From a virus, in IMG/VR virus record IMGVR_UViG_3300021067_000042, positions 1 to 64,000 of that record: a stretch of 64,000 bases of DNA; one strand, 5' to 3'. Below the pieces are notes generated by a model, which was not told the origin of the DNA, made no database searches, and saw only the letters and a program-made list of their open reading frames with translations. Each line of letters begins with the position of its first letter. Positions within the stretch are counted from its first letter, which is position 1. Of the stretch, positions 1-64,000 are shown piece after piece. The translations under genes and the position numbers were made by a program.

Positions 1-2
1 GC

Positions 3-392
3 TTCAAGGCCGTCTCGATGGGCGGGGGCGTCTCCGACTGGAGAGTGTTCTACGCCGGCAGCGACGCGGGGCCGGGGATGCTCAGCCTCCTGGGGGCGAC
101 CCCCGCGGACGACCCGGAGTATTACAGGCAGGTCGCGCCAGTCGCCTACGTGAAGCGGGCCAAAACGCCGACCCTGATTCAGCACGGCGAGGCGGACAGG
201 CGCTCGCCGATCATGAGCAGCTATGAGATGTACAGGGCCTTGAAAGACCAGGGCGTCAACGTCAGGATGATCGTCTACAGGGGCGCGGGCCACGGCGGCG
301 GCAGTTGGACGCTCAAGCAGTTCAGCGCCTTCAAGCAGCACAACTACGACTGGTTCGGCCAGTGGATTTGGGGCGAGACGCCTCCGCGCTAA
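3..392 (+). CDS. S9-family (prolyl oligopeptidase-like) peptidase, C-terminal end (5' truncated by window)
   Basis: The reading frame is open from base 3 to the stop at 392, so this is the 3' end of a longer host gene. The visible residues form the last part of an alpha/beta-hydrolase fold: a segment after the nucleophile (SMGGGVSDW), the acid loop HGEADRRSP with the probable catalytic Asp, and the GAGHG loop with the catalytic His. The spacing and the SDW and HGExD context match C-terminal catalytic domains of acylaminoacyl or dipeptidyl S9 peptidases, which hydrolyse peptides or act as exported aminopeptidases. The nucleophile Ser is outside the window. It belongs to the host flank, not the prophage. 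The call is an S9-like hydrolase; the exact subfamily is unresolved. Confidence 0.8.
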   Translation, partial: FKAVSMGGGVSDWRVFYAGSDAGPGMLSLLGATPADDPEYYRQVAPVAYVKRAKTPTLIQHGEADRRSPIMSSYEMYRALKDQGVNVRMIVYRGAGHGGGSWTLKQFSAFKQHNYDWFGQWIWGETPPR

Positions 393-428
393 GCTGTGAA
401 TCGATAGCCGCGACGCTCTTTCCGCGCT

Positions 429-457
429 TTGACAGCCGGGAACGAAAACTGTATCAT
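429..457 (+). promoter_or_regulatory. sigma-70-type promoter for the secreted repeat protein
   Basis: TTGACA at 429-434 and TATCAT at 452-457 are separated by exactly 17 bp. The site lies in the 253-bp gap between the peptidase gene and the start near 646, so the transcript would have a leader of about 180 nt. This is a sequence match only. Confidence 0.55.
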
Positions 458-645
458 CCGCCGGTTGTTCTGCTCTTGTGAAGTCTCACACCGTTCAAGG
501 GTTAAGTCACTAACATCACGAAGGCTGAGAGGCGCAGAACCTCGCTCGTTACCGTGGCCTGTTGCTGTCTCTTCGCAGCCACCTGCCTCTCGGATAAAGT
601 CCCAGAGCATTACCCGTAACGCAGTAAATCTCAACCAGGAGAATT

Positions 646-2262
646 ATGATGTCTCGCGTCCCTCGTGGCTGGCGGCTCGCCGGCAGGTTCCCCCTCTTCG
701 TTCTGGCACTGGCAAGCCTGCTGGTCTGTCTACAGTCGTCCGCGTCGGCCCAGACTCCGGCCGCGACGCCGACCCCGACGCCGCTCGTCACGCAACTCTC
801 CATGAGCGGCGACGAGAACGATTACATCGGCGGCCCCAACGATTATCTCTTCAAGGCGTACAACACAACTTTCTTTGCCAGCGCGGGCGACGGCACGGGC
901 GACGGCATCGTCGATTCGATAAATTTCACCATCGTCCACGCGAACAACAACGTGTGGAACGTGAACTTCAGCACGATGGGTCAGAACAAAAACCTCGTGC
1001 CGGGTTACTACCCTGACGCGCAGCGCGCCCCTTTTTATGACCCCGGCCATCCGGGCCTGGAAGTCACTGGGGACGGGCGCGGCTGCAACATGCTCACAGG
1101 CAGCTTCACCGTCCACGAGGCGCAGTACGACTATTCGGGGCCGGAGCCCAGAGTCGTACACTTCGCCGCGAGCTTCGAGCAGAAGTGCGACGGCGGCCCA
1201 GGCACGCTGCTCGGAACCCTTTTCTACAGATACACGGGCTCAAAAAATCTCTACAGCATTTCGGGCAAGCTGACGGACCCGCAGGGCAACCCCCTCGGCA
1301 ACGCGAAGGTCGGAATCAAAGGCTCCAAGACCTTGCAGTTGACGACCGACAGCGAGGGCAACTACAGCTTCGGAAAACTGCTCGCGGGCGGCAACTACAA
1401 GATCGTGCCGACGCCCACCGCGACTTACACGTACAACCCCCCGCTCCGCAAATTCTTGAGGCTGAGCAGCAACGCGGCCGGGAACTTCGCCTCCGTCCCG
1501 ATTTACAGGATCGCGGGCACGGTCAAGGACGAGCGGGGCACGCCCCTCGCCAGCACGTTCGTGACGATCAGCGGCGGCAAGGACGAAACCGTCCTCACGG
1601 ACAGCCTCGGCAAATACTCGTTCACCGGCCTGAGGGCCGACCGCAACTACACGGTCACGGCGTCGAGGCTGTACCTCAGCTTCAACCCGCCGAGCCGCAC
1701 GTTCTACGGCCTGACCGGGAACGTGGCGTTGAACTTCACGGGGGCACCGCGGCAACACAGCATAGGGGGACTCATCCGAGACAGTAACGGTACGCCTATG
1801 CCCGGCGTGCTCGTGCAGCTCGGCGGGGCGCGCACGGGCGCGGTCAAGACGGACGGCAACGGCAGGTTCCAGTTCAGGTCCTTGGATGCCGGCAGGAACT
1901 ACACGATCACGGCGTCGAAGACCTTTTATTCCTTCTCGCCGGCCACTCTGTTTTACTACCAGTTGAGCGGGAATTGGGGCTCGGCCGACTTCACTGGCAT
2001 CATGAACGCACACCTCCTCGGCGGGCTCGTCGTTGATTCAAACGCCAACGGCGTGAGCGGGGTCACGGTGACGCTGAGCGGCTCGCAATCCGCTACGGCC
2101 GTCACGAACGAGTTCGGCCGCTACATATTCAACAACGTGCCGGCCGCCGGCAACTACACGCTGACCCCCTCGAAGGACGGCTTACATTTCACCCCGGCCA
2201 GCAGGTCTTACCCCGCCCTGAGCGAGAATAACCTGTCGATCAACTTCATCGCCGCACCCTGA
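646..2262 (+). CDS. secreted protein with tandem carboxypeptidase-regulatory-like (beta-sandwich) repeats
   Basis: An N-terminal signal peptide (Arg-rich start, hydrophobic core LFVLALASLLVC, probable cleavage after SASAQ) is followed by a TPAATPTPTP linker. A unique domain covers roughly residues 45-200. Four tandem repeats of about 80-85 residues follow, each with the pattern G-(T/L)-V-x-D-x-G-x-P-x3-V-x-V-(T/L)-(S/I)-G, then TD-x-x-G-x-Y-x-F and a closing NYTxTxS...Y-x-F-x-P. This is typical of CarboxypepD_reg/Cna-B-like folds on exported proteins, which serve in adhesion or as stalk domains. AGGAG at 637-641 sits 4 nt from ATG 646 and 7 nt from ATG 649, so 649 may be the real start. It is a host gene upstream of the att site. 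No enzyme domain is visible. Confidence 0.85.
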   Translation: MMSRVPRGWRLAGRFPLFVLALASLLVCLQSSASAQTPAATPTPTPLVTQLSMSGDENDYIGGPNDYLFKAYNTTFFASAGDGTGDGIVDSINFTIVHANNNVWNVNFSTMGQNKNLVPGYYPDAQRAPFYDPGHPGLEVTGDGRGCNMLTGSFTVHEAQYDYSGPEPRVVHFAASFEQKCDGGPGTLLGTLFYRYTGSKNLYSISGKLTDPQGNPLGNAKVGIKGSKTLQLTTDSEGNYSFGKLLAGGNYKIVPTPTATYTYNPPLRKFLRLSSNAAGNFASVPIYRIAGTVKDERGTPLASTFVTISGGKDETVLTDSLGKYSFTGLRADRNYTVTASRLYLSFNPPSRTFYGLTGNVALNFTGAPRQHSIGGLIRDSNGTPMPGVLVQLGGARTGAVKTDGNGRFQFRSLDAGRNYTITASKTFYSFSPATLFYYQLSGNWGSADFTGIMNAHLLGGLVVDSNANGVSGVTVTLSGSQSATAVTNEFGRYIFNNVPAAGNYTLTPSKDGLHFTPASRSYPALSENNLSINFIAAP

Positions 2263-2311
2263 AGCGTCGCCCCCTCGGGCGCGCCCGCAAATCTGGCACA
2301 CAAAAGAAGAA

Positions 2312-2334
2312 AGGGCATCCGCTGCGGATGCCCT
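2312..2334 (-). terminator. rho-independent terminator of the host tRNA transcript
   Basis: A 9-bp perfect stem, AGGGCATCC/GGATGCCCT with a 5-nt loop, is followed on the minus strand by a T-rich tail (TTTCTTCTTTT). It lies just downstream of the minus-strand tRNA 3' fragment, so it is the native terminator of the tRNA gene used as the attachment site. Confidence 0.8.
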
Positions 2335-2353
2335 AACTTATTGGTTCGAAATG

Positions 2354-2400
2354 TGAGCCGGACTGGGCTCGAACCAGTGACCCGCTGATTAAGAGTCCGC
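2354..2400 (-). other. attachment site: 3' fragment of tRNA-Lys (anticodon CTT)
   Basis: Read on the minus strand, this stretch gives the anticodon loop CTCTTAA (anticodon CTT), part of the anticodon stem, a variable loop, a perfect 5-bp T stem (ACTGG/CCAGT) with loop TTCGAGC, and the 3' acceptor strand CCGGCTC plus discriminator A. No CCA is encoded. The 5' half (D arm, acceptor 5' strand) is missing: the bases above 2400 match phage-side repeats instead. A tRNA 3' remnant beside an integrase is the classic trace of integration into a tRNA gene. The intact tRNA should be at the far prophage end, on the minus strand beyond 64000. The exact crossover point cannot be set without the other end. 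Confidence 0.85.
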
Positions 2401-2410
2401 GACATCCTCT

Positions 2411-2524
2411 TGTTGCATGATGTTGCATGGTGTCGCACCGTGCGGCATATCCTTGAAAATCCCCGCCCTTTTCCGCCTCCTCGTTGTTGCATCTTGTCGC
2501 ACGAGGTTGCATCGTGTAGTATCC
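2411..2524. repeat. two arrays of four tandem 10-bp repeats between att and integrase (arm-type site candidates)
   Basis: Array 1 (2411-2450) reads as four decamers: TGTTGCATGA, TGTTGCATGG, TGTCGCACCG, TGCGGCATAT. Array 2 (2485-2524) reads TGTTGCATCT, TGTCGCACGA, GGTTGCATCG, TGTAGTATCC. The 10-bp period places each copy on the same DNA face. The position between the core att site and the integrase start fits arm-type integrase or excisionase binding sites. The function is inferred from place and phasing. Confidence 0.7.
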
Positions 2525-2561
2525 CGTGCGCCCCGTATGTGGAAGTGAAAGTGGAAGTGAG

Positions 2562-3749
2562 ATGCCCCGCAACCGTAAAGGCTCCATCTGGTACGAGAAG
2601 GTCAAAGACCCGAAGACCGGCAAGCGCAAGGTGGTCGCAATCTACGGCCGCGTCACCTTCACGGACGAGCACGGACGCCGCAGGGACCGCAAGCGCAAAG
2701 CAGTTTCGGGTACGCGCACCGAAGCATGGGAGCACGTCAAAGACCTGCTGAAGGAGTTGGACGAGCAGGGCGAGCGTAGCCTTGACGGTGCTCGGATGAC
2801 CTTTAACGACCTGGCCGAGTATTACAAAGAGCACTATCTGACGGAGGCCGAGTATAACACCAAAGGCGAGAAGGTGGCAGGGCTGCGCTCCTGGAGGGAC
2901 ATGCGGCGCAAGATAGGTTACGCCCAAGCCCACTTCGGAAAACGGAAGGCCAAGAGCATCACTTACGCCGATCTCGTCAGGTATAAGAATAGGCTCCTCC
3001 GAAAGCCGGTCCTCGTGAAGTACAAGGTCAAAGAAGAGGTGGACGGCAGGAAAGTCATCAGGTGGGAGGAGCGGGAGAGCCCGCGTAGCGTCTCGACGGT
3101 CAACAGGGAACTGGCGGCCATCCGGCGCATGTTCTCCGTGGCCGTGCAGGAGGGGTGGCTGAGTAAGAACCCTTTCGGGAAGGGCGAGGCTTTGATAGAC
3201 ATAGCCCTGGAAGTTCCACGCGAGCGCATCGCCACTAAGAAGGAGGAGGGCGCTTTGTTGCTCGAAGCCTCGGGCCACTTGGGCGACTTTCTGGTCTGCG
3301 CCTTCGACACCGGGATGCGTGCCGGCGAGGTCTTCCGTTTGGAGCGCCGGGACGTGAACCTTGAAACGAACGAAATCAGGGCCGTATCCTACAAGGGGAA
3401 GCGCCGCACGGAGAGGTGGCTGAAGATGACTACCAGACTGCGGGTCGTGTGCGAAAGGCTCTGTCAGGGACTCGCACCCGATGAAAAGCTCTTTAAGGTC
3501 GGCAGCGTCCGACGCTCCTTCGCCACGGCCAAGAGGCGGGCGGGGTTGAAAGGCGTCTCTCTTGATGATTTCAGGCTGCACGATATTCGTCACACCGCGA
3601 CCACGAGGCTGTTGAAGGGACACATGCCGCTCTCGGAAGCCGGTAAGCTCATGGGGCACACGCAACCCACTACGACGTGGCGCTACAACAACCCCGACGA
3701 GGCGAGCCGGGACAAGGCCGCGGAAATCCTGGAATCGTTCGAGGACTAG
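2562..3749 (+). CDS. int: tyrosine-type site-specific integrase
   Basis: This is a 395-aa tyrosine recombinase. The N-terminal part (PRNRKGSIWYEKVKD...) is a short AP2-like arm-binding domain. A SAM-like core-binding domain covers about residues 75-170, and the catalytic domain follows. Visible catalytic residues are the Arg in DTGMRAGEVF, the HDIRHT box (H-x-x-R), the His in LMGHTQ, and the nucleophile Tyr near residue 375 in TTWRYNNP. The start at 2562 is chosen over an upstream ATG at 2526 because GGAAGTGAG lies just before it and the upstream segment overlaps the 10-bp repeats. It sits directly inside the tRNA-Lys att fragment and converges with the small HTH gene, overlapping it by 4 bp. 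It catalyses integration and, with an excisionase, excision. Confidence 0.95.
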   Translation: MPRNRKGSIWYEKVKDPKTGKRKVVAIYGRVTFTDEHGRRRDRKRKAVSGTRTEAWEHVKDLLKELDEQGERSLDGARMTFNDLAEYYKEHYLTEAEYNTKGEKVAGLRSWRDMRRKIGYAQAHFGKRKAKSITYADLVRYKNRLLRKPVLVKYKVKEEVDGRKVIRWEERESPRSVSTVNRELAAIRRMFSVAVQEGWLSKNPFGKGEALIDIALEVPRERIATKKEEGALLLEASGHLGDFLVCAFDTGMRAGEVFRLERRDVNLETNEIRAVSYKGKRRTERWLKMTTRLRVVCERLCQGLAPDEKLFKVGSVRRSFATAKRRAGLKGVSLDDFRLHDIRHTATTRLLKGHMPLSEAGKLMGHTQPTTTWRYNNPDEASRDKAAEILESFED

Positions 3750-3952
3750 GCCGCACGCTTGCCTTTCTGATTCCTGCGCTCCATCTCATCAATGTGTGAT
3801 TGCAGGTAGCGTATCTGGCCGGTCGGCAGCTTGACGAAACGGATGATCCCGGCCTTACGCCACCTGTGCGCGGTCGCGCGGTCTATCTGGTACATCTCGC
3901 AGAACTGCTTTTCGGTGTAACGCTTTTCGATTGTCTCTACTTCTTTGCTCAT
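3746..3952 (-). CDS. MerR/excisionase-type small HTH protein
   Basis: This 68-aa protein has a winged-helix core: YTEKQFCEMYQIDRATAHRWRKAGIIRFVKLPTG followed by IRYLQSHIDEM. The pattern of helix-turn-helix, R-W-R-K-A-G, then a beta wing and a terminal helix is that of the MerR/Xis-like DNA-binding family. The gene is the last of the long minus-strand operon and its stop overlaps the integrase stop, so sense-antisense pairing of the two transcripts is possible. Proximity to int and the 10-bp repeats makes excisionase the leading role. A plain transcriptional regulator is the alternative. Confidence 0.75.
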   Translation of the reverse strand: MSKEVETIEKRYTEKQFCEMYQIDRATAHRWRKAGIIRFVKLPTGQIRYLQSHIDEMERRNQKGKRAA

Positions 3953-3968
3953 AAGACTATTTCTTTCT

Positions 3969-3982
3969 CAACCGGACACGAA
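3969..3982 (-). repeat. leader repeat, degenerate copy (CAACCGGACACGAA)
   Basis: This is the third, weakened copy of the leader element found at 4435-4455 and 4970-4988. Here the GGGG arm is reduced to GG, so no stable hairpin forms, but the TTCGTGTCC..GGTTG core (minus strand) is retained 17-30 nt upstream of the HTH gene start. Confidence 0.55.
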
Positions 3983-4020
3983 AAAAAACTCAGCGGGAGA
4001 TAAAAATGGTGGCGCAGGCT

Positions 4021-4419
4021 TCAAGAGCCCGTTTCATACTTGGCCTTCAGCCGCTCGTAAGTCTGCCGGTCCCGCCTCTCCCTTTCCTGCTCAGCCGCTC
4101 GCTTCTCAGCCGCCGCTTGTTCCTCTGCCACCAGCTTTGCCCGCTCCATTGATGCCCGCTCGGCTTCGCGCCAGCCGTCAGTCCAGAGGTAGGACAAAGG
4201 GAATTGACAATAGCCGTCTTCATAGAAGCTCCCGCGACACCAAATCTCCCACGACACGGACACGCCTTCTTCCTCAGAAAGCTCGTGCACTTCCGCCGTC
4301 CTCGGGTCAACGGATGATTCGCCTCGGATAGTTTGAAGCTCAATGGCAATCTCTTTGCATAGGGCTTCTATCTCCGTGCGCGTCTTAACGAAGTCTCTAA
4401 TCTCAGCTTCGGTTTTCAT
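4021..4419 (-). CDS. hypothetical phage protein with Glu/Arg-rich helical C-terminus
   Basis: The start is set at 4419 (MKTEAEIRDF), preceded by GAGGGAACTGAAG. An upstream in-frame ATG at 4461 lies inside the repeated leader hairpin and is unlikely. The 132-aa product has an N-terminal helix, a middle segment with aromatic residues (SWEIWCRGSFYEDGYCQFPLSYL) and a charged coiled-coil tail rich in A, E, R and K. I do not recognise the family. It is co-directional with the neighbours in the minus early operon. Confidence 0.65.
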   Translation of the reverse strand: MKTEAEIRDFVKTRTEIEALCKEIAIELQTIRGESSVDPRTAEVHELSEEEGVSVSWEIWCRGSFYEDGYCQFPLSYLWTDGWREAERASMERAKLVAEEQAAAEKRAAEQERERRDRQTYERLKAKYETGS

Positions 4420-4434
4420 CTTCAGTTCCCTCTG

Positions 4435-4455
4435 GTCCCCCAACCGGGGACACGA
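4435..4455 (-). repeat. leader hairpin repeat (GTCCCC-GGTTG-GGGGAC)
   Basis: A perfect 6-bp stem, GTCCCC (4435-4440) with GGGGAC (4446-4451), is followed by ACGAA. On the minus strand it forms TTCGTGTCCCC-GGTTG-GGGGAC, 16 nt ahead of the ATG at 4419. Similar copies occur at 4970-4988 and, degenerate, at 3969-3982, always just upstream of a gene start. Confidence 0.65.
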
Positions 4456-4461
4456 AAACAA

Positions 4462-4956
4462 TTAATTCTCGGTGTCGTTCAGCACTTCGGCGTCAATCGG
4501 ATCATCATGGGGCGGCAGCAACTTGCGCCCGCCCTCTGTAAGCAGCCGGGGGTTGTCCCTGAAATATTCGAATAGAGTCTGCCCCTCGCTGTTCAGCGCG
4601 TAAGGTAAGAACACTTGCGCCAGCTCGGCCTGACCCGCTTCGATGATTGCCAACTGTGCTTCTATCCAGTCTTTCAGGATGCGCCAGCAGACGCGCACGG
4701 CCTGCTCCCTGGTCTGCAATCGGTAGGGCACGCCTTTGGCCCTCTGCATGGCCCGGAGTACGCCGTCAACGTCGCTAGGCAGGCGGTAACGTATGGGAGT
4801 GCCGTTGACGTTTATCGTGAAGGTCACGGCCGCGGGCGTCCCGCTCGGGGTGTAGTCAGTCATCACAGATAGAGCGCCTTTGGCGACCAGAGCTTTTTGA
4901 ATCTCACCGATGGTCTTATGCTCGTTGACTTTGGTTGTGTAATTTAGAATCGGCAT
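4462..4956 (-). CDS. hypothetical early protein (DUF-like, ~164 aa)
   Basis: The start is taken at 4956 (MPILNYTTKV) because GAGGAAGCTGAC precedes it. The ATG at 4992 lies in the leader hairpin. The N-terminal half (KTIGEIQKALVAKGALSVMTDYTPSGTPAAVTFTINVNGTPIRYRLP) and the later KDWIEAQLAIIEAGQAELAQVFLPYAL resemble a small phage or plasmid family that often accompanies replication or stability genes. I cannot name it with confidence. No catalytic motif is visible. Confidence 0.65.
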   Translation of the reverse strand: MPILNYTTKVNEHKTIGEIQKALVAKGALSVMTDYTPSGTPAAVTFTINVNGTPIRYRLPSDVDGVLRAMQRAKGVPYRLQTREQAVRVCWRILKDWIEAQLAIIEAGQAELAQVFLPYALNSEGQTLFEYFRDNPRLLTEGGRKLLPPHDDPIDAEVLNDTEN

Positions 4957-4969
4957 GTCAGCTTCCTCT

Positions 4970-4988
4970 GTCCCAACCGGGGACACGA
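4970..4988 (-). repeat. leader hairpin repeat, second copy
   Basis: GTCCC (4970-4974) pairs with GGGAC (4980-4984) around AACCG, and ACGAA follows. The arrangement upstream of the start at 4956 mirrors the copy at 4435-4455, which suggests a shared RNA or DNA element duplicated with the genes. Confidence 0.6.
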
Positions 4989-5015
4989 ACAAATACCTAT
5001 CCAGTGAGAACGCAG

Positions 5016-5237
5016 TCAGCCGACAACGAATCTCAAGTTGAGTTCCTGTAGAATCTGCCGCACGGCATCAACCTCAGTAGGAACCCCGACGACACTTGTG
5101 ACCTCGCCCTGCTTTATCATTCTCCGTGCCTCGTTGATGATTAGCTCAATCAGCACGTCTTGGTCTTGGACTAAGGTGTGCAGGCCGTGGCGGGTGAGTG
5201 AAAGCCACTCTTTGTGTGTCTTGATTGTTGAGAGCAT
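5016..5237 (-). CDS. small hypothetical protein
   Basis: This 73-aa product contains two helical stretches (LVQDQDVLIELIINEARRMIKQGEV and PTEVDAVRQILQELNLRF). No Shine-Dalgarno is apparent before ATG 5237, and the gene lies 21 nt after the preceding gene in the operon. Function unknown. Confidence 0.5.
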   Translation of the reverse strand: MLSTIKTHKEWLSLTRHGLHTLVQDQDVLIELIINEARRMIKQGEVTSVVGVPTEVDAVRQILQELNLRFVVG

Positions 5238-5258
5238 GTTAGTGGGAAAATTGTTCGC

Positions 5259-5444
5259 TCACCTAAGCCCGACGCCTCCCGTTGTTCCCCTGCATGTGCT
5301 GTTCTTACCGTCGCGCCTTTTGACGATGCCGCACCGCTTGCAGGCTTCCATGTTGTCTACGTCAAACCAGACGTGACCTTGCTCGTCCTGCTTATCATCT
5401 GGGGAAGGGAGCCACGGCTTATCCTGTTGGCCCTGCACGCTCAT
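5259..5444 (-). CDS. small zinc-binding-type protein
   Basis: The start at 5444 is supported by GAGGTAACTGAAG, nearly the same leader as the gene at 4419. The 61-aa protein has ACKRCGIVKRRDGKNSTCRG, one CxxC pair plus a downstream Cys, as in short phage zinc ribbons. Its stop region abuts the next gene. Role unknown. Confidence 0.6.
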   Translation of the reverse strand: MSVQGQQDKPWLPSPDDKQDEQGHVWFDVDNMEACKRCGIVKRRDGKNSTCRGTTGGVGLR

Positions 5445-5450
5445 CTTCAG

Positions 5451-6032
5451 TTACCTCACAGATGCGGGAGCGGTTGAAGCCTCGGTGGACGTGCCGGAAC
5501 AGTTCGTACAGGGCAACTTGTTAGGCGATGCCCATTCCTCGCCGCATGATTCGCATTTCCATAGGGCGCTGTTCGTAGAAGGAATCGTGTCAACTAGCTT
5601 TGTTCTGTTGCGCGGCCGCGCGCTGCCAGTGCCGCCACACTCTTTGCAGAACATTGGAAGACCGCGCCCCGTCCCTCCACAGGCCGGGCAGTCGGGCGGC
5701 TTGCCTGACGGGTTGCCCCGCTCGGCCCGGATTCTCTGAATGTCGTCATAGGCTTCCTGCCAACATCCACGCCGTTGCCAGTCGCGCTCTACCATGTCGG
5801 CCATCAACTCGAACTCGTGAGCGTACACCCACGTTGCCGCCCCGCACTGATTAGTTATGTGCGCTTCCTTCTCAATCCTGATTGCGCCCGAGTCGTCAAC
5901 AAAGATGATTTCAGCCGGAAGCGATAAGGGGTCGGCGCGGCGAAGCAGTAAGCCGTCAAAGACGCGCCACGCTCCCGTCATATAGTTGCGGTCGTTGTAA
6001 ATATGCGTATGTATGTAAACCGCTCGATACAC
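5451..6032 (-). CDS. multi-zinc-ribbon protein with DnaJ-like CxxCxGxG knuckles
   Basis: About 193 aa. The N-terminal half is an unrecognised alpha/beta region. The C-terminal half has CPACGGTGRG and CKECGGTGSA (two CxxCxGxG repeats as in DnaJ zinc domains), then a rubredoxin-like ribbon CESCGEEWASPNKLPCTNC. The start is ambiguous between TTG 6038 and GTG 6032. AGAGAGGTGG is better spaced for 6032. The zinc domains suggest binding to nucleic acid or unfolded protein. A dedicated role cannot be assigned. Confidence 0.65.
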   Translation of the reverse strand: MYRAVYIHTHIYNDRNYMTGAWRVFDGLLLRRADPLSLPAEIIFVDDSGAIRIEKEAHITNQCGAATWVYAHEFELMADMVERDWQRRGCWQEAYDDIQRIRAERGNPSGKPPDCPACGGTGRGLPMFCKECGGTGSARPRNRTKLVDTIPSTNSALWKCESCGEEWASPNKLPCTNCSGTSTEASTAPASVR

Positions 6033-6055
6033 GTTCAACCACCTCTCTTTTGCTT

Positions 6056-6081
6056 CCGGGGGATACGCTACACACCCCCGG
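6056..6081 (-). terminator. 7-bp hairpin in operon (processing or attenuation candidate)
   Basis: CCGGGGG (6056-6062) pairs perfectly with CCCCCGG (6075-6081) around a 12-nt loop, between the genes at 6096 and 6032. There is no T-run, so this is more likely a processing or attenuation hairpin than a full terminator. Confidence 0.45.
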
Positions 6082-6095
6082 ATTCAAAACTGCTT

Positions 6096-6320
6096 TTATG
6101 TTGAAGGCTGATTGCTGTTGGTGTCAGTGGAAGATAGAAGTTGCTCATAATCGGCAATAGCTTTCCTTGCCTTTAACGGTGCTTCGTTGAACAGTCGGAT
6201 TGTTCTGGCGTTTAGAAATGATTTGCCCCAATCTACTTTGTCACAGATGGCCTCAAACATTTCGAGCATGGCTTTCAAGGCGTCCAACAGTTCGATTTGA
6301 TTTTCAGTAGGCTGATTCAT
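6096..6320 (-). CDS. small helical hypothetical protein
   Basis: A 74-aa all-helical product (ELLDALKAMLEMFEAICDKVDW...KARKAIADYEQLLSS) starts at ATG 6320 behind GAAGGGAAGCT. It sits between the zinc protein gene and the cytosine methyltransferase gene, 9 bp from the latter's stop. Family unknown. Confidence 0.6.
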   Translation of the reverse strand: MNQPTENQIELLDALKAMLEMFEAICDKVDWGKSFLNARTIRLFNEAPLKARKAIADYEQLLSSTDTNSNQPST

Positions 6321-6329
6321 AGCTTCCCT

Positions 6330-6995
6330 TCACGCCGCGGCCGTTTGGCAAAGATTCAGAAATTGGCGACCCAGCCATTCTGAATAGGCCGGCGGTATCG
6401 CCTCGTCTAGTTCCGTCCGACGCATCCACGGAATACCCATCGCGTCCCTGCGCTCCTGCGTACTCGGCTCCGTCCTGTCGAGCGTGCCGTCCGCACGCCT
6501 GCGGCGCGGCGAGCCTGAAACGACTACAGGCTTGAATGAGTGATCGCAGGGCGGCAACAGTGAGAACAAGGGGAATGAAGTCTCAAAGTAACGGTGACGC
6601 CAAACCTTCAGGCCGAACATCGAACCGCAGAGCATTAAGGGGCTGTCGAGTAAATGCCGCGCGCCGGCCACGTTCTCTATGACGTAAGGCTTCTTGAAGA
6701 CGTTGAGAAGTACGCGAGTCCAGACGATTAAATCTTGATGCCTGCTCTTGTGGGCGATGGGCGTGCATACGCTGTATCTCTGGCAGGGCGGCGAGGCCCA
6801 AATGAAATCAAAGAGGGCCGGGTTGACTTTGGAGTGCCGCGCGCCGATGTCTTTAACGTCCATCTGAATAAACTTGTCGCCGCAGTAGTTGGGCTGCGGT
6901 TCAATATCAACGCCCGTGACGTGAAAGCCCGCGCGCTGTAAGCCTTTGGTCGCCCCGCCCGCTTTGCAGAACAGGTCTAATGCTCTTGGCTTCAT
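6330..6995 (-). CDS. C5-cytosine DNA methyltransferase (phage-type, short)
   Basis: At 221 aa this is short for a DNA cytosine-C5 methyltransferase. Motif I is LDLFCKAGGATKG (S-adenosylmethionine site, residues 7-19), followed by GVDIEP. Motif IV is SPPCQ with the catalytic Cys71, and the ENV box is VIENVAG near residue 105. A target-recognition segment is compressed, and motif X-like residues (PPAYSEWLGRQF) close the protein. A strong leader GAGGTGAAGGCTT precedes ATG 6995. With no cognate nuclease nearby it is best read as a solitary phage methylase that shields phage DNA or replaces host restriction marks. It is one of three different methyltransferase genes in the window. Confidence 0.88.
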   Translation of the reverse strand: MKPRALDLFCKAGGATKGLQRAGFHVTGVDIEPQPNYCGDKFIQMDVKDIGARHSKVNPALFDFIWASPPCQRYSVCTPIAHKSRHQDLIVWTRVLLNVFKKPYVIENVAGARHLLDSPLMLCGSMFGLKVWRHRYFETSFPLFSLLPPCDHSFKPVVVSGSPRRRRADGTLDRTEPSTQERRDAMGIPWMRRTELDEAIPPAYSEWLGRQFLNLCQTAAA

Positions 6996-7011
6996 AAGCC
7001 TTCACCTCGTA

Positions 7012-7032
7012 TGACTTTCAAACCCTGACCTC
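7012..7032. repeat. 21-bp element, exact inverted copy at 25017-25037
   Basis: The 21 bases here are the exact reverse complement of 25017-25037 (core AGGTCAGGGTTTGAAAGTC). Both copies lie in gaps immediately upstream of a gene start. A related copy with changes is at 9522-9542. Confidence 0.7.
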
Positions 7033-7130
7033 ACCCCAATCGCTCCGTATTAACCTTACCCGTGTTTGTCCGCGCCCCCGGTGCTGACCATCAGCGGGGA
7101 GACGGGCGGACGGTTTTCAAGGAGACACTA

Positions 7131-7152
7131 GGCGCTCATTCACAGGTCAGGG
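7131..7152. repeat. 22-bp intergenic repeat (copy at 9509-9530, 21/22 identical)
   Basis: GGCGCTCATTCACAGGTCAG followed by GG recurs at 9509-9530 with one change. Both share the AGGTCAGGG core with the 7012 and 25017 elements. It overlaps the last bases of the XRE gene. The hairpin-rich stretch 7065-7112 (GTCCGC...GCGGAC with inner GCTG/CAGC) lies beside it. Confidence 0.65.
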
Positions 7153-7554
7153 AGAGCGCCGCTGCGCGGTCGCAGCATCTTGCTCTCTGGCCCACGCCAT
7201 TAGATTGCCCGCATCCTCTTCAAAGGTGAGAATCCCCTTCGGTGTGAAGGCGAACATCTCGACTAGCCAGCGGCTGAATGAGACGAACTTAATGATTAGC
7301 GCGACATCAAAGGCGAAGGCGATTTTAAGAAGCGTCTTGATGGTCACGCCGTCGTTGGTTTTAGGATTCTCTAGTCTGAAGGCCGTGCTGTAGGCAATCT
7401 GAGCGCGGTCGGCAAATTCATGCCGTGACAGTCCGTGCTGAGTTCTCAATTCTTTAACCTGCGCGGCGATGGATTCTCTGACGGTCTGCGACATGAAGGC
7501 GTCACGGAACTCTTTGTCAGCCCTTAATTTCGTGATGAGTTCTTTTCTGTCCAT
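7147..7554 (-). CDS. XRE-family helix-turn-helix regulator
   Basis: The 135-aa protein has a Cro/CI-type HTH at about residues 32-80: VKELRTQHGLSRHEFADRAQIAYSTAFRLENPKTNDGVTIKTLLKIAFAFDVALIIKF. The N-terminal extension (RKELITKLRADKEFRDAFMSQTV) resembles the helical lead of some antitoxin-like regulators. The C-terminal part is unassigned. It lies inside the long minus operon, not at the switch region, so it may be a local regulator or an orphan antitoxin rather than the main repressor. GAAGGG lies 9 nt before the ATG. Confidence 0.8.
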   Translation of the reverse strand: MDRKELITKLRADKEFRDAFMSQTVRESIAAQVKELRTQHGLSRHEFADRAQIAYSTAFRLENPKTNDGVTIKTLLKIAFAFDVALIIKFVSFSRWLVEMFAFTPKGILTFEEDAGNLMAWAREQDAATAQRRSP

Positions 7555-7688
7555 CCTGATTAACCCTTCAATTCATGTGCGCTTGAGAGCGCGTAAGCTC
7601 GAACCGTCGAAAGCTATTCTCCGTTCTCCCTGAATCGTCCTGTCTCGTCGCGTCTCGGGTTGGGGGAGGGAAGGTCAGGACGCACAAT

Positions 7689-7784
7689 TCACTTCTCACG
7701 CTTATGGCCGCACCTGTAACAGAAGAAGTCTCCCAGCCAGTTGTCGTAGCACCAGCACTTCAGGCATGTCCAAAACTGTTTCAT
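7689..7784 (-). CDS. 31-aa zinc-knuckle-type miniprotein
   Basis: ATG 7784 follows GAGAGGATGAGGCG. The product has two Cys pairs, CLKCWCY and CYRCGHK, which fit a tiny zinc ribbon. It sits in an otherwise non-coding gap of about 260 bp between 7554 and 7817. Supported by RBS and composition only. Confidence 0.5.
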   Translation of the reverse strand: MKQFWTCLKCWCYDNWLGDFFCYRCGHKREK

Positions 7785-7816
7785 CGCCTCATCCTCTCGG
7801 GGGACAACTCCCCGCC

Positions 7817-8131
7817 CTATGCCGCCCCCAGTATTTCTTGATGCACGCTGCTAAGGAGGTTAATGGCCTCCTGGAGCTTATCCGTGCGCTCTGTTGCCGG
7901 CGTTTGGTTCCATGCGTGGCAGGCTGCCTCAATCGCCCGGAGCAACTTGCTCTCGTTGTCCGCAAGGCGGTCAAGCTGGCGCATGATAGGCTGCGCGTAA
8001 ATGTCGCGTTCGGCTATGACCAGATTGGCCGTCGCGTTCACCAGATCAACGCTAGTAGCCGGGCCGATGCGGTCAAACCATTCCCGCCACACCGCCGCTG
8101 ACGGGCTTTCTCCTGAAGACTCTTTATTCAC
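7817..8131 (-). CDS. hypothetical helical protein
   Basis: A 104-aa product starts at GTG 8131 with AAAGGGGCAGGCT ahead. It is predicted to be all-helical (VDLVNATANLVIAERDIYAQPIMRQLDRLADNESKLLRAIEAACHAW). No known motif is seen. Confidence 0.6.
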   Translation of the reverse strand: MNKESSGESPSAAVWREWFDRIGPATSVDLVNATANLVIAERDIYAQPIMRQLDRLADNESKLLRAIEAACHAWNQTPATERTDKLQEAINLLSSVHQEILGAA

Positions 8132-8145
8132 AGCCTGCCCCTTTC

Positions 8146-8448
8146 CTATGCCGCCCGCCCGACCTTCTCAGTCAGCACGTACCGAATGTTGTAGTGATTC
8201 TCGTTCCTGCATATCAGCCCCTCATTCGTCAACTCGACCAGGATGTCGGAGAGCACGTCGGCCACGGGCATATTTGACGGCTTCCACAGGTGGCGGCACA
8301 TGCTCATCATCTGGTCGCGCCGGCCGTAGCCCGCCCGGACGGTCTCCAAGATGACGCGGCGGAAGGCCAGCCGGTAATCGTGCAGCTCGTCCAGCGCAGA
8401 GAGTAGGTCGTCTATCCGCTCTTCGATTGGTCTCTCGGCTTGCTTCAC
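8146..8448 (-). CDS. hypothetical winged-helix-like protein
   Basis: The GTG at 8448 is preferred over GTG 8457. It gives AGGAGG with 8-nt spacing and a 4-bp GTGA overlap with the upstream membrane-protein gene, both signs of translational coupling. The C-terminal part (VADVLSDILVELTNEGLICRNENHYNIRYVLTEK) looks like a winged-helix wing with LxxLxxEGLI, but the call is tentative. Confidence 0.6.
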   Translation of the reverse strand: MKQAERPIEERIDDLLSALDELHDYRLAFRRVILETVRAGYGRRDQMMSMCRHLWKPSNMPVADVLSDILVELTNEGLICRNENHYNIRYVLTEKVGRAA

Positions 8449-8585
8449 TGTGTCCACCTCCTAATGCCGTCCACGCCGGCGAGCAGCAACCAGGCGAAGA
8501 AGAGGGGGAGGGCGAGGAGCCAGAGCAGGACACGAGCGCCCTTGTGGTCATCACTGAACTGTATGACGTAGTGAACGAGCTTCAT
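8445..8585 (-). CDS. 46-aa single-pass membrane protein
   Basis: ATG 8585 is behind GCGAGGTTAAGAA. Residues 18-38 form one hydrophobic helix (RVLLWLLALPLFFAWLLLAGV) with a charged N-terminus. It overlaps its upstream and downstream neighbours by 4 bp each (ATGA and GTGA), so it is embedded in a tightly coupled set. Role unknown. Confidence 0.6.
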   Translation of the reverse strand: MKLVHYVIQFSDDHKGARVLLWLLALPLFFAWLLLAGVDGIRRWTQ

Positions 8586-8761
8586 TTCTTAACCTCGCCG
8601 TCCGACTCTCCCGACTTCTCGGCCTGTTCCCTCTGCCGTTCTTCCTTGCGACACACGGGGCAGTTCTTAGCATTCACCAGCATTGATTTCCACGTATGCC
8701 CCTTCGGGCAGGTGTGAGTGATTAGCCTTATCTCGGCCTTGCTTCGCCTGGTGTTTCTCAT
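8582..8761 (-). CDS. 59-aa zinc-ribbon-type protein
   Basis: ATG 8761 follows GGAGAAGAAATAA. The motifs CPKGHTW and CPVCRKEER give a C-x2-H/C...C-x2-C zinc site, followed by a charged tail. Its TGA overlaps the next ATG. One of several small zinc proteins in this operon. Confidence 0.65.
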   Translation of the reverse strand: MRNTRRSKAEIRLITHTCPKGHTWKSMLVNAKNCPVCRKEERQREQAEKSGESDGEVKK

Positions 8762-8804
8762 TTATTTCTTCTCCGGGTCGTGCTCGTCTCGGGCCGACAA
8801 GCCG

Positions 8805-9239
8805 TTATTGCTCTGACTTAAAATGCTCGTCGCAGACAATGGTGTTACCTATGCTCTCGGTGGCTTCGCGGTCGCAGTATTCACACTCCGGGCCTTTGCC
8901 CGCATACCCTTTGGGCTTTTCTTTCAGGCTGTCCGCCTCAAACTCTTTGACCGCCGAACGTAACTCTTCAACCGCCTGCTCCATCCCTATGCTGTGCGGC
9001 TTGGCATCGTTGTGAGCGGCGAACACGTCAGCAGCATATCTAGCAGCCTTGACCAACCCCTTCGCCCGCTCCCGCTCTACCCGTTGGGCCTCGGCAGTCG
9101 CCTCCCTGATTGCCCGCTCAATTCTTTCAATGATGTCGGCGGGCATGGGGATGACATCATTCTTTGACCAGTCCGCGTGGAGTTGGACGCACCATTCGGC
9201 CCTCTCTTCGGGCGTGCTTGTTGGTAGCCGTTCGCTCAT
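8805..9239 (-). CDS. hypothetical helical protein with C-terminal zinc ribbon
   Basis: This 144-aa product starts at ATG 9239 after GTGAGGATTTGAAGAA. A long helical region (DIIERIERAIREATAEAQRVERERAKGLVKAARYAADVFAAHN) ends in CEYCDREATESIGNTIVCDEHF, a CxxC...C..H zinc site. The architecture (coiled coil plus zinc ribbon) is common among unnamed phage early proteins. Confidence 0.65.
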   Translation of the reverse strand: MSERLPTSTPEERAEWCVQLHADWSKNDVIPMPADIIERIERAIREATAEAQRVERERAKGLVKAARYAADVFAAHNDAKPHSIGMEQAVEELRSAVKEFEADSLKEKPKGYAGKGPECEYCDREATESIGNTIVCDEHFKSEQ

Positions 9240-9285
9240 TTCTTCAAATCCTCACGCAAAAGCAGTCGGCGGAAAAGGGAGTCGT

Positions 9286-9453
9286 TCATTCCGTCGAATA
9301 CCAGCAGCCGTAGCCGCATCGGTTCGAGCAGAAGACGATTGCCCCGCCGGTGCTAGAGACAAGATGTCCGCCGCATCCATCAGGGCAGTCTTCATACCTC
9401 TTATCTTCCTGCTTGGTTTCTTCGGCTTCAGTTACGGCTTGCTTGACTTCCAT
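9286..9453 (-). CDS. 55-aa cysteine-rich protein
   Basis: The ATG at 9453 is chosen because GGGAGGTCCGACACG precedes it; the ATG at 9489 has no such signal. The product has CPDGCGGHLVSSTGGAIVFCSNRCGYGCW, five Cys in a DUF-type zinc ribbon. Function unknown. Confidence 0.6.
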   Translation of the reverse strand: MEVKQAVTEAEETKQEDKRYEDCPDGCGGHLVSSTGGAIVFCSNRCGYGCWYSTE

Positions 9454-9508
9454 CGTGTCGGACCTCCCTTCGGTGGTGCGATTGCCCAAATCCTTTCAAG
9501 ATATGACG

Positions 9509-9530
9509 GGCGCTCGTTCACAGGTCAGGG
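9509..9530. repeat. 22-bp intergenic repeat, second copy
   Basis: This matches 7131-7152 at 21 of 22 positions and continues rightward into a degenerate version of the 25017 element (AGGTCAGGGCTTCAAAAGTCA). It lies in the gap between the genes ending at 9544 and starting at 9453. Confidence 0.65.
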
Positions 9531-9543
9531 CTTCAAAAGTCAG

Positions 9544-9786
9544 TTACGTTGAAGGCTGCTCAGGCGTTGATAAAGTACGCGGGTCAGCTTCAAGGTAGTC
9601 CGGGATATCACAGCCGCAGTCGGCGGCGAGGAGTGATTGCCCTTCCGTATCCTGCGGCGTCAAGACGAGGCCGAAAAGCGAACTGCCGCAAGTCAAGACG
9701 TCCTTAACAACGCACAGACCATAACGCTTGTGTGCCACCTTCTCGCCTTTATTTATGCTTCGCGCTTCGCTGCTTTTCATCGTCAT
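9544..9786 (-). CDS. hypothetical protein (KOW/SH3-like small beta protein)
   Basis: The likely start is ATG 9786 or ATG 9780; GGGAGG precedes both. The sequence INKGEKVAHKRYGLCVVKDVLTCGSSLFGLVLTPQD reads as a small beta barrel of the CarD/KOW-like type (GxxVxHxxYGxxxVxxV). This resemblance is weak and visual. Confidence 0.55.
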   Translation of the reverse strand: MTMKSSEARSINKGEKVAHKRYGLCVVKDVLTCGSSLFGLVLTPQDTEGQSLLAADCGCDIPDYLEADPRTLSTPEQPST

Positions 9787-9889
9787 TAACCTCCCAATCT
9801 CCAAGTGGGTTTCATCCTCGAACCTCGAAAGCCCTAGTCCGCCGTCTCCCCCAAACGCTCATCCGTTCGGCCCCCTGTGGCCTACTCGT

Positions 9890-10435
9890 TTACCCGAATA
9901 AAACTGACTGGGCCAGCCCTGGAGCGACTTCAACCCGCGCCTTCAAGCCTTTGTTAAGAACTAGGTACTTGCCTTGCAATCCACACTGTTTCAAAGCGAG
10001 CGCGTTGTCGTCACCGTAGGCGACTAGGACCGAAGGTGCTCCGCTATTCCTTGCGGCCCGGCTCCCGTCAACGTGCAGGAAGGTGATGCGACGGCTGAGA
10101 AATAGGGCGGCACTCGCCGTCCACACGAAGTCATGGAAGTATTTCGTGTCCGTCCGCGCGAAGATTAGGGCTATGCCGTTGCTGTTCGCGTACATCATGC
10201 CGAGCCAGCGGTAAAGGTTCTGATCGTATGGAGGATTTAAAAACACTCGTGCCCCCCCCCATTCCTTTGACAGCCCGTCGTCGTTGATATTGAATGTCCG
10301 CTCCGCGAGTTTGTAGGGCGGGATGATAGGGGCACAGGGGTCGAGTTCAAACGTACCCAGCGCGCGCACTATCTCGACTGGCGTGCACCACTCCGTCTTA
10401 CTGCCTTCGTCAAGCTTGTTATTAAAGGCCGTCAT
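9890..10435 (-). CDS. phage DNA N6-adenine methyltransferase (Dam-type)
   Basis: The 181-aa product matches the phage Dam family: EWCTPVEIVRALG at the N-terminus, FELDPCAP with the D-P-C signature, and the catalytic FLNPPYDQ (NPPY, motif IV). Later come the ALIFARTDTKYFHD and RITFLHVDG strands. These enzymes methylate adenine N6 in phage DNA, usually to evade restriction. The start at 10435 overlaps the upstream stop by 4 bp (ATGA). ATG 10459 is less likely. Confidence 0.88.
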   Translation of the reverse strand: MTAFNNKLDEGSKTEWCTPVEIVRALGTFELDPCAPIIPPYKLAERTFNINDDGLSKEWGGARVFLNPPYDQNLYRWLGMMYANSNGIALIFARTDTKYFHDFVWTASAALFLSRRITFLHVDGSRAARNSGAPSVLVAYGDDNALALKQCGLQGKYLVLNKGLKARVEVAPGLAQSVLFG

Positions 10436-10683
10436 AAACGTGTCGCCGTGAAATCCCAAACACCTTCGAAGTCGTCACAAGGCTCGTTGCACTTGAAGCA
10501 GGTAAACCCTTCCTCAAGGTTGGTCATGCAGTACGGGGCTTTGAAGCAGAGCGTCCCGGCGTCGTGGTCGAAGAAGACCTCAGTCACCACGGTCAGCAGG
10601 TAGAACTCTTTGTTGCCGCACTCCCGGCAGGCCATCTGAACCCTGACCCCTTCTTCCGTGCGCTGGTCTAACGTGGTATCCAT
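10432..10683 (-). CDS. small zinc-ribbon protein
   Basis: 83 aa from ATG 10683 behind AGGACTCTTT. It carries ACRECGNKEF and FTCFKCNEPCDDF, two CxxC pairs about 40 residues apart. It is directly coupled to the Dam-type gene by a 4-bp overlap, so it may be an accessory to methylation. That is inferred from context only. Confidence 0.65.
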   Translation of the reverse strand: MDTTLDQRTEEGVRVQMACRECGNKEFYLLTVVTEVFFDHDAGTLCFKAPYCMTNLEEGFTCFKCNEPCDDFEGVWDFTATRL

Positions 10684-10782
10684 AAAGAGTCCTGTAATTC
10701 CGGCTTCCCGGTTGAAACCCCGTCACCCGCAACCCCTCGCGCTGAAACGGATTTAATTCGCGCAGGGCAAGCAGTGGCGCAT

Positions 10783-11394
10783 TCAGACCATGCCGACTTT
10801 GGCCAAGCATTCACGGCAGCGGAGAATAGAACCAACCTTTTCGGAGTCGTCTATCTCTTCGCCGCCGACTTCTGCGCCGCACTCTTCACACTGCGGAACA
10901 GGTTCGGGCATCGCCATGATTGCGTAGGTACGTTGCCAGAATTGGCGGTCTGTCTCGTCTAAAACGTAACCCTCGGAGGTATCAATAGAATGCCTTGCGC
11001 TTTCGGCCAGAATGTGAGTGACGCAGACGTGCGCCTTCGCTTGGTCAATCACTTCGGGCGGAAACTCATCCGTGTTTTTGAAAGTGTCGCGCAGGATTTC
11101 GCACGCCCGGACTTCCTGCCCGAGACAGCACACCAGCTTGTTCTCGGCGGGCAACTGCTCAACGGGTGATAGCGAGCAATATTTGAAAGCCTTCGGTAAT
11201 TCTCCGTTGCGCTCTCGGGCAAACAGGATAGGCAGGCGGCGAAGCTCCGACATCACGCGCCTGGATTCGTAGAGCCAATGCTCGAACTTATCCTGACCTT
11301 CCGCCGTCCACGCGCCAATAGCACGCTGACGCTCGTTAATGTTCTCGTGCAGCCTTTGGTCAAGCTGTCGCCTTTGCTTCTGCTCGTCGCTCAT
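10783..11394 (-). CDS. hypothetical protein with C-terminal DksA/TraR-like zinc ribbon
   Basis: A 203-aa product from ATG 11394 (GCGAGGCAGC ahead, ATGA overlap with the upstream stop). The N-terminal 130 residues are helical and charged. The C-terminus is CEECGAEVGGEEIDDSEKVGSILRCRECL, a C4 ribbon with the C-x2-C...C-x2-C layout of TraR/DksA tails. DksA-type proteins bind RNA polymerase, but the coiled-coil tip Asp residues cannot be placed here. Confidence 0.6.
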   Translation of the reverse strand: MSDEQKQRRQLDQRLHENINERQRAIGAWTAEGQDKFEHWLYESRRVMSELRRLPILFARERNGELPKAFKYCSLSPVEQLPAENKLVCCLGQEVRACEILRDTFKNTDEFPPEVIDQAKAHVCVTHILAESARHSIDTSEGYVLDETDRQFWQRTYAIMAMPEPVPQCEECGAEVGGEEIDDSEKVGSILRCRECLAKVGMV

Positions 11395-11546
11395 GCTGCC
11401 TCGCAATCTCTTTCTGACTTCAATATCTCGACCAGCATCAAATACTCTTCAATGTCAGTTTTGATTTCTTCGTCCGTCTGCTTCGTGTGCGCCCGCATCC
11501 TCTGCTCTAATTCATCAAGCACTCCCGGGCCGTAAGTTCTGACCAT
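11391..11546 (-). CDS. 51-aa helical protein
   Basis: ATG 11546 to TGA 11391. The stop overlaps the next gene's ATG by 4 bp. The product is charged and helical (VLDELEQRMRAHTKQTDEEIKTDIEEYLMLVEILKSE). No clear Shine-Dalgarno is seen. Support is the overlap and composition. Confidence 0.5.
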   Translation of the reverse strand: MVRTYGPGVLDELEQRMRAHTKQTDEEIKTDIEEYLMLVEILKSERDCEAA

Positions 11547-11578
11547 GAATAGCCGACATGGTTACACTACGGCTTTCT

Positions 11579-11791
11579 TCATGCCGCCTCGTCTTCGCAG
11601 AGACTCAAGACAACCTTGCCGTTTTCGCGCCGGACGGCGAACCTGCCCGCCTCTCGACAGCGTTGAAAGAAGTCGTGTGAAGCGCGACCCATAGAAGCCT
11701 CAAGCGCACTCCCACCGTAGGAACTCATGCCATTGCTTTTCATTGAATCAGCGAGGCGCTCAACTTCTTCACTAGATAACTTGTCGTACAC
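11579..11791 (-). CDS. small hypothetical protein
   Basis: 70 aa from GTG 11791 with GCGAGGG upstream. The C-terminal part (FFQRCREAGRFAVRRENGKVVLSLCED) suggests a beta hairpin. Unrecognised. Confidence 0.5.
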   Translation of the reverse strand: MYDKLSSEEVERLADSMKSNGMSSYGGSALEASMGRASHDFFQRCREAGRFAVRRENGKVVLSLCEDEAA

Positions 11792-11811
11792 CGCTTACGC
11801 CCTCGCTTCCT

Positions 11812-11982
11812 TCACCAAATATCCGAATCACGTTCAACGGATTCCGGCCAGCACGCCGCGCAGCCCCAGCACCAAAGGCTGTGACCGTAAGTCGTCTCTC
11901 TTTCGAGATGTGCTTCCTGCACATTCAACTCGGCAAGGTTGATGGCGTCTGGAATCTCTGTCTCAGTCTGTGTGGATTGCAT
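11812..11982 (-). CDS. 56-aa hypothetical protein with Trp/Cys cluster
   Basis: ATG 11982 lies behind a strong GGAGG, and the ATG overlaps the upstream stop (TGATG). The central part has HSLWCWGCAACWPES, a CxxC..C cluster with three Trp. Function unknown. Confidence 0.6.
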   Translation of the reverse strand: MQSTQTETEIPDAINLAELNVQEAHLERETTYGHSLWCWGCAACWPESVERDSDIW

Positions 11983-12185
11983 CACTGAACCTCCGAAGGT
12001 AGGGCGGCACGGCGGCGGGGTTCAATAAGACTTACCGTCCCCCTTATGATTGCGTGCTGCCTGTCGCACACGTCGCAGGTGTGTATTAGGCGCGTATCCC
12101 AGTGTGCGTAAACATAGGCAGGGAATCGGTGATGCCCGCCGCACTCACAGGTGAAACCCTCCGGCAGCCCTTCCTCTTTAGCCAT
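11982..12185 (-). CDS. small zinc-ribbon protein
   Basis: The start is ATG 12185, sharing TGATG with the upstream stop, with GCGAGGCGG ahead. The 67-aa product has FTCECGGHHRF and HTCDVCDRQHA, paired CxC and CxxC ligands, in a two-knuckle zinc ribbon. Part of the small zinc-protein series. Confidence 0.65.
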   Translation of the reverse strand: MAKEEGLPEGFTCECGGHHRFPAYVYAHWDTRLIHTCDVCDRQHAIIRGTVSLIEPRRRAALPSEVQ

Positions 12186-12442
12186 CACGCCGCCTCGCTT
12201 TCTTCTTCGTCATCGCCGAGCATGTCGCCAGTGGTGCAGCCAATAGTTAAGTCAATCGCACCCTTGCGGCGCAGCAAGACGGCTTCATTGATTTCAATCT
12301 CGTGCCGCTCGGCAAGGGTGAGGGTGTTTTGCAAATCCCGCTTGATGTCCCTGCGGGAGCGTGGGCAACGCTTGATGAGTTCCTTCGTCAGTTGAATCTT
12401 CTCAGCTTGCGTCATCTTCGATTCTTGATTCTCTTCTCGCAT
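12185..12442 (-). CDS. first gene of the long minus operon; helical acidic protein
   Basis: 85 aa from ATG 12442 behind AAGAGGATACGAG. Helical and charged, ending in an acidic tail (LGDDEEESEAA). It lies about 100 bp downstream of the heptad-covered promoter at 12549-12577 and is the first gene of that transcript. First genes of such operons often encode regulators or antirepressors, but no fold is recognised here. Confidence 0.6.
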   Translation of the reverse strand: MREENQESKMTQAEKIQLTKELIKRCPRSRRDIKRDLQNTLTLAERHEIEINEAVLLRRKGAIDLTIGCTTGDMLGDDEEESEAA

Positions 12443-12542
12443 CTCGTATCCTCTTGCTCGCCCACCTTAACGGGCGGGAAGTTCATCGATAAAAATCTTT
12501 CAGCTTACCCGCTTGCTTGATTTCCAAAAACATCATAAGCTG

Positions 12543-12577
12543 GTATGCAGTATACGGTATACCGTATACGGAGTCAA
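12543..12577 (-). promoter_or_regulatory. leftward early promoter with four tandem 7-bp operator repeats
   Basis: On the minus strand TTGACT (12572-12577) and TATACT (12549-12554) are separated by exactly 17 bp. The spacer and -10 are made of unspaced heptads read on the plus strand: GTATGCA, GTATACG, GTATACC, GTATACG (12543-12570). The inner 20 bases GTATACGGTATACCGTATAC form a perfect palindrome. The same heptads cover the rightward promoter near 14824. Binding here would occlude RNA polymerase. Confidence 0.8.
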
Positions 12578-12797
12578 TAGGGTGGGCAAAGATTTTCAGG
12601 AATTTTTCAGGGCGCTAGGAAGTGGACGGAAATTCAGTGGAAAGGCAGGCGGGTTATGTCGGTGTTTCGTTGGATGGCTTACGCTTTAGCTCTAATGCCC
12701 GAAGACGAGTTGCGGCAATTTGAGGAATACTTTGGGACTGGTCAGGGAAGGGGCGTGGGCTTTCACATCAGCAAAGAAATCAGTGGCGAAGGGGATG

Positions 12798-13178
12798 CTA
12801 CTGAATTTCGTCGCCATGAAACTTACCCTCGCGCAAAAGAAGACCAAAAAGTTTCTCCGTCATCTCGGGTACGAATCCGACGCGAATCTTGTAGCCAATC
12901 TGATTCTGAATCGTCAACACAAGTACGTCGTTCGGATAAATCTGAGCCTCAAGATCGGTGACTTGAAGCAGTGGCGGTTCCGGGGATTCCGACGCTTTAA
13001 GTTGGGGCGACAGCCAAAGTATCATCAGTTGGTTGACAAGCTGGCCGATAGCGTTAGCCGGGATTTGCATATCGAACTCAAGGCCGTCGCCGCCCTGGCA
13101 AGTGAGCGTAACCTCTTCACCGTCGTCACTGATTAGTGCTTCTTTAATTCTGGAAAACTCTACATAGCCTTCGCTCAT
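12798..13178 (-). CDS. hypothetical protein of the lysogeny operon
   Basis: The start is placed at 13178 (MSEGYVEFSRIKEAL) because AGAGAGG lies 4 nt upstream; longer in-frame starts lack a signal. The 126-aa product alternates beta strands (EEVTLTCQGGDGLEFDMQIP) and helices. Unrecognised. It ends the minus operon that begins at 14788, and downstream to 12578 lies about 220 bp without a convincing gene. Confidence 0.6.
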   Translation of the reverse strand: MSEGYVEFSRIKEALISDDGEEVTLTCQGGDGLEFDMQIPANAIGQLVNQLMILWLSPQLKASESPEPPLLQVTDLEAQIYPNDVLVLTIQNQIGYKIRVGFVPEMTEKLFGLLLREGKFHGDEIQ

Positions 13179-13203
13179 ATGGCCTCTCTTATATAAATCC
13201 AGC

Positions 13204-13497
13204 CTATCCGCAGTTTCTTGCGGCTCGATAGCCAGCGGCTTCAGCCTCGGCACGAGTTTTGAAATAGACTCTGTTGCTCGGGCCGATGTCGTCATAATTC
13301 GGACATCCGGGCCAGTGATAAATCATGCTCCGGCGGTTGCCTCTGATACGTTCGTCGCGGGGCGTGCTGGTCGGGCCTGTGCCGCTTTGCGAGGCGAGTC
13401 CTGATTTGGCGACATAGGCCGTCGCCTTGTTTGCCGGGGTGTCGTTGTTGGAGCAGGCGAGGGTGAAGAGTAGTAGGAGTGGGAGTAGCTTACGCAT
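13204..13497 (-). CDS. lipoprotein with nuclease-associated Ada-like zinc domain
   Basis: The start at 13497 is preceded by AGGAG at good spacing. A lipoprotein signal (MRKLLPLLLLFTLAC, Cys15 lipidation) leads to a low-complexity linker and then GNRRSMIYHWPGCPNYD...NRVYFKTRAEAEAAGYRAARNC. The latter is the short zinc domain often attached to thermonuclease-like proteins (GNxxSxxYH-x2-GC...F...EA...GYRxxxxC). No nuclease domain is attached. A membrane-anchored protein in a lysogeny operon suggests a superinfection-exclusion or lysogenic-conversion role, which is inference. Confidence 0.75.
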   Translation of the reverse strand: MRKLLPLLLLFTLACSNNDTPANKATAYVAKSGLASQSGTGPTSTPRDERIRGNRRSMIYHWPGCPNYDDIGPSNRVYFKTRAEAEAAGYRAARNCG

Positions 13498-13735
13498 GAG
13501 GGTCTCCTTTGTAGTCCACACTTTCTTGCCCGCGTAGAAATATGCAGAATAAAAAAGTCGCTATCATCGGTATGACAAGTGCGGTAAAGAATCCGGCTAC
13601 GTAGGCGATGCCGTAAGCCACCAACCAGACCCACCAAATCCGCACGCTTTTGGGGTACGTCAGGACCATGACGATGACACAAAGCGGGAAAATTATCAGC
13701 GAAGCGCCGAAGGCACGCATTAAATCATTCAGCAT
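13490..13735 (-). CDS. small integral membrane protein
   Basis: 81 aa with AGGAG before ATG 13735. Two or three hydrophobic helices are visible (LIIFPLCVIVMVLTY, WWVWLVAYGIAYVAGFFTALVI, MIATFLFCIFL). The stop overlaps the lipoprotein start by 8 bp, so the two are probably made together. Candidate exclusion pair at the cell envelope. Confidence 0.7.
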   Translation of the reverse strand: MLNDLMRAFGASLIIFPLCVIVMVLTYPKSVRIWWVWLVAYGIAYVAGFFTALVIPMIATFLFCIFLRGQESVDYKGDPHA

Positions 13736-13907
13736 GTGTGTACTCCTTTAATGCCTGAATTTTACTGCGTCATAAAACCTTACAGCCTAGAAAGGGGTTT
13801 TGCATGTTACGGAAATCTAAACGAAAGAATGGATTAAATTCCAAGACGATTAAATAGAGTTCTCCTGTGAGTGGGTGGGAGGCCAATTTGTCTAAGATCG
13901 GGGAGAC

Positions 13908-14339
13908 CTATACTCTATGAATCACAAAAGTTACCACGCCCCATACCTCAAAGTCCTGGTTGGGCTTGACTACGATTGGCTGATAATTGCTGTTAGCTGG
14001 GACAAGTCGGAGGTGAGACCCGGCAAGCTCAAACTTTTTCACAGTCAGCTCGCCGTCAAGAATCGCAATAACTACCTTTCCGTTTTGAGCTTCAATAGAG
14101 CGATCCACGACAAGTAAATCCCCCGGCTGAATACCCAAGTCAATCATCGAATCCCCCGTCACACGAACAAAGAACGTGTTTGAGGGATGCTTGATAAGGT
14201 ATTCGTAAGGGTCTATCTGGCCTTCGATGTAACTGTCGGTTGCGAACGGATTACCGGCAGACACGGGTAGCGTTACCAGAGCGCAAGTGGGCCACCTTTG
14301 GATACGAGGCGTGTAAACGGCAGACACAAAGGCACTCAC
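13908..14339 (-). CDS. UmuD-like self-cleaving S24 protein
   Basis: 143 aa, the size of UmuD. It shares long stretches with UmuD: PRIQRWP...CALVTLPVSAG, catalytic GDSMID (Ser64), GDLLVVD and DGELTVKKFEL (Lys101). The cleavage pair is Ala28-Gly29; the distances 36 (site to Ser) and 37 (Ser to Lys) equal those in E. coli UmuD. It would cleave itself when RecA* forms. No umuC lies beside it and no HTH is fused to it. It follows the 14336 gene with a 4-bp ATGA overlap. It may confer SOS sensitivity on the prophage switch or act with a host UmuC. Confidence 0.88.
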   Translation of the reverse strand: MSAFVSAVYTPRIQRWPTCALVTLPVSAGNPFATDSYIEGQIDPYEYLIKHPSNTFFVRVTGDSMIDLGIQPGDLLVVDRSIEAQNGKVVIAILDGELTVKKFELAGSHLRLVPANSNYQPIVVKPNQDFEVWGVVTFVIHRV

Positions 14340-14788
14340 TTCTTTTTGCGCTCTCCCTTCTTTGATTTTTCACCCTCGGTTCTCGCGTTGACAACTGGCG
14401 CTGACCGCCCGCTGTTGGTAGGTCTAAATACTGCAAGACCTCCTTTGTTGCCGGGATTGTCTGGGGGAGATTCTTTTCCTCCGTTATCATCGGAACCATA
14501 ATCGCCGTTTGCTAGACCTAAAAAGTATTGACGCTCAGGCTCGGTGACTATGCCTTTTTTCGCTTCCGCCATGCCGACTAGTGCCCTGTTGATGTCGGAT
14601 AAAGAAATCTCTTCAACAGATTCACCTTTTTGCATGGCGGCAATCTGCGCTTTTTTCACCCGCAGTTTCGCGTCATTAACTACCTTGTCCCACCTCTTAA
14701 ACTCTTCGGGGGACAGCTTGAATTGAAATTGGTTTCTTTGGCGATTCCCGTCCGCTGGCATGGCGGATACTGTATACGGAATAGGCAT
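14336..14788 (-). CDS. hypothetical regulator candidate at head of lysogeny operon
   Basis: 150 aa from ATG 14788 with AGGGGTGG ahead. The first half is helical (FKLSPEEFKRWDKVVNDAKLRVKKAQIAAMQ...EEISLSDINRALVGMAEAKKGIV); the second half is Gly/Pro/Lys-rich and probably disordered. Its first codons overlap degenerate GTATAC heptads (14765-14785). Coupled with the UmuD-like gene, it may be the DNA-binding or partner half of a split repressor. No canonical HTH is seen. Confidence 0.6.
   Translation of the reverse strand: MPIPYTVSAMPADGNRQRNQFQFKLSPEEFKRWDKVVNDAKLRVKKAQIAAMQKGESVEEISLSDINRALVGMAEAKKGIVTEPERQYFLGLANGDYGSDDNGGKESPPDNPGNKGGLAVFRPTNSGRSAPVVNARTEGEKSKKGERKKK
14765..14785. promoter_or_regulatory. 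degenerate heptad operator inside the 14788 gene start
   Basis: Three 7-mers in phase, GGATACT, GTATACG and GAATAGG, resemble the GTATACN heptads of the two main operators. The site overlaps codons 2-8 of the minus-strand gene and could act as an autoregulatory or roadblock site. Confidence 0.45.
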
Positions 14789-14814
14789 CTATGTCCACCC
14801 CTAAAATTTTGCCC

Positions 14815-14858
14815 TTGACACGGGTATACGGTATGCTGTATACGGTATACCGTTATGG
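14815..14858 (+). promoter_or_regulatory. rightward promoter with five tandem heptads running into the start codon
   Basis: TTGACA (14815-14820) and TATACG (14839-14844) are 18 bp apart. Unspaced heptads GTATACG, GTATGCT, GTATACG, GTATACC and a degenerate GTTATGG run from 14824 to 14858, ending over the ATG at 14855. The predicted transcription start (about 14851) would leave a leader of only a few bases. Layout and repeat match the promoter at 12549-12577. Confidence 0.75.
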
Positions 14859-15067
14859 CGAGACCACCGAAATATGGCGTCGCAACCAAACCTCTTCCAT
14901 TTCGGCCACGGCCATCCTCGGAAGAGGCTATCAACACACTTGTAAAGAAAACCGGTATCACTAGGGCTGAGATTGCCGATGAAGCGGTGGCGCTCGGGCT
15001 ACCGGATTTATTCAAGAAGCACGGCTTAAAAGTGCCCGCCAAACTTGAGCAGGCAACGACAGGTTGA
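14855..15067 (+). CDS. ribbon-helix-helix-like DNA-binding protein (heptad repressor candidate)
   Basis: 70 aa. After a basic N-terminus (MARPPKYGVATKPLPF) the pattern is a beta strand (LPFRPRPS), helix A (SEEAINTLVKKTG) and helix B (TRAEIADEAVALGLPDLF), the Arc/MetJ/omega RHH order. RHH proteins such as the streptococcal plasmid omega repressor (about 71 aa) bind unspaced 7-bp repeats; the promoter here and at 12549-12577 is built from unspaced 7-bp repeats. So autorepression plus control of the leftward operon is the natural model. The only ATG overlaps the last heptad and no RBS is visible, so translation may be leaderless. No experimental fold assignment. Confidence 0.65.
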   Translation: MARPPKYGVATKPLPFRPRPSSEEAINTLVKKTGITRAEIADEAVALGLPDLFKKHGLKVPAKLEQATTG

Positions 15068-15079
15068 TTTGTAGTTAAG

Positions 15080-15109
15080 CAGGCGCGCGGACCAGAACTC
15101 CCGCGCCTG
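15080..15109 (+). terminator. GC-rich hairpin after the RHH gene
   Basis: CAGGCGCG (15080-15087) pairs with CGCGCCTG (15102-15109), 8 bp. No T-run follows, so it is a weak terminator or an attenuator at the start of the rightward early operon. Confidence 0.5.
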
Positions 15110-15241
15110 AACTCATTTACTACGCCCCCGCAAATATACTTGCCCGGCGGCGAAAAATTTTCACCCCCGCGCTGAAATTTGCAACGGGTACTGATTTTAG
15201 ACACCAGAGAGACGCGAGAGCGCGGCCAACACGAGTCGAAC

Positions 15242-15487
15242 ATGAGCGCAAGAATCGGCAATAGAACATGGACATGCGATTGCTGCGGTGCTGAGAACGA
15301 CCAATCAGGCTGCGTCAAAGGCCCGCCGTCCTGCGAGTGCTATTTCGGAACCATGCTCGGCCCTGACTTCTGCTTCTACTGCCGGAAGTGTCCGAAGCAC
15401 CACGAAGGGCCGTTGAATACTTGCCCGACCGCCAAAGAGAAGCAGGCAGAAATGCGGGCGTGGTCTGACGCCTCGGGTCAGCAATAG
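15242..15487 (+). CDS. zinc-ribbon early protein
   Basis: 81 aa from ATG 15242 (a longer TTG start at 15179 lacks support). It contains WTCDCCGAENDQSGCVKGPPSCECYF and FCFYCRKCPKHH, eight Cys with two His, enough for two zinc sites. First zinc protein of the rightward operon. No function recognised. Confidence 0.6.
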   Translation: MSARIGNRTWTCDCCGAENDQSGCVKGPPSCECYFGTMLGPDFCFYCRKCPKHHEGPLNTCPTAKEKQAEMRAWSDASGQQ

Positions 15488-15676
15488 TTCTTTTCAGGGT
15501 TTGCGGTCAGAGCGGTTGTTGCCTGACTGCAATCGGGGCTGGCGCATCGGACAAGGCTTTGGCCCAAAGGACGCATGAAAGTGTCAACGAGTAGGCGCCG
15601 AAATAGGGATGGGTAGCGAGTGGATGACCAGCCAGCCCCTTAAATCTTTTGTCAAATAGCCAGCGGAAAGGAAGCC

Positions 15677-15925
15677 ATGAACTACTACGCACAAGCAATC
15701 AGCATCATCACCGACTCTAATACTGACTTCCGCAAACTCGTTCTGGAAATTGCCAAGAGCCACCCCAAAATCATCGTGGACGCTGTTCTTAAACACGGCT
15801 GGCAAGCAGAAGCAAGGCTACTGATTCAGGCCGGCCAAAAGATTGACGCTATCAGGCTATGCCGGAACCTTACCGGCCTCAGCTTGAAAGAAGCGAAAGA
15901 CGCTGTTGAGGCTCTTGTCGCCTGA
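15677..15925 (+). CDS. small protein with ribosomal L7/L12 C-terminal-like motif
   Basis: 82 aa from ATG 15677 behind AAAGGAAGCC. The C-terminal 35 residues (GQKIDAIRLCRNLTGLSLKEAKDAVEALVA) match the L7/L12 C-terminal fold signature (K-x-x-I-x-x-x-R-x-x-T-G-L-x-L-K-E-A-K-x-x-V-E). In L7/L12 this domain binds translation GTPases. In phage and host hypothetical proteins it occurs as a stand-alone module of unknown role. The N-terminal part is helical. A strong terminator follows at 15969. Confidence 0.75.
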   Translation: MNYYAQAISIITDSNTDFRKLVLEIAKSHPKIIVDAVLKHGWQAEARLLIQAGQKIDAIRLCRNLTGLSLKEAKDAVEALVA

Positions 15926-15968
15926 TTGTCAAACACCAAGTTTCCTCCTGTGTGCCGTATGGCACTTG

Positions 15969-16005
15969 AGGGGGCGGTTCTCGCAAAATTCGCCCCCTAT
16001 TTTTT
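15969..16005 (+). terminator. rho-independent terminator
   Basis: AGGGGGCG (15969-15976) pairs perfectly with CGCCCCCT (15991-15998) around 14 nt, and TATTTTTT follows. This ends or attenuates the transcript from the heptad promoter, so downstream early genes may need antitermination or other promoters. Confidence 0.85.
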
Positions 16006-16030
16006 GACAGGAAGTTTAAGGGAAAAACAA

Positions 16031-16174
16031 ATGGCTACTTTAGTTCTCACTTACATCTGCGATGACTGCGACGTTGAGCGGCCAACAGAACTTTGCGACG
16101 ACTGCAACGGCACGTTCTGTGATGACTGCATGCCCGAGCATGAGTGTGACCCATTCACAGAGCTTGACGATTGA
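16031..16174 (+). CDS. 47-aa Cys/Asp-rich zinc protein
   Basis: ATG 16031 follows AAGGGAAAAACAA. The motif is YICDDCDVERPTELCDDCNGTFCDDCMPEHEC, four CxxC-type pairs, a B-box or LIM-like two-zinc knuckle. A longer frame start at 15926 would run through the terminator and is rejected. Confidence 0.6.
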   Translation: MATLVLTYICDDCDVERPTELCDDCNGTFCDDCMPEHECDPFTELDD

Positions 16175-16191
16175 TGTCAAAGAACTTTGTC

Positions 16192-16232
16192 GGGCGGGGG
16201 CTGTCAGCCACCACAGCAAGCCAGCCCCGCCC
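16192..16232 (+). terminator. GC-rich hairpin without T-run
   Basis: GGGCGGGGGCT (16192-16202) pairs with AGCCCCGCCC (16223-16232) with one bulged G. It lies in the 180-bp gap before the 16356 gene. Attenuator or processing site. Confidence 0.45.
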
Positions 16233-16355
16233 TATAGAACGTCTAGCCCTTTGGTTTCAGGTGACGTATGGGGCCGTTGGTCAGCCCCGCTTATTCAGCA
16301 AGAGGGAAGGTAACAGGAAAAGTTAACCAGCCGAAGCATAAAGAAACCTCAGATT

Positions 16356-16895
16356 ATGCAAGTCGAGAACAAAGGAAATCTGGTCACGCGCAGGGCTTTC
16401 GCGGAGCGCGACGGGGTTGACCTGCACAGGATAAAGATTCTGGCGCGCGTCACTAACAAAGCCCTTTCGATGGCCTACCAGATGACGGAAGAGGTCGGGC
16501 TGTACGGCTCGGGGCGGCGCAGTCACTTATACGTCCTCTGCGAGCTTGTGCGCGAGTTGTTCGAAATAGAGCAGCGGGAGGGCGGGGAAGTCTCGGCCGC
16601 CCTGGAAATGGCCCGCTACCCGCTGAGTTTCCTGCAACAGCTTCGCGGCGACGTGCCGGACGAGGGCGACGCCATCCACAAATTGAACTTCCTCTTAAAA
16701 AGTGCGTCGGACGCGAACTATCAGTTGAAGGGCAGAGACTTGAAAGATTTGACGCCGGGCGAGTTGAGAGATTTCGAGCAGAAGTTATTGAACGTAATGA
16801 CCCTCGCGCACGAGCTTTCGATAATGGTTGACGCGCAGATCGGGGCCGCGGAGTATCCGGGCGCACCAATCATGCGCGAGCGGAAGGTGGGCTAG
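16356..16895 (+). CDS. hypothetical protein, helical, ~179 aa
   Basis: ATG 16356 without a clear RBS. The product is mostly helical with charged segments (VLCELVRELFEIEQREGGEVSAALEMARY...LKDLTPGELRDFEQKLLNVMTLAHELSIMVDAQIG). No recognised family. Its last bases overlap the stop of an opposite-strand secreted peptide gene. Confidence 0.6.
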   Translation: MQVENKGNLVTRRAFAERDGVDLHRIKILARVTNKALSMAYQMTEEVGLYGSGRRSHLYVLCELVRELFEIEQREGGEVSAALEMARYPLSFLQQLRGDVPDEGDAIHKLNFLLKSASDANYQLKGRDLKDLTPGELRDFEQKLLNVMTLAHELSIMVDAQIGAAEYPGAPIMRERKVG

Positions 16896-17062
16896 AAGAG
16901 CGCGAGTACGGACTGAACGATGCTCAGAAGGGCGTCGGTCACGGGGTCTAATGTGGTCACAGGTGCTTCCTGAGACGTGACGCCGTTGGTTTCGATGTTG
17001 CCCGCGTATGCGGAAGTGGAAACGGTCAAGCAGAAGGCCAAGAGCAGGGCTTTAAGTTTCAT
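16892..17062 (-). CDS. 56-aa secreted peptide on the opposite strand (moron candidate)
   Basis: GGGGAG precedes ATG 17062. The product has a textbook signal peptide (MKLKALLLAFCLTVSTSAYA, cut before GNIETNG) and a 36-residue mature part ending in a hydrophobic helix (LSIVQSVLALF). It runs against a 14-kb rightward gene block and fills an otherwise empty 200-bp gap, tail to tail with the 16356 gene. This is the layout of a lysogenic-conversion gene. Whether it has its own promoter is unclear. Confidence 0.65.
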   Translation of the reverse strand: MKLKALLLAFCLTVSTSAYAGNIETNGVTSQEAPVTTLDPVTDALLSIVQSVLALF

Positions 17063-17098
17063 GGGAGACTCCCCGGATAAGTTGGTAAAGCGAGTGGA

Positions 17099-17806
17099 GT
17101 GTCAACTGTTATGGAAAAATTGGCGAGCATAAAAGAAGCCGAATTTACGCTGACTGACGCTTACCGATTGGCGGAAGACGAGCGGAAGGCGGGCCGCTTC
17201 GATGAGGCGCGCGCCATTGTCTCGCGGGAGCTTCTCACCCTCGAAGACGTTGACCAGATATTCGCGCACAAGACGTTGCTCGCCTCAATAGAGCGCGGCG
17301 CGAAGAACTACCGGGAGGCTTTAAGAATCCACGCCGATATTTACCCCTTGGCGCAGCTCTGCAACTTTCACATCCTCCGCGCCAGATTCCACAACGGGCT
17401 TGGCATTACTTACGAGGAGTCGGCGGACGTTCGAAGTGACCACCTTGACCGCGCGCTGATTGAGTACGAGGCGGCGAGGTTCCACGCGGAAGAGGCGGGC
17501 GATCTGCAATACGCCGGGAACCTCGAAAACAACATCGCCGTCGTGCTGTGCCGACTGGGGCGCACGGCAGAGGCCCGTGGGCACCTGGACAAGGCCCGCC
17601 GATACTTCGTTGACGACCCCGTTACCTCCGCGCAGGTAGACGACACGACGGCGCAGGTGTGCTTGCAGGATGAGCAGCCACTGGAAGCCCTGTCTTACAT
17701 CGTGGACGCGGTGAAGACGTTTATATCTCGGGGCGAGAAGAAACTTTTAGACGATTCGATTCCGACGCTGATTAAGGCTGCGGTTGATTATCAGGCCGAG
17801 CGATGA
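17099..17806 (+). CDS. TPR-repeat protein
   Basis: 235 aa starting at GTG 17099 (or ATG 17111). Helical hairpins recur: AYRLAEDERKAGRFDEARAIV, FHNGLGITYEESADVRSDHLDRALIEYEAARFHAEEAGD, AGNLENNIAVVLCRLGRTAEARGHLDKARRYF, CLQDEQPLEALSYIVDAVKTF. These have the W/L-G-Y-A-F-A spacing of tetratricopeptide repeats (about four to five). TPRs bind peptides. It resembles host TPR regulators in tone, so it may modulate a host signalling partner. No other domain is visible. Confidence 0.75.
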   Translation: MSTVMEKLASIKEAEFTLTDAYRLAEDERKAGRFDEARAIVSRELLTLEDVDQIFAHKTLLASIERGAKNYREALRIHADIYPLAQLCNFHILRARFHNGLGITYEESADVRSDHLDRALIEYEAARFHAEEAGDLQYAGNLENNIAVVLCRLGRTAEARGHLDKARRYFVDDPVTSAQVDDTTAQVCLQDEQPLEALSYIVDAVKTFISRGEKKLLDDSIPTLIKAAVDYQAER

Positions 17807-18090
17807 GTGCCAAGCACGAGAAGGCGATTAACTATGCGAGTTCATGCTTTGGAAAACAGAACCACGGCGACCCGGTACGCGCGCTCCTTACATGCCACTT
17901 CATTTACCAGATTTCCGGCGACAGCCTATGGCCCTACAAGTGCGACTACTGCGTCAACTGGCACATCGGCCACAAGCCCGTACCCGTGCGGAAGATGATC
18001 GCGGCCCTGTTAGGAGTTGAGTTCACGGCGAAGCGCCCGTGGACTGATGAGCAGAAGAAGAGATTACACGAAATATGGAACAGCCGATGA
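17803..18090 (+). CDS. hypothetical zinc-finger-like protein
   Basis: 95 aa, start coupled to the TPR gene by ATGA overlap. Contains YKCDYCVNWHIGHK, a CxxC..H..H zinc-finger-type cluster common in small phage proteins, then a helical tail (DEQKKRLHEIW). Confidence 0.65.
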   Translation: MSAKHEKAINYASSCFGKQNHGDPVRALLTCHFIYQISGDSLWPYKCDYCVNWHIGHKPVPVRKMIAALLGVEFTAKRPWTDEQKKRLHEIWNSR

Positions 18091-18191
18091 AACGCTATCC
18101 GGGGTTACTCATATCCGACAGCCCGGCATTCTGTAGCACGGGGCGGGCGGAAGGGAAAAGGTTTAAGGGAGAAGACGGGCACACTTTCTGA
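18087..18191 (+). CDS. 34-aa coupled miniprotein (tentative)
   Basis: ATG 18087 overlaps the preceding TGA by 4 bp. The short basic product ends at 18191. Only the overlap supports it. Confidence 0.35.
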   Translation: MKRYPGLLISDSPAFCSTGRAEGKRFKGEDGHTF

Positions 18192-18228
18192 CTTTTGAGA
18201 GAGCGCCCTTCGGGACGCTGTAGATTGA

Positions 18229-18813
18229 ATGGTTAATCAGCCCTACAAAATCATATACGCCGACCCGCCGTGGCAATACAACTTTCCGAACACTCGGAGC
18301 GATGCCACGCCGGACGACTATTCGACTATGAAAACGGCAGAGATATGCGCCCTTCCAATTTCTAAGATTGCCGATGAGAACTGCCTGCTATTCATTTGGG
18401 GTATCTGGCCGAAGTTAAAAGACTGCATGGAAGTTATCAAGGCGTGGGGCTTCGACTACAAGACGGTCGCTTTCGTTTGGGTGAAAACTAAGAAGAACGC
18501 GGCGGTCGACCAGTTGGGTTTCTTTCCCGCCGACTCGTTTGAAGAGTTCTTCGGGATGGGCAACTGGACACGCTCTAACACCGAGTTCTGTTTGCTGGCG
18601 GGCAAGGGAAGAGTCGAGCGGCAATCGGCAGCCGTACGTCAGATTATTTATGCGCCAGTGCAGGAGCATAGCCGCAAGCCCGCCGAGACGCGCGACCGCA
18701 TCATTCAACTCGTCGGTGATTTACCCCGCGTTGAACTGTTCGCGCGGCAACGGCACGAAGGCTGGCACGTTTGGGGGAATGAAGTTGAGAGCGACGTTGA
18801 ACTGGCGGCATGA
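18229..18813 (+). CDS. MT-A70-family adenine N6-methyltransferase
   Basis: 194 aa. The catalytic DPPW (residues 12-15, in IIYADPPWQYNF) and the later CLLFIWGIWPKLKDCMEVIKAWGFDYKTVAFVWVKT, NTEFCLLAGKGR and RDRIIQLVGDLPRVELFARQRHEGWHVWGNEV segments are all hallmarks of the MT-A70 family. Phage members methylate DNA adenine. With the C5 and Dam-type enzymes it is the third modification enzyme here. It lies in the rightward early operon and has no restriction partner. Confidence 0.92.
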   Translation: MVNQPYKIIYADPPWQYNFPNTRSDATPDDYSTMKTAEICALPISKIADENCLLFIWGIWPKLKDCMEVIKAWGFDYKTVAFVWVKTKKNAAVDQLGFFPADSFEEFFGMGNWTRSNTEFCLLAGKGRVERQSAAVRQIIYAPVQEHSRKPAETRDRIIQLVGDLPRVELFARQRHEGWHVWGNEVESDVELAA

Positions 18814-18901
18814 GGTTCTACCTTTTGCGGTGAATGAGTGACATGAGAGCCGCATACCGGCTGCAAGGGGGCCGGCGGACGGCACAAAGAGGGGGGATGA
18901 G

Positions 18902-19180
18902 ATGAAGTCATGCGCTTGGCACAAAGATGAGCAGTCAGTACACCCGTCAATCGGCTGTGAATATTGCGGGGCGATGCTCTCGACTAAGGACTGTGAGAAC
19001 TGCGGGCGTACGTTCATTGATTGGGATGACCGCACCGCTGATGACGTTATCGCCGGGCCTTACGTGTTGAGCAGCGGAGACCTCATGTGTATGTCATGCG
19101 GCCCGCAGAATGACCGGGAGCGGGAGCGTGCAGCAGAAGGCGAGTACGCCTATCCCGGCGACTATGGCGACGATTATTAA
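18902..19180 (+). CDS. zinc-ribbon protein, possibly interrupted at its C-terminus
   Basis: 92 aa from ATG 18902 with AGAGGGGGG ahead. Cys pairs occur at SCAWH, CEYCGA, CENCGR and CMSCGP, so two zinc sites are likely. After the TAA stop the same frame stays open for 26 more sense codons (LDAAQRKVFQSLPPARELNGT) before the next stop at 19259, with coding-like composition. The stop may be recent or read through. Confidence 0.6.
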   Translation: MKSCAWHKDEQSVHPSIGCEYCGAMLSTKDCENCGRTFIDWDDRTADDVIAGPYVLSSGDLMCMSCGPQNDRERERAAEGEYAYPGDYGDDY

Positions 19181-19327
19181 AAGCAACTAGATGCGGCACA
19201 GCGGAAGGTGTTTCAGTCGCTCCCGCCAGCACGGGAACTGAACGGGACGATTAAGGGCTAGACGCCGGACTGAAGCTTTCAAAGTTCTGAGACAGCCGCC
19301 TTCGGCGGTCAGGTGAGGTGAAGGATT

Positions 19328-19699
19328 ATGAGAACAGATATGATGTCAGAACTTCGGAAATACAATTTCACTGACGAACTCGGACACCCGTTAGAGAACT
19401 GCGTCGAGTTTCAGGCTCTACTGACGCAGGTCCGCAACGACGTTAAAGCGGCCTGCCCTTCAATCCCGCCAGCACCTAAAGGCCACTTCCACGAGGAAGA
19501 GAACGTCTTCGGGGGCGTGCGCGCGCTCGACATCTTCATAGACGGCGACGGCGAGGCGGACGTGACAATCACCACCCGCGACGACACGTTGAGCTTCTAC
19601 CTGACGACCAATGGCATAGCGAGGCTGCGGGATTGGTTGAACGGGCAGCACACAACCCCCAAAGACGCCGAAGGCGCGTCTCTCGACAAGACGGGGTGA
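19328..19699 (+). CDS. hypothetical early protein
   Basis: 123 aa from ATG 19328 behind AGGTGAGGTGAAGG. A central beta-rich segment (RALDIFIDGDGEADVTITTRDDTLSFYLTTNGIARLRDWL) is bracketed by helices. Unrecognised. It precedes the NinB gene. Confidence 0.6.
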   Translation: MRTDMMSELRKYNFTDELGHPLENCVEFQALLTQVRNDVKAACPSIPPAPKGHFHEEENVFGGVRALDIFIDGDGEADVTITTRDDTLSFYLTTNGIARLRDWLNGQHTTPKDAEGASLDKTG

Positions 19700-19772
19700 G
19701 CGAAGCGCGTATCTTCAAATCATTTCATTTTCTGGTGTGACGCCGGGTAGGTAGAAACGGAGGATTTTAATT

Positions 19773-20210
19773 ATGAGCAAAGAGAAAGAGCCGCCCATGT
19801 TGTTGAACCTGTCAAATATCAATGCCAAGCGGCAGTTGATTCAACACATCAATCTGCTCTCGGGCTTATATGAAGTCAGCATTAAGCGGCGAAAGCGTAA
19901 CCGGAGTCTGAATCAAAACTCCTACTACTGGGCAGCATTCATTCCGGGATGGCTTGAATGGTTAAGACGTGAAGAAGGGGATTCTTCTATCACCGCAGAG
20001 CAGGCCCATATAGCCCTCAAATGTGCCGTGCTGGGCAGCAAAGTAATTACCAATAAATCCACAGGCGAGGCGATAGACGTTCCGCCGACCACACGCGATA
20101 TGAACACAACCGAATTCAATAATTACTTGGAGTCCGCCGCCAAATTCTTAGCCGAGTTTGCCGGAATAGTAGTGCTGCCGCCGGAGGCTTTTTACGAGCG
20201 TGCAGCTTGA
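19773..20210 (+). CDS. ninB: NinB-family recombination protein
   Basis: 145 aa. The sequence contains YEVSIKRRKRNRSLNQNSYYWA, then LKCAVLGSK and TRDMNTTEFNNYLESAAKFLAEFAGIVVLPPEAFYE. The (R/K)S-x-x-QNxYYW and MxTxEFxxYL...A boxes are the signature of lambda NinB (Orf), which aids recombination by acting with SSB and replacing RecFOR functions. It stands immediately before the SSB-like gene, a fitting partner. The start is ATG 19773; the MLLNL Met is an alternative. Confidence 0.85.
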   Translation: MSKEKEPPMLLNLSNINAKRQLIQHINLLSGLYEVSIKRRKRNRSLNQNSYYWAAFIPGWLEWLRREEGDSSITAEQAHIALKCAVLGSKVITNKSTGEAIDVPPTTRDMNTTEFNNYLESAAKFLAEFAGIVVLPPEAFYERAA

Positions 20211-20249
20211 ACATTAACCGCAGATAAAGACTAGAAGGAGAAAAAGCAG

Positions 20250-20777
20250 ATGCCAACTTACGCACCACCAGCGCCAACTTACGAGTTACCAACCGCAGGG
20301 TTTCATTCCGCCGTGTGTGTTGACTTCGTTGACGATGGAATGAAGGCCACGCAGTTCGGGGAAAAGCACAAGGTTAAGTATGTGTTTCAACTCGATGAGA
20401 AGAACTCGCGCGGTTATCGCCACACCATAACGGCTTGGTTCAACCTGTCCATGCACGAGAAGTCCACGCTGAGAAAGTTTCTCGGTAAATGGCGGGGGAA
20501 GGCGTTGACTGACGAGGAAGTCAACACCCCTCCCGGCTTCGATCTCGAAAAGGTTATAGGCGTGCCGTGCGTCTTGAACATCGTTCACAACGAAGGCACC
20601 GGCGGAAAGATATACGCCAACATTGACGGTATCACGCCCCACTCGCAAAAGTTCGGGGACGCCATCAAGCCCGAAGGGTATACGAGGGAAGAAGAGAGAG
20701 TGGGTAACAACGGGACTGGTTCCGCGCCGGAATCTTCGCCCGAACCTGATTTGTCTGACGACGATATTCCGTTCTGA
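20250..20777 (+). CDS. phage single-stranded DNA-binding-like protein with SSB-type acidic tail
   Basis: 175 aa from ATG 20250 behind AGGAGAAAAAGCAG. An OB-like beta region is suggested by AVCVDFVDDGMKATQFGEKHKVKYVFQLDE...HTITAWFNLSMHEKSTLRKFL...GVPCVLNIVHNEGTGGKIYANIDGI, seen in phage DUF669/SSB-like proteins. The C-terminus ends DLSDDDIPF, the tail bacterial SSBs use to recruit partners. It sits between NinB and an HNH nuclease in the replication block. The ssDNA role is inferred from the tail and context. Confidence 0.75.
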   Translation: MPTYAPPAPTYELPTAGFHSAVCVDFVDDGMKATQFGEKHKVKYVFQLDEKNSRGYRHTITAWFNLSMHEKSTLRKFLGKWRGKALTDEEVNTPPGFDLEKVIGVPCVLNIVHNEGTGGKIYANIDGITPHSQKFGDAIKPEGYTREEERVGNNGTGSAPESSPEPDLSDDDIPF

Positions 20778-20786
20778 GGGACTGAC

Positions 20787-21128
20787 ATGATCTTTAGCCA
20801 GGCCAAGAGGAAACGCATATACGAGCGGGACGGCTATGCCTGCTGGTACTGCGGGCTTGGTCTGGCTAAAGAAACCATAATCCTGAATGGAACGTGTGTG
20901 GGCCAACAAAGCATTCTATTGCTGCCTACATTAGACCACTTGGAGCCGCGAATCAAAGGCGGCTATGACTTGGACTCAAACCTTGTGACATCTTGCCGGA
21001 AATGCAATTCACAAAAAGGTAAGAAGTCGGTTGAGGAATACAGAAGCTATCTCGGCCGAAAGAATGACTCGGCAACGATAGTTTTCTGGGGTGAAAAGTC
21101 ACAGCAACCAGCCCCGCTACAGTTCTGA
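20787..21128 (+). CDS. HNH endonuclease
   Basis: 113 aa. The HNH core is clear: IYERDGYACWYCGLGL (first CxxC), LPTLDHLEPRIKGG (DH), SNLVTSCRKCNSQKGKKSVEEY (N...CxxCN..K). Zinc is bound by the two CxxC pairs and the metal-dependent cut uses His/Asn. It may be a homing-type or packaging-associated nuclease. Its location beside replication genes and far from terminase favours a free-standing one. Confidence 0.88.
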   Translation: MIFSQAKRKRIYERDGYACWYCGLGLAKETIILNGTCVGQQSILLLPTLDHLEPRIKGGYDLDSNLVTSCRKCNSQKGKKSVEEYRSYLGRKNDSATIVFWGEKSQQPAPLQF

Positions 21129-21465
21129 TGGGGCTCGTCCGTTGGGGTAGCACTTGCCGAATACGAAGCTAGGTTGTTGACAGTCAACATACGGTCAAGC
21201 CGCCGTCGTTCACTCGGGGGCGCAAACAGGCTTTCAACCTTAGCCCTGTGTCTCGCAGGCGGACGTTAAATAAAAGATGCAAATTTGCATCTTTTCGGCC
21301 CGGCGGGTAGTAGCAGCCCGTCAATCCGTGCGAGAGAACCGGCACTGCCGCGAAGCGACCGCCGATTGGTCAGGTTTTCAGCTTCAGGTGGGTAAGCCTG
21401 CACGGGGTAGGTTTACCTACCACTCAGCTCCCAACCGTTGGTCAGGAATGTAGGAGATGTGTGAG
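21129..21465. other. 337-bp non-coding gap with several palindromes (origin or regulatory candidate)
   Basis: I find no supported gene here. Elements seen: the inverted repeat GTTGACAGTCAAC (21176-21188), the 24-bp palindrome at 21272-21295, and GTAGG-TTTA-CCTAC near 21406-21419. GC skew and codon use look non-coding. The gap divides the SSB/NinB/HNH group from ParB-like, helicase and primase genes, a common place for a phage origin. Confidence 0.5.
21272..21295. terminator. 24-bp perfect palindrome (bidirectional terminator or operator)
   Basis: AAAAGATGCAAA followed by TTTGCATCTTTT is fully self-complementary, with A-run and T-run at its ends. This is the shape of a bidirectional terminator, but the AT-rich tip would also suit a protein-binding dyad. 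Confidence 0.6.
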
Positions 21466-22353
21466 ATGCAGAAATACGAAGAACATGAATTGGCTTCAAT
21501 ACTTCCGATGATGTCCGATGCTGACTTGAAAGAACTGGCGCAGGATATCAAGGAGAATGGTCAGCGCGCGCCGATCACCTTGCTTGGGGACAAGATTCTG
21601 GACGGAAGAAACCGCTACAAGGCGTGCGCGATTGCCGGAGTCGAGCCGCGGTTTAAGGACTTCAACGGCAACGGTGATCCACTCGCTTTCATCATTTCCG
21701 CCAATGTCCACCGTCGGCATTTGACTACAAGCCAGCGTGCCATGATTGCCGCAAAGATTGAATCCTTAAGGCCAGGAAGGCCCGACAAAGAATCGGAATC
21801 CAAAGTATCACGCAAGCAGGCTGCAAAGGAATTGAAGGTCAGCCCGCGCAGTGTGGCAACTGCTAAGGAGGTTTTAGAGGAAGCGCCGAAGGAAGAGGTT
21901 GAGAAAGTAGAGCGCGGCGAGAAGACCGTCAACGCCGTCGCCAAAGAGATGAGATCGAAGGCTGAGAAGTCGAAGGCGGTTGTTGAGCCTGAACAGCCCA
22001 AAGATAAAACAGGCTATCCAATTCCCGTTGAAATTTTAGAAGACTGGCAAGCCGCTGAATCTTTCAGCGAAACCTTAAAACAACTTCACAAGATAAAGCT
22101 CACCGTCGAAAAGGCGATAGAGAAGGGTGAGCTATCCTTCCGCGAAATAACTAATTCTACAACAGCCGATTTGAAAAACGCTTGGAGCACCCTTGAAAGA
22201 GTTTTGCCGTATGCGGTTTGTCCGACGTGCAACGGGCGAAATAGAAAGAAGTGCACCTTATGTAAACAACGCGGGTTTATAAGCAAATTTGGTTACGAGC
22301 AATGGGTGCCAAAAGAGACGAAAGAGATAAGGGCGAAAAGCATTAAATCCTGA
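21466..22353 (+). CDS. ParB/Spo0J-like DNA-binding protein with zinc ribbon
   Basis: ATG 21466 is favoured over 21457 by the AGGAG 9 nt ahead. The N-terminus (LPMMSDADLKELAQDIKENGQRAPITLLGDKILDGRNRYKACAIAGVEP) is a ParB nuclease-fold domain with DGRNRY. A central HTH (VSRKQAAKELKVSPRSVATAKEVL) follows, then a coiled region and a terminal zinc ribbon, CPTCNGRNRKKCTLCKQRGF (DnaJ-like). Phage ParB-like proteins act as regulators or in DNA partition; no ParA gene is present. It follows the palindrome-rich gap, which could be its target. Confidence 0.82.
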   Translation: MQKYEEHELASILPMMSDADLKELAQDIKENGQRAPITLLGDKILDGRNRYKACAIAGVEPRFKDFNGNGDPLAFIISANVHRRHLTTSQRAMIAAKIESLRPGRPDKESESKVSRKQAAKELKVSPRSVATAKEVLEEAPKEEVEKVERGEKTVNAVAKEMRSKAEKSKAVVEPEQPKDKTGYPIPVEILEDWQAAESFSETLKQLHKIKLTVEKAIEKGELSFREITNSTTADLKNAWSTLERVLPYAVCPTCNGRNRKKCTLCKQRGFISKFGYEQWVPKETKEIRAKSIKS

Positions 22354-22484
22354 TTTCCATATTCGGCCCGCTTACTCAGGTCTGATCAACCCGAGGACAA
22401 GCGGTGAATCCTGACATTGCCTGCGGGCCGAAAACAGTTCAGGTCAGACTTACAGGAAGGTCTTTATGCAGATTGATACGAATC

Positions 22485-24131
22485 ATGCAACTAAGACCTT
22501 ATCAGGCGACAGCGGTGGACGCCGTGTTCGAGGCGTGGACTGAGCACGACAGTACGCTGGTTGTTTGCCCTACTGGGACGGGCAAGACCATTACTTTCTG
22601 CGAAATCATCAGGCGTATGCAGCCGCAGCGGGCGATAGTCTTAGCACACCGCTCGGAACTCATCACGCAGGCCGTTCGAAAGCTCTGGGGTTTTGGCATA
22701 GAGGCCAGCATTGAGATGGCCGACCAGTACGCCAATGAGCAAGCTTGGGAACGTGCGCCTGTAGTTGTCTCAACAGTTCAAACACAGAACGCCGGGCGTA
22801 ACGGTAAAGGTCGGATGTCTTGCTTCGATCCTTACGACTTCGGGCTGGTTGTGGCCGACGAGGCTCATCACTACACGGCGGCGTCTTTCCGAAGAGTCCT
22901 TGACTACTATCGTAAAAATCCAAACCTGAAAATTCTCGGCGTGACCGCCACGCCAGACAGGGCCGATGAGGAAGCACTGGGCCAGGTTTTTCAGAGCGTG
23001 GCCTATGACTATGAAATTCTTGACGCCATCAATGACGGCTGGCTCGTGCCAGTTGAGCAACAGATGGTGAATATTGAAGGGCTCGATTTTTCGCACGTGG
23101 GGACTACGAGGGGGGATTTGAACGGCGCGGACCTCGCGGCGGTAATGGAGGCCGAGCAGAATTTACAAGGCGTCGCCGGGGCGTCAATAGAGATTATCGG
23201 CAATCGTCAAACGCTCGCCTTTACTGTCAGCGTTAAGCAGGCCGAACGCCTGGCCGAGATATTCAACAGGCACAGGCCGGGGATGGCTGACTGGGTTTGC
23301 GGAGAAACACCCAAGGACAAGCGGTTCAAGATTCTTCAAGATTTTTCCCAGCGCAAGATTCAAGTCCTCTGCAATGTTGGAGTGCTGACCGAAGGCTACG
23401 ATGAGGCCGGGGTTGAAGTAATTGTACAGGCCCGGCCCACAAAATCACGCTGTCTTTATGCTCAAATCATCGGACGAGCCTTGCGACCTTTGGGCAATTT
23501 AGTGGACGCCTGGGAAGAGGCGGAGGATAGAAAAATTGCCATAGCGGAGAGTCCTAAACCGGCCGCGCTCATTCTTGATTTCGTAGGAAACTCTGGCAAG
23601 CACAAGCTAATGACGACCGCTGATATTTTAGGCGGGAAGGTGTCGGAGGCGGCAGTTGAGAGAGCCGTAGAGAGGGCCAAACGGGAAGGTCGGCCCGTTG
23701 ATATGGCGAGGGAACTTGAAGAGGCGGAAGCGGCAATTAGACGGGAAGAGGAAGAACGTAGGCAGCGCGAAATGGCGCGGCGCGCGAAGGTGGTTGCCAA
23801 AGCGCAATTCAGTGTTCACACGGTTAGTCCTTTTGATGTCTTCCATCTGACCCCGATGCGTGAGCGTGGTTGGCACAAGGACAAAGTGTTGTCAGAGAAG
23901 CAAAGGGGATTATTGCTGAAACAAGGTATTGACCCTGACGGAATGCCCTACGCGCAAGCCAAGCAGATTATTGACCATCAATTCTATCGTTGGAAGAACA
24001 ATCTTTGTTCGATTAAGCAAGCAGCTCTGTTGCAGAAGCATGGTTATGTAAATGCTCAGAACTTCACGCGAGACGAGGCGTCAAGGCTTATTAGTCAGCT
24101 TGCCAATAATGGCTGGAGGCGGGTGGCGTGA
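22485..24131 (+). CDS. SF2 DEAD/DEAH-box helicase
   Basis: From ATG 22485 (MQLRPYQ) the product is 548 aa; the upstream ATG 22404 is in frame but adds a non-helicase-like lead. Q-like motif LRPYQATAVDAVF, Walker A VCPTGTGKT, DEAH-type VVADEAHHYTA, motif III GVTATPDR, then domain 2 with VSVKQAERLAEIF, LCNVGVLTEGYDEAGVEVIVQARPTKSR and QIIGRALRP (motif VI). A Glu/Arg-rich coil follows. It resembles phage helicases such as T4 UvsW or the Rad25-like group. It unwinds or remodels branched DNA. It lies directly upstream of the primase gene (4-bp overlap). Confidence 0.93.
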   Translation: MQLRPYQATAVDAVFEAWTEHDSTLVVCPTGTGKTITFCEIIRRMQPQRAIVLAHRSELITQAVRKLWGFGIEASIEMADQYANEQAWERAPVVVSTVQTQNAGRNGKGRMSCFDPYDFGLVVADEAHHYTAASFRRVLDYYRKNPNLKILGVTATPDRADEEALGQVFQSVAYDYEILDAINDGWLVPVEQQMVNIEGLDFSHVGTTRGDLNGADLAAVMEAEQNLQGVAGASIEIIGNRQTLAFTVSVKQAERLAEIFNRHRPGMADWVCGETPKDKRFKILQDFSQRKIQVLCNVGVLTEGYDEAGVEVIVQARPTKSRCLYAQIIGRALRPLGNLVDAWEEAEDRKIAIAESPKPAALILDFVGNSGKHKLMTTADILGGKVSEAAVERAVERAKREGRPVDMARELEEAEAAIRREEEERRQREMARRAKVVAKAQFSVHTVSPFDVFHLTPMRERGWHKDKVLSEKQRGLLLKQGIDPDGMPYAQAKQIIDHQFYRWKNNLCSIKQAALLQKHGYVNAQNFTRDEASRLISQLANNGWRRVA

Positions 24132-24934
24132 ATAAGTATAGGTGGGTTCGGGTTACTAAGAAAGACCCTTGCCAGATTTGCGGCAAGCCGGACTTCTGCG
24201 ACTACGCGCCTGAAGCCGACTTGATACTCTGCATGAGAGTAGAGAGTGATTGGCCCAGCACGAACAGTATGGGCGGGTGGATTCACCGGAGGGATGGCAG
24301 TGCGCCCCGCCTGTACGTTCCGCCCAAGAAGGTTGTTGATGAGAAGCCCGCCGAGGTTGGCCCGATGTGGCTCCGCTGGTTCGAGGCGACCAATTATGAA
24401 CGCTTGAATACTTTAGCCCAATCGCTCGGCGTTTCCGCCGACGCCCTGTGCGCGCTGGGTTGCGCCTGGAATGGTCGCGCCTGGGCCTTTCCCATGAAAG
24501 ACAGCGAGAGCAGGATAATAGGCATACGCCTCAGAAACGACGAAGGGCAAAAGTGGGCGGTCAAAGGAAGTAAGCAAGGTCTGTTCATTCCCGAAGTGGA
24601 CCCACAGAAGACTCTTTACATCGTTGAAGGTCCGACAGATTGTGCGGCAGCGTTGTCTATCGGTTTATACGCCATTGGCCGCCCCTCCTGCTTGGGTTGT
24701 GAGGACATGATTGCCCAGTTCATCCGTGCCAAGAAAGTCAGCCGGGCCGTGATCGTCGCGGACAACGACGAGCCGGGCCTACGTGGTGCGGCGAAGCTCA
24801 GAAGTAAATTGCCCGTCTCATCTTGCTTATGGACGCCTCCCTGTAAGGACATGAGAGCCTTCGTTAATTTGGGCGGTGACGCATTGCTAATTGAGTCGAG
24901 CGTCAAAGATTTGATTTGGGAACGCGCGGCATGA
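24128..24934 (+). CDS. primase-like protein with zinc finger and Toprim domain
   Basis: 268 aa, GTG 24128 coupled to the helicase stop (GTGA). The N-terminal zinc site is DPCQICGKPDFCDYAP...LILC. The Toprim core has TLYIVEGPTDCAAALSIGLYAIG (E-x-P-x-D) and VIVADNDEPGLRGAAKL (D-x-D). The middle strand AWAFPMKDSESRIIGIRLRN matches phage bifunctional primase lead regions. It lacks a fused helicase; the neighbouring SF2 helicase may supply strand opening. It synthesises RNA primers at phage forks. Confidence 0.88.
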   Translation: MNKYRWVRVTKKDPCQICGKPDFCDYAPEADLILCMRVESDWPSTNSMGGWIHRRDGSAPRLYVPPKKVVDEKPAEVGPMWLRWFEATNYERLNTLAQSLGVSADALCALGCAWNGRAWAFPMKDSESRIIGIRLRNDEGQKWAVKGSKQGLFIPEVDPQKTLYIVEGPTDCAAALSIGLYAIGRPSCLGCEDMIAQFIRAKKVSRAVIVADNDEPGLRGAAKLRSKLPVSSCLWTPPCKDMRAFVNLGGDALLIESSVKDLIWERAA

Positions 24935-25016
24935 AAACGTCGTCGGCTTTCTCTCTGCCGATGTAGCTACGGACGAAAAAAGTGAGACGTAGGGGATATG
25001 ACGGGGCGATTGGCGG

Positions 25017-25037
25017 GAGGTCAGGGTTTGAAAGTCA
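25017..25037. repeat. 21-bp element, exact inverted copy of 7012-7032
   Basis: It lies in the 150-bp gap after the primase gene. A nearby inverted repeat TCAAGTTACTTGA (25035-25047) overlaps its end. The other copy is in the gap before the C5 methyltransferase gene on the opposite strand. Confidence 0.7.
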
Positions 25038-25086
25038 AGTTACTTGAATCAATTTGGAGCGCAAACAGCGCGGAAGGGTAAATAAG

Positions 25087-25485
25087 ATGGCAGGCTGCTT
25101 TGATTGTCAGAGACCTTACGGGGATGAGCATGGATTCCCCGACTTGTTGATACCGTTTTGGGCCTGGAAAGAGATTTCGCCCACGAAGAACGACGGCGGG
25201 CTTCTCTGCCCGAGTTGCATTTGCAAGAGGCTGCATGACGCCGGGATTCGCTGCAATGGCGCTTTCATGTCCGGGCCAATTAACTCAGTCAGCGAAACCA
25301 TGATGGACGTACTTATGCGAGTCGAAAATATTGAACTTGCGATAGAGGGCAGAAACAATCGCTGGGCTGGTATCAGGGGGATTCTCGATGAAAAAGAAAC
25401 TTTGAAACAAGAATCTGCGCTACCTCCGGCGGAGGAAGCAGAATCGCTTGAAGCAGGAGCAGGGCAAGAAACTGCGGGAGCGTAA
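25087..25485 (+). CDS. zinc-type hypothetical protein
   Basis: Start 25087 with GGAAGGG ahead. The 132-aa product begins AGCFDCQRPYGDEHG and later has LLCPSCICKRLHDAGIRC, giving a CxxC...CxxC site, then a helical, Ala/Glu-rich tail. Unrecognised. Confidence 0.6.
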   Translation: MAGCFDCQRPYGDEHGFPDLLIPFWAWKEISPTKNDGGLLCPSCICKRLHDAGIRCNGAFMSGPINSVSETMMDVLMRVENIELAIEGRNNRWAGIRGILDEKETLKQESALPPAEEAESLEAGAGQETAGA

Positions 25486-25494
25486 GCGTAAGAG

Positions 25495-25926
25495 ATGAGT
25501 CAAAACGGGGGCTCACAAAGGCGTGCCAGAAAGAAGCTTCAAAGGCGCGGCGAACTCTGCACGCAATGTATGTGGTGCGGGGAAACAGTCTACTGGCTCA
25601 ACATGATTCCGCCGCAGAATATTCTGAAAGTCGGCCACACCTTTGTGACGGTGAGCATCAATGGCTTTAGGAGGCAACTGCTACTTGCTACCGTTGACCA
25701 CTACTTCGAACTGCGTAACGGTGGGACTAACGAGCCGCGCAACCTTATCCCCTCTTGTGCGACCTGCAATCGGGGCAGAAGTGCCGAGCCTAAAACCCGC
25801 TCAGATACTTGCGTCCAGTGCGGCGGAAGGAAAACAGGAACGGCACGGCGGCGATGTAAGAAATGCGTTGATGCTAACAGGTTGATTCATGACCCGAAGT
25901 TTAGAGTTGAGCAGCCTTCAACATGA
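25495..25926 (+). CDS. HNH-type nuclease with second zinc ribbon
   Basis: 143 aa. HNH features: CTQCMWCGETVYW, LATVDHYFELRNGGTNEPRNLIPSCATCNRGRS. A second zinc ribbon follows (CVQCGGRKTGTARRRCKKC). Distinct from the 20787 nuclease. Its position just left of an inverted-orientation cassette suggests it may be a mobile homing-like gene, which is inference. Confidence 0.82.
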   Translation: MSQNGGSQRRARKKLQRRGELCTQCMWCGETVYWLNMIPPQNILKVGHTFVTVSINGFRRQLLLATVDHYFELRNGGTNEPRNLIPSCATCNRGRSAEPKTRSDTCVQCGGRKTGTARRRCKKCVDANRLIHDPKFRVEQPST

Positions 25927-26061
25927 AAGAGGGTTTCATCGGAGCGCGCGGAATGAGTTCTCGTAATTTTCTTAATCAGCCTTTTACCTTCTGCGGTGAA
26001 TGAGTAACGGGCAGCGAAAGCCCCGGCGGGGGCGAACCTTTATTCGAGGTGACGAGTTGAG

Positions 26062-26232
26062 TCAATCCGTCTTAGACCACAGAATTTCTTCCTTGCGCTT
26101 GTTAATGCGCTGCACGCACTCGCCGTACCCTTCCGCCTTCTTGGGCGAGGAGAGGTTGCGGGAAGTATTGATTAGCTCCAGGGCGAGGCGTTCCAGTTCT
26201 TTGACGATTGCTTCTTTGGCTTCGGCGGTCAC
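26062..26232 (-). CDS. 56-aa last gene of the inverted cassette
   Basis: GTG 26232 starts immediately after the TAA of the preceding gene, with GGAG about 8 nt ahead. The product is helical (AKEAIVKELERLALELINTSRNLSSPKKAEGYGECVQRINKRKEEIL). Too short for detection by length filters. Function unknown. Confidence 0.6.
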   Translation of the reverse strand: MTAEAKEAIVKELERLALELINTSRNLSSPKKAEGYGECVQRINKRKEEILWSKTD

Positions 26233-26499
26233 TTACTTTTCTCCTTTCCGGGTTGCGTTGCGGTTCCCCTTCGGTGCGCCGCCCCGTTTGGCGTTCTCTC
26301 GTGCGGCCTCGGCCTTGCGCTCGGACGTTGCACGGCCGGCTCGTGCCGTTGCCTGCATCTGTCTGACGAGGCGCTCGGCGGCCGCCTTGATCGCTTCGAC
26401 GTGCTCAGGCGAACAGAGCGTGCCGCGACCGTCTTCGAGGGAGGCTGCCCAGAGGACGAATTTACCGACCAGTTCTTTTTCTGTGGTAGGATTTGACAC
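26233..26499 (-). CDS. inverted-cassette protein with basic GxPKGNRNA tail
   Basis: 88 aa. Helical region (ELVGKFVLWAASLEDGRG...VEAIKAAAERLVRQMQATARAG) then a basic tail ARENAKRGGAPKGNRNATRKG. The tail resembles the GGxPKGNxNA nucleic-acid-contact motif of phage proteins. RBS AGGAG 6 nt ahead of ATG 26499. Probably nucleic-acid binding. Confidence 0.6.
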   Translation of the reverse strand: MSNPTTEKELVGKFVLWAASLEDGRGTLCSPEHVEAIKAAAERLVRQMQATARAGRATSERKAEAARENAKRGGAPKGNRNATRKGEK

Positions 26500-26528
26500 A
26501 GTTCGTATCTCCTGTTTTTACGAACAGA

Positions 26529-26569
26529 GAAAGGGCGCGCTACGAGTTGGATTCGCGGCACGCCCTTTC
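26529..26569 (-). terminator. 9-bp hairpin between cassette genes
   Basis: GAAAGGGCG (26529-26537) pairs with CGCCCTTTC (26561-26569). On the minus strand a T/C-rich run follows. It separates the first two cassette genes from the last two and may give partial termination. Confidence 0.55.
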
Positions 26570-26575
26570 AAACTC

Positions 26576-26905
26576 TTACGACAATTCCGATTTGAGCCTG
26601 GCAAACAGCGCGGCGTCCATTTCGTCGCCGTCAAGGTGAAGTTCGCTGTTAATCGTGTCGCTGCCCCAGCCAATCACGCAGACCGAGTAGCGAGGAAGCA
26701 CCACGCTGTCTCCGCCTTTGCCGACGGTGCGCCCTGTTTCGTCTTCACCCCTATCTTCCAGCCGCGCCCACACCCGCCTACCGACTCCGGGAATATCAAC
26801 TCTCCTGTAAGAGCCACCCACGTCGTTGCCCCTGTAAGGCTTGAAGTCGTAGTAGGTGTGGCCGTTCACGTACTGACCACCGTTTCCCAGATTAATTGTG
26901 GTCAT
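26576..26905 (-). CDS. inverted-cassette hypothetical protein, beta-rich
   Basis: 109 aa from ATG 26905, abutting the preceding stop. A Gly/Tyr-rich beta sequence (GGQYVNGHTYYDFKPYRGNDVGG...VGRRVWARLEDRG...VVLPRYSVCVIGWG) ends in an acidic helix. No family recognised; the size and acidity are in the range of small phage inhibitors, but that is no more than a guess. Confidence 0.6.
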   Translation of the reverse strand: MTTINLGNGGQYVNGHTYYDFKPYRGNDVGGSYRRVDIPGVGRRVWARLEDRGEDETGRTVGKGGDSVVLPRYSVCVIGWGSDTINSELHLDGDEMDAALFARLKSELS

Positions 26906-27223
26906 TTATTCCACCTCCTTAATTGCCGTCAGACTGCCCAGGTAGTCAAGCGTCAATTCCAAATCCTTTGTGCCGTGAATCGCGTTGTATTCTTCGCGGC
27001 TGTGGCACAACTCCGTGCCGTGCTCAATCCACTCTTGCGTGCTCTTGCCGCTTACTACACGGGCCATACGATACTTGCCGGTTTCCGCGTCAAGTGTTCT
27101 AGGTGCGGGCTCAGTTTCGGTCACAGAGTAGCTGATGGTCTCAACGTCCTTGCCCAGAATCGAGCGAACGACCATCGCGTTGTCCGTGATTTGCTGCCTC
27201 GTTATTTTGATTGTCCAAGCCAT
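26906..27223 (-). CDS. first gene of the inverted cassette
   Basis: 105 aa from ATG 27223 behind AGGAGATACGAAA. Mixed alpha/beta (WTIKITRQQITDNAMVVRSILGKDVETISYSVTETEP...ARVVSGKSTQEWIEHG). It is the first gene after the promoter at 27284-27313. Unrecognised. Confidence 0.62.
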   Translation of the reverse strand: MAWTIKITRQQITDNAMVVRSILGKDVETISYSVTETEPAPRTLDAETGKYRMARVVSGKSTQEWIEHGTELCHSREEYNAIHGTKDLELTLDYLGSLTAIKEVE

Positions 27224-27283
27224 TTTCGTATCTCCTACACCTTCTCGTCAGGGTCTCAAGAACTCTTCCCCAACGACACAGGG

Positions 27284-27313
27284 ATAATAAACCCAACGAC
27301 GATGGGTTGTCAA
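27284..27313 (-). promoter_or_regulatory. leftward promoter with dyad in the spacer
   Basis: Minus strand: TTGACA (27308-27313), 18-bp spacer, TATTAT (27284-27289). The spacer edges form AACCCA...TGGGTT (27289-27308), an inverted repeat that a repressor could cover. The predicted leader to ATG 27223 is about 54 nt. It gives the four-gene inverted cassette its own transcription. Confidence 0.72.
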
Positions 27314-27410
27314 GAGAAATCGCTTAAATTCAAGAATTATTTTCGGGGAATCGTTCACCTGTGGTTCGTCTTGGCGCGCCGCTGGTCTGAAATCGGGGGA
27401 GAAATAGAAG

Positions 27411-27605
27411 ATGGGTTCAGAGGAATACAAGCGGCAGATCGACTCCAAACTCGCCCGACTCGCACAGCTCGAATCGGAGCGCGACAGGCTGGCGGGTGAG
27501 GTCGAGGACTTACGTTCACTCCGCAAAGGGGCGCTCATGCGCGAAACATTTGAGCGGGAGTATCAATCTCTCTACGTGCCGACGGTGATTGAAATGGTGG
27601 CTTGA
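27411..27605 (+). CDS. 64-aa coiled-coil protein
   Basis: ATG 27411 follows GGGGGAG. The sequence is a heptad-rich coil (YKRQIDSKLARLAQLESERDRLAGEVEDLRSL) with a short C-terminal part. Stop lies 3 nt before the structured RNA region. Unknown role. Confidence 0.6.
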   Translation: MGSEEYKRQIDSKLARLAQLESERDRLAGEVEDLRSLRKGALMRETFEREYQSLYVPTVIEMVA

Positions 27606-27607
27606 TT

Positions 27608-27725
27608 TTCTCCCCTCCTGTTCATTAAGGGAGGACTGGCAAAAGGGAAGCGACCCGCTTACCTCGTCCACTGCCAGTTAAGAAGTAACCGGGGCCACTG
27701 ACGGGTTCAGTGGTGGAGGGGAGAA
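27608..27725 (+). ncRNA. multibranched structured RNA candidate
   Basis: An 11-bp perfect closing stem pairs 27608-27618 (TTCTCCCCTCC) with 27715-27725 (GGAGGGGAGAA). Inside are ACTGGCA (27635-27641) with TGCCAGT (27672-27678), which itself encloses AAGCG/CGCTT (27648-27652/27656-27660), and CCACTGA (27695-27701) with TCAGTGG (27707-27713). This is a nested multi-stem junction in about 120 nt with no gene. I know no RNA family that matches. Confidence 0.6.
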
Positions 27726-27733
27726 CAAAGGGG

Positions 27734-27767
27734 GCCGGGCGTCAGACTGGGAATAATGATTCCCGGC
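27734..27767 (+). ncRNA. two mutually exclusive hairpins before a 49-aa gene
   Basis: GCCGGG (27734-27739) can pair with CCCGGC (27762-27767), while GGGAAT (27749-27754) can pair with ATTCCC (27759-27764). The two stems share the CCC, so only one forms at a time. The RBS of the 27797 gene is about 17 nt further on. Confidence 0.5.
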
Positions 27768-27796
27768 TCCCGTCGTAACAAATCAGGAGAGATGAG

Positions 27797-27946
27797 ATGA
27801 ACAATGTAGGGGTCGCATTCAAAGATGGCGGCATGAAAGGCTTCATACTCTTTCCGAGTTGGGGCAAGGCGATGGGCTTTATCTTCGCCCTCGAACGGCG
27901 CGAGAGGTTTGACCCTAAAGGCCGATGGGCGCATGTCGTTAATTGA
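27797..27946 (+). CDS. 49-aa hypothetical protein
   Basis: ATG 27797 follows AGGAGAGATG. Product: GVAFKDGGMKGFILFPSWGKAMGFIFALERRERF, with an aromatic, beta-like core and a basic helix. It lies just downstream of the structured RNA. Its leader (CCCGTCGTAACAAATCAGGAGA) resembles those at 27973 and 28428. Confidence 0.6.
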   Translation: MNNVGVAFKDGGMKGFILFPSWGKAMGFIFALERRERFDPKGRWAHVVN

Positions 27947-28002
27947 GTTAGGCGGCTTAATTGTTTCCGGGGCCGCCGTAACCAAACACAGGAGAAATCA
28001 AG

Positions 28003-28398
28003 GTGATTACGGAAAAGGAATTGATCGAAAAGGCGCGAGCGTCCGACGTGCCGGTCTGCTCTTTCTGCGGGGAGCCGAAGTCAAAGAATCCGCACCCTAA
28101 CGCCGGCAAGCCGGACGCCATTTGCCACGTCGGCACGGTCTGGGAGTGCATACCTTGTCTGACCTTGAATCGCCATACGTGGGCGCGGCGCGCGTGGAAG
28201 GCAGAGGCGCGGCTTTCAATCTTCGACAAGTTCATTCACACGAATGAGTGCTCAGATGAGGGCGGCTGGTTTGCTTACTTTATGCCGGACGGGGAGACGA
28301 CGCCTGATAGCTTCGAACTGCGCGTCAGCGGTTACGACACGGAAGAGGAAGCCGTGCAAGCGTTAATCAAAAAAGCGTTTGAGAAGCTTTCGGCATAA
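28003..28398 (+). CDS. hypothetical protein with zinc site
   Basis: 131 aa from GTG 28003 with AGGAGAAAT ahead. N-terminal PVCSFCGEPKSKNPHP and WECIPCLTLN give CxxC...CxxC; the C-terminal half is alpha/beta. Leader shared with the genes at 27797 and 28462. Confidence 0.6.
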   Translation: MITEKELIEKARASDVPVCSFCGEPKSKNPHPNAGKPDAICHVGTVWECIPCLTLNRHTWARRAWKAEARLSIFDKFIHTNECSDEGGWFAYFMPDGETTPDSFELRVSGYDTEEEAVQALIKKAFEKLSA

Positions 28399-28461
28399 AA
28401 CCATTTCGGGGTCTCGGGAATCGGCCCCGCCCGTAACCAAACAAAAACAGGAGAAATTAGG

Positions 28462-28725
28462 ATGTCAGTAATATTACCTAAACCCGAAGCCGACACTGTG
28501 ATGATGGCGACCGCCTGTTACTACGGCATGGCAGGCGAAGAGGACAAGCTAGACACCTTCTCTAAGGCTGACTACGCTGTCATAGATGGTGAGGACGGCG
28601 ATTGCTACGTAGGGCATTGGCTGGCGGGGCTTGGCATTCACGGCGTGCGCTTCCCGAAGGAAACGACTCGGCCGATGAATGAAGACGAGCGGGCGCGCTT
28701 TGCTGACATGGTACTGACAATGTGA
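28462..28725 (+). CDS. hypothetical acidic protein
   Basis: 87 aa from ATG 28462 with AGGAGAAATTAGG ahead. Acidic mixed fold (VMMATACYYGMAGEEDKLDTFSKADYAVIDGEDGDCYVGHWLAG). Not recognised. Confidence 0.6.
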   Translation: MSVILPKPEADTVMMATACYYGMAGEEDKLDTFSKADYAVIDGEDGDCYVGHWLAGLGIHGVRFPKETTRPMNEDERARFADMVLTM

Positions 28726-28726
28726 A

Positions 28727-29080
28727 GTGAGCGACTTGTTAGCCTATTCAGTGTCGTGTGAGTTTTTGGGCGTACCCCCCGAAGCGAGAGAACGGATGCC
28801 GAAACGGATAGACGCTAACCAGCCCGAGATAGTCAAAGCCCTGCGTAAAGTCGGCGCGGCCTGGATACCTACTTCCGGCGATCCGTCAATCGGCTTTGAC
28901 GGGCTGGTGATTCATCGCGGGAAAGTCTACATCGTTGAAATCAAGAATGGCCGTCTGACGCGCTCGGCCCGGAAGCTGACTGACACGGAGTCGAAGCGCA
29001 AGGCGCAGGTTGAGGCGGGCGGCGTACCTTACTGGGTTATTGAGGACGAGGAAGACGCTTTAACGATGCTCGGGTTTTGA
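28727..29080 (+). CDS. PD-(D/E)XK-like (VRR-NUC-type) nuclease
   Basis: 117 aa from GTG 28727. The core is ANQPEIVKALRKVGAAWIP (helix with the conserved Q/E), DGLVIHRGKVYIVEIKNG (D...E-x-K, the metal centre), and GGVPYWVIEDEEDAL. This order matches the small stand-alone VRR-NUC/Holliday-junction-like nucleases of phages, which cut branched or structured DNA. It fits a recombination module with NinB. Confidence 0.78.
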   Translation: MSDLLAYSVSCEFLGVPPEARERMPKRIDANQPEIVKALRKVGAAWIPTSGDPSIGFDGLVIHRGKVYIVEIKNGRLTRSARKLTDTESKRKAQVEAGGVPYWVIEDEEDALTMLGF

Positions 29081-29111
29081 TTTTGGGGGGGAGGGGGCGG
29101 AACAAAAAGAG

Positions 29112-29351
29112 ATGTACGCAGCAACGGAATGGATAAAGTTCGAGTCGGGCAATCAAGCCATCTACAACCCGCGGCCGGGCGAATGGTGCTTATGGTCATT
29201 CGTCACCGAACATGGGCGCGAATACTATTCGGGCTCATATTATGAGCGTGAAGGCAAGCTAATGCTTAACACTGAGTACGGATGGGCTGCCGAGCTGAAG
29301 GATGCTTACTTTGCGCGGGTAAATAAACTGCCTGCCAACGTTGGGGAATAG
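29112..29351 (+). CDS. hypothetical DUF551-like protein
   Basis: 79 aa, ATG 29112, RBS weak (AACAAAAAGAG). The Pro/Trp pattern (NPRPGEWCLWSFVTEHGREYYSGSYYER...EYGWAAELKDAYFARVNKLP) recalls the phage DUF551 family, whose role is unknown. The match is by eye only. Confidence 0.55.
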   Translation: MYAATEWIKFESGNQAIYNPRPGEWCLWSFVTEHGREYYSGSYYEREGKLMLNTEYGWAAELKDAYFARVNKLPANVGE

Positions 29352-29356
29352 GCCGG

Positions 29357-29659
29357 ATGGTAACTGTGGAAGAAAAACTACAGCTCATCTATTTCGATTT
29401 GGTGAAGAAGCATAAAGGCTATGCTCTAATCGCTAAGATGTGCCGTGCGGTCAACTGCAAATGCCCGCTGGCTTACGTTACGCTCGCCGGGTTGCCCCTG
29501 TCGTCAAAAACACATCGGAAGGGTGATGAGCACGATGGGACATTGACGCCTAAAGACCTTCGGGCAATCGCTGATTTAGTAGAAGCGTGGCAAAAAGAAG
29601 TAGGATATGATTCGGATTCTGATATACTGTCGGGTGAAGAGGGAGAGCGGGCGGCGTAG
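29357..29659 (+). CDS. hypothetical protein
   Basis: 100 aa from ATG 29357. Basic N-terminal half with Cys (AKMCRAVNCKCPLAYV), acidic C-terminal tail (YDSDSDILSGEEGE). Unrecognised. Confidence 0.55.
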   Translation: MVTVEEKLQLIYFDLVKKHKGYALIAKMCRAVNCKCPLAYVTLAGLPLSSKTHRKGDEHDGTLTPKDLRAIADLVEAWQKEVGYDSDSDILSGEEGERAA

Positions 29660-29662
29660 GTT

Positions 29663-29992
29663 ATGTTTGAAATCAATCTTAAAGAATTTGAGCAGATGCC
29701 CCAAACCGCGGAAGAGTTTGAGCGGTGGGCCATGCAGAGTAATAACCCGATTGTTCGTCACGCAATGCGGTTGCATCTGAGCGGTGCGGCTACAAGGGAA
29801 GAGGTTTTGCTACTTGCTGTCTGGCACCTTGCGAAGTCCAATGCGGAATCGCAGGAACGGCTTTATCAACGGATGGTACACGAACCTATAACGATAACCG
29901 TTCCGCCGTTCGTTGGATTCACGGATAAGGCGGAAGCTATGACAGACATGGACGAAAGGCGTCCGATTGTTGACCCGCTAGGCGGGCAGTAG
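29663..29992 (+). CDS. last gene of the rightward early module, hypothetical
   Basis: 109 aa from ATG 29663, 3 nt after the preceding stop. Helical (EFEQMPQTAEEFERWAMQSNNPIVRHAMRLHLSGAATREEVLLLAVWHLAKS). A strong terminator follows at 30051, so this ends the transcription unit. Confidence 0.6.
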   Translation: MFEINLKEFEQMPQTAEEFERWAMQSNNPIVRHAMRLHLSGAATREEVLLLAVWHLAKSNAESQERLYQRMVHEPITITVPPFVGFTDKAEAMTDMDERRPIVDPLGGQ

Positions 29993-30050
29993 TGATTACA
30001 ATTTAACTTCAGGTTGGCCGGGTAATCTGGTTAATCGGCTGGTATCAGCG

Positions 30051-30097
30051 GACCTGAGATGTGGACTCAAACGAGTCTGTGTCTCAGGTCTTTTGCA
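30051..30097 (+). terminator. strong rho-independent terminator between early and late modules
   Basis: GACCTGAGA (30051-30059) pairs with TCTCAGGTC (30082-30090), and an inner GGACT/AGTCT stem lengthens it. TTTTGCATTT follows. Confidence 0.88.
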
Positions 30098-30106
30098 TTT
30101 GTACCA

Positions 30107-30229
30107 ATGGAAGACGAGCCGGAAGAAGAAGAAACCCGGCGCGTCATTCGTGAACGCAAAGATAAGTTCTACGTGATTCAAATTGAGGAAGGAAGCCCAT
30201 GCGAAAATCCATCAGACTCACAATCCTAA
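30107..30229 (+). CDS. 40-aa acidic ORF overlapping the lipoprotein gene (tentative)
   Basis: ATG 30107 encodes a Glu-rich 40-residue product (MEDEPEEEETRRVIRERK) and overlaps the start of the lipoprotein in another frame. No RBS is visible. Support is weak. Confidence 0.3.
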   Translation: MEDEPEEEETRRVIRERKDKFYVIQIEEGSPCENPSDSQS

Positions 30230-30714
30230 TCCTCGTCATCGTCTTCGGCACGGCGGGATTCACCGCCCCCGGCTGCGAGCAGAAGCAGGACATCAAGAAG
30301 CTGGTTGCCGTACTCGTGTCTAAGGCTACCCCGCTGGCTTTTAACGAATTGGCCGATCTGTTCGACGCCCAACTCAACAAACTGGAGGAGAAGTTCGACA
30401 AAGTGAATCTGCCCGATGAGGTGAAGACGCATTATCGGGGCTTCATAGGCAGTTTCAGGGGGCTAAGCGGCGAAGTCAGGCTTGTCCGCAGTAAAGCGGA
30501 TTTCGATAAGGCGGCGGGGAAGTTCAAGGGCTTATACCGGGACGTGAGATGTCACTTACGCATTCTTGAAGGCGAGTTCAAAGAGCAATTAAGCGGTTTG
30601 TTCGATGGCGTAGGTGAACTAGTCGAGCCGCTGAAGGTGGAAGTTGAAGACGTGCCCGTGGAAATCGGGGGAGACAGGCTTCCCGTGAACAGGGACGACA
30701 GTTTGTGCCCGTAG
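30199..30714 (+). CDS. lipoprotein
   Basis: 171 aa from ATG 30199 behind GAGGAAGG. Signal with lipobox (LILVIVFGTAGFTAPGC, Cys26; the -1 Gly fits, with Ala-Pro before it). The mature protein is helical and charged (FNELADLFDAQLNKLEEKFDKVNL...KTHYRGFIGSFRGLSGEVRLV). First solid gene of the late module. Candidate lysis (o-spanin-like, but long) or exclusion lipoprotein. Confidence 0.7.
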   Translation: MRKSIRLTILILVIVFGTAGFTAPGCEQKQDIKKLVAVLVSKATPLAFNELADLFDAQLNKLEEKFDKVNLPDEVKTHYRGFIGSFRGLSGEVRLVRSKADFDKAAGKFKGLYRDVRCHLRILEGEFKEQLSGLFDGVGELVEPLKVEVEDVPVEIGGDRLPVNRDDSLCP

Positions 30715-30726
30715 TGAGGTGAAGAG

Positions 30727-31044
30727 ATGGACGGTCAGGCCATTATTGCGGTTTCGGCTTCGGTGGTCGGGTTGGTTCAGATAATCAAGTGGGGCGGTCT
30801 GCCCGACAGGTGGGGGCCGATTGCCGTCCTGCTCGTCTCGCTTTTAGGCGTTGGCGTGTGGGGGTGGTCAAAGGGCAATTTTGAACGTGCCGTAGCTTTC
30901 GACTACTTCGCGGGGTGGGTTGCTGTTTCGTTGTCCGCCGCCGGCATCTTCGGGTTCACCCGTGCCGCCGCTACTGCCGTTGTCTCGGCCATGCCCCCGC
31001 CTACGGGTGGGGCCGGTAGTAGCCAGACTAAGAGGGATGGCTGA
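30727..31044 (+). CDS. three-helix membrane protein (holin candidate)
   Basis: 105 aa from ATG 30727 behind GTGAGGTGAAGAG. Hydrophobic helices: AIIAVSASVVGLVQIIKW, GPIAVLLVSLLGVGVWGW, and YFAGWVAVSLSAAGIFGFTRAAATAVV. The C-terminus is short and polar with basic end (SSQTKRDG). Size, three TM layout and basic tail fit class I holins. It lies between a lipoprotein and further small membrane proteins. No endolysin is adjacent. Confidence 0.62.
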   Translation: MDGQAIIAVSASVVGLVQIIKWGGLPDRWGPIAVLLVSLLGVGVWGWSKGNFERAVAFDYFAGWVAVSLSAAGIFGFTRAAATAVVSAMPPPTGGAGSSQTKRDG

Positions 31045-31205
31045 TGTCGACGTGGGAGCCCGAAACAAGCCCCGCGCGCACCAAAGGGCACTATATGTTG
31101 CGGTCGACAGGCAAAGGATTGAACTCGCAAGCAATATCTTGTAGTCGACGTGGTGAGTACACGCGCACGTCGGTTTCCGGCTCTCCCCCGGCAAGGGGCC
31201 GTTGA
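31044..31205 (+). CDS. 53-aa coupled ORF (tentative)
   Basis: ATG 31044 shares TGATG with the holin candidate's stop. The basic product (ETSPARTKGHYMLRSTGKG) has no known motif. GTCGACGTGG is repeated at 31047 and 31144 inside it. Overlap is the main support. Confidence 0.4.
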   Translation: MSTWEPETSPARTKGHYMLRSTGKGLNSQAISCSRRGEYTRTSVSGSPPARGR

Positions 31206-31219
31206 AAGAGGGTGAATAA

Positions 31220-31432
31220 GTGATGGAACTTGTATCGCTAATTCTTGACCCGAAGACAGACCTTGCGGTTGCGGCCTACAAGACTGAGAACGGGATTCTT
31301 GTTCATTACTACCGATGGCCGAAGTGCAAGATGGTTGGTTGTCCGATGCGGGCCTGTGTGGCTATGAACTCCGAATACTGCCACCCGCATACGCCGTTGA
31401 GGCGTGAGGTTCGTGACCTTAGTAAGCCGTGA
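31220..31432 (+). CDS. small Cys/His protein
   Basis: 71 aa from ATG 31220 or 31223. WPKCKMVGCPMRACVAMNSEYCHPH has four Cys and two His in a zinc-knuckle arrangement. Its TGA overlaps a GTG of the next gene. Unrecognised. Confidence 0.6.
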   Translation: MMELVSLILDPKTDLAVAAYKTENGILVHYYRWPKCKMVGCPMRACVAMNSEYCHPHTPLRREVRDLSKP

Positions 31433-31542
31433 CACGTTTTCGCCCCATGCCCGGAAAGAACCTTTGGGGCTGCGTCCTGTTGGCGGTAATCCTGGCAATG
31501 CTTGTACTGATTGGGTTTTGGTTGGATTGGAAGGGGAAGTAG
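31429..31542 (+). CDS. 37-aa single-pass membrane peptide
   Basis: GTG 31429 overlaps the preceding TGA by 4 bp (GTGA). The core is one hydrophobic helix (LWGCVLLAVILAMLVLIGFWL) with basic ends. ATG 31447 is an alternative start. Lysis-related small membrane peptides look like this, but no motif confirms it. Confidence 0.55.
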   Translation: MTRFRPMPGKNLWGCVLLAVILAMLVLIGFWLDWKGK

Positions 31543-31569
31543 GCGGCGAGGAAAAGAAGTGAGGAAAGA

Positions 31570-31851
31570 ATGGGACATTTGACGAGAGACATAACGGCAC
31601 ATGCCGTACATAAGTCGCTTCGGCTTCACCCGAACTTTGAGTTTCCAGAGCCACCGGAAACCCCATTCCATGACGAGCTTGTTGAGTTCATCACTGAGAC
31701 CGTCGCGCGCTACCTGTCGCCGCCCAAAGTGGAAGGCGAAAATGAAGAGTTCGCTTGCGTGGACGTGGCCTCTGCGATTCGCAACCACCTCAAGCCGGAA
31801 ATCTTGAGGAAGCTGCACGAGGCGAACGAGAAGCGGTGGCGACGGAAGTAA
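31570..31851 (+). CDS. hypothetical soluble protein
   Basis: 93 aa from ATG 31570 behind GTGAGGAAAGA. Contains Pro-rich start (NFEFPEPPETPFHDELVEFITETVARYL) and a basic helical end. Unrecognised. Confidence 0.55.
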   Translation: MGHLTRDITAHAVHKSLRLHPNFEFPEPPETPFHDELVEFITETVARYLSPPKVEGENEEFACVDVASAIRNHLKPEILRKLHEANEKRWRRK

Positions 31852-31875
31852 GCCCGAGTGAGCAAGAGGTTATGA

Positions 31876-32274
31876 ATGCAAGACCCGACAGGCTTAATAC
31901 TTTTAGACCCGACGCTGACGCCCTACATCATCGCCGCATCAATGGCGGTTATCGGTTTGCTGACCTGGCTGGTCAAGCAGGTGATTCAATTCGGGAAAGA
32001 TATTGTGAAGCTGGAAACGGCCTTCAAATACTACCTGGAAAACACGGGCAAGGGGGCCGCGATGGTGCTTGATTCGCCTAACCCGACGCCGGACAACATT
32101 CGCGTCCTGCTCCGTAAGCACCAGGAGGGCGCGTTGAGTGAAGAGGAGCGGCAGCAGTTGATGAATTATCTCAAGAGGCTGAAGGACGATTACACCTGCC
32201 CGAAGTCGGAGCGTAACGCGGCGATTCAGCTACTGGCAGCCATGCAGACGATGAGGAAATTCAAATGGGCATAA
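31876..32274 (+). CDS. N-terminally membrane-anchored helical protein
   Basis: 132 aa. One TM helix (YIIAASMAVIGLLTWLVKQVIQF), then a long charged helical tail (AFKYYLENTGKG...LLRKHQEGALSEEERQQLMNYLKRLKDDY). The fold plan resembles inner-membrane spanin or holin-partner proteins. It overlaps the next membrane protein gene by 10 bp. Confidence 0.6.
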   Translation: MQDPTGLILLDPTLTPYIIAASMAVIGLLTWLVKQVIQFGKDIVKLETAFKYYLENTGKGAAMVLDSPNPTPDNIRVLLRKHQEGALSEEERQQLMNYLKRLKDDYTCPKSERNAAIQLLAAMQTMRKFKWA

Positions 32275-32594
32275 GTGAGCAAGTTCTACTTCTGGCCTTC
32301 GCACTGACCTCCTGCTATCTGGTGATCGTCATGCAGGCCGTGGCACTGAGGCACATCCTCAAGTCGAGCGCCTGGACGCTTCTGGCTCTGGCCTTCATCG
32401 TTGGCGGGGCGAGGCAGGTCATAGGGTACATCCGACTGCCGGCGGCGATTATGAAGGCGCAGCAGGAAGGGGTGATGCCCGAGAGCCTGAGTGTCGAGCA
32501 GTGGATACAGGTCGGCGCGACCTTCCTCATGCTCGGACTCATCATCTGGGGGCTGAATTTGCTGAGGAAAGATTTGAGGAGTGTGGGGATTTGA
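32265..32594 (+). CDS. three-TM membrane protein
   Basis: 109 aa. Hydrophobic helices at LLLAFALTSCYLVIVMQAVAL, WTLLALAFIVGGARQVIGYI and VGATFLMLGLIIWGLNLL. Coupled to the preceding anchored protein by overlap. Membrane component of unknown role, possible second holin or antiholin. Confidence 0.62.
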   Translation: MGISEQVLLLAFALTSCYLVIVMQAVALRHILKSSAWTLLALAFIVGGARQVIGYIRLPAAIMKAQQEGVMPESLSVEQWIQVGATFLMLGLIIWGLNLLRKDLRSVGI

Positions 32595-32678
32595 GTTCGG
32601 CCCACGGGCCGGGAACAAGGTGAACGTTGCCACACGAGCAATGCTGCTCAAGTGGTTAAAGCTAAGCGGAAGGGGAAG

Positions 32679-32975
32679 ATGCCGACTAGAGGACGCAGAC
32701 ATTCGGGAACGATTAAAGCCGTGCGCTTCTGCCCGTGGTGTGGCGTTGAGAATATCTCGCGGGATGATTCCTTCAACCCGGCGAATAAGCGCGGTGTCGG
32801 CTTAGGCGTTCCGTCGTTCATCTGCAACGCCTGTTGCCGTGGGTTCACGGTTGGACACAGCCCGCGGGCGCAGTATGCCGCCCACATGATTGGCGAGGAC
32901 CGCCGTTTACGTCCGCATGATTTTGAGGCCGTGGCGGTAGCAAAGATTCCGAAACCACAGGTTCATCCGAAATGA
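32679..32975 (+). CDS. zinc-ribbon protein
   Basis: ATG 32679 is preferred to GTG 32652 because AAGGGG lies just ahead. The 98-aa product has RFCPWCGVENISRDD and FICNACCRGFTVGH, one four-Cys ribbon. The basic N-terminus (PTRGRRHSG) suits nucleic-acid contact. Confidence 0.6.
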   Translation: MPTRGRRHSGTIKAVRFCPWCGVENISRDDSFNPANKRGVGLGVPSFICNACCRGFTVGHSPRAQYAAHMIGEDRRLRPHDFEAVAVAKIPKPQVHPK

Positions 32976-33193
32976 TGAACCGAAAAATAAGGCTTTTGAG
33001 CGTGTGGTGAGTAACTAAACCGGGACGCCCGGACTGCGCTACCCGCGAAGATGACGCAGCCCGGACTTGACCAGAGCAAAGGAAACATCTTTGCCCCAGC
33101 CCGTGCAAAGTATATGCACGAGAAGGGCAGAGGTAAATGGAGGCCCACAAGCCGCCGCAACCACTAGTAATCATTCAGCGAAAGGAAAACAGA

Positions 33194-33355
33194 ATGGCAG
33201 ATAAGAAAGAGATACCGATTGACGCGAGGGCGGAAGACGAGCCCGAGAAGCCTAAGCCGCAACCGCCACCTAAGCCAGAGTCGGAACCTGAGCCGATGCC
33301 CGCGGATGGCGAGATACCCGGTCCCGGTAGTGGGAAGCCCCCTGACAGGCCGTGA
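33194..33355 (+). CDS. Pro/Glu/Lys-rich 53-aa peptide
   Basis: ATG 33194 follows AAAGGAAAAC. The product is nearly all P, E, K and D (EDEPEKPKPQPPPKPESEPEP), a disordered linker-like chain. Its stop overlaps the next gene's GTG by 4 bp. Late-module accessory of unknown role. Confidence 0.55.
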   Translation: MADKKEIPIDARAEDEPEKPKPQPPPKPESEPEPMPADGEIPGPGSGKPPDRP

Positions 33356-33771
33356 GCGCGCAACCCAAACAAGAGCCTCTGTGTGAGGTCCACATCGTCG
33401 GGCAGAACACCTCTTTCGAGGGCTTGCCTTTGGCCGGGAGGGTGTTCGTCTCGTGCATCCTCCTGCCCATTGAACGCTTCGTCTTCTTCTGCTGGCAGTG
33501 GCGGAATGCTCCCCACATTCAGGGCGTGTACGAGCGCGAGGAAGAGGCTGACGCCGACGCGGAGACGTACCCCAGAGGCTTTGTCCAAAAGAGTCCGTGG
33601 AATCGAAGTCACCCGGCCGCCCTGTGTCAGTTGGGGCGTCAGTATCACCCGAACTCCCCGGCGGTGAGCAGGTATCTGAGGCGCAGGTTCAAGAATGCCA
33701 GTGTGAATACAGATTTGCTTGACGAACTGAGTCGAGATGCCAAGCGGTTAAATTCAAGGCAGAAGATATGA
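33352..33771 (+). CDS. hypothetical protein, possibly membrane-associated
   Basis: 139 aa from GTG 33352 (GTGA overlap). A hydrophobic, aromatic centre (GRVFVSCILLPIERFVFFCWQWRNAPH) is followed by charged segments. Not recognised. Confidence 0.55.
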   Translation: MSAQPKQEPLCEVHIVGQNTSFEGLPLAGRVFVSCILLPIERFVFFCWQWRNAPHIQGVYEREEEADADAETYPRGFVQKSPWNRSHPAALCQLGRQYHPNSPAVSRYLRRRFKNASVNTDLLDELSRDAKRLNSRQKI

Positions 33772-33772
33772 G

Positions 33773-34141
33773 ATGCAAGTACCTTTTCCAACCTCACCGC
33801 GCTCGTGGCTGGACCTTATCATCTACCTGCTTGCAATTGTTTTTGCGGGAGGGTGGTTCAGGGAGTGGAGGGAGCGGAAGAAGATACCGGCGGAGATTCA
33901 CTACACGGACGCGAAGACAGTCAGAGAACGCGCCGAGGCTCTGAAGATAGAAGCCGAGGCCACGAAAACTTATAACGACATTATCAGGGACATTCGCAAA
34001 GATTTAAGAGAAGCGGAGCAAGCGTGGGAGCAGGAAAAGAAGCAGTTAGTTGAAGACCGCGACCTCTGGAAAGATAGATTCGAAATGATCGAACTTGAGC
34101 TTGAAAGATTCCGCCACGGCGGGAACGGTTTAGCACATTGA
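33773..34141 (+). CDS. membrane-anchored coiled-coil protein (i-spanin-like plan)
   Basis: 122 aa. One N-terminal TM helix (LDLIIYLLAIVFAGGWF) then an unbroken charged coil (VRERAEALKIEAEATKTYNDIIRDIRKDLREAEQAWEQEKKQLVEDRDLW...EMIELELERF). This N-in, periplasmic-coil plan is that of inner-membrane spanins; a matching lipoprotein exists at 30199. The pairing is inference, since spanin genes usually overlap. Confidence 0.6.
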   Translation: MQVPFPTSPRSWLDLIIYLLAIVFAGGWFREWRERKKIPAEIHYTDAKTVRERAEALKIEAEATKTYNDIIRDIRKDLREAEQAWEQEKKQLVEDRDLWKDRFEMIELELERFRHGGNGLAH

Positions 34142-34221
34142 TTGCAGGCCAAATATTCATGGTTTTAGTCGTTGCCGGCGGGGTTGTTGTGGGTGGTGAG
34201 TAGGTTCGTGAGGAAAAGGTA

Positions 34222-36192
34222 ATGCAGCAAGCGGTGATGTATTTAGACGAATCAAGGATGTTGGGCGGCGTGACGCTTAACGACTTGCTGTCGTCTGAAG
34301 ACTTGTCGCTGTCTGAGCAGATGTCGCCTTCCGGTATTTTTCAGGTTCCACCCTCGCCCTTTGATGTGGTCGCGGAGCATGAGATGTCGGGGCTATTGGA
34401 ATCGGCGGTTTCAACCCTAGCACCGCGAGAGCAGTTGATTATCAAGCTGCGGTTTGGTTTTGACGGCTCGGAGGGGCACACGTTAGAGGACATCAGTAAG
34501 CGCCTGGGGGTGAGTAGGGAACGGGTGCGGCAAATTGAGGCAAAGGCGCTGAGAAAGTTACGCCACCCCGCCCGTTCGGACAGGCTGAAGAGGGCTTTGT
34601 CGCCGTACATCTCGCCGTCTGAGGCGAAGGCCGCGAAGAAGAAGGAGAAGAAGGTAATGGCACTATCACGCAGAGCAATGGATAGCTTAATTCCTCTCTT
34701 ACTGAGAAGGCGGCAGTTAGACGAGACTCTTCCGAGCGGGGAGTCGGTAAACGATGCCGTTCTCCGCGCCGTGCCCCTCCTACATAATGCCGGGGGCGAG
34801 AATGACGCGCCGGAACCGTTGACCAGACGCCGCGCCGTTGGGATGCCTATCCCGGTTGAAACTGGGGGTCTGATTGTGAATGACATCCCCCCGCTGATGC
34901 GTTCTCCCATTGCTCGGGTAGGTAGCTTGTCAACGGTTGATGCTCTGCCTGCCCTAGAGCGACCCCCGACTCTGGTGGAAGGCTCGCACATGCTTTCGCC
35001 TTCAGAAGTGGCGTCTACCGGAAGATTGAGATTGACCCAGCCCGTAGACCCCCTAATAAGAGCGGCAGAAAACTCTGCCTATGCGGACAGTTCAAGGCCG
35101 GACTTCGGGCAGGACAAGTTTGGGAATCCGCGTACTCAGGCGAAGCGGGGCTTCTGGGGAAGGTTCGGGGCTTTCGGCAAGGCGTTAGGGCAGGGGATGC
35201 TTGAGGGCAGGGGTTTAATTCCTTCCCTCGCGGGTGGAGCCCACGCCGCTGCTGACCCGGACATTTTGGCAGAGGGAAGGTTGAAGAGGGTACAGGCTGA
35301 GAATCAGCAGGAGTTAGTAAATCAGGTCGGACTGAGAAGGGCCATGACGGGCATTCAGTCGGACCAGATTCTTGACGACTGGCGCAAGGCCCAGACGCGA
35401 AAGATTCTGAGCCCACCGCAGCCTAAACCTATTTACAGAACTAACGCGCAGGGCCAAATCGTGAAAATCACCCCCGGCGCAGAGGGCGAGGCTGACCGGA
35501 CGGAGGTTGTGGTCAGCGCGAAGAGGACAGGAGCACCGAATACCCAGTGGGCAGACGGTAAGCTCCTGATTTTTAATCCTGAGTCCCGCCAGTACGAGCC
35601 TGCGGCAGACAATCAGGGAAGAGAAATTACGGACACACTGAGAACTCCGGTCGAGTTTGAGATTGCCGGTCAGAGATTCAAGGTCTCACCGAACACGGCT
35701 GCGATGGCGACGGCTACGGGAGAAAGGGCGAAAGTCGAACAGATAAACGAGCAGACGAAGTACGCGAGTGAGTGGGAGCGGCGTGAGGCCGAAAGGGTTG
35801 CTAAGGAGGAACAGCAATTCAAAGAAGATTCCGATTTCAACGAGGACTTGAAGCGCCGCATTCGTGAAAAACAACGCGAGGCGGAAGGCGAAGACGCCAA
35901 CGCTAAGAACCCGAACATTGACCCTTACTACCGCGAGGAGCACCGTAAGCGGGCAATCAGGTTGAGGGATGAGATAGGCGAGATGCAGGGGCAGATAAGG
36001 ACTCCTAAGCAGCCTAGCCCTGCCCGCCCCGCGCCCCAGCAGACTCAATACACCCCGCCCCGTGCCGCACAATCGTCGGGCGCAGTTCAAAGGTATTCAC
36101 CCCAAGAGCAGGAATACTACAACCGCATGATTCAAGTCGGGGCCAGTCCTGAAGAGGCTGCTGCCGGGGTTCGCCTGAAGTTTAAGAAGTAA
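34222..36192 (+). CDS. sigma-70 region 4 fused to a long virion-type protein
   Basis: 656 aa from ATG 34222 behind GAGGAAAAGG. Residues 61-124 are a complete sigma-70 region 4: STLAPREQLIIKLRFGFDG, TLEDISKRLGVSRERVRQI (the -35-reading HTH), EAKALRKLRHPARSD. They align closely with primary sigma factors. Residues 30-60 resemble the region 3.2-4 linker. Regions 1, 2 and 3 are absent. The other 510 residues are Gln/Arg/Ala/Pro-rich with a charged coil (540-595) and a Pro-rich tail, as in podovirus internal proteins. An in-frame ATG at 34657 follows AAGGAG by 9 nt, so a 511-aa form lacking the sigma domain may also be made. TAATG couples it to the M23 gene. No virion proteomics support yet. Confidence 0.82.
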   Translation: MQQAVMYLDESRMLGGVTLNDLLSSEDLSLSEQMSPSGIFQVPPSPFDVVAEHEMSGLLESAVSTLAPREQLIIKLRFGFDGSEGHTLEDISKRLGVSRERVRQIEAKALRKLRHPARSDRLKRALSPYISPSEAKAAKKKEKKVMALSRRAMDSLIPLLLRRRQLDETLPSGESVNDAVLRAVPLLHNAGGENDAPEPLTRRRAVGMPIPVETGGLIVNDIPPLMRSPIARVGSLSTVDALPALERPPTLVEGSHMLSPSEVASTGRLRLTQPVDPLIRAAENSAYADSSRPDFGQDKFGNPRTQAKRGFWGRFGAFGKALGQGMLEGRGLIPSLAGGAHAAADPDILAEGRLKRVQAENQQELVNQVGLRRAMTGIQSDQILDDWRKAQTRKILSPPQPKPIYRTNAQGQIVKITPGAEGEADRTEVVVSAKRTGAPNTQWADGKLLIFNPESRQYEPAADNQGREITDTLRTPVEFEIAGQRFKVSPNTAAMATATGERAKVEQINEQTKYASEWERREAERVAKEEQQFKEDSDFNEDLKRRIREKQREAEGEDANAKNPNIDPYYREEHRKRAIRLRDEIGEMQGQIRTPKQPSPARPAPQQTQYTPPRAAQSSGAVQRYSPQEQEYYNRMIQVGASPEEAAAGVRLKFKK

Positions 36193-39100
36193 TGCAGGAC
36201 GAGAAGCGCATAAGAGAGTTGATGCAGAAGGCTGACGGGCTGTCCGGGGACGGTTCGATCAACCGCGTCATTTCCCAGTGGGGCGCTCCCCGTGACGGCG
36301 GCGCGCGTAGGCATAAGGGCTACGACCTTCAGATTGAAGACAAGACGCCCTACGGGTTCAACGTGCCCGCGAGAGTAACTAATGTGGGTACGGGTGCGAA
36401 GCGTGGCGGCAACTGGGTTGAATTAGAGTTTGACATGCCGGACGGGCGCAAGGCCCGCTCCCGCATGATGCACAATACGCAGAACCTTGTTCAAGTCGGG
36501 CAGACCATAAATCCCGGTCAGCCTATCGCTACAGTCGGCAGAACCGGGAACGCGCACGGCCCGCACATTCACTACGAATGGTGGGAAAACGGCCAAGTGG
36601 TGGACCCGAGTACCGTCAAAGACCTTTACTACCCTGTTCGCTTGTCCGGGCAGCCATTTAGTCAGGATAGGGTTGCCGAGTTGATGGCTAAGGCTGACGG
36701 GCTGGACTCGCCTGCTTCTCCTGCCGATGGGCCGCTCGGACTCAACGCCGCAGTCGAAAGAGTTGCCAGAGCTCCGCAACCTGCCCTACAGCCAGCCACG
36801 CAGCCCGTACTGAGGACGCCCCGCGTGACTTCCACAGTGCGCGAAGACGTAGACTTTGACGCACCAATTCAGCCTACAACTGATGGTACTCAGCCGCAAC
36901 TCTATCCTGACGCCACACCCGAACCTCTAACTTTGGACCTGGGCCAGCGCATTGCAAAGTATTTCCACGACCGCGCGAGGCCGGATTTGCCCGAGCCGCC
37001 CAAAGGCTACGGCAGGGAGCAAGGTAAGGGTGTCACAGTCCGCGTGCGCTCTCCTAAGTCGAGTTATCCGTCCGTCGAGCAGATTGATGATGCTGTCTTG
37101 GAAGCGATGGGCGGGCCTGCATATGTCGAAGCGGGGAGACGGTTCAAGGCCGAAGCTGGCGAGCCTTTGGGACAAGCCAAGTTTAATTTAGCCGAAGCCT
37201 TCCAGCGTGGCGAAGTTGGATATGACGATAAGACCGGGACTTACGTCTTCAACGTCGCGCCCAATCAGAGATTCATTCACGCGCTGAATACTTACCTACA
37301 AACCGGCTCGGTGGATGCCGTCAGGGAAGCCACGCGGCAGATTGACGAAGCCGACGAGAAGTTTGAGAGGGAAAGAGCGGAGGCGTTTAAGAAAGACCGG
37401 GCGGAAAGGGGCATCGCAGCGGCGATAGGAACCGGAGTGGATGAGACGGCGGCTGGTGCGGGTCAACTTCTGCACAACGTCGTAATGCTTCCCAAGGCCG
37501 CTGGGGCTCGATTGGGGTTGGGTCAGAATCATCCCGAACTGGAACGCCTCGCCGCAGAAGATCGCGAGGCCCAAGCCTTAGTGGACGCCTCCCAGCGTGC
37601 GATTCCCGAAGAGACTACCGTAGCCAACAAACTAGCCAGAGGTGGTGCGGAGATTGCCGGAACCATCGCAACAAAGGGTTGGAGTGGCCCCGCGTTCCCT
37701 GCTGTTGTCTTTGCCGAAAACCTGCACCGCGGGCCGATGGAGGCCACACGTCAGGCCGTGCCTACAATCCCGATGGTTGCCGCTGGTTCTGCCGTCTCTC
37801 GTCTGACCAACAAGATGAGTCCTTTGGCTCGCCAAGCCCTGACCCGCGGGGCGTCGGGAGCAACCAATGTTGCTCAATCTGCTCTTGCCGGAAAGACCGA
37901 CCCCACGGACCTTGTTCTGGACGCCGCTTTGGGTGCCGCAATGCCCGTAGGACGCCGCAGACCGCTTGACGGGGATGTCAGGACGCCTTTAGGGCTCGAA
38001 CGCCCCGCACGGCCTAAATCCGCCGCCGACATGCCCGTCTCTGAGGTCGCCAGCGAGCCATTAGCCCGCCCCGAAGGTCGTTTACTGCTTGACTACCCCG
38101 AGATTCAACAGGTGCCAGACAAAAATCGGATGAGTCGTCGGGGTGAGATAGAACGGAGGCCAACCGCAGAATCGCCGAGTGCGTTGACGCCTAAAGCCGC
38201 CGCGCTTGAGGGGCTGAAAGTGGCCGCACAGTCCGGTGACCGTGAGGCTTTTCTGAGGGCGTCGAGAGAGGCGAGAGTCGCCGACGCCACCACCGAAGAG
38301 ATTAGTTCCGCGCTCAATGAGGTGAGTGCCGCCCCGCCCGTAGTAGAGAAACCGCTCTACGAGATGTCAATTCCAGACCTTGAGGCTTCGCGGCAGAGGT
38401 TGGAAAGTGAGCAGCGTCAAGTGGCGGTTGGCCTGCTCGGCAGGGAGAAGGGTAATCGCTACTTAGAACTTGAGAGGAAGATACTTAGCCCTGACGCCCC
38501 CGACTCTGTGGTTCGTCGTGCGCGCTCTGAAATGGAGCAAATGACTAGAGGGCTGACTGAGCAGCAACTGAATAGGCTGGAGCAGGAAAGCCCCGTCTCG
38601 GTGGATGACTATAAGACCTTCCGCGACGACCTCGAAACCATCGCCGCCCATTCGGATTCCGAGGAATCACTCGCTCGGGCATTGGCGAAGCCGCTGACGG
38701 ACATCGGGGCCGAACGTGACCCGGCCAAGATGAACCGTCAGCAGCAACGTGCTTACGCGCAGATGAGGTATGCGGCTGAGATTGCGAGAGGGAAAGGTTT
38801 CGACACGGCGAAGATAACCGGGATGGCGGCTGAACGAGCCAAAGGTAGATTCTCCAATCGTGAGGACGCGGAGTTCATGCTGCGCCACTTGTTCAAGGAC
38901 ACGTCTGGCTTGAAGGACGCGCCGAGGGGACTAAGCGCGGCCCCCGCTACCCCCCACTACGAGCGCCAGAACCGCCGCGCCAGAAACACGGCCACAGGGA
39001 GGAAAGGTCAATTCAAATCCGGCTTCAAAGAAGAGTCGCCTGCTGTTTCGGGTGTACGGTCAGAGGAAGCACCGAAAGGAGAGACAAATGAAGTTCCTGT

Positions 39101-41408
39101 TTCTGCTGTTCCTGCTCGGCCCGCCGATGTTGGCCTACCTCGCACTGGAACTGTTGAAAGAGCTGCGTCAGAATCGAAAGGCGCGGCCCGTAGCCTCCCC
39201 CAATCACTCGAACGTGTCGGACTCCAAAAGGGTGAAGATTTAACTTACGAGGTCGTCACTGATAAGGCTGCCTACGGCCGTGCCCAGGAAAGCATTCGGC
39301 AGCAAGGCGTAGATAGAGTCGCCGCTGACCTCTTGACGAAACTTCATGGCGGCGAAGAAGTGTCGAAGGATGATGCCGTAGCGGGCTTTGAGTTAATGCG
39401 ACGTTTTGAGGAGAGCGGTGAGACGAAACGCGCGGCTGAGTTAGCAAACGTCTTATCACAGAAGCTCACCCAAGCAGGCCAAGTGACGCAAGCCGCGTCC
39501 GTGCTTGCTCGGCTCTCCCCGGAGGGGGTGAAGATTGCCGCCAGCAGGAAAGCCGGGAGGGAGTTGACGGTCCAAGAAAGTAACTCGGTAACTGAAGCTG
39601 CCGCTAAAGTCCGTGAAGCGGAAGGGAAAATATCTACACTCGAAAAACAGATTGCCGAGCTTCAAATGCGTGCGACTACTCGTGCGCCCCGGCCCAAATT
39701 AGAAACCCTTCAGGAGCGATTGCAGAAGGCCGAGAGTGAAGCACGGGCGAGGTTGGAAGCACGTAAGCAAGGTGGCGTCAAAGGTAGCCAAGCTGGCGCG
39801 TCAATCATACCTTTGGATATTGCGGACTACGCGATTATCGGGGCGAGCAAGCTTGCACAGAAAGGCGTTTCGGCGGCGAGTTTCACGGCGGATATGGTGA
39901 AGGAATTTGGCGAGGAAATCAGGCCAAAAATGCGGGCCATTTACCGTGAAGCCTACAAACTTTACGACCAGAACAGGAAGGACTTACTTCAGGAGCAGCG
40001 GGAGAGAAGTGTCAGGCGTGAGAATGTTGGCCCGCTGCGCCCCGAAGACATGCGGAGACTCGTCAATCAGAGGTTGGACGCTCAGACGGATGCCAGGAAA
40101 GCAAGGCAGCAATTAGCCAAGAAGTTTGACGAGCTCTCTGCCACGCCCGGTAGGACGTTCGGCCGGAAGGTGGTTGACGTACTTGGTTTGGCTCGCGCGG
40201 CTGAGACAGCCTTAGACCTGTCGTGGGGGCTCAGGCAGGGCAAGATGGCGCTTGCGCGGCATCCCCTGATTTGGGCTAAAGGGTTCGGCAAGCAAATACA
40301 GGCGTTGAAGGCCGATAAGTTCGAGCGGATTGTTTCTGAGATTGAAGGCGACGCCGATTTCAAGTATGCCAAGAGGTTCAAGCTGGGACTCACGGCGGAA
40401 GGCTTGAGGGGTGAAACTCTGGGCGCTCGTGAAGAGTCATTCCAAACCTCATTGGCTGACAAGATTCCCGGCATCGCAATGTCCCAAAGAGCACAAACGG
40501 CTATGGGCGACGTGGTGAAGTTCGGGTGGTTCAAGGACTATCTGAACAAGGCCCGAAAGGCGGGGCTTGACCCCGAGAAAGCAGAAGATCGTGCGGTATT
40601 CCAGCAGGGCGTGGACTTGATAAATGATTTCACCGGGAGAGGGAAATTGCCCCGCCAGTTGGAAGGCGCTGCGCCTGTTCTAAATAACACTATATTTAGT
40701 CCGCGGTTTTGGGCGGCCCGTGTGCGCTCACTAACTATCACCCCTGCGAGGATGGTTTTGCCCGAGAGGATGGGCGGGCTTTCGGGTCCAGCGCGTAAGG
40801 AAGCGTTCAAGACCTTGTTTGCCTTCTCATCTCTGGTGGCTGCCCAGTTGGCATTGGCGAAGATGAACGGGGCCGAGGTTGCAACTTCGCCCGAAGATAA
40901 GAAGTTTGGCAAGGCGTGTTGGGGCGACACCTGTTTTGATTTCTCTGCCGGATTCCAGAGCCACATTCGATTGGCGTTGAATCTTGAGAAAGCCATTCGC
41001 GGAGAGAGTAATCGTGAGCCGATGGAAATATTTGGTACTTACGTGAGGGGCAAGGAGTCCCCGATAGCGTCAATCGTCCACGACACGTTCTTGAGTCGGC
41101 GGAAAGAAGGTAGGGGAACTGACGTGACGGGAGAGCCTGTTTACATGGCCGGGAAACCGGGAACGTCGGGCTTTGAGCGCCTCCGCACGAGTTACCCATT
41201 TAAGAAGCTGACGCCGATGGTGTGGAACGATGCGATTGAAGCCTACAAACAATCCGGCTTGGGTGCTGGGTTGGGAATCGGCATCGCTTCATTCCTGGGT
41301 GAAGGGGCTACGTCTTACGAGCAGCGCGAGAACAGAGGAACGTCCAGAGGTACTGCGCGACCTTCCGCGTCGCGCCCGGCCAAACCACAAAGGAGTACGA
41401 AGGAATGA
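36192..41408 (+). CDS. giant virion protein with N-terminal M23 peptidase (ejection/internal protein candidate)
   Basis: 1738 aa. An M23 zinc endopeptidase domain lies at residues 25-140: GAPRDGGARRHKGYDLQI gives His41 and Asp45 (HxxxD), and GPHIHYEW gives His127 (HxH), with the NPGQPIATVGRTG loop typical of LytM. A motif ELMxKADGL flanks it at both sides (residues 9-17 and about 162-170). Long coiled-coil and Ala/Glu/Arg-rich segments follow, with a hydrophobic patch near residues 500-540 and a C-terminal segment typical of injected proteins. Such giant murein-cutting internal proteins open the cell wall during DNA ejection (as T7 gp16 does with another fold). It is translationally coupled to the sigma-4 protein. 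Confidence 0.85.
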   Translation: MQDEKRIRELMQKADGLSGDGSINRVISQWGAPRDGGARRHKGYDLQIEDKTPYGFNVPARVTNVGTGAKRGGNWVELEFDMPDGRKARSRMMHNTQNLVQVGQTINPGQPIATVGRTGNAHGPHIHYEWWENGQVVDPSTVKDLYYPVRLSGQPFSQDRVAELMAKADGLDSPASPADGPLGLNAAVERVARAPQPALQPATQPVLRTPRVTSTVREDVDFDAPIQPTTDGTQPQLYPDATPEPLTLDLGQRIAKYFHDRARPDLPEPPKGYGREQGKGVTVRVRSPKSSYPSVEQIDDAVLEAMGGPAYVEAGRRFKAEAGEPLGQAKFNLAEAFQRGEVGYDDKTGTYVFNVAPNQRFIHALNTYLQTGSVDAVREATRQIDEADEKFERERAEAFKKDRAERGIAAAIGTGVDETAAGAGQLLHNVVMLPKAAGARLGLGQNHPELERLAAEDREAQALVDASQRAIPEETTVANKLARGGAEIAGTIATKGWSGPAFPAVVFAENLHRGPMEATRQAVPTIPMVAAGSAVSRLTNKMSPLARQALTRGASGATNVAQSALAGKTDPTDLVLDAALGAAMPVGRRRPLDGDVRTPLGLERPARPKSAADMPVSEVASEPLARPEGRLLLDYPEIQQVPDKNRMSRRGEIERRPTAESPSALTPKAAALEGLKVAAQSGDREAFLRASREARVADATTEEISSALNEVSAAPPVVEKPLYEMSIPDLEASRQRLESEQRQVAVGLLGREKGNRYLELERKILSPDAPDSVVRRARSEMEQMTRGLTEQQLNRLEQESPVSVDDYKTFRDDLETIAAHSDSEESLARALAKPLTDIGAERDPAKMNRQQQRAYAQMRYAAEIARGKGFDTAKITGMAAERAKGRFSNREDAEFMLRHLFKDTSGLKDAPRGLSAAPATPHYERQNRRARNTATGRKGQFKSGFKEESPAVSGVRSEEAPKGETNEVPVSAVPARPADVGLPRTGTVERAASESKGAARSLPQSLERVGLQKGEDLTYEVVTDKAAYGRAQESIRQQGVDRVAADLLTKLHGGEEVSKDDAVAGFELMRRFEESGETKRAAELANVLSQKLTQAGQVTQAASVLARLSPEGVKIAASRKAGRELTVQESNSVTEAAAKVREAEGKISTLEKQIAELQMRATTRAPRPKLETLQERLQKAESEARARLEARKQGGVKGSQAGASIIPLDIADYAIIGASKLAQKGVSAASFTADMVKEFGEEIRPKMRAIYREAYKLYDQNRKDLLQEQRERSVRRENVGPLRPEDMRRLVNQRLDAQTDARKARQQLAKKFDELSATPGRTFGRKVVDVLGLARAAETALDLSWGLRQGKMALARHPLIWAKGFGKQIQALKADKFERIVSEIEGDADFKYAKRFKLGLTAEGLRGETLGAREESFQTSLADKIPGIAMSQRAQTAMGDVVKFGWFKDYLNKARKAGLDPEKAEDRAVFQQGVDLINDFTGRGKLPRQLEGAAPVLNNTIFSPRFWAARVRSLTITPARMVLPERMGGLSGPARKEAFKTLFAFSSLVAAQLALAKMNGAEVATSPEDKKFGKACWGDTCFDFSAGFQSHIRLALNLEKAIRGESNREPMEIFGTYVRGKESPIASIVHDTFLSRRKEGRGTDVTGEPVYMAGKPGTSGFERLRTSYPFKKLTPMVWNDAIEAYKQSGLGAGLGIGIASFLGEGATSYEQRENRGTSRGTARPSASRPAKPQRSTKE

Positions 41409-41554
41409 TTTCTGCATCACTCATCTTATGGATACTCGCTTTCGTTTTCTTTGTGTTGGCCGGGCTGAATGTCACGGCTAACGGCAAGATTAGATTTGAA
41501 TGGCTCGCCGCCGCCTGCATCGTGGGGGCGGTAATAGTGGGAGGTGTGAAATGA
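41405..41554 (+). CDS. 49-aa two-TM membrane protein
   Basis: ATG 41405 overlaps the giant gene's stop (ATGA), and its own TGA overlaps the next ATG. Helices: ASLILWILAFVFFVLAGLNV and WLAAACIVGAVIVGGV. Too small for length filters. Unknown role. Confidence 0.6.
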   Translation: MISASLILWILAFVFFVLAGLNVTANGKIRFEWLAAACIVGAVIVGGVK

Positions 41555-41760
41555 ACAGAAGAAACTTTCTTAAATCTGCGGCGGTGGTTGTTCTAGTGGC
41601 TGTCGTCTCCGTGGAGTTATTCGGCAAGCCTCCCGTGCTGTATGGACACGGGGAATGCACTTGTTTTTTCGATGTAAGCGCGAGCGGAGGAAAATTTTAC
41701 TCGCGGGTCAGTAATATTTGCGGCAAATGTCTTCACGCCGCTACCGCAAAAGATTTGTAA
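41551..41760 (+). CDS. 69-aa Tat-signal Cys-containing protein
   Basis: ATG 41551 is coupled to the preceding gene by overlap. The N-terminus is a twin-arginine signal: MNRRNFLKSAAVVVLVAVVSVEL, with RRxFLK and a hydrophobic core. The mature part has HGECTCFFDVSASGG and SNICGKCLHAA, a CxC plus CxxC that could hold a metal or form disulfides. Tat export of a 45-residue product from a phage late operon is unusual. Confidence 0.7.
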   Translation: MNRRNFLKSAAVVVLVAVVSVELFGKPPVLYGHGECTCFFDVSASGGKFYSRVSNICGKCLHAATAKDL

Positions 41761-41820
41761 TCTCTCTTGAGGACAGGAAATAGTTTGTTTGTCGGCGGTT
41801 ATTCTGTTGGGGGTGATTAG

Positions 41821-42300
41821 ATGAACATTGAAACGAAAACTGCGAGTTTGAGTGAATCGGATGATTCGGGGTCGGCGTTTCGTAGCGCGTTTCGGATGGC
41901 CTGTCGGCGGGTTTACGAAGAGGAGTTTAACATTGCGCCGATGGTTAGTCATCTGTTCGGTGATTCCCTCTGCTTTTATGCTCTTGTTAGCGGCATTGGC
42001 TTTGCTACAGCGCGTGCATTAGCGAATGCGGGGTTTTTCTATCCAAACGATGTGGTGAGGGCGCGGGATTTGGACTTGCTTGCCGTTAACGGGATTGGTT
42101 GGTCGAGGTTAGGCAGGATACGCAGGAATTTGAACGAGTTGCTTCCGGGGGAGTTGACCGTGTCGGTTCTGCTAGACCGGATGCTGGGTGAGAGCCGCGC
42201 TATAGAGCTTGATGGCGAGATACCGCATTACGCCGAATTTTGCGGCATGAACGATGACACCGAAAACCGTTGCGTTAATTTTCTGACCCGCATTGACTGA
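41821..42300 (+). CDS. HhH-domain (RNA polymerase alpha-CTD-like) protein
   Basis: 159 aa. Residues 50-108 hold two helix-hairpin-helix elements: FYALVSGIGFATARALANAGFFYPNDVVRARDLDLLAVNGIGWSRLGRIRRNLNELL. The second, with dLL-x-V-x-G-I-G-x-x-x-L-x-x-I-R-x-x-L, resembles the alpha-CTD, which contacts UP-element DNA and region 4 of sigma. The match is visual, and a generic DNA-binding HhH is equally possible. It lies two genes after the sigma-4 fusion, a pairing worth testing. Confidence 0.6.
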   Translation: MNIETKTASLSESDDSGSAFRSAFRMACRRVYEEEFNIAPMVSHLFGDSLCFYALVSGIGFATARALANAGFFYPNDVVRARDLDLLAVNGIGWSRLGRIRRNLNELLPGELTVSVLLDRMLGESRAIELDGEIPHYAEFCGMNDDTENRCVNFLTRID

Positions 42301-42309
42301 GGGTGTTTT

Positions 42310-42954
42310 ATGGCTCAAAGGAAGTCAACAAAGAAGGGGGCGGGAGATGGTAAGCCAAATAGGAGACCAACAAAGAGGCAACTCCTAACGGCTGAGGGTG
42401 TAGCACAAGGCAAGAGTTTGCATAGGGCCGCTTTAGATGCCGGCTACTCGCCGCATACGGCGAAATCCATGATTTATAAAACGCAAGAAAACGCAAGAAT
42501 TTTGGAGGCCGTAGAAAACCGGAAGGCCGAGGCCATGCGGAGGGCGCAAATTCATACGGATATTATAGTTGGCTCTCTCGCTGAGATAGCTACGGCCTCA
42601 CTTGCCGACGTGGTTCCCGACGATCCGTTCTTGCGAAATGCGAAGAAAAGTGGAACGGACCATTTAATTAAGAAAGTCAAGGTCAATTACGACACCAAAG
42701 GGAATATAAAGTCTCGGGAATACGAGATGTATTCCCGCCTTGAAGCCTTGAACCAGCTTAGGGACACGTTCGGGATGAAGCAGGAGCCTAGAGCCAACAC
42801 CTTTGACGAAACCCGCAGGGCAGAAGTTGAGCGTTCAATTCACAGAATCATGGAGCGTGACGGAGTAGACCAGCCCACGGCGGCAAAGACCTTGCTTGCG
42901 GAGTTGGGCGACGTGCCGGAACTCGCCCCGATAGTCAGTAGTTATGCCAACTAG
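42310..42954 (+). CDS. terminase small subunit
   Basis: 214 aa. The N-terminal part (PTKRQLLTAEGVAQGKSLHRAALDAGYSPHTAKSMIYKTQENARILEAVE) is an HTH of the terminase small-subunit (terminase_2-like) family. The middle (HTDIIVGSLAEIATASLADVV) and the basic strand ending KVNYDTKGNIKSREYEM follow the usual plan. It recognises the packaging site and feeds DNA to the large subunit, which overlaps it by 11 bp. Confidence 0.85.
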   Translation: MAQRKSTKKGAGDGKPNRRPTKRQLLTAEGVAQGKSLHRAALDAGYSPHTAKSMIYKTQENARILEAVENRKAEAMRRAQIHTDIIVGSLAEIATASLADVVPDDPFLRNAKKSGTDHLIKKVKVNYDTKGNIKSREYEMYSRLEALNQLRDTFGMKQEPRANTFDETRRAEVERSIHRIMERDGVDQPTAAKTLLAELGDVPELAPIVSSYAN

Positions 42955-45025
42955 TGTGACAATAGCAGAGGCCACACGTTTGCGGGCTTTGTTCCCTGGC
43001 CGAGCGGCGATGTTCCCGAAAACGGAGCAGGCCGCTGAGTTGGAGTGCAAGGGCTATCTGGCTTGGCTTCAGACTCTCGGCAGGCGGACGTTTAGTAAGC
43101 CCTTCGCCTCTTTCCATTTTGAATTTTGGGATTGGTACTGGCCTGTACGCTTCAAACTCCTTCGCGGCGAGGTACTGACCCCCGAAGAAATGACGATGCT
43201 CCTCATTTGGGGGCGCGGGATGGGTAAAAGCTCGCACGTTGAGTGGGCCTGTATTGCTGAAGGTGCTTTGGGTGAAGGTGTGACGGATGAGCCGGGATTC
43301 GTCGGTTACGTCTGCGACACTGAGGCATTGGCTAAGGGGCATATTCAGTCAATCAGGAATCGCCTGGATTCTCCACAGGTGGCTTACTACTACCCCGGAC
43401 TCTCTAACCCTCGTGTGGATAAGCACGGCTATCAGACCGCGTGGAGGCAGGACTTTCTAGCAACATCTTCACACTGGGGCATCATCCCGATTGGCCTAGA
43501 AGAAGGCGTGCGCGGCGGGCGTTTGTTCGATCTGCGCTTTACCATGTTCGTCTTTGACGACATTGACAGCCGCAAAGATTCTCCGGCCGCCGTAGAGAAG
43601 AAGATGAAGATTATCTCCCACGAGATTCTACCCGCCGGCACGCCGGACACTCTTAAATTAGTGCCACAGAATCTTATTCACGAGAATGGGTTTGTCACTC
43701 AGGTTTACACTCGCAGAAGTGACATCCTGTCCGAGCGTCAGGAGTCAGGGCCGTACCCCGCCTTCGACGATTTAGAACTGGAGTTGGATTCATCCAGTGC
43801 GGGCAGGAAGTGGAAGATTAAAAGTGCCAGACCTACGTGGCCGAGCATTGACTTGAGGGCTGCGAGTGTGTTCCTAGCCGACTCCGGCAAGGTCGCCTTC
43901 TTAGCAGAGTACCAGCACGACCTTGAGAGCAACAAAGAAGGAAGAGTATTAAGAAACTACAATGACAAGCTGATGGTGATTCGTCGCTCTGATTTCCAGA
44001 GGGTCTACGGTCAAAGATTCATCCCTAAGAACTGGCCTAAGAGAGTGTTCCATGATTGGTCACGTACTAAATCAGCATACCACGCTAACATCGCGGGGAA
44101 ACTGACGGTCTCCAATCAGAACACCAAGCTCCCCGGCAAGCTGTTCCTGTTCGACTTGATGTCATTTGAGGAGCAGACGCAGGCCGATGATGTTGGTAAA
44201 AGGTTATTAGAGAGTATCACGCCCTTTGTCCCTGGCACGAATCAGACCTGGGCGCAGCTTATTGATTCTTCTACCTCCCGTGCTGGGTTGGAAATCTACC
44301 TATCCGACCTAACCAGATTGATCGAAGCCCGAAGGAACGTCTTAGCGGGTGTCATCCCTCCCCTCGTGGTTCCCTTGCTTCAGGAGAACGGCTACACATC
44401 ATTCGTGGGCTCCCACGACCAGAACAACGACGCTTTGACTGTTTACCGTAAAGTCTTCGGCCTGCCATTCGCCCCAGTGAATCCCGGCGAAAGTGGTGGG
44501 CTCGAATGGATAGACCACTTCATGCTGGTAGATAAGAAGACCCGACACCCGTTCTTTGAGGATGAGCAACTTGAAGACGGTACGTGGAAACTAGGTTGTC
44601 CGGGCATGTTCATACTGCTTGAGGATGAGAAATACCCTTATCCGCAAGTCTCTACACCGGATGCTTTGCACGATTCTGATTTGTGCAGGTATCAGTTCAA
44701 CAACTGGAGAATGCGGCCCGCCAAACTTACAGAAGGCGGGTTAGTCGAGCATGGCCCGATGAAGATGAATGACGACTTCGGGCAGGGCTTACAGATGGCA
44801 ATGGTAAATGGCCCGCCTGCACCTTTGCCTTTGACGTTTGGTGAGAAGGTAGTTGAGGCCACGCCACCGAGCAAGCGATTCGAGGCTTTACAGGAGCAGT
44901 CCAATATTCCGGGCGGGGGGCTGACGCCTGAAGCTGAGATGACTTTCATTTATAACCGGAAACAGGCAGAGAAGAAAATCAGACCTCGCATTGTTGAGAC
45001 TAACGAGTGGGGAGAGGAAATATGA
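42944..45025 (+). CDS. terminase large subunit (packaging ATPase/nuclease)
   Basis: 693 aa. Walker A GRGMGKSS (residues 90-97), Walker B MFVFDDID (201-208) with the catalytic acid, and GLEEGVRGGRLFD ahead of it. The nuclease half starts with RVFHDWSRTKSAYH (Asp371) and continues LIDSSTSRAGLE. The length is large for the family. It powers DNA translocation into the prohead and makes the cut. It lies before a run of small genes and then portal, unlike the usual direct neighbour order. Confidence 0.93.
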   Translation: MPTSVTIAEATRLRALFPGRAAMFPKTEQAAELECKGYLAWLQTLGRRTFSKPFASFHFEFWDWYWPVRFKLLRGEVLTPEEMTMLLIWGRGMGKSSHVEWACIAEGALGEGVTDEPGFVGYVCDTEALAKGHIQSIRNRLDSPQVAYYYPGLSNPRVDKHGYQTAWRQDFLATSSHWGIIPIGLEEGVRGGRLFDLRFTMFVFDDIDSRKDSPAAVEKKMKIISHEILPAGTPDTLKLVPQNLIHENGFVTQVYTRRSDILSERQESGPYPAFDDLELELDSSSAGRKWKIKSARPTWPSIDLRAASVFLADSGKVAFLAEYQHDLESNKEGRVLRNYNDKLMVIRRSDFQRVYGQRFIPKNWPKRVFHDWSRTKSAYHANIAGKLTVSNQNTKLPGKLFLFDLMSFEEQTQADDVGKRLLESITPFVPGTNQTWAQLIDSSTSRAGLEIYLSDLTRLIEARRNVLAGVIPPLVVPLLQENGYTSFVGSHDQNNDALTVYRKVFGLPFAPVNPGESGGLEWIDHFMLVDKKTRHPFFEDEQLEDGTWKLGCPGMFILLEDEKYPYPQVSTPDALHDSDLCRYQFNNWRMRPAKLTEGGLVEHGPMKMNDDFGQGLQMAMVNGPPAPLPLTFGEKVVEATPPSKRFEALQEQSNIPGGGLTPEAEMTFIYNRKQAEKKIRPRIVETNEWGEEI

Positions 45026-45270
45026 GCACGAATGTTCAAGTCACGGAAGCCAATGACCTACAAGCCAGGTATGATCTTGCCACAAGCAGGCTCGCAAGAA
45101 TCTGCGATAATGCCAACGTCTTAGTCGAGCATGGAATCATTTCTAACGACGTGGCGCAGCAGTTCATTGTGATTGCCATGTCGGAGAGGTTAGACGACCC
45201 GCACCCTGAGACTGGACTACCTTGCTGGTGTGGGGAGACTCATCGGGGAAGGAAGGTGGATGATGAGTGA
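45022..45270 (+). CDS. small hypothetical protein
   Basis: ATG 45022 overlaps the terminase stop (ATGA) with GAGAGGAAAT ahead. The 82-aa product is helical and ends with a Cys/His cluster (HPETGLPCWCGETHRG). Unrecognised. Confidence 0.6.
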   Translation: MSTNVQVTEANDLQARYDLATSRLARICDNANVLVEHGIISNDVAQQFIVIAMSERLDDPHPETGLPCWCGETHRGRKVDDE

Positions 45271-45832
45271 CGAAGAAGTTGACCGCGCCTTCCTGATCCG
45301 ACAAAGGGCGAGGAACATAAAGCGCATCCGTCAGGCGCGTTTGCTCTGCGAGGCGGTTGTGTTGTCGTCTCTAGAAAGGATGTTTCTGAGCCACTGTCCT
45401 CCCGTGCCGTTCTACCAACAGATAGAGGAGCAAGCCGAAATGAGCAATCAACAGTTTGAAGTGGCTGACGAGAGGGGGAGGGCACTACCGCCACGGTGGG
45501 CATTTTGGGAGTCAAAGGAATGGCCCGACCCCACCCTTCTCAAGTTAAGCGAGACCCATGACGAGTGTTTGAACGATTGCCCCTTCCCCGTGGTTGTCTC
45601 CGAATACTGCGGTCTCAGGGCGCAAGCTATTGGCGCGGGTGAGATTCACGCTCATTACATGACACGGAACGGGGAGCCACGCTGCGATATTCTAGCCACT
45701 ACCGCCGAAGCCGAGCGCATCACCGATACCTACACCTGTTTCCGCCACGCTCCGGGGATGGAAGTAAAGGATATTCCGCTGAATGAGAAGTGTTCTGTAT
45801 GTGGCTGGGGCCAACCAAAGGAGACTGTATGA
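45260..45832 (+). CDS. hypothetical protein, ~190 aa
   Basis: ATG 45260 (or 45263) follows GGAAGGTGG. The N-terminal half is helical and basic (RQRARNIKRIRQARLLCEAVVLSSLERMF); the C-terminal half has several Cys/His (CLNDCPFPVVVSEYCG...CSVCGWGQP). Possible zinc site. Unrecognised. Confidence 0.6.
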   Translation: MMSDEEVDRAFLIRQRARNIKRIRQARLLCEAVVLSSLERMFLSHCPPVPFYQQIEEQAEMSNQQFEVADERGRALPPRWAFWESKEWPDPTLLKLSETHDECLNDCPFPVVVSEYCGLRAQAIGAGEIHAHYMTRNGEPRCDILATTAEAERITDTYTCFRHAPGMEVKDIPLNEKCSVCGWGQPKETV

Positions 45833-46065
45833 ACGACGAATCTAACGGTAAATTCCTAACCGCTGAAGAATGGCAGGCGCTTGTAGAAAGTAACCCCGTT
45901 CTTCAATTCATCAAGCGGGTAGAGGATGCTGCCGTAGCAAGCCCGCTCTGGAACGCCAACTATGCCCTTGCGCTTTACAGGGCGTTTGGCGAAGAGGCTA
46001 GGCGATACACAAGAGAAGAGTGCGGGGTAAGAGGGCATGAAGTAGCAAGCTCCGCTGATGCCTAA
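45829..46065 (+). CDS. small helical hypothetical protein
   Basis: ATG 45829 overlaps the preceding stop and follows AAAGGAGACT. 78 aa, helical. No motif seen. Confidence 0.6.
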   Translation: MNDESNGKFLTAEEWQALVESNPVLQFIKRVEDAAVASPLWNANYALALYRAFGEEARRYTREECGVRGHEVASSADA

Positions 46066-46117
46066 TACTACTGTTGATTTGTGTGTGGGTTGGGGGTCAG
46101 CCGAAGGAGTGAAGGGG

Positions 46118-46336
46118 ATGAGCGACTTAGAGCGTGAAATGGTAATGCGCACCCTTGAAATGCTGCGGATTCTAAATGAGCGGTTGGCGGCTCAGATGTC
46201 TGGTTTACCGTATGACGCCTCCTGTCTGTCTTGCGCGGCGGGTTGCCCGAAAGAGGAATGTATGTTCTGCAAGGAGTCCGCATCGCTAGCCTTCCCAGAA
46301 TATCTTGATGTTCTGGACGCTGACCACGTCGGTTAG
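46118..46336 (+). CDS. small Cys-rich hypothetical protein
   Basis: ATG 46118 is chosen over 46058 for the AAGGAGTGAAGGGG ahead. 72 aa, a helix then CLSCAAGCPKEECMFC, a tight five-Cys cluster. Metal binding likely; family unknown. Confidence 0.6.
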   Translation: MSDLEREMVMRTLEMLRILNERLAAQMSGLPYDASCLSCAAGCPKEECMFCKESASLAFPEYLDVLDADHVG

Positions 46337-46358
46337 AGCGGCCCGTCAAGGAGAAACG

Positions 46359-46673
46359 ATGAAATCAAGAATCGTTAAAGCGACTGATATGACAGTGACG
46401 CTTGATAGCCTGCCGTCGAACTTACAGAGCGGCGATGTGATGCGCTTTGAAAGTCCGTCAGGCGAAAGGCGGGGCAAGAAGAAGCGGATACTAACCCCGG
46501 CTAAGGGTGTTATTGGCGTTGCGGTCGCGGCATCACCTGTCTGCCTGTGGCTGTTCCTGAATACCCATCTCATTCAATCCATGCGGCATCTATGGCTCAT
46601 CACCGTGGGCGTGGTGCTCGCTATAGCCTTTGGATTCTTGATGGGAATTGACTATGAGCGGGAGACTAATTAG
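46359..46673 (+). CDS. two-TM membrane protein
   Basis: ATG 46359 follows AAGGAGAAACG. A polar beta region (VTLDSLPSNLQSGDVMRFESP) and a basic stretch precede two TM helices (GVIGVAVAASPVCLWLFLNTHLI and LWLITVGVVLAIAFGFLMG). 104 aa. Unknown. Confidence 0.6.
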   Translation: MKSRIVKATDMTVTLDSLPSNLQSGDVMRFESPSGERRGKKKRILTPAKGVIGVAVAASPVCLWLFLNTHLIQSMRHLWLITVGVVLAIAFGFLMGIDYERETN

Positions 46674-46707
46674 TTGTTGAGCGGCTACTGAAGGAGAGGG
46701 GCGAAGG

Positions 46708-46968
46708 ATGAGCGCAAGTTTAGAAGAAATTCAAGAACTTTTGGGACACCCGATTTCAGTCTATTGGAAGTCATGCGGGATAAAGCAGATTTCCATTGGC
46801 GTGCTCCAATATAGCGATAATCTATTCCATGTGTGGAAGCCAGAGGGCGGGGCTTGGGTGAGCTTCAAGCCCGAAGCGGTCGAAAAGGTAAACTCCGACC
46901 TTCATTCCATTACCCTGCGTGCGGAAGAGGGCGATACCATTCTTGACGCTGAATACGTTGATGCCTGA
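46708..46968 (+). CDS. hypothetical protein
   Basis: 86 aa from ATG 46708 with AAGGAG well upstream. Beta-rich (VYWKSCGIKQISIGVLQYSDNLFHVWKPEGGAWVSF). Unrecognised. Confidence 0.55.
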   Translation: MSASLEEIQELLGHPISVYWKSCGIKQISIGVLQYSDNLFHVWKPEGGAWVSFKPEAVEKVNSDLHSITLRAEEGDTILDAEYVDA

Positions 46969-47143
46969 CGAGCGCAAAGAGTTGAATAAAACTACCCCAC
47001 AGCCGCAGGAATCTGATAGAATGTCGGCGGATAAGGGGAATGTGTCCAAGTCTGAGATTGAAGTTTTAGAGCGCAAGACCAAAGCGATGATTGCCCTCGG
47101 GCATGAAATCCTTAATAGGCTTCAAGAGTTAAAAGCGGCCTAG
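46961..47143 (+). CDS. small helical protein
   Basis: ATG 46961 overlaps the preceding stop by 8 bp. 60 aa, helical C-terminus (KSEIEVLERKTKAMIALGHEILNRLQELK). Unrecognised. A terminator follows. Confidence 0.55.
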   Translation: MPDERKELNKTTPQPQESDRMSADKGNVSKSEIEVLERKTKAMIALGHEILNRLQELKAA

Positions 47144-47186
47144 TTGTTTTCATTCTATTAGCGAGCCAAGAAAGGCTTAGACCTTT

Positions 47187-47229
47187 ACCGCCCGCATGGT
47201 TCTCTTCGGGGAATCGTGGGGCGGTTTTT
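47187..47229 (+). terminator. rho-independent terminator within the late module
   Basis: ACCGCCC (47187-47193) pairs with GGGCGGT (47219-47225), with an inner TTCTC/GGGAA stem around TTCG, then TTTTTCTTTT. It lies just before the structural block. No promoter is evident after it, so read-through or antitermination is implied. Confidence 0.8.
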
Positions 47230-47237
47230 CTTTTGCC

Positions 47238-47498
47238 ATGAACATCAACATCCCACGCCGCCGCTCCCACTTACAGGACTTGTATCAAATGCCGTCCCAA
47301 GCGGCCGGACCCGACATTGAACCTATGCCCATGATGATGCCCCAGATGCAGATGGCACCCCTTGATAACCCACAGAACGGCGCTTTGAGTGAATTGGCCG
47401 GGATGGGTACGCAGAGAGCGATGGGTTTGATTTTCAAGAAGAAGAAACAGCCAGACGCCCCCAACATGGACTTCCTTAAATCATTCATCTTTAGCTAA
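47238..47498 (+). CDS. Met/Pro-rich small protein
   Basis: ATG 47238, weak RBS, 86 aa. Contains PMPMMMPQMQMAPL and a C-terminal FKKKKQPDAPNMDFLKSFIF. First gene after the terminator. Possible minor virion protein. Confidence 0.55.
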   Translation: MNINIPRRRSHLQDLYQMPSQAAGPDIEPMPMMMPQMQMAPLDNPQNGALSELAGMGTQRAMGLIFKKKKQPDAPNMDFLKSFIFS

Positions 47499-47511
47499 AG
47501 GAGAAAATGAA

Positions 47512-48117
47512 ATGAACGTAGCTGAAAAGGCTTGGGACAAGGTGAGAAACAAAGATGCGGGGGACGCCGAGTTCGCCCGCGCCGACCCTGCTTTCCGTGC
47601 AAAGTTGAATTACGCGGTGGGCGTGGCCCGTCAGGGTGGTTCCACCGGCATAGCTGGCCTTGAAGACTTTGAAGAGGAAGTCAGGCGTCTGACCAAGAAC
47701 GAGAAGTCTGAGAAGTCGGAACCTTCGGGCTCTAACGTGGATGCCGCCCTAGTAGACGGCTCACAACAGGCCCGCTCAACGGACGGAATCAACCCCGCAG
47801 ACATTGGCCTACAGTCGGCAGACGCGGAAGGAGAGAAATCAGTGAAGAAAACCAGTCGGGGAAGTGGGCAGCAGGACGAGCCCGAGAAGCAGACGCCCGA
47901 GAAGGCGCTTGAGAACGCGGCTGCCGCTGGTGCCAGAGTTGAAGCCTCTGAGGCTCACAGCCCTAGTGCGCCGAGTGCTGCACGTCCTTTGGCCGCCGAA
48001 GCGCCGGGTAATGCTCCCAGTCCCGAAGAGAGGAAGGCCGCCGAGAAGTCCAGCAAGCGGAGCAAGGCGAGTGCTTCAAAGACTTCTAAGGCGAAGGCCA
48101 AGAAGGCAAGCAAATAG
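47512..48117 (+). CDS. protein with histone H1-like Lys/Ala/Ser tail
   Basis: 201 aa from ATG 47512 with AAAGGAG well upstream. The first 65 residues form a helical domain (DPAFRAKLNYAVGVARQGGSTGIAGLEDFEEEVRRLTK). The rest is low-complexity, ending SKRSKASASKTSKAKAKKASK, an H1-like tail able to bind DNA. It lies among structural genes, so it may be a minor capsid or DNA-condensing protein. Confidence 0.6.
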   Translation: MNVAEKAWDKVRNKDAGDAEFARADPAFRAKLNYAVGVARQGGSTGIAGLEDFEEEVRRLTKNEKSEKSEPSGSNVDAALVDGSQQARSTDGINPADIGLQSADAEGEKSVKKTSRGSGQQDEPEKQTPEKALENAAAAGARVEASEAHSPSAPSAARPLAAEAPGNAPSPEERKAAEKSSKRSKASASKTSKAKAKKASK

Positions 48118-48134
48118 CAAAGGAGAAATAAGCG

Positions 48135-48449
48135 ATGCACGCAGACGCATATCCGGCATCCCGCATGGTCGGTAACGCCATTATGAGGGCGGGTGAACTC
48201 ACTTGGCTCACCACCACCAACGTCGGCACGGCCACCACGCCCGCGAGTGTGAAGGCACTGATTACGGCGGGAGGTGGGCACGCCGACCAGCAGCCTTTGA
48301 AGGGCCGCATCAACCAGATGATAGACATCGGCGTGGACGACGGGACGATCAACACCACGGACATCGGTACGTCTACCACGGTAGCGAGCCTCGCCGGGTT
48401 GACTGAGGTGGACACGGTCAATCGTCCGTATGGCTCTGTCGAGGGCTAA
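48135..48449 (+). CDS. small structural-type protein
   Basis: 104 aa from ATG 48135 (AAAGGAGAAATAAGCG ahead). Gly/Thr-rich beta protein (LTWLTTTNVGTATTPASVKALITAGGG). Fits a small virion protein such as a decoration or spike protein; no family recognised. Confidence 0.55.
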   Translation: MHADAYPASRMVGNAIMRAGELTWLTTTNVGTATTPASVKALITAGGGHADQQPLKGRINQMIDIGVDDGTINTTDIGTSTTVASLAGLTEVDTVNRPYGSVEG

Positions 48450-48787
48450 TGTTCGGTGAACTCAGATACCTGCGCCAGCGGGTGATTACCCTTGAACGCC
48501 AACTCGAAGCGGAGCGTGCGGCGAATCGCTATCGTGAAGATTGGTGTATCAACATGCTCATGCGGAGGGCGGGTACTATCCCTGTCCCTCCGCAGAAGGC
48601 TGAACAGCCTGAACCTATTCCCGTGGCCCAACCTACTGAAACCGATTACGCAAAGGCGGAAGCCTTGAGGGAGGCGGGACGGATAGCAGGTGCTAGTCAG
48701 CAGGAGATCGAAGAAGAGATTAAGAGGGCGACGGGTTGGACCGAGCAGGAACTTGCAGCGGCGATACAGCAAAGTGGGGTGATGTGA
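48449..48787 (+). CDS. coiled-coil hypothetical protein
   Basis: 112 aa. Helical N-terminus (LRYLRQRVITLERQLEAERAANRY), Pro-rich middle and a helical end. The 1-bp overlap on each side marks tight coupling. Unknown. Confidence 0.55.
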   Translation: MFGELRYLRQRVITLERQLEAERAANRYREDWCINMLMRRAGTIPVPPQKAEQPEPIPVAQPTETDYAKAEALREAGRIAGASQQEIEEEIKRATGWTEQELAAAIQQSGVM

Positions 48788-49014
48788 TGAAGCAACTGTT
48801 GGAGATTTGGTGCAAGCTGGCGTGCAAGGCCGTGGGCCATAGGTGGCACATCCTGAGAGGCGGCGGCATTTCTACCGAGCCGTGCTGTAGAAGGTGTGGC
48901 GTTGCTTGCCACACTCTAGCTGTTCCGACCCGCGGTATTAAGTCTAATGTCTATTACGCCAATGGCTTCTTAGAGTCTGTTGAGGTTCGGCCCACAGGCA
49001 TTTATCGTTATTGA
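48787..49014 (+). CDS. small Cys-rich protein
   Basis: 75 aa from ATG 48787, coupled to the preceding gene. KQLLEIWCKLACKAVGHRWHI and CCRRCGVACHTL give a zinc-binding cluster near one end. It overlaps the portal start (TGATG). Confidence 0.6.
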   Translation: MKQLLEIWCKLACKAVGHRWHILRGGGISTEPCCRRCGVACHTLAVPTRGIKSNVYYANGFLESVEVRPTGIYRY

Positions 49015-51668
49015 TGAGCGCACCCGCCTTAGAAATCCTACCGACGCACAACGGGAGCAACTTCGCCCCGCTCGACCCTTTGCTGAAGGTGGGGGCCGGC
49101 GACAAGGATGCGTCTACATCCCTCACCGATGCCCTCCGCGAGCGTTACCTACACTTCCTCAATCACGAGAAATCAACTCGTGAAGAGATGCTTAAATCCG
49201 GGCAGGAAGTAGCGTTGTTTCTGGCGGGACATCAGTTTTTGATGCCGAACCCTTTTAAGCAGGGTGGCTGGCTTCCTTACAAGGTCAATCCTAATTCTGC
49301 CAATGCTACTGAGAGGCGTGCGCTCAGTCTCATGCAATACCATGTGAGCGGAAACCTTGAAAAGTGGCTCTCATCCAATCCCGACATCCTGATTACCCCA
49401 GGCGTCGAAAGTGACGAAGCGTATGAGTCCGCACAAGCCGCTAAGATAATTGTCAATCACTACGAAAAGAGGTTCTTCAACAACAAAGCGAGGCTACAGA
49501 TTGAAGAATGCCTTGAGGGGCTGACGTTTGGTTCCTACATATGGCGCTTGGGTGTTGACCCAACGCTCAAGACCGTCACCGCATACAGGCAGATTTTTGA
49601 AAATCGTGAAGTCAAGGTAGGTCCGGGCTGGGGCAAGTGTGGCGACTGCGGGAATGAAGATTCTTTCGAGGGGTTTAATGAGGTTCCCGGCGAAGGGGTT
49701 TACACCTGTCCCAAGTGCCACGGCGAGGCGTTAGTCATTCCTCCGGCAATGGGAACCCTACCGTCATTAGTAGGCCAAGAGCCTGTCGAGCTTGGCGACT
49801 TCCGCTTGTCGTTGGTTCCTTTCTCAAATTGCCGGTGGGATTTAAGAGTTCATGCTGACGAATCGTCTTGGATGATTATCCGCAGGCGAACCACCATGTC
49901 TGCAATTCGGCAGTTAATCGGCAACGTGAAACTGCCCGGCGGCGAAGGTAACGATTTAGGATTGGACATTACAGACAGATTGGCTTACAGCGGCCAGGCG
50001 CAGGCGGGTTATAGCTCATCCTCTGAGCGTCCCACGCTCTACAAGGAAGCGGCGACGGTAGAAGAGTTCTGGATGTCTCCTTCGGAGTACGGCGACATTC
50101 AGTTGCAGCGTTCGGCCAAGACAGTTGACGGCGTAGAGATTCCTAGTGGCGTCCGGTTGGGAGACTTGCTCAAGAACCAATCAATCTGTGTCCTCGGAGT
50201 CAATGAGATGTCCACCGTTCTCGGTATCTACCTAGAAGACCACCGGGACTACATTGTTCAGGGGAAATGGTACGCCAAGAAGGGCACTGGTGCCGGCAGA
50301 GGCTTGCAGGATTTAACAGAGGTTCAGAAAGTGGCAAACTCTGACCACGCCATTATTCATAAGTATCTGCGCTCAACTTCTACACCAGCAATGTTAGTTG
50401 CCGCCGGCATTCTTGATGAGGGCGACACCAGAAGCATCGCTACGCCGGGAAGAAATATTACGGTTCCTTTGGCAGCCCTGGCCGAAGGCTTGACGCTTGA
50501 CCAGGTTGTAAGGCCAGCCTTTCAGCCCGGAAGCGTCCCGGCCCAATTCTTTGAGTTCACCTACAACCGTTTAGGTGAATATGCACAGTTCGCCAGTCAC
50601 TTTCTACCCTTCACGGGCGGCATCCCAGGTGTGGATAACAAGACTGCCACGGGGGCGAACATCACTCAGGCCGCGACGGATGCACTCTATACACCGCCGT
50701 TGAGTGTCAAGGGTGAAATCCGGCAGGGTATATTCGAGCGTTTAATTAAACTCTACCCGAAGCATTTCCCGATTGATCGCCAATTCCCTTTAGGCGGTAA
50801 GCATTCATCGCACACAGGCTCGTTTCTGGTTAAGGCCGACCTTTGCACGGACCTTGTTTATGAGGTGGTCAAGGATTCGTGGCTCCCCAGAAATAGTTAT
50901 CGAAAGCAGCAATCCTACTTCGGTTTCTTTCAACTGATGGGCGGGATTGCTGGCTACCTTCAGGCGAGACAAATGGATGCCAAGCGTGTGGCTGACATTG
51001 AACGTGCATTTGATTTGGAGATGGAGTCTGATGAGAGGAACGTGGCCGAAAGTTTGTGCTTCAGGCGCATACGTCAGATGGAGCAGGCGGCGAATCTCAT
51101 AGCGGACCCGATGATGTTGGTTGGCGTTCAGCCGCAGGTTCAGGTTGACCCGATGAGCGGACAGCCTGTGCCCACGGGACAGTTGGTGGTTACGGGGCAG
51201 GGGGCAATACAGCCGCCGATTAGTGCTGCGGAGCCGGGGCATGAAGTAAAGAGGCTGTGGCTGATGAACTGGCTTGATTCCGACAACGGATTGAAGGCGT
51301 CTCCCGTGCTTCGTCAGGCGGTTGAAATCCTTGTGGCCTTACATCACCAGCTTTCGGGTCAGCAGGGGCAGATGATTGCTATGCAACAAGGGCAGATGCA
51401 ACTTGCCCAACAGCAGCCCGGAATGGAAGCCCAACAGGAGATGCAATCCCAGCAGATGCAGGAGCAGTTGGGGGTGCAACAACAGCAACTCGAATTACAG
51501 GCAATGGGCCAGCAACAGGAGTTAGAGGGCGAGGCGCAGAAGCTAGAACTTGATGCCGTGCGCGAGCAGATGAAACAGGAGTCCGAGGTTACACAGAACG
51601 CGCTGAAACAATCCGACCGTGAACATGCTTTGGCGGTGAGGCAGGAGCAGGAGGAAATACGAAAATGA
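49014..51668 (+). CDS. portal protein with inserted zinc ribbon
   Basis: 884 aa, coupled start at ATG 49014. The order (helical start, LMPNPFKQGGWLPYKVNPNSANATERRALSLMQYHVSG, ...KIIVNHYEKRFFNNKARLQIEECLEGLTFGSYIW, FWMSPSEYG, long helices, then a Gln-rich C-terminus) follows the large podovirus-type portal. Residues 223-255 insert a zinc ribbon, WGKCGDCGNEDS...YTCPKCHGE (two CxxC pairs), unusual for portals. The Gln/Met-rich tail from about 770 (QQGQMQLAQQQ) is likely a coil. It forms the dodecameric DNA gate. Confidence 0.85.
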   Translation: MSAPALEILPTHNGSNFAPLDPLLKVGAGDKDASTSLTDALRERYLHFLNHEKSTREEMLKSGQEVALFLAGHQFLMPNPFKQGGWLPYKVNPNSANATERRALSLMQYHVSGNLEKWLSSNPDILITPGVESDEAYESAQAAKIIVNHYEKRFFNNKARLQIEECLEGLTFGSYIWRLGVDPTLKTVTAYRQIFENREVKVGPGWGKCGDCGNEDSFEGFNEVPGEGVYTCPKCHGEALVIPPAMGTLPSLVGQEPVELGDFRLSLVPFSNCRWDLRVHADESSWMIIRRRTTMSAIRQLIGNVKLPGGEGNDLGLDITDRLAYSGQAQAGYSSSSERPTLYKEAATVEEFWMSPSEYGDIQLQRSAKTVDGVEIPSGVRLGDLLKNQSICVLGVNEMSTVLGIYLEDHRDYIVQGKWYAKKGTGAGRGLQDLTEVQKVANSDHAIIHKYLRSTSTPAMLVAAGILDEGDTRSIATPGRNITVPLAALAEGLTLDQVVRPAFQPGSVPAQFFEFTYNRLGEYAQFASHFLPFTGGIPGVDNKTATGANITQAATDALYTPPLSVKGEIRQGIFERLIKLYPKHFPIDRQFPLGGKHSSHTGSFLVKADLCTDLVYEVVKDSWLPRNSYRKQQSYFGFFQLMGGIAGYLQARQMDAKRVADIERAFDLEMESDERNVAESLCFRRIRQMEQAANLIADPMMLVGVQPQVQVDPMSGQPVPTGQLVVTGQGAIQPPISAAEPGHEVKRLWLMNWLDSDNGLKASPVLRQAVEILVALHHQLSGQQGQMIAMQQGQMQLAQQQPGMEAQQEMQSQQMQEQLGVQQQQLELQAMGQQQELEGEAQKLELDAVREQMKQESEVTQNALKQSDREHALAVRQEQEEIRK

Positions 51669-51829
51669 GCTTAAACTGCAAGCATAGATTTCTCGGCAAG
51701 TATTTCCACAGCGGTAGGTGGTGTTATGTGGAACTGTACGCGGACAATTTGCAGGACGCTGAGATTCGTTGCCAGAAGTTGAACCTTGAGCTTTGTCGTG
51801 CTGGGGGAAAGAAGGCAGGTAAGAAATGA
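51665..51829 (+). CDS. 54-aa hypothetical protein
   Basis: ATG 51665 overlaps the portal stop and the TGA overlaps the next ATG (4 bp each). NCKHRFLGKYFHSGRWCYVELYADNLQDAEIRC with a basic tail. Missed by length filters. Unknown. Confidence 0.55.
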   Translation: MSLNCKHRFLGKYFHSGRWCYVELYADNLQDAEIRCQKLNLELCRAGGKKAGKK

Positions 51830-52578
51830 AGAAAGTTTCCTCAGTTGACTTGCTTAATGACGTAAAACGCTTGGCGAGGGAGTTGGGCCACTATCCCACG
51901 TCGCTTGAATATCGGAATTACGGGTCGCACGATACACGAACCGTAACCAAGAGATTCGGCGGCAGTTGGCCGATGGTGATTAAGAAAGCGGGGCTTAGAT
52001 ACGAGCGTCGTACCGTAATTCCAAGAATTGATGATAAGGCGTTGGAGTTGGATATAAAGAGGGTAGCCGTTGAATGTGGGCGATTACCTACGATTAAGGA
52101 TTACAGTAAGGTCGGCAAGTTTCGTCACGAAACCTATTGCCGAAGGGTTTGTGGAAAGCCGTCTGGATGGAAAAGGGTTCTTGAATTCTATTTTGGTAAG
52201 GGTAGGAGTAAGAAGCAAAAACAGCGCAAGACTGAAAGGGCTATTTCCGGCAAGGAGCAGAAATTTGCCGATGTGCGTAGAGTTGCTCGCCTTCTTGGGC
52301 ATTTCCCGTCAATGAAGGAGTACGAAAAATATGGGCGGCTAACCGCGTTTGCTATTACCTACGAATTTAGGCCGAGCGACGGCTCTAAGAGGTACGGGTC
52401 ATGGGCAGATGTAAGACAAGGAATTGACCCATTCGTAGAGAAGCAGCCTTCAGACGTTAGGGAACTTGGTCATGTAGCAGACCCCACACGGGAAGTATTA
52501 AAATCCCAATCCCTTGAGGCGATAAGGCAATTTTTTGTTGCGCGCTCTGTAGAGCGACCTGGGGCTTTATCAAGGTGA
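51826..52578 (+). CDS. protein of three homing-endonuclease-associated repeats (HEAR) without a nuclease domain
   Basis: 250 aa. Three repeats of about 50-60 residues: DLLNDVKRLARELGHYPTSLEYRNYG...FGGSWPMVIKKAGL, LELDIKRVAVECGRLPTIKDYSKVG...GWKRVLEF, and FADVRRVARLLGHFPSMKEYEKYG...YGSWADVRQGI. The pattern (D-x-x-R/K-x-A-x-x-x-G-x-x-P-x-x-x-x-Y...G-S/G-W) is that of the HNH-repeat/HEAR DNA-binding family. No HNH, GIY-YIG or LAGLIDADG motif is present, so it may be a nuclease remnant or a DNA-binding regulator. It lies between portal and scaffold. Confidence 0.78.
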   Translation: MKKVSSVDLLNDVKRLARELGHYPTSLEYRNYGSHDTRTVTKRFGGSWPMVIKKAGLRYERRTVIPRIDDKALELDIKRVAVECGRLPTIKDYSKVGKFRHETYCRRVCGKPSGWKRVLEFYFGKGRSKKQKQRKTERAISGKEQKFADVRRVARLLGHFPSMKEYEKYGRLTAFAITYEFRPSDGSKRYGSWADVRQGIDPFVEKQPSDVRELGHVADPTREVLKSQSLEAIRQFFVARSVERPGALSR

Positions 52579-52787
52579 GCCAAGCAATTAGATTGATTAA
52601 GCGTGATAAAAATACTCCCCCGGAACGGGATTGTGATATACTGCCTCCCGAATTGGCTGAAGCGATTCGCCAATTCATGCGCCAGGAATGGCAGCGACTT
52701 CGCCGCGACGAACTCTTTCATCTGAGACGCGGGATGAAGTCAGAACTAGAAGGCATTGATAAAGAGTTAGGTTTGAAATCTGAGTAA
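52575..52787 (+). CDS. small basic helical protein
   Basis: 70 aa from GTG 52575 (GTGA overlap). Contains LPPELAEAIRQFMRQEWQRLRRDELFHLRRG. Unrecognised. Confidence 0.55.
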   Translation: MSQAIRLIKRDKNTPPERDCDILPPELAEAIRQFMRQEWQRLRRDELFHLRRGMKSELEGIDKELGLKSE

Positions 52788-52892
52788 CCCTCAGAGACTC
52801 GTCACCAGCTTAGAAGGTGTGAGCACCGAGCGCGAGTATAAAGAAAAAGTCCGGGCCAACAATTTAATAAGGGCCACAACCCCTTAAAGGTC

Positions 52893-52952
52893 AGCCCGCC
52901 ATTGAATCAGCCAAAGGCTTAAACGCCCTGCTGCTTCGGTGGCGGGCTTTTT
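52893..52952 (+). terminator. rho-independent terminator before the scaffold gene
   Basis: AGCCCGCCA (52893-52901) pairs perfectly with TGGCGGGCT (52940-52948), with an inner GCC.AAAGGC hairpin, followed by TTTTTCG. The scaffold ATG lies about 20 nt beyond. Confidence 0.85.
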
Positions 52953-52968
52953 CGTGTTTGGAGTTTGA

Positions 52969-54465
52969 ATGGACGATACCACCCAGTCAACGGACGTAGG
53001 CGGCGCAACTCCTGCCGCCATTGTCGAAGAGTCCACTTCGGCGGCTGCTCCGTCCGTCAGCCCACAGGAGTCGTCCCCAACCGCTGGCGGCGTAACCGCT
53101 GGGGCGGAAGCTAGTGAAGTTGAGCAGGGGGGCGCGACACCTCCCCCGCCGGACGATGACCCCCTTAAAGGGATTCCAACGTCCGAAGAATTGCAGCAGC
53201 AGGTAGAGCAAAAGGTGCCGTATGCCGCTGCGCTGTTACAACTCCGCAAAGCCTTAGAAGCGCGCAACGAAGAGAACCAGAGACTCCAACAGCAGTTCGA
53301 GCCGCTGAAAGGTTTGTCAGAGATTGGCGAGCCCGAAGTGGTCAAGACCGCCGTTGAAGCCTTTAACTCTCTCTTCACCCCGGTAGTCAACCCCGAAACA
53401 CAGCAGCCCGAATTTGATGAAGTCTCCGGCGTCCCGCGTTACACCACCGCTCCTTTCATAGAGCGAATGGAAAGTGAGAACCCCGGCTTCACCGAAACCC
53501 TGCTATTCGACGCGCTTAACAGCAAAGTCGAGTACCCGGATGGGCAGAAACTTCCCTTATTCCGCAACCAACGTCTCCACGACGTGCTGATGAGGGCTTG
53601 GGGCTACGACCCGAGTAGGGGGAACGACTATCGAAACATTGACGCGCTCGCGCAACCGGCAGCGAGTGTGACCCCGGAAGACTTAGAGAAGATTCCGGCC
53701 GAATTTCACGAGACGTTCAAGTCTCTTCCCGCGGGAATCAGGAATGACCTCCTGCAAAGGGATGAGGACACTCGTAAGTTCGACCTGGAAACCTACAAGG
53801 AAAGATTCGACCGCAAGGCCCAGGAGGAACAGCGCCAGCAAGCTGAACAGCAGCAGCAGCAGGCGCAGATTCAGCAGTTCCGCCAGCAAGTTAACGAGGC
53901 CCAAGAGTCTTTCGTCTCTCAGCATCTCCGCGAGGGTTACGCTTCAATCATGGACGACCTCGCGTCCAAAGTGACTTTTTCTTCCGACCCCGCCCAATCC
54001 GAGGGAATCAAGAGCGCCATCGGCGCACTCCTATTCTCCCTTCGTGACCCCGATTTCAGGGAAGCAAATAAGAGTCAATTAGAAGCGGCCGGAATAAAAC
54101 TCGGCGGCGACTTTGACGAAGCCCTGAACCTTGCGGATAAGCACCTTCGTGATGCCAAAGCCTACGAGCTGGTAGGGCAGAAGGCCCGCGCCAGAAATTC
54201 TCTGAACGAGGCCGCGACCGCGAAGAAACTTGTCCTGGCAAAGCTCTCGCCTATCGCTTTGAGGTACGCGCAGACTTTGGGGGCTCAAGTTGTAAGTAGG
54301 GCGAACGGACAGAACCAGTTACTTCAGGGTGCGAGCACTGTGCGCCCCACGCCGAACGGCGGCACTGAGCCGGAGGGAGATGGCACAACCATGCGGGCCA
54401 ATGCTCCGGGTTATGGCCTCAACCTCTGGAAACAGATCAACGCAGCGAATCAGGCGCAGGGGTAA
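52969..54465 (+). CDS. head scaffolding protein
   Basis: 498 aa from ATG 52969. Acidic, Ala/Ser/Gly/Thr-rich N-terminus, then a long Gln/Arg-rich coil (ERFDRKAQEEQRQQAEQQQQQAQIQQFRQQVNEAQ, about residues 280-315), and a basic C-terminus. The composition and the spot directly before the major capsid gene match phage scaffold proteins. No protease domain is visible, so it is probably released rather than cut. Confidence 0.75.
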   Translation: MDDTTQSTDVGGATPAAIVEESTSAAAPSVSPQESSPTAGGVTAGAEASEVEQGGATPPPPDDDPLKGIPTSEELQQQVEQKVPYAAALLQLRKALEARNEENQRLQQQFEPLKGLSEIGEPEVVKTAVEAFNSLFTPVVNPETQQPEFDEVSGVPRYTTAPFIERMESENPGFTETLLFDALNSKVEYPDGQKLPLFRNQRLHDVLMRAWGYDPSRGNDYRNIDALAQPAASVTPEDLEKIPAEFHETFKSLPAGIRNDLLQRDEDTRKFDLETYKERFDRKAQEEQRQQAEQQQQQAQIQQFRQQVNEAQESFVSQHLREGYASIMDDLASKVTFSSDPAQSEGIKSAIGALLFSLRDPDFREANKSQLEAAGIKLGGDFDEALNLADKHLRDAKAYELVGQKARARNSLNEAATAKKLVLAKLSPIALRYAQTLGAQVVSRANGQNQLLQGASTVRPTPNGGTEPEGDGTTMRANAPGYGLNLWKQINAANQAQG

Positions 54466-54477
54466 GGAGATAAGTAA

Positions 54478-55752
54478 ATGGCAGTCGCACAGGCTGAGAA
54501 TTTTACCGACTGGGTGACTCAGAAGACGCGGAGTCTGACGAGTGACAAGAAACTCTTCGAGATGAAGAGTCCCGGTTACAACGCAATCAAAAAGGCGACG
54601 AGGACAGAGCCCATCACGCAGAAGGGCTATCGCCTGCCCCACTGGTATCAGATGCCCGGCGGCGTCGGAGGCTTTGTCCCCACGGACTCGTCCTTTAACC
54701 CTTACGTTCCCCCGTCCAGCCGTTCGATGTACGTGTTTCCCACGTACATGGCGCAGCCCATTGTTATGGACGGTGCGGCCATTCGCATGTTGAAGAGTGG
54801 TAGTGAGCAGAACATTACGAACCTGGACCAGGCGATAAACCTGCACTACGACGTGTTCACCAAGCGAATCAATCACATGATTTACGGTGATGGCTCGGGG
54901 ACGTTGGCGGTAGCGGGCGGGGCGGTTTCGACTCTGGGTACGGGCCAAACTTTGACGGGCACTACCGCGGCGGCCACGACTCCAGGTCAGACCAAAGGCA
55001 CTGTCCGGTTGATGAAAAGTCACTACTACGACGCCATCAACCCCTCGACGGGTGCTGTCCGTGGCACGTTCTACGTGGAAACCCCTGGTGCGAGTTCCTG
55101 CACGATCTATCTCCTGTCTGGAACCATCAGTTCGGGCGACTACATCACGGACCCGAACTCCTACAACCGGATGCCCCGCGGATTGGGCCATCTGATTTCC
55201 AACGCCTCACGCATCCTGCAAACGCTCAACACGGCGAACGACACCAACCTCAACAGTCCGGGCGTGGACTTGAACGGCACGCTGGCGACCCCCGTGACGT
55301 TCGACCGGGCGAAGGTGGCCTTGCAGACCAGGGCCAACGAGCAGGGCGCGGAGAACGGCCTGCTGTGCTTCTGCACGTTCAACTTCTACGCCCTTCTCAA
55401 GCGGCAGGGCTGGAATTTGACGACGCAGGGTACGGACACGACCACGGGCATTGCCAGAAGGTATCAAGACGGCGACACCACGTTCATTCTCGACGCCGAC
55501 ATGGACGAGGACCGTGCCTACCTTGTGGCTAAGGACGCTCTGGTGATGTTCGAGGAGATGGAGATGGGAGACTTCAGGCTCGACGGGCAGGAGTGGAGGA
55601 TGCTTCTGGGCAATCACGGCACGGGCTCGGACTCGTGGCAGCGGGCCTTCGGCATCGCCTACAACATGGGCCTGGTGGACCCGAAGAGTTCGGCGTTCAT
55701 TAAGCGCGCGTTGATTTCTTCGAGCGACACGCAAGTGTCGGTGAACAGCTAA
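54478..55752 (+). CDS. major capsid protein
   Basis: 424 aa from ATG 54478 (AAGGAGATAAGTA ahead). HK97-like features: N-arm helix (TDWVTQKTRSLTSDKKLFEM), E-loop region (KKATRTEPITQKGYRLPHWYQM), beta P-domain (SRSMYVFPTYMAQPIVMDGAAIRM), helix in LDQAINLHYDVFTKRINHMIYG, Gly/Thr-rich A-domain and a closing MLLGNHGTGSDSWQRAFG. A Ser/Thr-rich inserted segment at residues 140-175 may be a surface loop. Its place between scaffold and head-completion genes supports this. Confidence 0.85.
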   Translation: MAVAQAENFTDWVTQKTRSLTSDKKLFEMKSPGYNAIKKATRTEPITQKGYRLPHWYQMPGGVGGFVPTDSSFNPYVPPSSRSMYVFPTYMAQPIVMDGAAIRMLKSGSEQNITNLDQAINLHYDVFTKRINHMIYGDGSGTLAVAGGAVSTLGTGQTLTGTTAAATTPGQTKGTVRLMKSHYYDAINPSTGAVRGTFYVETPGASSCTIYLLSGTISSGDYITDPNSYNRMPRGLGHLISNASRILQTLNTANDTNLNSPGVDLNGTLATPVTFDRAKVALQTRANEQGAENGLLCFCTFNFYALLKRQGWNLTTQGTDTTTGIARRYQDGDTTFILDADMDEDRAYLVAKDALVMFEEMEMGDFRLDGQEWRMLLGNHGTGSDSWQRAFGIAYNMGLVDPKSSAFIKRALISSSDTQVSVNS

Positions 55753-55770
55753 GCGGGAGGTGAATGAGAA

Positions 55771-56037
55771 ATGGCAGCCATCACAGGAATAGTTTTCGTT
55801 AAGCGCATCCCGCATAGCGCGGCGGCGGGTGGGCTCGTAAGGGAGATTTGGAAAGTCCCCGCGTCAACCGCTGGCGACACCCAGACCCTTGCTCTGCCGC
55901 ACATTAAGACGGTCCTTTCAGTTTCGCCTCCGCTTCAAATGGTCGCGCAGACTGCGGACCATTCGGTTGACGTGAAGACCACAGCGACCATAGCGGCCAG
56001 CAACTTCAGCCACGCTGAAATCTGGGGCACCGAGTAA
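55771..56037 (+). CDS. small head-associated protein (decoration candidate)
   Basis: 88 aa from ATG 55771 with GGGAGG upstream. Beta-rich (ITGIVFVKRIPHSAAAGGLVREIWKVPASTAGDTQTLALPHIKTVLSV...ADHSVDVKTTATIAASNFSHAEIWG). Follows the capsid gene, as decoration proteins do. Family not certain. Confidence 0.6.
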   Translation: MAAITGIVFVKRIPHSAAAGGLVREIWKVPASTAGDTQTLALPHIKTVLSVSPPLQMVAQTADHSVDVKTTATIAASNFSHAEIWGTE

Positions 56038-56058
56038 GGGAGTGCTGCTCCCTTTAAC

Positions 56059-56094
56059 TGCGGCGGCTCTAGTCTTCGGGCCGGGGTCGCCGCA
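56059..56094 (+). terminator. hairpin after the capsid gene cluster
   Basis: TGCGGCG (56059-56065) pairs with CGCCGCA (56088-56094), followed by ATAAAA. No T-run on this strand, so an mRNA-processing or partial attenuation role is likelier. Confidence 0.45.
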
Positions 56095-56103
56095 ATAAAA
56101 CCA

Positions 56104-56901
56104 ATGATTCGCGGCTTCGACGTAGAGACATTCCAGAAACGAATCAATGAGCGTGTCGGGCTGAATAAGGACGGCAAGCCCATCATTCGACTGTCCTACG
56201 CGCCCCTCGTCTTTACTCGTGTTCTCGGTGAAGAGGTTCCGAGGTACTGGACTAAAAGGTGGAAGGACGGCGGTACATGGAAGTATGACCAGCCCGACAG
56301 GTTCGTCTTCGAGAAACGCCTTGAGCGGGAAGCCTATTGGGACGCCTTCAACGCGACACGCTTTCAGTATGTTGAGGCCACGGGCGAGACTCTAGATTTA
56401 GGCCCGCCGCCCGAAGACTACTACGTGTTTGATTCACTGATTGCGGTTCACTCTGGACACAAAGCGGAAAGCGGCGAGCCGCAGTGTTGTGAGGAGGCTT
56501 GGCAGGGGACTTACAAGTTCGACCTGACGCCCCGTGGGGAACTCGTGAAGGTTCCGGTGGGCGGCCGTCAGAGGTGCTGGGGGCAATACCGTGAGCCGAA
56601 TGACTCGGACATGCGGAATATCGAACGTGCCGCACAGGAGCTGAAGCACGGGAAGTATTACGACCCCTACGCCCCTTTGAGCCCGCACCAGCTCGCGGCA
56701 ATAGAGACGGAAGCGAACATGCAGGCATCTCGCATAGCCGATGAGGTTAATAAGTATGAGCAGGAAATGGGCTCGGACTTTGACTACCTACACGGCTGGC
56801 GTTTGTTCGAGGCAAGCGCAAAGAAGCTGGCACACGGGAAGTATCACTTCTTGGGAAGCACATGGAAGAAGGGGAAGGCCGGATTAGCCATCCCTGATTA
56901 A
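56104..56901 (+). CDS. structural protein, hypothetical
   Basis: 265 aa. Tyr/Trp-rich (YWTKRWKDGGTWKYDQPDRFVFEKRLEREAYWDAFNATRFQYV) then CCEEAWQG and helical C-terminus. Located between capsid and tail-completion genes. Unnamed. Confidence 0.55.
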   Translation: MIRGFDVETFQKRINERVGLNKDGKPIIRLSYAPLVFTRVLGEEVPRYWTKRWKDGGTWKYDQPDRFVFEKRLEREAYWDAFNATRFQYVEATGETLDLGPPPEDYYVFDSLIAVHSGHKAESGEPQCCEEAWQGTYKFDLTPRGELVKVPVGGRQRCWGQYREPNDSDMRNIERAAQELKHGKYYDPYAPLSPHQLAAIETEANMQASRIADEVNKYEQEMGSDFDYLHGWRLFEASAKKLAHGKYHFLGSTWKKGKAGLAIPD

Positions 56902-56937
56902 CTACCGGACGACAAGGGCCGGTAAGGAGATAAACAA

Positions 56938-57636
56938 ATGGCAGGATCGGTAGTTCTACTCGACAAGTACAACCGCGGGCTTTCGGGTTTCTTTGATGAG
57001 AACGGAAACCTTGATTTCTCGTCAATGGAGTCGGGTAAGTACGTCACAATCGGCGGCATCCGTATCTACAACTTCACCACGGCGATTACGGAAGGCGAGA
57101 CAGCGACTTCTGCGCCCGCGGGCTCCTTCGCTTTCACCTCCCACGCCACGGGCAACAATAAGATTTTCCGCTCCGACGGCTCTCTGTGGCAGGCAGCGTC
57201 CGGTGCCTTGACCGGAGTTCAGTACGCCGAGGCCACCATCAGTGCCGCGGACATTGTGTCCACGAGCGCGGGAAAGCTGGGCCACGCGAATGGGTATCCC
57301 TTAGTAGCCGCTCCGGGCGCGGGGTACGCTATTGAGTTCCGATCCGCCGTAATAATTTTGGACTTCGGTGTTGCCGCCTACGCGGATGGCGGCAACGTGA
57401 CTGTGAATTATGCCGGGGGCGGGGCGGCGGTCTCCGCGGCCGTTTCTGCCGCGAACTCCATCGGGGGCGCGGCAGACAAGGTGGCCGTCGTCCAAGCCGC
57501 GGTACCTACGAACAACCAACTGGCCGCGAATACGGGACTCAACCTTGTGGCCGCGAGTGCGTTCACCAACCCCGGCACCGCCACCGGCGTCGTGAGGGTG
57601 AAGGTGCGCTACGCCGTTCACGCTACCGGCCTTTGA
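56938..57636 (+). CDS. Ala/Gly-rich structural protein
   Basis: 232 aa from ATG 56938 with AAGGAGATAAACA ahead. A beta-rich protein of Gly/Ala/Thr (VTIGGIRIYNFTTAITEGETAT...VKVRYAVHATGL). The same leader style as the major capsid gene (AAGGAGATAARYAAATG). Minor head or decoration protein. Confidence 0.6.
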   Translation: MAGSVVLLDKYNRGLSGFFDENGNLDFSSMESGKYVTIGGIRIYNFTTAITEGETATSAPAGSFAFTSHATGNNKIFRSDGSLWQAASGALTGVQYAEATISAADIVSTSAGKLGHANGYPLVAAPGAGYAIEFRSAVIILDFGVAAYADGGNVTVNYAGGGAAVSAAVSAANSIGGAADKVAVVQAAVPTNNQLAANTGLNLVAASAFTNPGTATGVVRVKVRYAVHATGL

Positions 57637-57651
57637 TGAATAGAGGAGTAT

Positions 57652-58767
57652 ATGGCAACACCGCAACGAATCATATTTGACGACCCCACAAGGGGCATGG
57701 GCTTGGTCTCCACCCGCGACGCTTCCCTTGAGAAGATTCGCTACCTGTTCACCGCCGGCCAGTTCCTTGACCCCGAGCGCGTGGAGCGTAGTGAGCACAT
57801 TCGGCAGTGGGGTGGGGGTGAGGAGATTCAGACCTACTGTCTGAGGCGCTCCGTGGGCGGCTTCCTGCCCCGTGCCCGCGTCATGCCCCTTGAGATTTGG
57901 GCCGAAGCACTCCCGCCCGAACTTATCGGTGAAGGTCTTGAGCACGACACCGTGACGATTGCGGGCGCGCAGCCGAGCGTTACCGCGGGGGGCATAACCA
58001 ATAAGCCCGGATTCCTCATCGGGAAGTCTCTCAGGCACGTTAAATACTATCCCGGCGACGAGATCAAGTCTGTTCTGAGAACCAACGATGGCAAGGGGAT
58101 TGTCGAGATTAAAGCCCTTTTCGACCAGCCCTGGTACAAGGACGAGTCTAGGGGTGAGCCCGGAATACCCCAACTCCTGAACTTTGATTTCTTTCCTTCC
58201 TTGCCTCCGATTGAGTTGAATAAGTTGGAGGAGCAAATTGATAGGGCGTCTGGCAGAAGTGAGCTTCACGGGAAGGTCGCTCAAGACATGCAGCAGAGTT
58301 GCGCGCAGTTCCGCAGATGGGCCGAGACACGGCTGTCTGTCGAGCACGCCATGCTCCGCGAGCGGAAATCTCATCTGTATGTCCACTCATACTCGCCCGT
58401 GGCCCGTGAACTTCTCAGGCAGCTTGAGATGACGCCGCAGGACAGGATTATTGAAGGCATGGCGGGTGGTATTTCTGCCGACCAACTCAGGGAGATCATA
58501 GCTACCGTTGGCGGCGGTCAGATGACGCCCGAGATTGTAGGCCAGATTGCTGGTGTGGTGGCGAATCAGATACTTGCCGCGCAGGCGCAGGCCGTTGTTC
58601 CGCCCGCAGCAGAGCAACAAGACGCCCCGCCAATGGTGTCTCAGCCGATGGGGTCAACGGTGAGCGACTTACCGACCACGGCTTTTGATTCGCAGCCAGT
58701 GAAGAACAAAGGCGGCAGGCCCAGGAAGAACCCCGATGAAACTCAGGGAGATACTGAGCGCAGCTAG
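57652..58767 (+). CDS. structural protein with C-terminal AT-hook
   Basis: 371 aa from ATG 57652. N-terminal alpha/beta region (RGMGLVSTRDASLEKIRYLFTAGQFLDPERVERSEHIRQW), central helix-rich part and a C-terminus ending KNKGGRPRKNPDET, an AT-hook (GRPRK) that binds AT-rich minor grooves. It overlaps the next gene by 32 bp. Candidate head-to-tail or DNA-contact virion protein. Confidence 0.6.
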   Translation: MATPQRIIFDDPTRGMGLVSTRDASLEKIRYLFTAGQFLDPERVERSEHIRQWGGGEEIQTYCLRRSVGGFLPRARVMPLEIWAEALPPELIGEGLEHDTVTIAGAQPSVTAGGITNKPGFLIGKSLRHVKYYPGDEIKSVLRTNDGKGIVEIKALFDQPWYKDESRGEPGIPQLLNFDFFPSLPPIELNKLEEQIDRASGRSELHGKVAQDMQQSCAQFRRWAETRLSVEHAMLRERKSHLYVHSYSPVARELLRQLEMTPQDRIIEGMAGGISADQLREIIATVGGGQMTPEIVGQIAGVVANQILAAQAQAVVPPAAEQQDAPPMVSQPMGSTVSDLPTTAFDSQPVKNKGGRPRKNPDETQGDTERS

Positions 58768-59440
58768 GATTGAACTCCTTGAGCCGCGCCCGCAGAAACC
58801 GAGTTATCGACAACTCCTTCATTGGGCTGTCGGCATCCTTCAGTCTATTCAAAACAGGCTGACGAGCTCGGGGCAGGCTTGGGTGATAGGCGAAACGACC
58901 ATAGAGGTTCAGGACGGGGAGAGTGCGTACGTCGTCAATCCGCAGGGTGGGCCAATAGGAAGAATTATTGATGTCACCTCGAACTACGACCCCGACAACG
59001 GGGAGTACGAATATCAACTGCCGTTTTCGGATTTCACGGACATGGCGGAAGGTTGGCAAGAGGGGTGGGGCGCTGGCACTGAACGGGTAGCGTTCTATAG
59101 AAAGCACGGAGACCCGAATCTGTATGCGAGGTTCCGGCCCAGACCGTCGGCCAGTGAAACCTTCAGGGTGGCTTACACGGTTGCGGGGACCGCTGACACG
59201 GCATTAGACGAATCACCGATTCTTGAACACCACCACCATTTGATTATCGCCAAACTCGCACTGAGGGCATTGCCGGCGGCTTCGTGGTCGGAGGATGAAA
59301 ACGAGAACCGGACCAAGCGGGCGGAACTCAGAAGTTACCTTGAAGGTCATGTCGCCGAGTACGAAAGAGATTTGAAGTTCGACATGATGATTAGTGTTCC
59401 GAGGAATAACTACAGGCTTGAGGCGTTCCCGATTGAGTAA
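58736..59440 (+). CDS. head-completion-type protein
   Basis: 234 aa. The layout (LREILSAARIELLEP...WVIGETTIEVQDGESAYVVNPQGGPIGRIIDVTSNYDPD...ALDESPILEHHHHLIIAKLALRALPAAS) is that of adaptor proteins placed between head and tail, with strands followed by a helical end. It belongs to the same broad group as 60379 and 61643 by its beta core and closing helix. Overlaps the next gene by one base. Confidence 0.65.
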   Translation: MKLREILSAARIELLEPRPQKPSYRQLLHWAVGILQSIQNRLTSSGQAWVIGETTIEVQDGESAYVVNPQGGPIGRIIDVTSNYDPDNGEYEYQLPFSDFTDMAEGWQEGWGAGTERVAFYRKHGDPNLYARFRPRPSASETFRVAYTVAGTADTALDESPILEHHHHLIIAKLALRALPAASWSEDENENRTKRAELRSYLEGHVAEYERDLKFDMMISVPRNNYRLEAFPIE

Positions 59441-60174
59441 TGGCTGTCACCTACAACCATGTTCTACGTGCTGCCGCCGTTCGCATTAACGGCATCGCTG
59501 GCTCTACCAGCAGTGCCTTAGAGTCTGCCTACGTCACAAGCCCGCTCACGGCCACTCAACTCGACTCTGCGGACTTCTCCAAGACGCCCCTCACTGATAC
59601 TTGTTTGCTGGTCGAAGAGAAACTTGCCCACGCCATAGCAAACACGGGCGGGCATCCGTTCAGGGCCAACCTTCATGCCGTCACGGGTTCTCTCGCTCAT
59701 AAAGCAGCACTCCCGACGCAGAGCAGCGGGAGCAAGCCGATTATCGGCGTGTGGGGTTCCGTGTACGACTCGTCGGACGGGCGGGTGTGTACCGAGAAAC
59801 CCCTGGAGATGATTAGCCGCAGGGTTGAGAACGCGGGCAGTTTTCACCTCGCGGCCGTTTACAACTACAAGATTGACGGCAATCGAATCTACCACACGAG
59901 GACGAACGTGGTGATTGACTGCTGTGCCTACTCCAAGACGGACCAACTGACGGCCATAGGCACTCTGACGAACAATATGCTTCTGCCCGATGTCTTGGAG
60001 GAAGCAATGGTGTGCGGAATCGTTTCGATGCTCGTTCGTGACGACGCATTCATGCAGCAGGCACAGGTCTACAAGTCCTACTTTGATCAAACTCTCTCTT
60101 GGATTTCACAGGGGCTGGTGAGTGTCCCGCCGAAAGTCGTACCCGGCCCGACGCTCACAGCCAATGCCGCATAA
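59440..60174 (+). CDS. head-tail connector-type protein, copy A1
   Basis: 244 aa. It shares clear segments with the product of 60957-61646: LLVEEKLAHAIANTGGHPFR / LAEEKIVSAIAETGNHPLR, IGVWGSVYDSSDGRVC / VGIRGSVVDASDGIVC, YNYKIDGNRIYHTRTNVVID / YAYHIDDNRIFHTRTNVKID and NNMLLPDVLEEAMVCG / SNMLLPDVLEEALVCG. Two paralogs in one head-tail block. Role inferred from position. Confidence 0.7.
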   Translation: MAVTYNHVLRAAAVRINGIAGSTSSALESAYVTSPLTATQLDSADFSKTPLTDTCLLVEEKLAHAIANTGGHPFRANLHAVTGSLAHKAALPTQSSGSKPIIGVWGSVYDSSDGRVCTEKPLEMISRRVENAGSFHLAAVYNYKIDGNRIYHTRTNVVIDCCAYSKTDQLTAIGTLTNNMLLPDVLEEAMVCGIVSMLVRDDAFMQQAQVYKSYFDQTLSWISQGLVSVPPKVVPGPTLTANAA

Positions 60175-60184
60175 GGAGAAATAA

Positions 60185-60379
60185 ATGGCGACCAAAGACA
60201 CAGGATTCAGCGTGAAAACCAAAGACTTGACCGTGGAAGTGTCTGGAAGTGCGGAACAGGTGCAGCAAGTCTACCAGGCACTACAAGGGGTCTTGAACAG
60301 CATGGCCCCTAACGTCCTGAGCAACGGCGGCGACTTGGCGTTGAATGTTAAGGGCGCGGAGAAGAAGGCTGAAGGCTAA
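60185..60379 (+). CDS. small virion-type protein
   Basis: 64 aa from ATG 60185 with AAGGAGAAATAA ahead. It has a short beta region and helix (TKDLTVEVSGSAEQVQQVYQALQGVL). It sits inside the duplicated head-tail pair. The stop shares a base with the next gene's start. Confidence 0.6.
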   Translation: MATKDTGFSVKTKDLTVEVSGSAEQVQQVYQALQGVLNSMAPNVLSNGGDLALNVKGAEKKAEG

Positions 60380-60960
60380 TGGCTTTCACTTTGAAGCAAT
60401 GGATAAACCGCGCGTCCGACCTAGCCCTGTCCGGCGAGGACTTAAACGTGTCTGCCGTCTTAGACCCGGAGCAGATAGCGGAATCCTGGGCGCACCACGT
60501 CATGAGGGAAGTAGCCGAAGAGTTTGCCGCCGATCCGATGCTAGCCCCCTACGTCACTGAGACTGTCACCATCGCACTGACCAACGGCGCAGGAACTCTA
60601 CCTTCAAGAGTCCTGGAAGGCTTCATTTCAGATGACCGTGTTGTGTTGAGCACGTCGGACGCGACCGTGGCAGAGAAGATGAGATTCCTGCCGTGGGACG
60701 ACTTTATCAGAGCGCCGGCAGACACCAACCGAGGGTATTTCTCAGTCAAAGGCACGTCCTTTTATTACGTCGCGCCGGGAAGTGCCTACACGCCCGGAAG
60801 TGGTGTCACGGGGAATGTTGATTTGACCACATTCGCCGCTGTAGACATGCCGGCTAGTGAGTCGGCAACTATCACCTGTCCGTTGAGGCTTGAGCTTGCA
60901 TTGGTAGAAAGGCTGGCGACGAAGATTCGAGTTCCTAGAAGGGAGAGGGTTGCCGCGTGA
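60379..60960 (+). CDS. head-tail connector-type protein, copy B1
   Basis: 193 aa. Similar to 61643-62161 in plan and segments: AESWAHHVMREVAEEFAAD / QLSQVFQEVADEFTEK, TVTIALTNGAGTLPSRVLEG / TVTFANGTATLTSDVLTR, RFLPWDDFIRAPAD / LVPEWADFIRVYDD, and ELALVERLATK / LFMAMDRVVER. It precedes copy A2 with a 4-bp overlap. Confidence 0.68.
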   Translation: MAFTLKQWINRASDLALSGEDLNVSAVLDPEQIAESWAHHVMREVAEEFAADPMLAPYVTETVTIALTNGAGTLPSRVLEGFISDDRVVLSTSDATVAEKMRFLPWDDFIRAPADTNRGYFSVKGTSFYYVAPGSAYTPGSGVTGNVDLTTFAAVDMPASESATITCPLRLELALVERLATKIRVPRRERVAA

Positions 60961-61646
60961 GTGTCCCCTACGGTCGCATTGTCAGAGGTGTTGCGCTGAG
61001 GGTCGGCGCTCTCCGTGGAAGTGTGCCCGCGGGCGTTGACATCTCCTACGCGACCCTTCCTTTGACCGTGGCCGACTTCAAAGGTGGATTCTCACTCGAC
61101 ATGGTTAAGGACGCCGTTCAACTCGCGGAGGAGAAGATTGTCAGTGCGATTGCCGAGACGGGCAATCATCCTTTGAGAAGAATCCTGAAGTCTCAGACCG
61201 CCAATATCGCACACGGCGCGTTGATACCTTCGACTAATTCCACCTCTGTGCCTGTGGTCGGCATACGAGGAAGTGTGGTGGACGCCTCGGACGGGATTGT
61301 CTGTGACGAATACCCATTGGCTGATATTCGCAGGTGGGTGAGGAATGCGAACACCTGGCGCAAAGGCTCTTTGTACGCATATCACATTGATGATAATCGG
61401 ATATTTCACACCCGTACAAATGTGAAGATTGATGTCTGTACCTATGACGCGGCAACACAAAGAACTGCGATAGACAACAACTCGAACATGCTTCTGCCGG
61501 ATGTGTTAGAGGAAGCACTTGTATGCGGCGGTGCGGCCTACTTGGGCAAGAATGAATTTCTGTCGTTCTTTGAGGAGACGATAAGGGCGATACGGGGCGG
61601 ACTCACATCCGTTCCGCCGAAGGCTATTAGCGAGGTAGCCGCGTGA
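60957..61646 (+). CDS. head-tail connector-type protein, copy A2
   Basis: 229 aa, paralog of 59440-60174 (segments listed there). Starts with GTG 60957 or 60960 region overlapping the B1 stop (GTGA). The divergence from A1 is large (roughly a third identical by eye), so duplication is old. The second copy may make a different ring or a heteromer. Confidence 0.7.
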   Translation: MSVPYGRIVRGVALRVGALRGSVPAGVDISYATLPLTVADFKGGFSLDMVKDAVQLAEEKIVSAIAETGNHPLRRILKSQTANIAHGALIPSTNSTSVPVVGIRGSVVDASDGIVCDEYPLADIRRWVRNANTWRKGSLYAYHIDDNRIFHTRTNVKIDVCTYDAATQRTAIDNNSNMLLPDVLEEALVCGGAAYLGKNEFLSFFEETIRAIRGGLTSVPPKAISEVAA

Positions 61647-62161
61647 CCTTGCAAGAGTTCATAGATAGGACAGTTGAGCAGAGCGGCCAGAACGCCCAAA
61701 AGGTTGAGGCTGTAGTAGAGGCCCAACTGTCTCAGGTCTTTCAGGAAGTGGCCGATGAATTTACAGAGAAGAACAGGAGTCTATTAAGGGATACGAAGAC
61801 GGTCACATTTGCTAACGGCACGGCAACCTTAACCAGTGACGTGCTGACGCGGCGCAAATTTGATAGTGAGCTTTACGACCCTGACGACCCGACGAAGATT
61901 TACTCACTTGTGCCAGAGTGGGCGGACTTCATAAGAGTGTATGACGACCGTGTTGGTTATTACTGCATTAGAGAAGAGTCGGACATCTTCGTGATTGAGC
62001 CGGGAGCAAGTTATGAGGACGGCGACGGGATTGATGACACGAGAAAACTAACAATTCCCTGTATTCCGAGCATTCCGGCTTCGGCCAGCTCGACCATATC
62101 AGCACCTAATGAATTTCTGTTTATGGCAATGGATAGGGTTGTAGAAAGGTTAAAGGCTTAG
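61643..62161 (+). CDS. head-tail connector-type protein, copy B2
   Basis: 172 aa, paralog of 60379-60960. Coupled to A2 by GTGA overlap. Contains VPEWADFIRVYDDRVGYYCIREESDIFVIEPGASYEDGDG, matching the B1 segment around PWDDFIRAPAD...YFSVKGTSFYYVAPGSAY. Confidence 0.68.
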   Translation: MTLQEFIDRTVEQSGQNAQKVEAVVEAQLSQVFQEVADEFTEKNRSLLRDTKTVTFANGTATLTSDVLTRRKFDSELYDPDDPTKIYSLVPEWADFIRVYDDRVGYYCIREESDIFVIEPGASYEDGDGIDDTRKLTIPCIPSIPASASSTISAPNEFLFMAMDRVVERLKA

Positions 62162-64000
62162 GTGGGTACGCGCACTATCAGGGGTAATCCGTATTTTCCG
62201 ACCAGCCCGCGGTCGGGCAATCTCGGTGACTTGATTTTCAGGATGCAGAACGTATTCAAAAGAGGCTCAGGAGACGCCGCCTACCACGAATGCACGGGCG
62301 GGCCGCAGAACCTTTCCGAGACTGTTGACAATACCGCTCTGACGGGAACCGTAGCTTTGACTTCCGGCTCTACCACCGTTACAGGTACGGGAACTTCATT
62401 CACCACGGAATTACACTTGGGCCAATTCTTCCTCGTGCTTGATGCGGTGGGAAGCCAGTCATTCCTCTGTGTTGTCGAAAGAATCATTTCCAACACCTCC
62501 TTGATTATCTCCCGAGCGCCTACGGCGTCGGTGTCTGGGAAAACGGGCTATCGCTTGCCTGTGATATTCGCGGTGGATAATCAACGGGGTACTTGTCTCA
62601 GAGGGAATGTTGTCAGGCTGGATAAGGGCACTCTGTTCTCTGTGGGCGATGGTACTTTCCGACTGGACGGGACGGCGCTCACCAACACCCTGGCACTGAC
62701 CCGCGCCCCGAAAGTTTCTATTCTCTCGGGTTCCACTTATTCACACTACCCGCTCGGAATGGACACGCCTGGAGCGCCTACGGTAGCGGGAGTAGCTGGC
62801 GGCACGAAAGGGATGATAGCGGCCAGTTATGCCATCCGAGTGACGGCCGAACGTTTAGCGACGCTGGGCTTTAACAACCCCTCCGCCCCTGTGACATTCT
62901 CAATCACGGCAGGCCAGCGAGTTCAAATCACATTCGCCGCCGTTGATTCGACCCACGGGCAAGACGCTCATGGGGTGTGGGGAACGCGCTACGTAGACTC
63001 ACAGGACACCACCGGACAGAACCTCATCAATGGCCCGTGGTTCCGCGTTGGTCAAGTTGCAGAATCCGCATTGGACGGTAGCCGCAGGGCTAATTTCGAA
63101 TGGCTGGACGGGGAGATAGAAACTCAAGGGGCCGGGCTGGCGGGTTCTCTCTTAACGTTCGACAACGACGCGCCCCCGAATGCTGAATTTGTCGCACTCT
63201 TCAACGGCGTGCCCGTGTGGATTTCATGTAACGGCCCCGGAGACACCAGCCCCGGCCCGTTCATTCGTCCGGCCAAACCCTCCAACGTCGAAGCCGCGCC
63301 GGCTGGGCTTGGATACCCTACCTCTCCCCCCGAAACCATTCTGGGTGTCGTTTCAAGCGAAGCCCGCTTGTACCTCTTAACCACGAATCATTTGCAGATC
63401 GCACAGCCCACGGCGAGCGAGTTTGTCCCCGTGAGAGTAAGCCCGTTCTGGAAGACCGGATTTAAGAACCCATACCAACTGGTTTTCATCAATGGGACTC
63501 TGTACGGGGCGACTAACTCAGGCCCGGCCCGCTCCGTGGGTGGGGGTGACAAGCAGGAGGCGGAAAACACCTGGGCTTCCGCGATTGCCGAGTTCTACAA
63601 GTCTTGGGTTAAAGGCCATATCTTAGTAGCACACGACCCCCTGAATGATTGTGTCTGCTACTTCCACTCAGCTTACAACCTAAATTCCTCCGGGTTCTGG
63701 ACCACTCGTGTCTGGTGCTGGGGGCTCTCGGCTCAGGAGTGGGTCGCTGACATACTTTTATCTTCCACGACACAGGACATGATTGTGAGTGGCGTATCCA
63801 CGGTCGGAAATAATCTTGATTTCCTCTGCGGGGGAAGACTCAGCAACAACACCGTGAGTATGGGGACGTACAGGTTCGACACCGGCTCAGGGTCGAGTGT
63901 TTCCTACTACATCGCGGCACAGTTCAGTGATTCCGGCGAAGAGTTAAGAACGAAGAAGCTCGGGCCGACTTTTCGTGTAACCGGAAAAATCACCAGCGGA
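62162..64000 (+). CDS. large tail/neck protein, 3' end outside window
   Basis: GTG 62162 immediately after the B2 stop; the frame is open for 613 codons to the window end. The product starts VGTRTIRGNPYFPTSPRSGN. It contains a repeated-type beta domain, GTVALTSGSTTVTGTGTSFTTEL (the phage tail fold that starts TVTxGSxTVTGTGTxF), and a long beta-rich region. It resembles the tail-stabilising or tail-tube accessory proteins of podoviruses. Incomplete here. Confidence 0.7.
   Translation, partial: MGTRTIRGNPYFPTSPRSGNLGDLIFRMQNVFKRGSGDAAYHECTGGPQNLSETVDNTALTGTVALTSGSTTVTGTGTSFTTELHLGQFFLVLDAVGSQSFLCVVERIISNTSLIISRAPTASVSGKTGYRLPVIFAVDNQRGTCLRGNVVRLDKGTLFSVGDGTFRLDGTALTNTLALTRAPKVSILSGSTYSHYPLGMDTPGAPTVAGVAGGTKGMIAASYAIRVTAERLATLGFNNPSAPVTFSITAGQRVQITFAAVDSTHGQDAHGVWGTRYVDSQDTTGQNLINGPWFRVGQVAESALDGSRRANFEWLDGEIETQGAGLAGSLLTFDNDAPPNAEFVALFNGVPVWISCNGPGDTSPGPFIRPAKPSNVEAAPAGLGYPTSPPETILGVVSSEARLYLLTTNHLQIAQPTASEFVPVRVSPFWKTGFKNPYQLVFINGTLYGATNSGPARSVGGGDKQEAENTWASAIAEFYKSWVKGHILVAHDPLNDCVCYFHSAYNLNSSGFWTTRVWCWGLSAQEWVADILLSSTTQDMIVSGVSTVGNNLDFLCGGRLSNNTVSMGTYRFDTGSGSSVSYYIAAQFSDSGEELRTKKLGPTFRVTGKITSG

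Follow-up and report, generated by a model that had tools for sequence, protein, structure and literature searches.

Tandem GTATACN heptads as candidate common operators of what looks like an undescribed kind of phage lysogeny switch

To our knowledge, nearly all characterized lysogeny switches with S24 repressors are built on helix-turn-helix proteins that bind spaced dyads. Ribbon-helix-helix (RHH) repressors also occur in phages and cells, as in Arc and Mnt of P22 and in MetJ, which occupies tandem palindromic boxes with one dimer per box. The heptads of the pSM19035 protein omega, an RHH ParB, are the non-palindromic WATCACW, used in both orientations (PMC9499535). In Acinetobacter, the UmuD-like S24 protein UmuDAb is a DNA-damage-sensitive repressor that is accompanied by a small, divergently encoded partner, DdrR (PMC11332147).

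We analyzed a window of 64,000 nucleotides, the first part of a 73,216-base IMG/VR virus record (IMGVR_UViG_3300021067_000042; 73-kb phage record), together with a second phage, L168 (IMG/VR contig 3300044827_000006, handle G399, 51 kb). The window contains arrays of unspaced GTATACN heptads at three promoter-like sites, placed around two putative regulator genes (Table 1), and the sites, their placement and their association with the two flanking regulator genes are conserved in the second phage. We consider it rather probable that the phage is temperate and that this locus is its immunity (lysis-lysogeny) region, in which the heptads form a common operator of PL-, PRM- and PR-like promoters that is read by two regulators. 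Judged from its sequence, the locus looks like a real and undescribed kind of lysogeny switch.

Table 1. Features of the window phage, with positions counted from the first base of the window
Feature	Position	Strand	Details
PL-like operator, 4 tandem heptads	12543-12570	.	GTATGCA GTATACG GTATACC GTATACG; register kept in L168 (~7395-7422)
PR-like operator, 4 tandem heptads	14824-14851	.	GTATACG GTATGCT GTATACG GTATACC, then degenerate GTTATGG
Weak heptad triplet, over PRM-like promoter	14765-14785	.	GGATACT GTATACG GAATAGG; L168 counterpart just before repressor gene (G399 42870-42882)
Leftward PL-like promoter, TTGACT-17-TATACT	12549-12577	-	Consensus scan; -10 and spacer within heptads; TTGAC and heptads kept in L168
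Rightward PR-like promoter, TTGACA-18-TATACG	14815-14844	+	By eye; TTGACA and spacing kept in L168
Tyrosine integrase	2526-3749		
Terminase	42944-45025		
Weakly capsid-like gene	near 54478		
Possible 17-codon leader ORF	12483-12536	-	Read from sequence; directly behind leftward promoter, ahead of 12185-12442 gene
First sizeable gene of leftward early operon, 85 aa	12185-12442	-	ORF list
165-aa gene, repressor-side operon	12798-13295	-	ORF list
105-aa lipoprotein-like gene, sunset domain	13204-13521	-	NF051437, E 1.9e-13
81-aa membrane-protein-like gene	13490-13735	-	
UmuD-like S24 peptidase, 143 aa	13908-14339	-	Pfam PF00717, E 8e-31; phrog_811, E 2.4e-40; NF007621, E 1.8e-41
Repressor-position gene, 141 aa from ATG 14761	14336-14761	-	N-terminal 82 residues resemble N-domain of fused L168 repressor
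70-aa Cro-position protein 14855, candidate ribbon-helix-helix	14855-15067	+	First gene of rightward operon

The original prediction described four unspaced heptads at the leftward promoter, with a perfect 20-bp palindrome at 12550-12569 inside them, five heptads at the rightward promoter (14824-14858) and a weaker triplet nearby. The leftward array indeed has four units, which match GTATAC at 5, 6, 6 and 6 of 6 positions; the palindrome is perfect, and the triplet is present with 5, 6 and 4 matches. In the rightward array four units are good (6, 5, 6 and 6 of 6), but the fifth, GTTATGG at 14852-14858, in which the start codon lies, matches at 2 of 6 positions. Each strong site reached a four-unit score of 23/24, compared with a best score of 17/24 among 60 shuffles of the window that preserved dinucleotides, and a two-unit pattern matched 8 times in the window versus 0.40 ± 0.60 times in the shuffles. 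When heptads were counted across the 73-kb record, as had been proposed, exact pairs were found only at the two strong sites, and pairs with one mismatch only at these and the weak site; tandem heptads therefore occur at three places only. The strong sites have 23 of 24 nucleotides in common (GGTATGCWGTATACGGTATACCGT) and share a 12-bp palindromic core, whereas their flanks do not match. Microsatellites were considered as an explanation of the repeats and rejected, since the seventh letters vary, only three places carry heptads and the register is kept in L168.

All three heptad sites overlap promoters, and at each of them the TATAC of a heptad can double as the -10 box, so that a protein filling an array would cover the RNA-polymerase site directly. 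The leftward promoter that had been placed inside the 12543 array was recovered by a consensus scan. The rightward one, likewise predicted, is visible by eye and conserved in L168, but it was not matched by the scan, which demands a final T that TTGACA-18-TATACG does not have. At the weak triplet, a PRM-like leftward promoter can be read as TGGACA-15-TATACA or TGGACA-17-TACAGT. Promoter-like matches alone were no commoner than in shuffles (3 found versus 3.2 expected), and the support for these promoter calls therefore comes from their conservation in L168. In the window phage, the distance from the -10 box to the start codon downstream is about 9-12 nt, suggesting that its transcripts are likely to be near-leaderless.

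The rightward early operon, which starts with the gene at 14855, encodes a candidate regulator, an MT-A70 methylase, an HNH gene and a helicase. The leftward operon that starts from the 12543 promoter contains Dam- and cytosine-methylase genes, and the 85-aa product of its first sizeable gene had no family match. Between the opposed promoters, reading leftward from 14761, are the repressor-position gene, the S24 peptidase gene and small genes for membrane, lipoprotein-like and other products. A search of the window for tRNAs was negative. Relatives of a putative host gene at 646-2262 are present in 42 of the Acidobacteriota genomes sampled (396), a result that is suggestive only. A repressor-position gene between opposed early promoters, with shared arrays at PL, PRM and PR, is the lambda-type layout, and it is conserved in G399. 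The original prediction of a heptad-based switch unlike the CI/Cro type thus stands for the operators, which differ from CI/Cro dyads, but not for the gene layout, which is CI/Cro-like; the repressor-position gene and its S24 neighbor had been overlooked.

L168 was reached by scanning IMG/VR for four GTATRC units, and solely by this relaxed four-heptad DNA scan, not by protein searches. In the 51 kb of G399, heptad pairs with at most one mismatch occur at the same three positions only, namely at the PR-like promoter, before the repressor gene, where the weak set lies, and at the PL-like promoter. The strong sites are separated by ~2.28 kb in the window phage and ~2.29 kb in L168. The PR blocks of the two phages are identical at 41 of 46 positions (random 46-mers of the window, at most 28/46), whereas the third codon positions of the gene adjoining this block are 40% identical. 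The PL blocks are identical at 27 of 35 positions (random 35-mers, at most 23/35), and both have the register TTGAC followed by GTATACG GYATACS GTATACW GYATACC. Otherwise, the proteomes of the two phages have a handful of weakly similar proteins in common. The identity of the PR blocks against that of the third codon positions, the same three sites and the accompanying regulator genes argue that the heptads are operators of a conserved lysogeny switch. Absence of the heptads from close relatives was one of two outcomes named as counting against the original prediction; instead, they persist in the distant L168 beside a 14855-type gene, which supports their proposed role as one operator set over the opposed promoters.

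The phage closest by terminase (G001, 59% identical) is devoid of the heptads, of 14855 and of the S24 gene. Since heptads and regulator genes are present together in L168 and absent together from G001, that is, in one positive and one negative relative, they appear to move together as an exchangeable module. L168 was the only module-bearing relative found. G399, possibly an incomplete record, gave no match to either of the two main integrase families. A further candidate relative, L184, was rejected because it lacks the module and its match, in coding sequence, is due to chance.

The best conserved protein of the module is 14855. Its homologue in L168 has 66 aa and is 53% identical over 55 aa (E 3e-22), with FRPRP...E-AIN--V--TG-TR-E-ADE conserved between them. 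Searches with 14855 as a single protein (viral_contigs, genome_contigs, phages, plasmids and 396 Acidobacteriota genomes) gave no convincing relative. The original prediction took this product to be an RHH protein, which is plausible. In favor of it are a match to Pfam PF12651 (RHH_3) that is below the cutoff (E 0.015; 15.7 bits versus 21.6) and a single-sequence AF2 model (pLDDT 72) of strand-helix-helix-like form, with an extended N-terminus to residue 21 followed by helices 22-33 and 37-47, although the monomer has no assigned strand. On the other side, the comparisons of profile and structure gave nothing decisive, and the L168 homologue had no RHH Pfam match. In an hhalign comparison with a home-made RHH profile, which does not separate RHH from noise, 9 of 60 column shuffles reached the score of 14855. 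Foldseek and VIA-align listed no RHH structure for two single-sequence models; these models are weak (pLDDT 72 and 58), so that an RHH fold is still compatible with this outcome. Further, the heptad motif itself does not point to RHH. Small proteins beside arrays in two other loci, L018 and L025, appear RHH-like by eye and had no Pfam match.

In L168, the divergent repressor-position protein has 220 aa and combines an N-domain and an S24 domain (Pfam E 1.9e-12; matches to LexA structures) in one chain, whereas in the window phage the repressor-position protein and the S24 protein are encoded by two genes. The N-domains of the two phages are modestly similar (26% over 74 columns, E 4e-4) and have TExxRxYFLG in common. 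That of the window phage matched no family, helix-turn-helix families included, and by eye it is strand-helix-helix-like (VINLSYRL..DDEARRWEEM..NRTDVTRALL). The GTG start of the S24 gene overlaps the stop of the repressor-position gene by 4 bp, and a -1 frameshift at the slippery-looking CGC AAA AAG AAG TGA junction (CGCAAAAAGAAGTGAGTG) could join the two products. The S24 protein scored 140.8 bits against NF007621 (cutoff 110). Its translation contains VSAG, with the Ala-Gly cleavage site, as well as GDSM and TVKK, which hold the residues of the Ser/Lys dyad, and peptidase activity is predicted. Because it is closest to UmuD, not to CI or LexA, its role may be that of an SOS accessory and not that of a repressor component.

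This resemblance to UmuD would suit a circuit in which 14855, as an RHH protein, reads all of the heptads alone in the manner of omega, and in which S24 has an unrelated, accessory role in the SOS response, for example as an orphan UmuD. The weak RHH_3 match, the conservation of 14855 and the start of its gene directly behind the strong PR array would fit as well. However, the fusion protein that occupies the CI place in L168 would then require a separate operator, and no repeated site besides the heptads was noticed. Further, an autoregulated protein encoded behind PR would not easily hold PR shut in a lysogen. We therefore regard control by 14855 alone as unlikely. From the original prediction that one RHH protein sets both transcription units, the conserved protein behind the PR array is retained; with a repressor-position gene and an S24 gene adjoining, probably two proteins rather than one set the switch.

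In this two-regulator switch, 14855 would most likely be the Cro-like regulator, and the repressor-position protein with S24 the CI-like, SOS-sensitive one. The 14855 product, autoregulated and probably RHH, and the repressor-position product would compete for the heptads or share them, and binding is expected to be cooperative, with one dimer per heptad unit. In a lysogen, the repressor-position protein and its S24 partner would occupy the PL and PR arrays and tune their own weak array, which would enable the repressor to sustain its own production with PL and PR closed. DNA damage would lead to RecA-stimulated self-cleavage of S24 and to release of both early operons, and after induction the 14855 protein would take over the PL and PR arrays. 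As a separate protein in the window phage, S24 would act as a dimerizing or co-repressor subunit; this split form would need either protein-protein contact or a frameshifted fusion. Such a split and fused pair could be used directly to study how a DNA-binding domain gains or loses a cleavable S24 module. In a more specific version, which is possible but which we hold only tentatively, the Cro-like and the CI-like regulators would both be RHH proteins that polymerize on the palindromic heptads, which double as -10 boxes. The CI-like protein would be either a fused RHH-S24 protein or a split one that recruits a UmuD-like, cleavable and dimerizing part, and the switch would form a new, SOS-inducible class of phage switches.

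We also considered whether a GntR/FadR-FCD-type winged-helix regulator, encoded by the phage or its host, reads the heptads, so that a metabolic signal of the host would be co-opted by the phage. GTATAC agrees with published GntR operators: the FadR-family consensus is N(y)GTM-N0-1-KACN(y) (PMC4494728), the Atu1419 operator is ATGTATACAT (PMC7797058), and three NanR dimers bind (GGTATA)3 (PMC8012715). Our genome scan for arrays gave at least 119 array-bearing stretches, and 14 of the 140 viral and cellular array loci examined had a GntR/FCD gene within 300 bp, two of which were checked in Pfam. This association cautions against taking any GTATACN array as an RHH site. The motif is thus compatible with GntR binding, but when the 73-kb record was searched with a profile of 24 array-linked GntR proteins, nothing GntR-like emerged (best E 1.3), and this absence speaks against it. 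Further, among 396 sampled Acidobacteriota genomes, 395 had no four-unit GYATRC array, and the remaining one had been chosen for its arrays; in L168, the arrays travel with the two phage genes. A GntR reader is accordingly disfavored, and we think it improbable. Least probable of all is a helix-turn-helix-like or novel-fold repressor that reads one dyad (the 20-bp palindrome or the ACGGTATACCGT core), with the 7-bp periodicity as a by-product: the palindromes suit such a protein, but that of the PR site is interrupted on one side, with the heptads continuing on the other, and the L168 PL array (GTATACG GCATACG GTATACA GTATACC) keeps the heptad register and breaks the palindrome of the window phage.

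The two-regulator switch proposed here resembles that of lambda (CI/Cro, OL/OR) in its repressor-position gene between opposed early promoters, its small divergent gene in the Cro position, its operators common to PL, PRM and PR, and a LexA/CI-type S24 peptidase with VSAG and the Ser and Lys residues. It differs in that the lambda operators are spaced 17-bp dyads, whereas those of the window phage are unspaced palindromic heptads; further, S24 is encoded on its own, as a UmuD-like protein, and the repressor N-domain is without a helix-turn-helix family match. A UmuD-like repressor accompanied by a small partner has a precedent in UmuDAb-DdrR; however, UmuDAb has its own helix-turn-helix-like N-terminus, whereas in the window phage the candidate DNA-binding domain comes from a gene of its own upstream.

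Omega and the window phage both have contiguous 7-bp units over promoters, with several units per site. The original description of the heptads as omega-like fits this spacing but not the unit, since omega heptads are non-palindromic WATCACW (PMC9499535), whereas the GTATAC units are palindromic and have a geometry like that of tandem palindromic boxes; no protein homology of the window phage to omega was detected. The boxes of MetJ are 8 bp long, compared with 7 bp here, and the likeness to Arc, Mnt and MetJ is one without demonstrated sequence homology. GntR/FCD regulators, including NanR, share the GTATAC core and tandem arrays, with cooperative dimers in NanR. GTATACN arrays lie beside FCD genes in many genomes, whereas in the phage the sites are beside unrelated small proteins and no GntR. 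If the proposed lambda-like circuit on contiguous palindromic heptads is correct, the logic of the circuit has been kept while the type of operator and the DNA-binding domain have been exchanged.

In the window, the overlap of the repressor-position gene and the S24 peptidase gene (14336-14355, - strand) reads CGC AAA AAG AAG TGA. Judged from this sequence, a -1 frameshift could occur here and yield a candidate fused protein, as in the L168 phage, in which the counterpart is fused. The putative 17-codon ORF behind the leftward promoter is possibly a leader peptide. Further, the lipoprotein-like gene is, by its position, a candidate superinfection-exclusion gene. In the L168 phage, a PAS-like gene was located upstream of the proteasome-subunit-like gene.

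Coordinates of genes and of phage arrays near small proteins
Feature	Location	Strand	Context	Pfam E
17-codon ORF (MMFLEIKQAGKLKDFYR)	window 12483-12536	-	directly behind leftward promoter	
Lipoprotein-like gene with sunset domain	window 13204-13521		repressor-side operon	
82-aa protein, ribosomal L7/L12 C-terminal domain	window 15677-15925		rightward operon	4.5e-7
Proteasome-subunit-like protein	L168:6428-7315		repressor-side operon of related phage	7e-5
Phage array	L018:3063-3106 and L022		near small protein	
Phage array	L025:10980-11256		near small protein	

Two further phage loci (L018/L022 and L025) carried 5 and 7 GTATACN units. The adjoining small proteins were RHH-like by eye (MPKITVYIRNDDYIKW...; ...YDRLNIFIPKGQRDVIQAHAADKG...); Pfam provided no support for RHH in these proteins. 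On two viral contigs (3300021255_001123 and 3300021400_001610), GTATACN arrays (L023, L024 and L166) occurred in pairs with ~350 bp between them, among repeated GAACRTATGTTCG-like elements. Related heptads, GTCTACC and GAACACT among them, formed longer arrays of 7-17 units at four loci (L019, L040, L070 and L133), which look like tandem-repeat expansions and not operators.

Tandem GTATACN arrays also adjoined GntR/FCD regulator genes in cellular genomes of several unrelated phyla (loci L050, L062, L068, L079, L081, L085, L097, L120, L134, L136, L156, L047, L096 and L080). In Desulfobacula, arrays were located upstream of CoA-transferase and indolepyruvate-oxidoreductase-like genes, with a GntR gene at a distance of ~1.2 kb or more.
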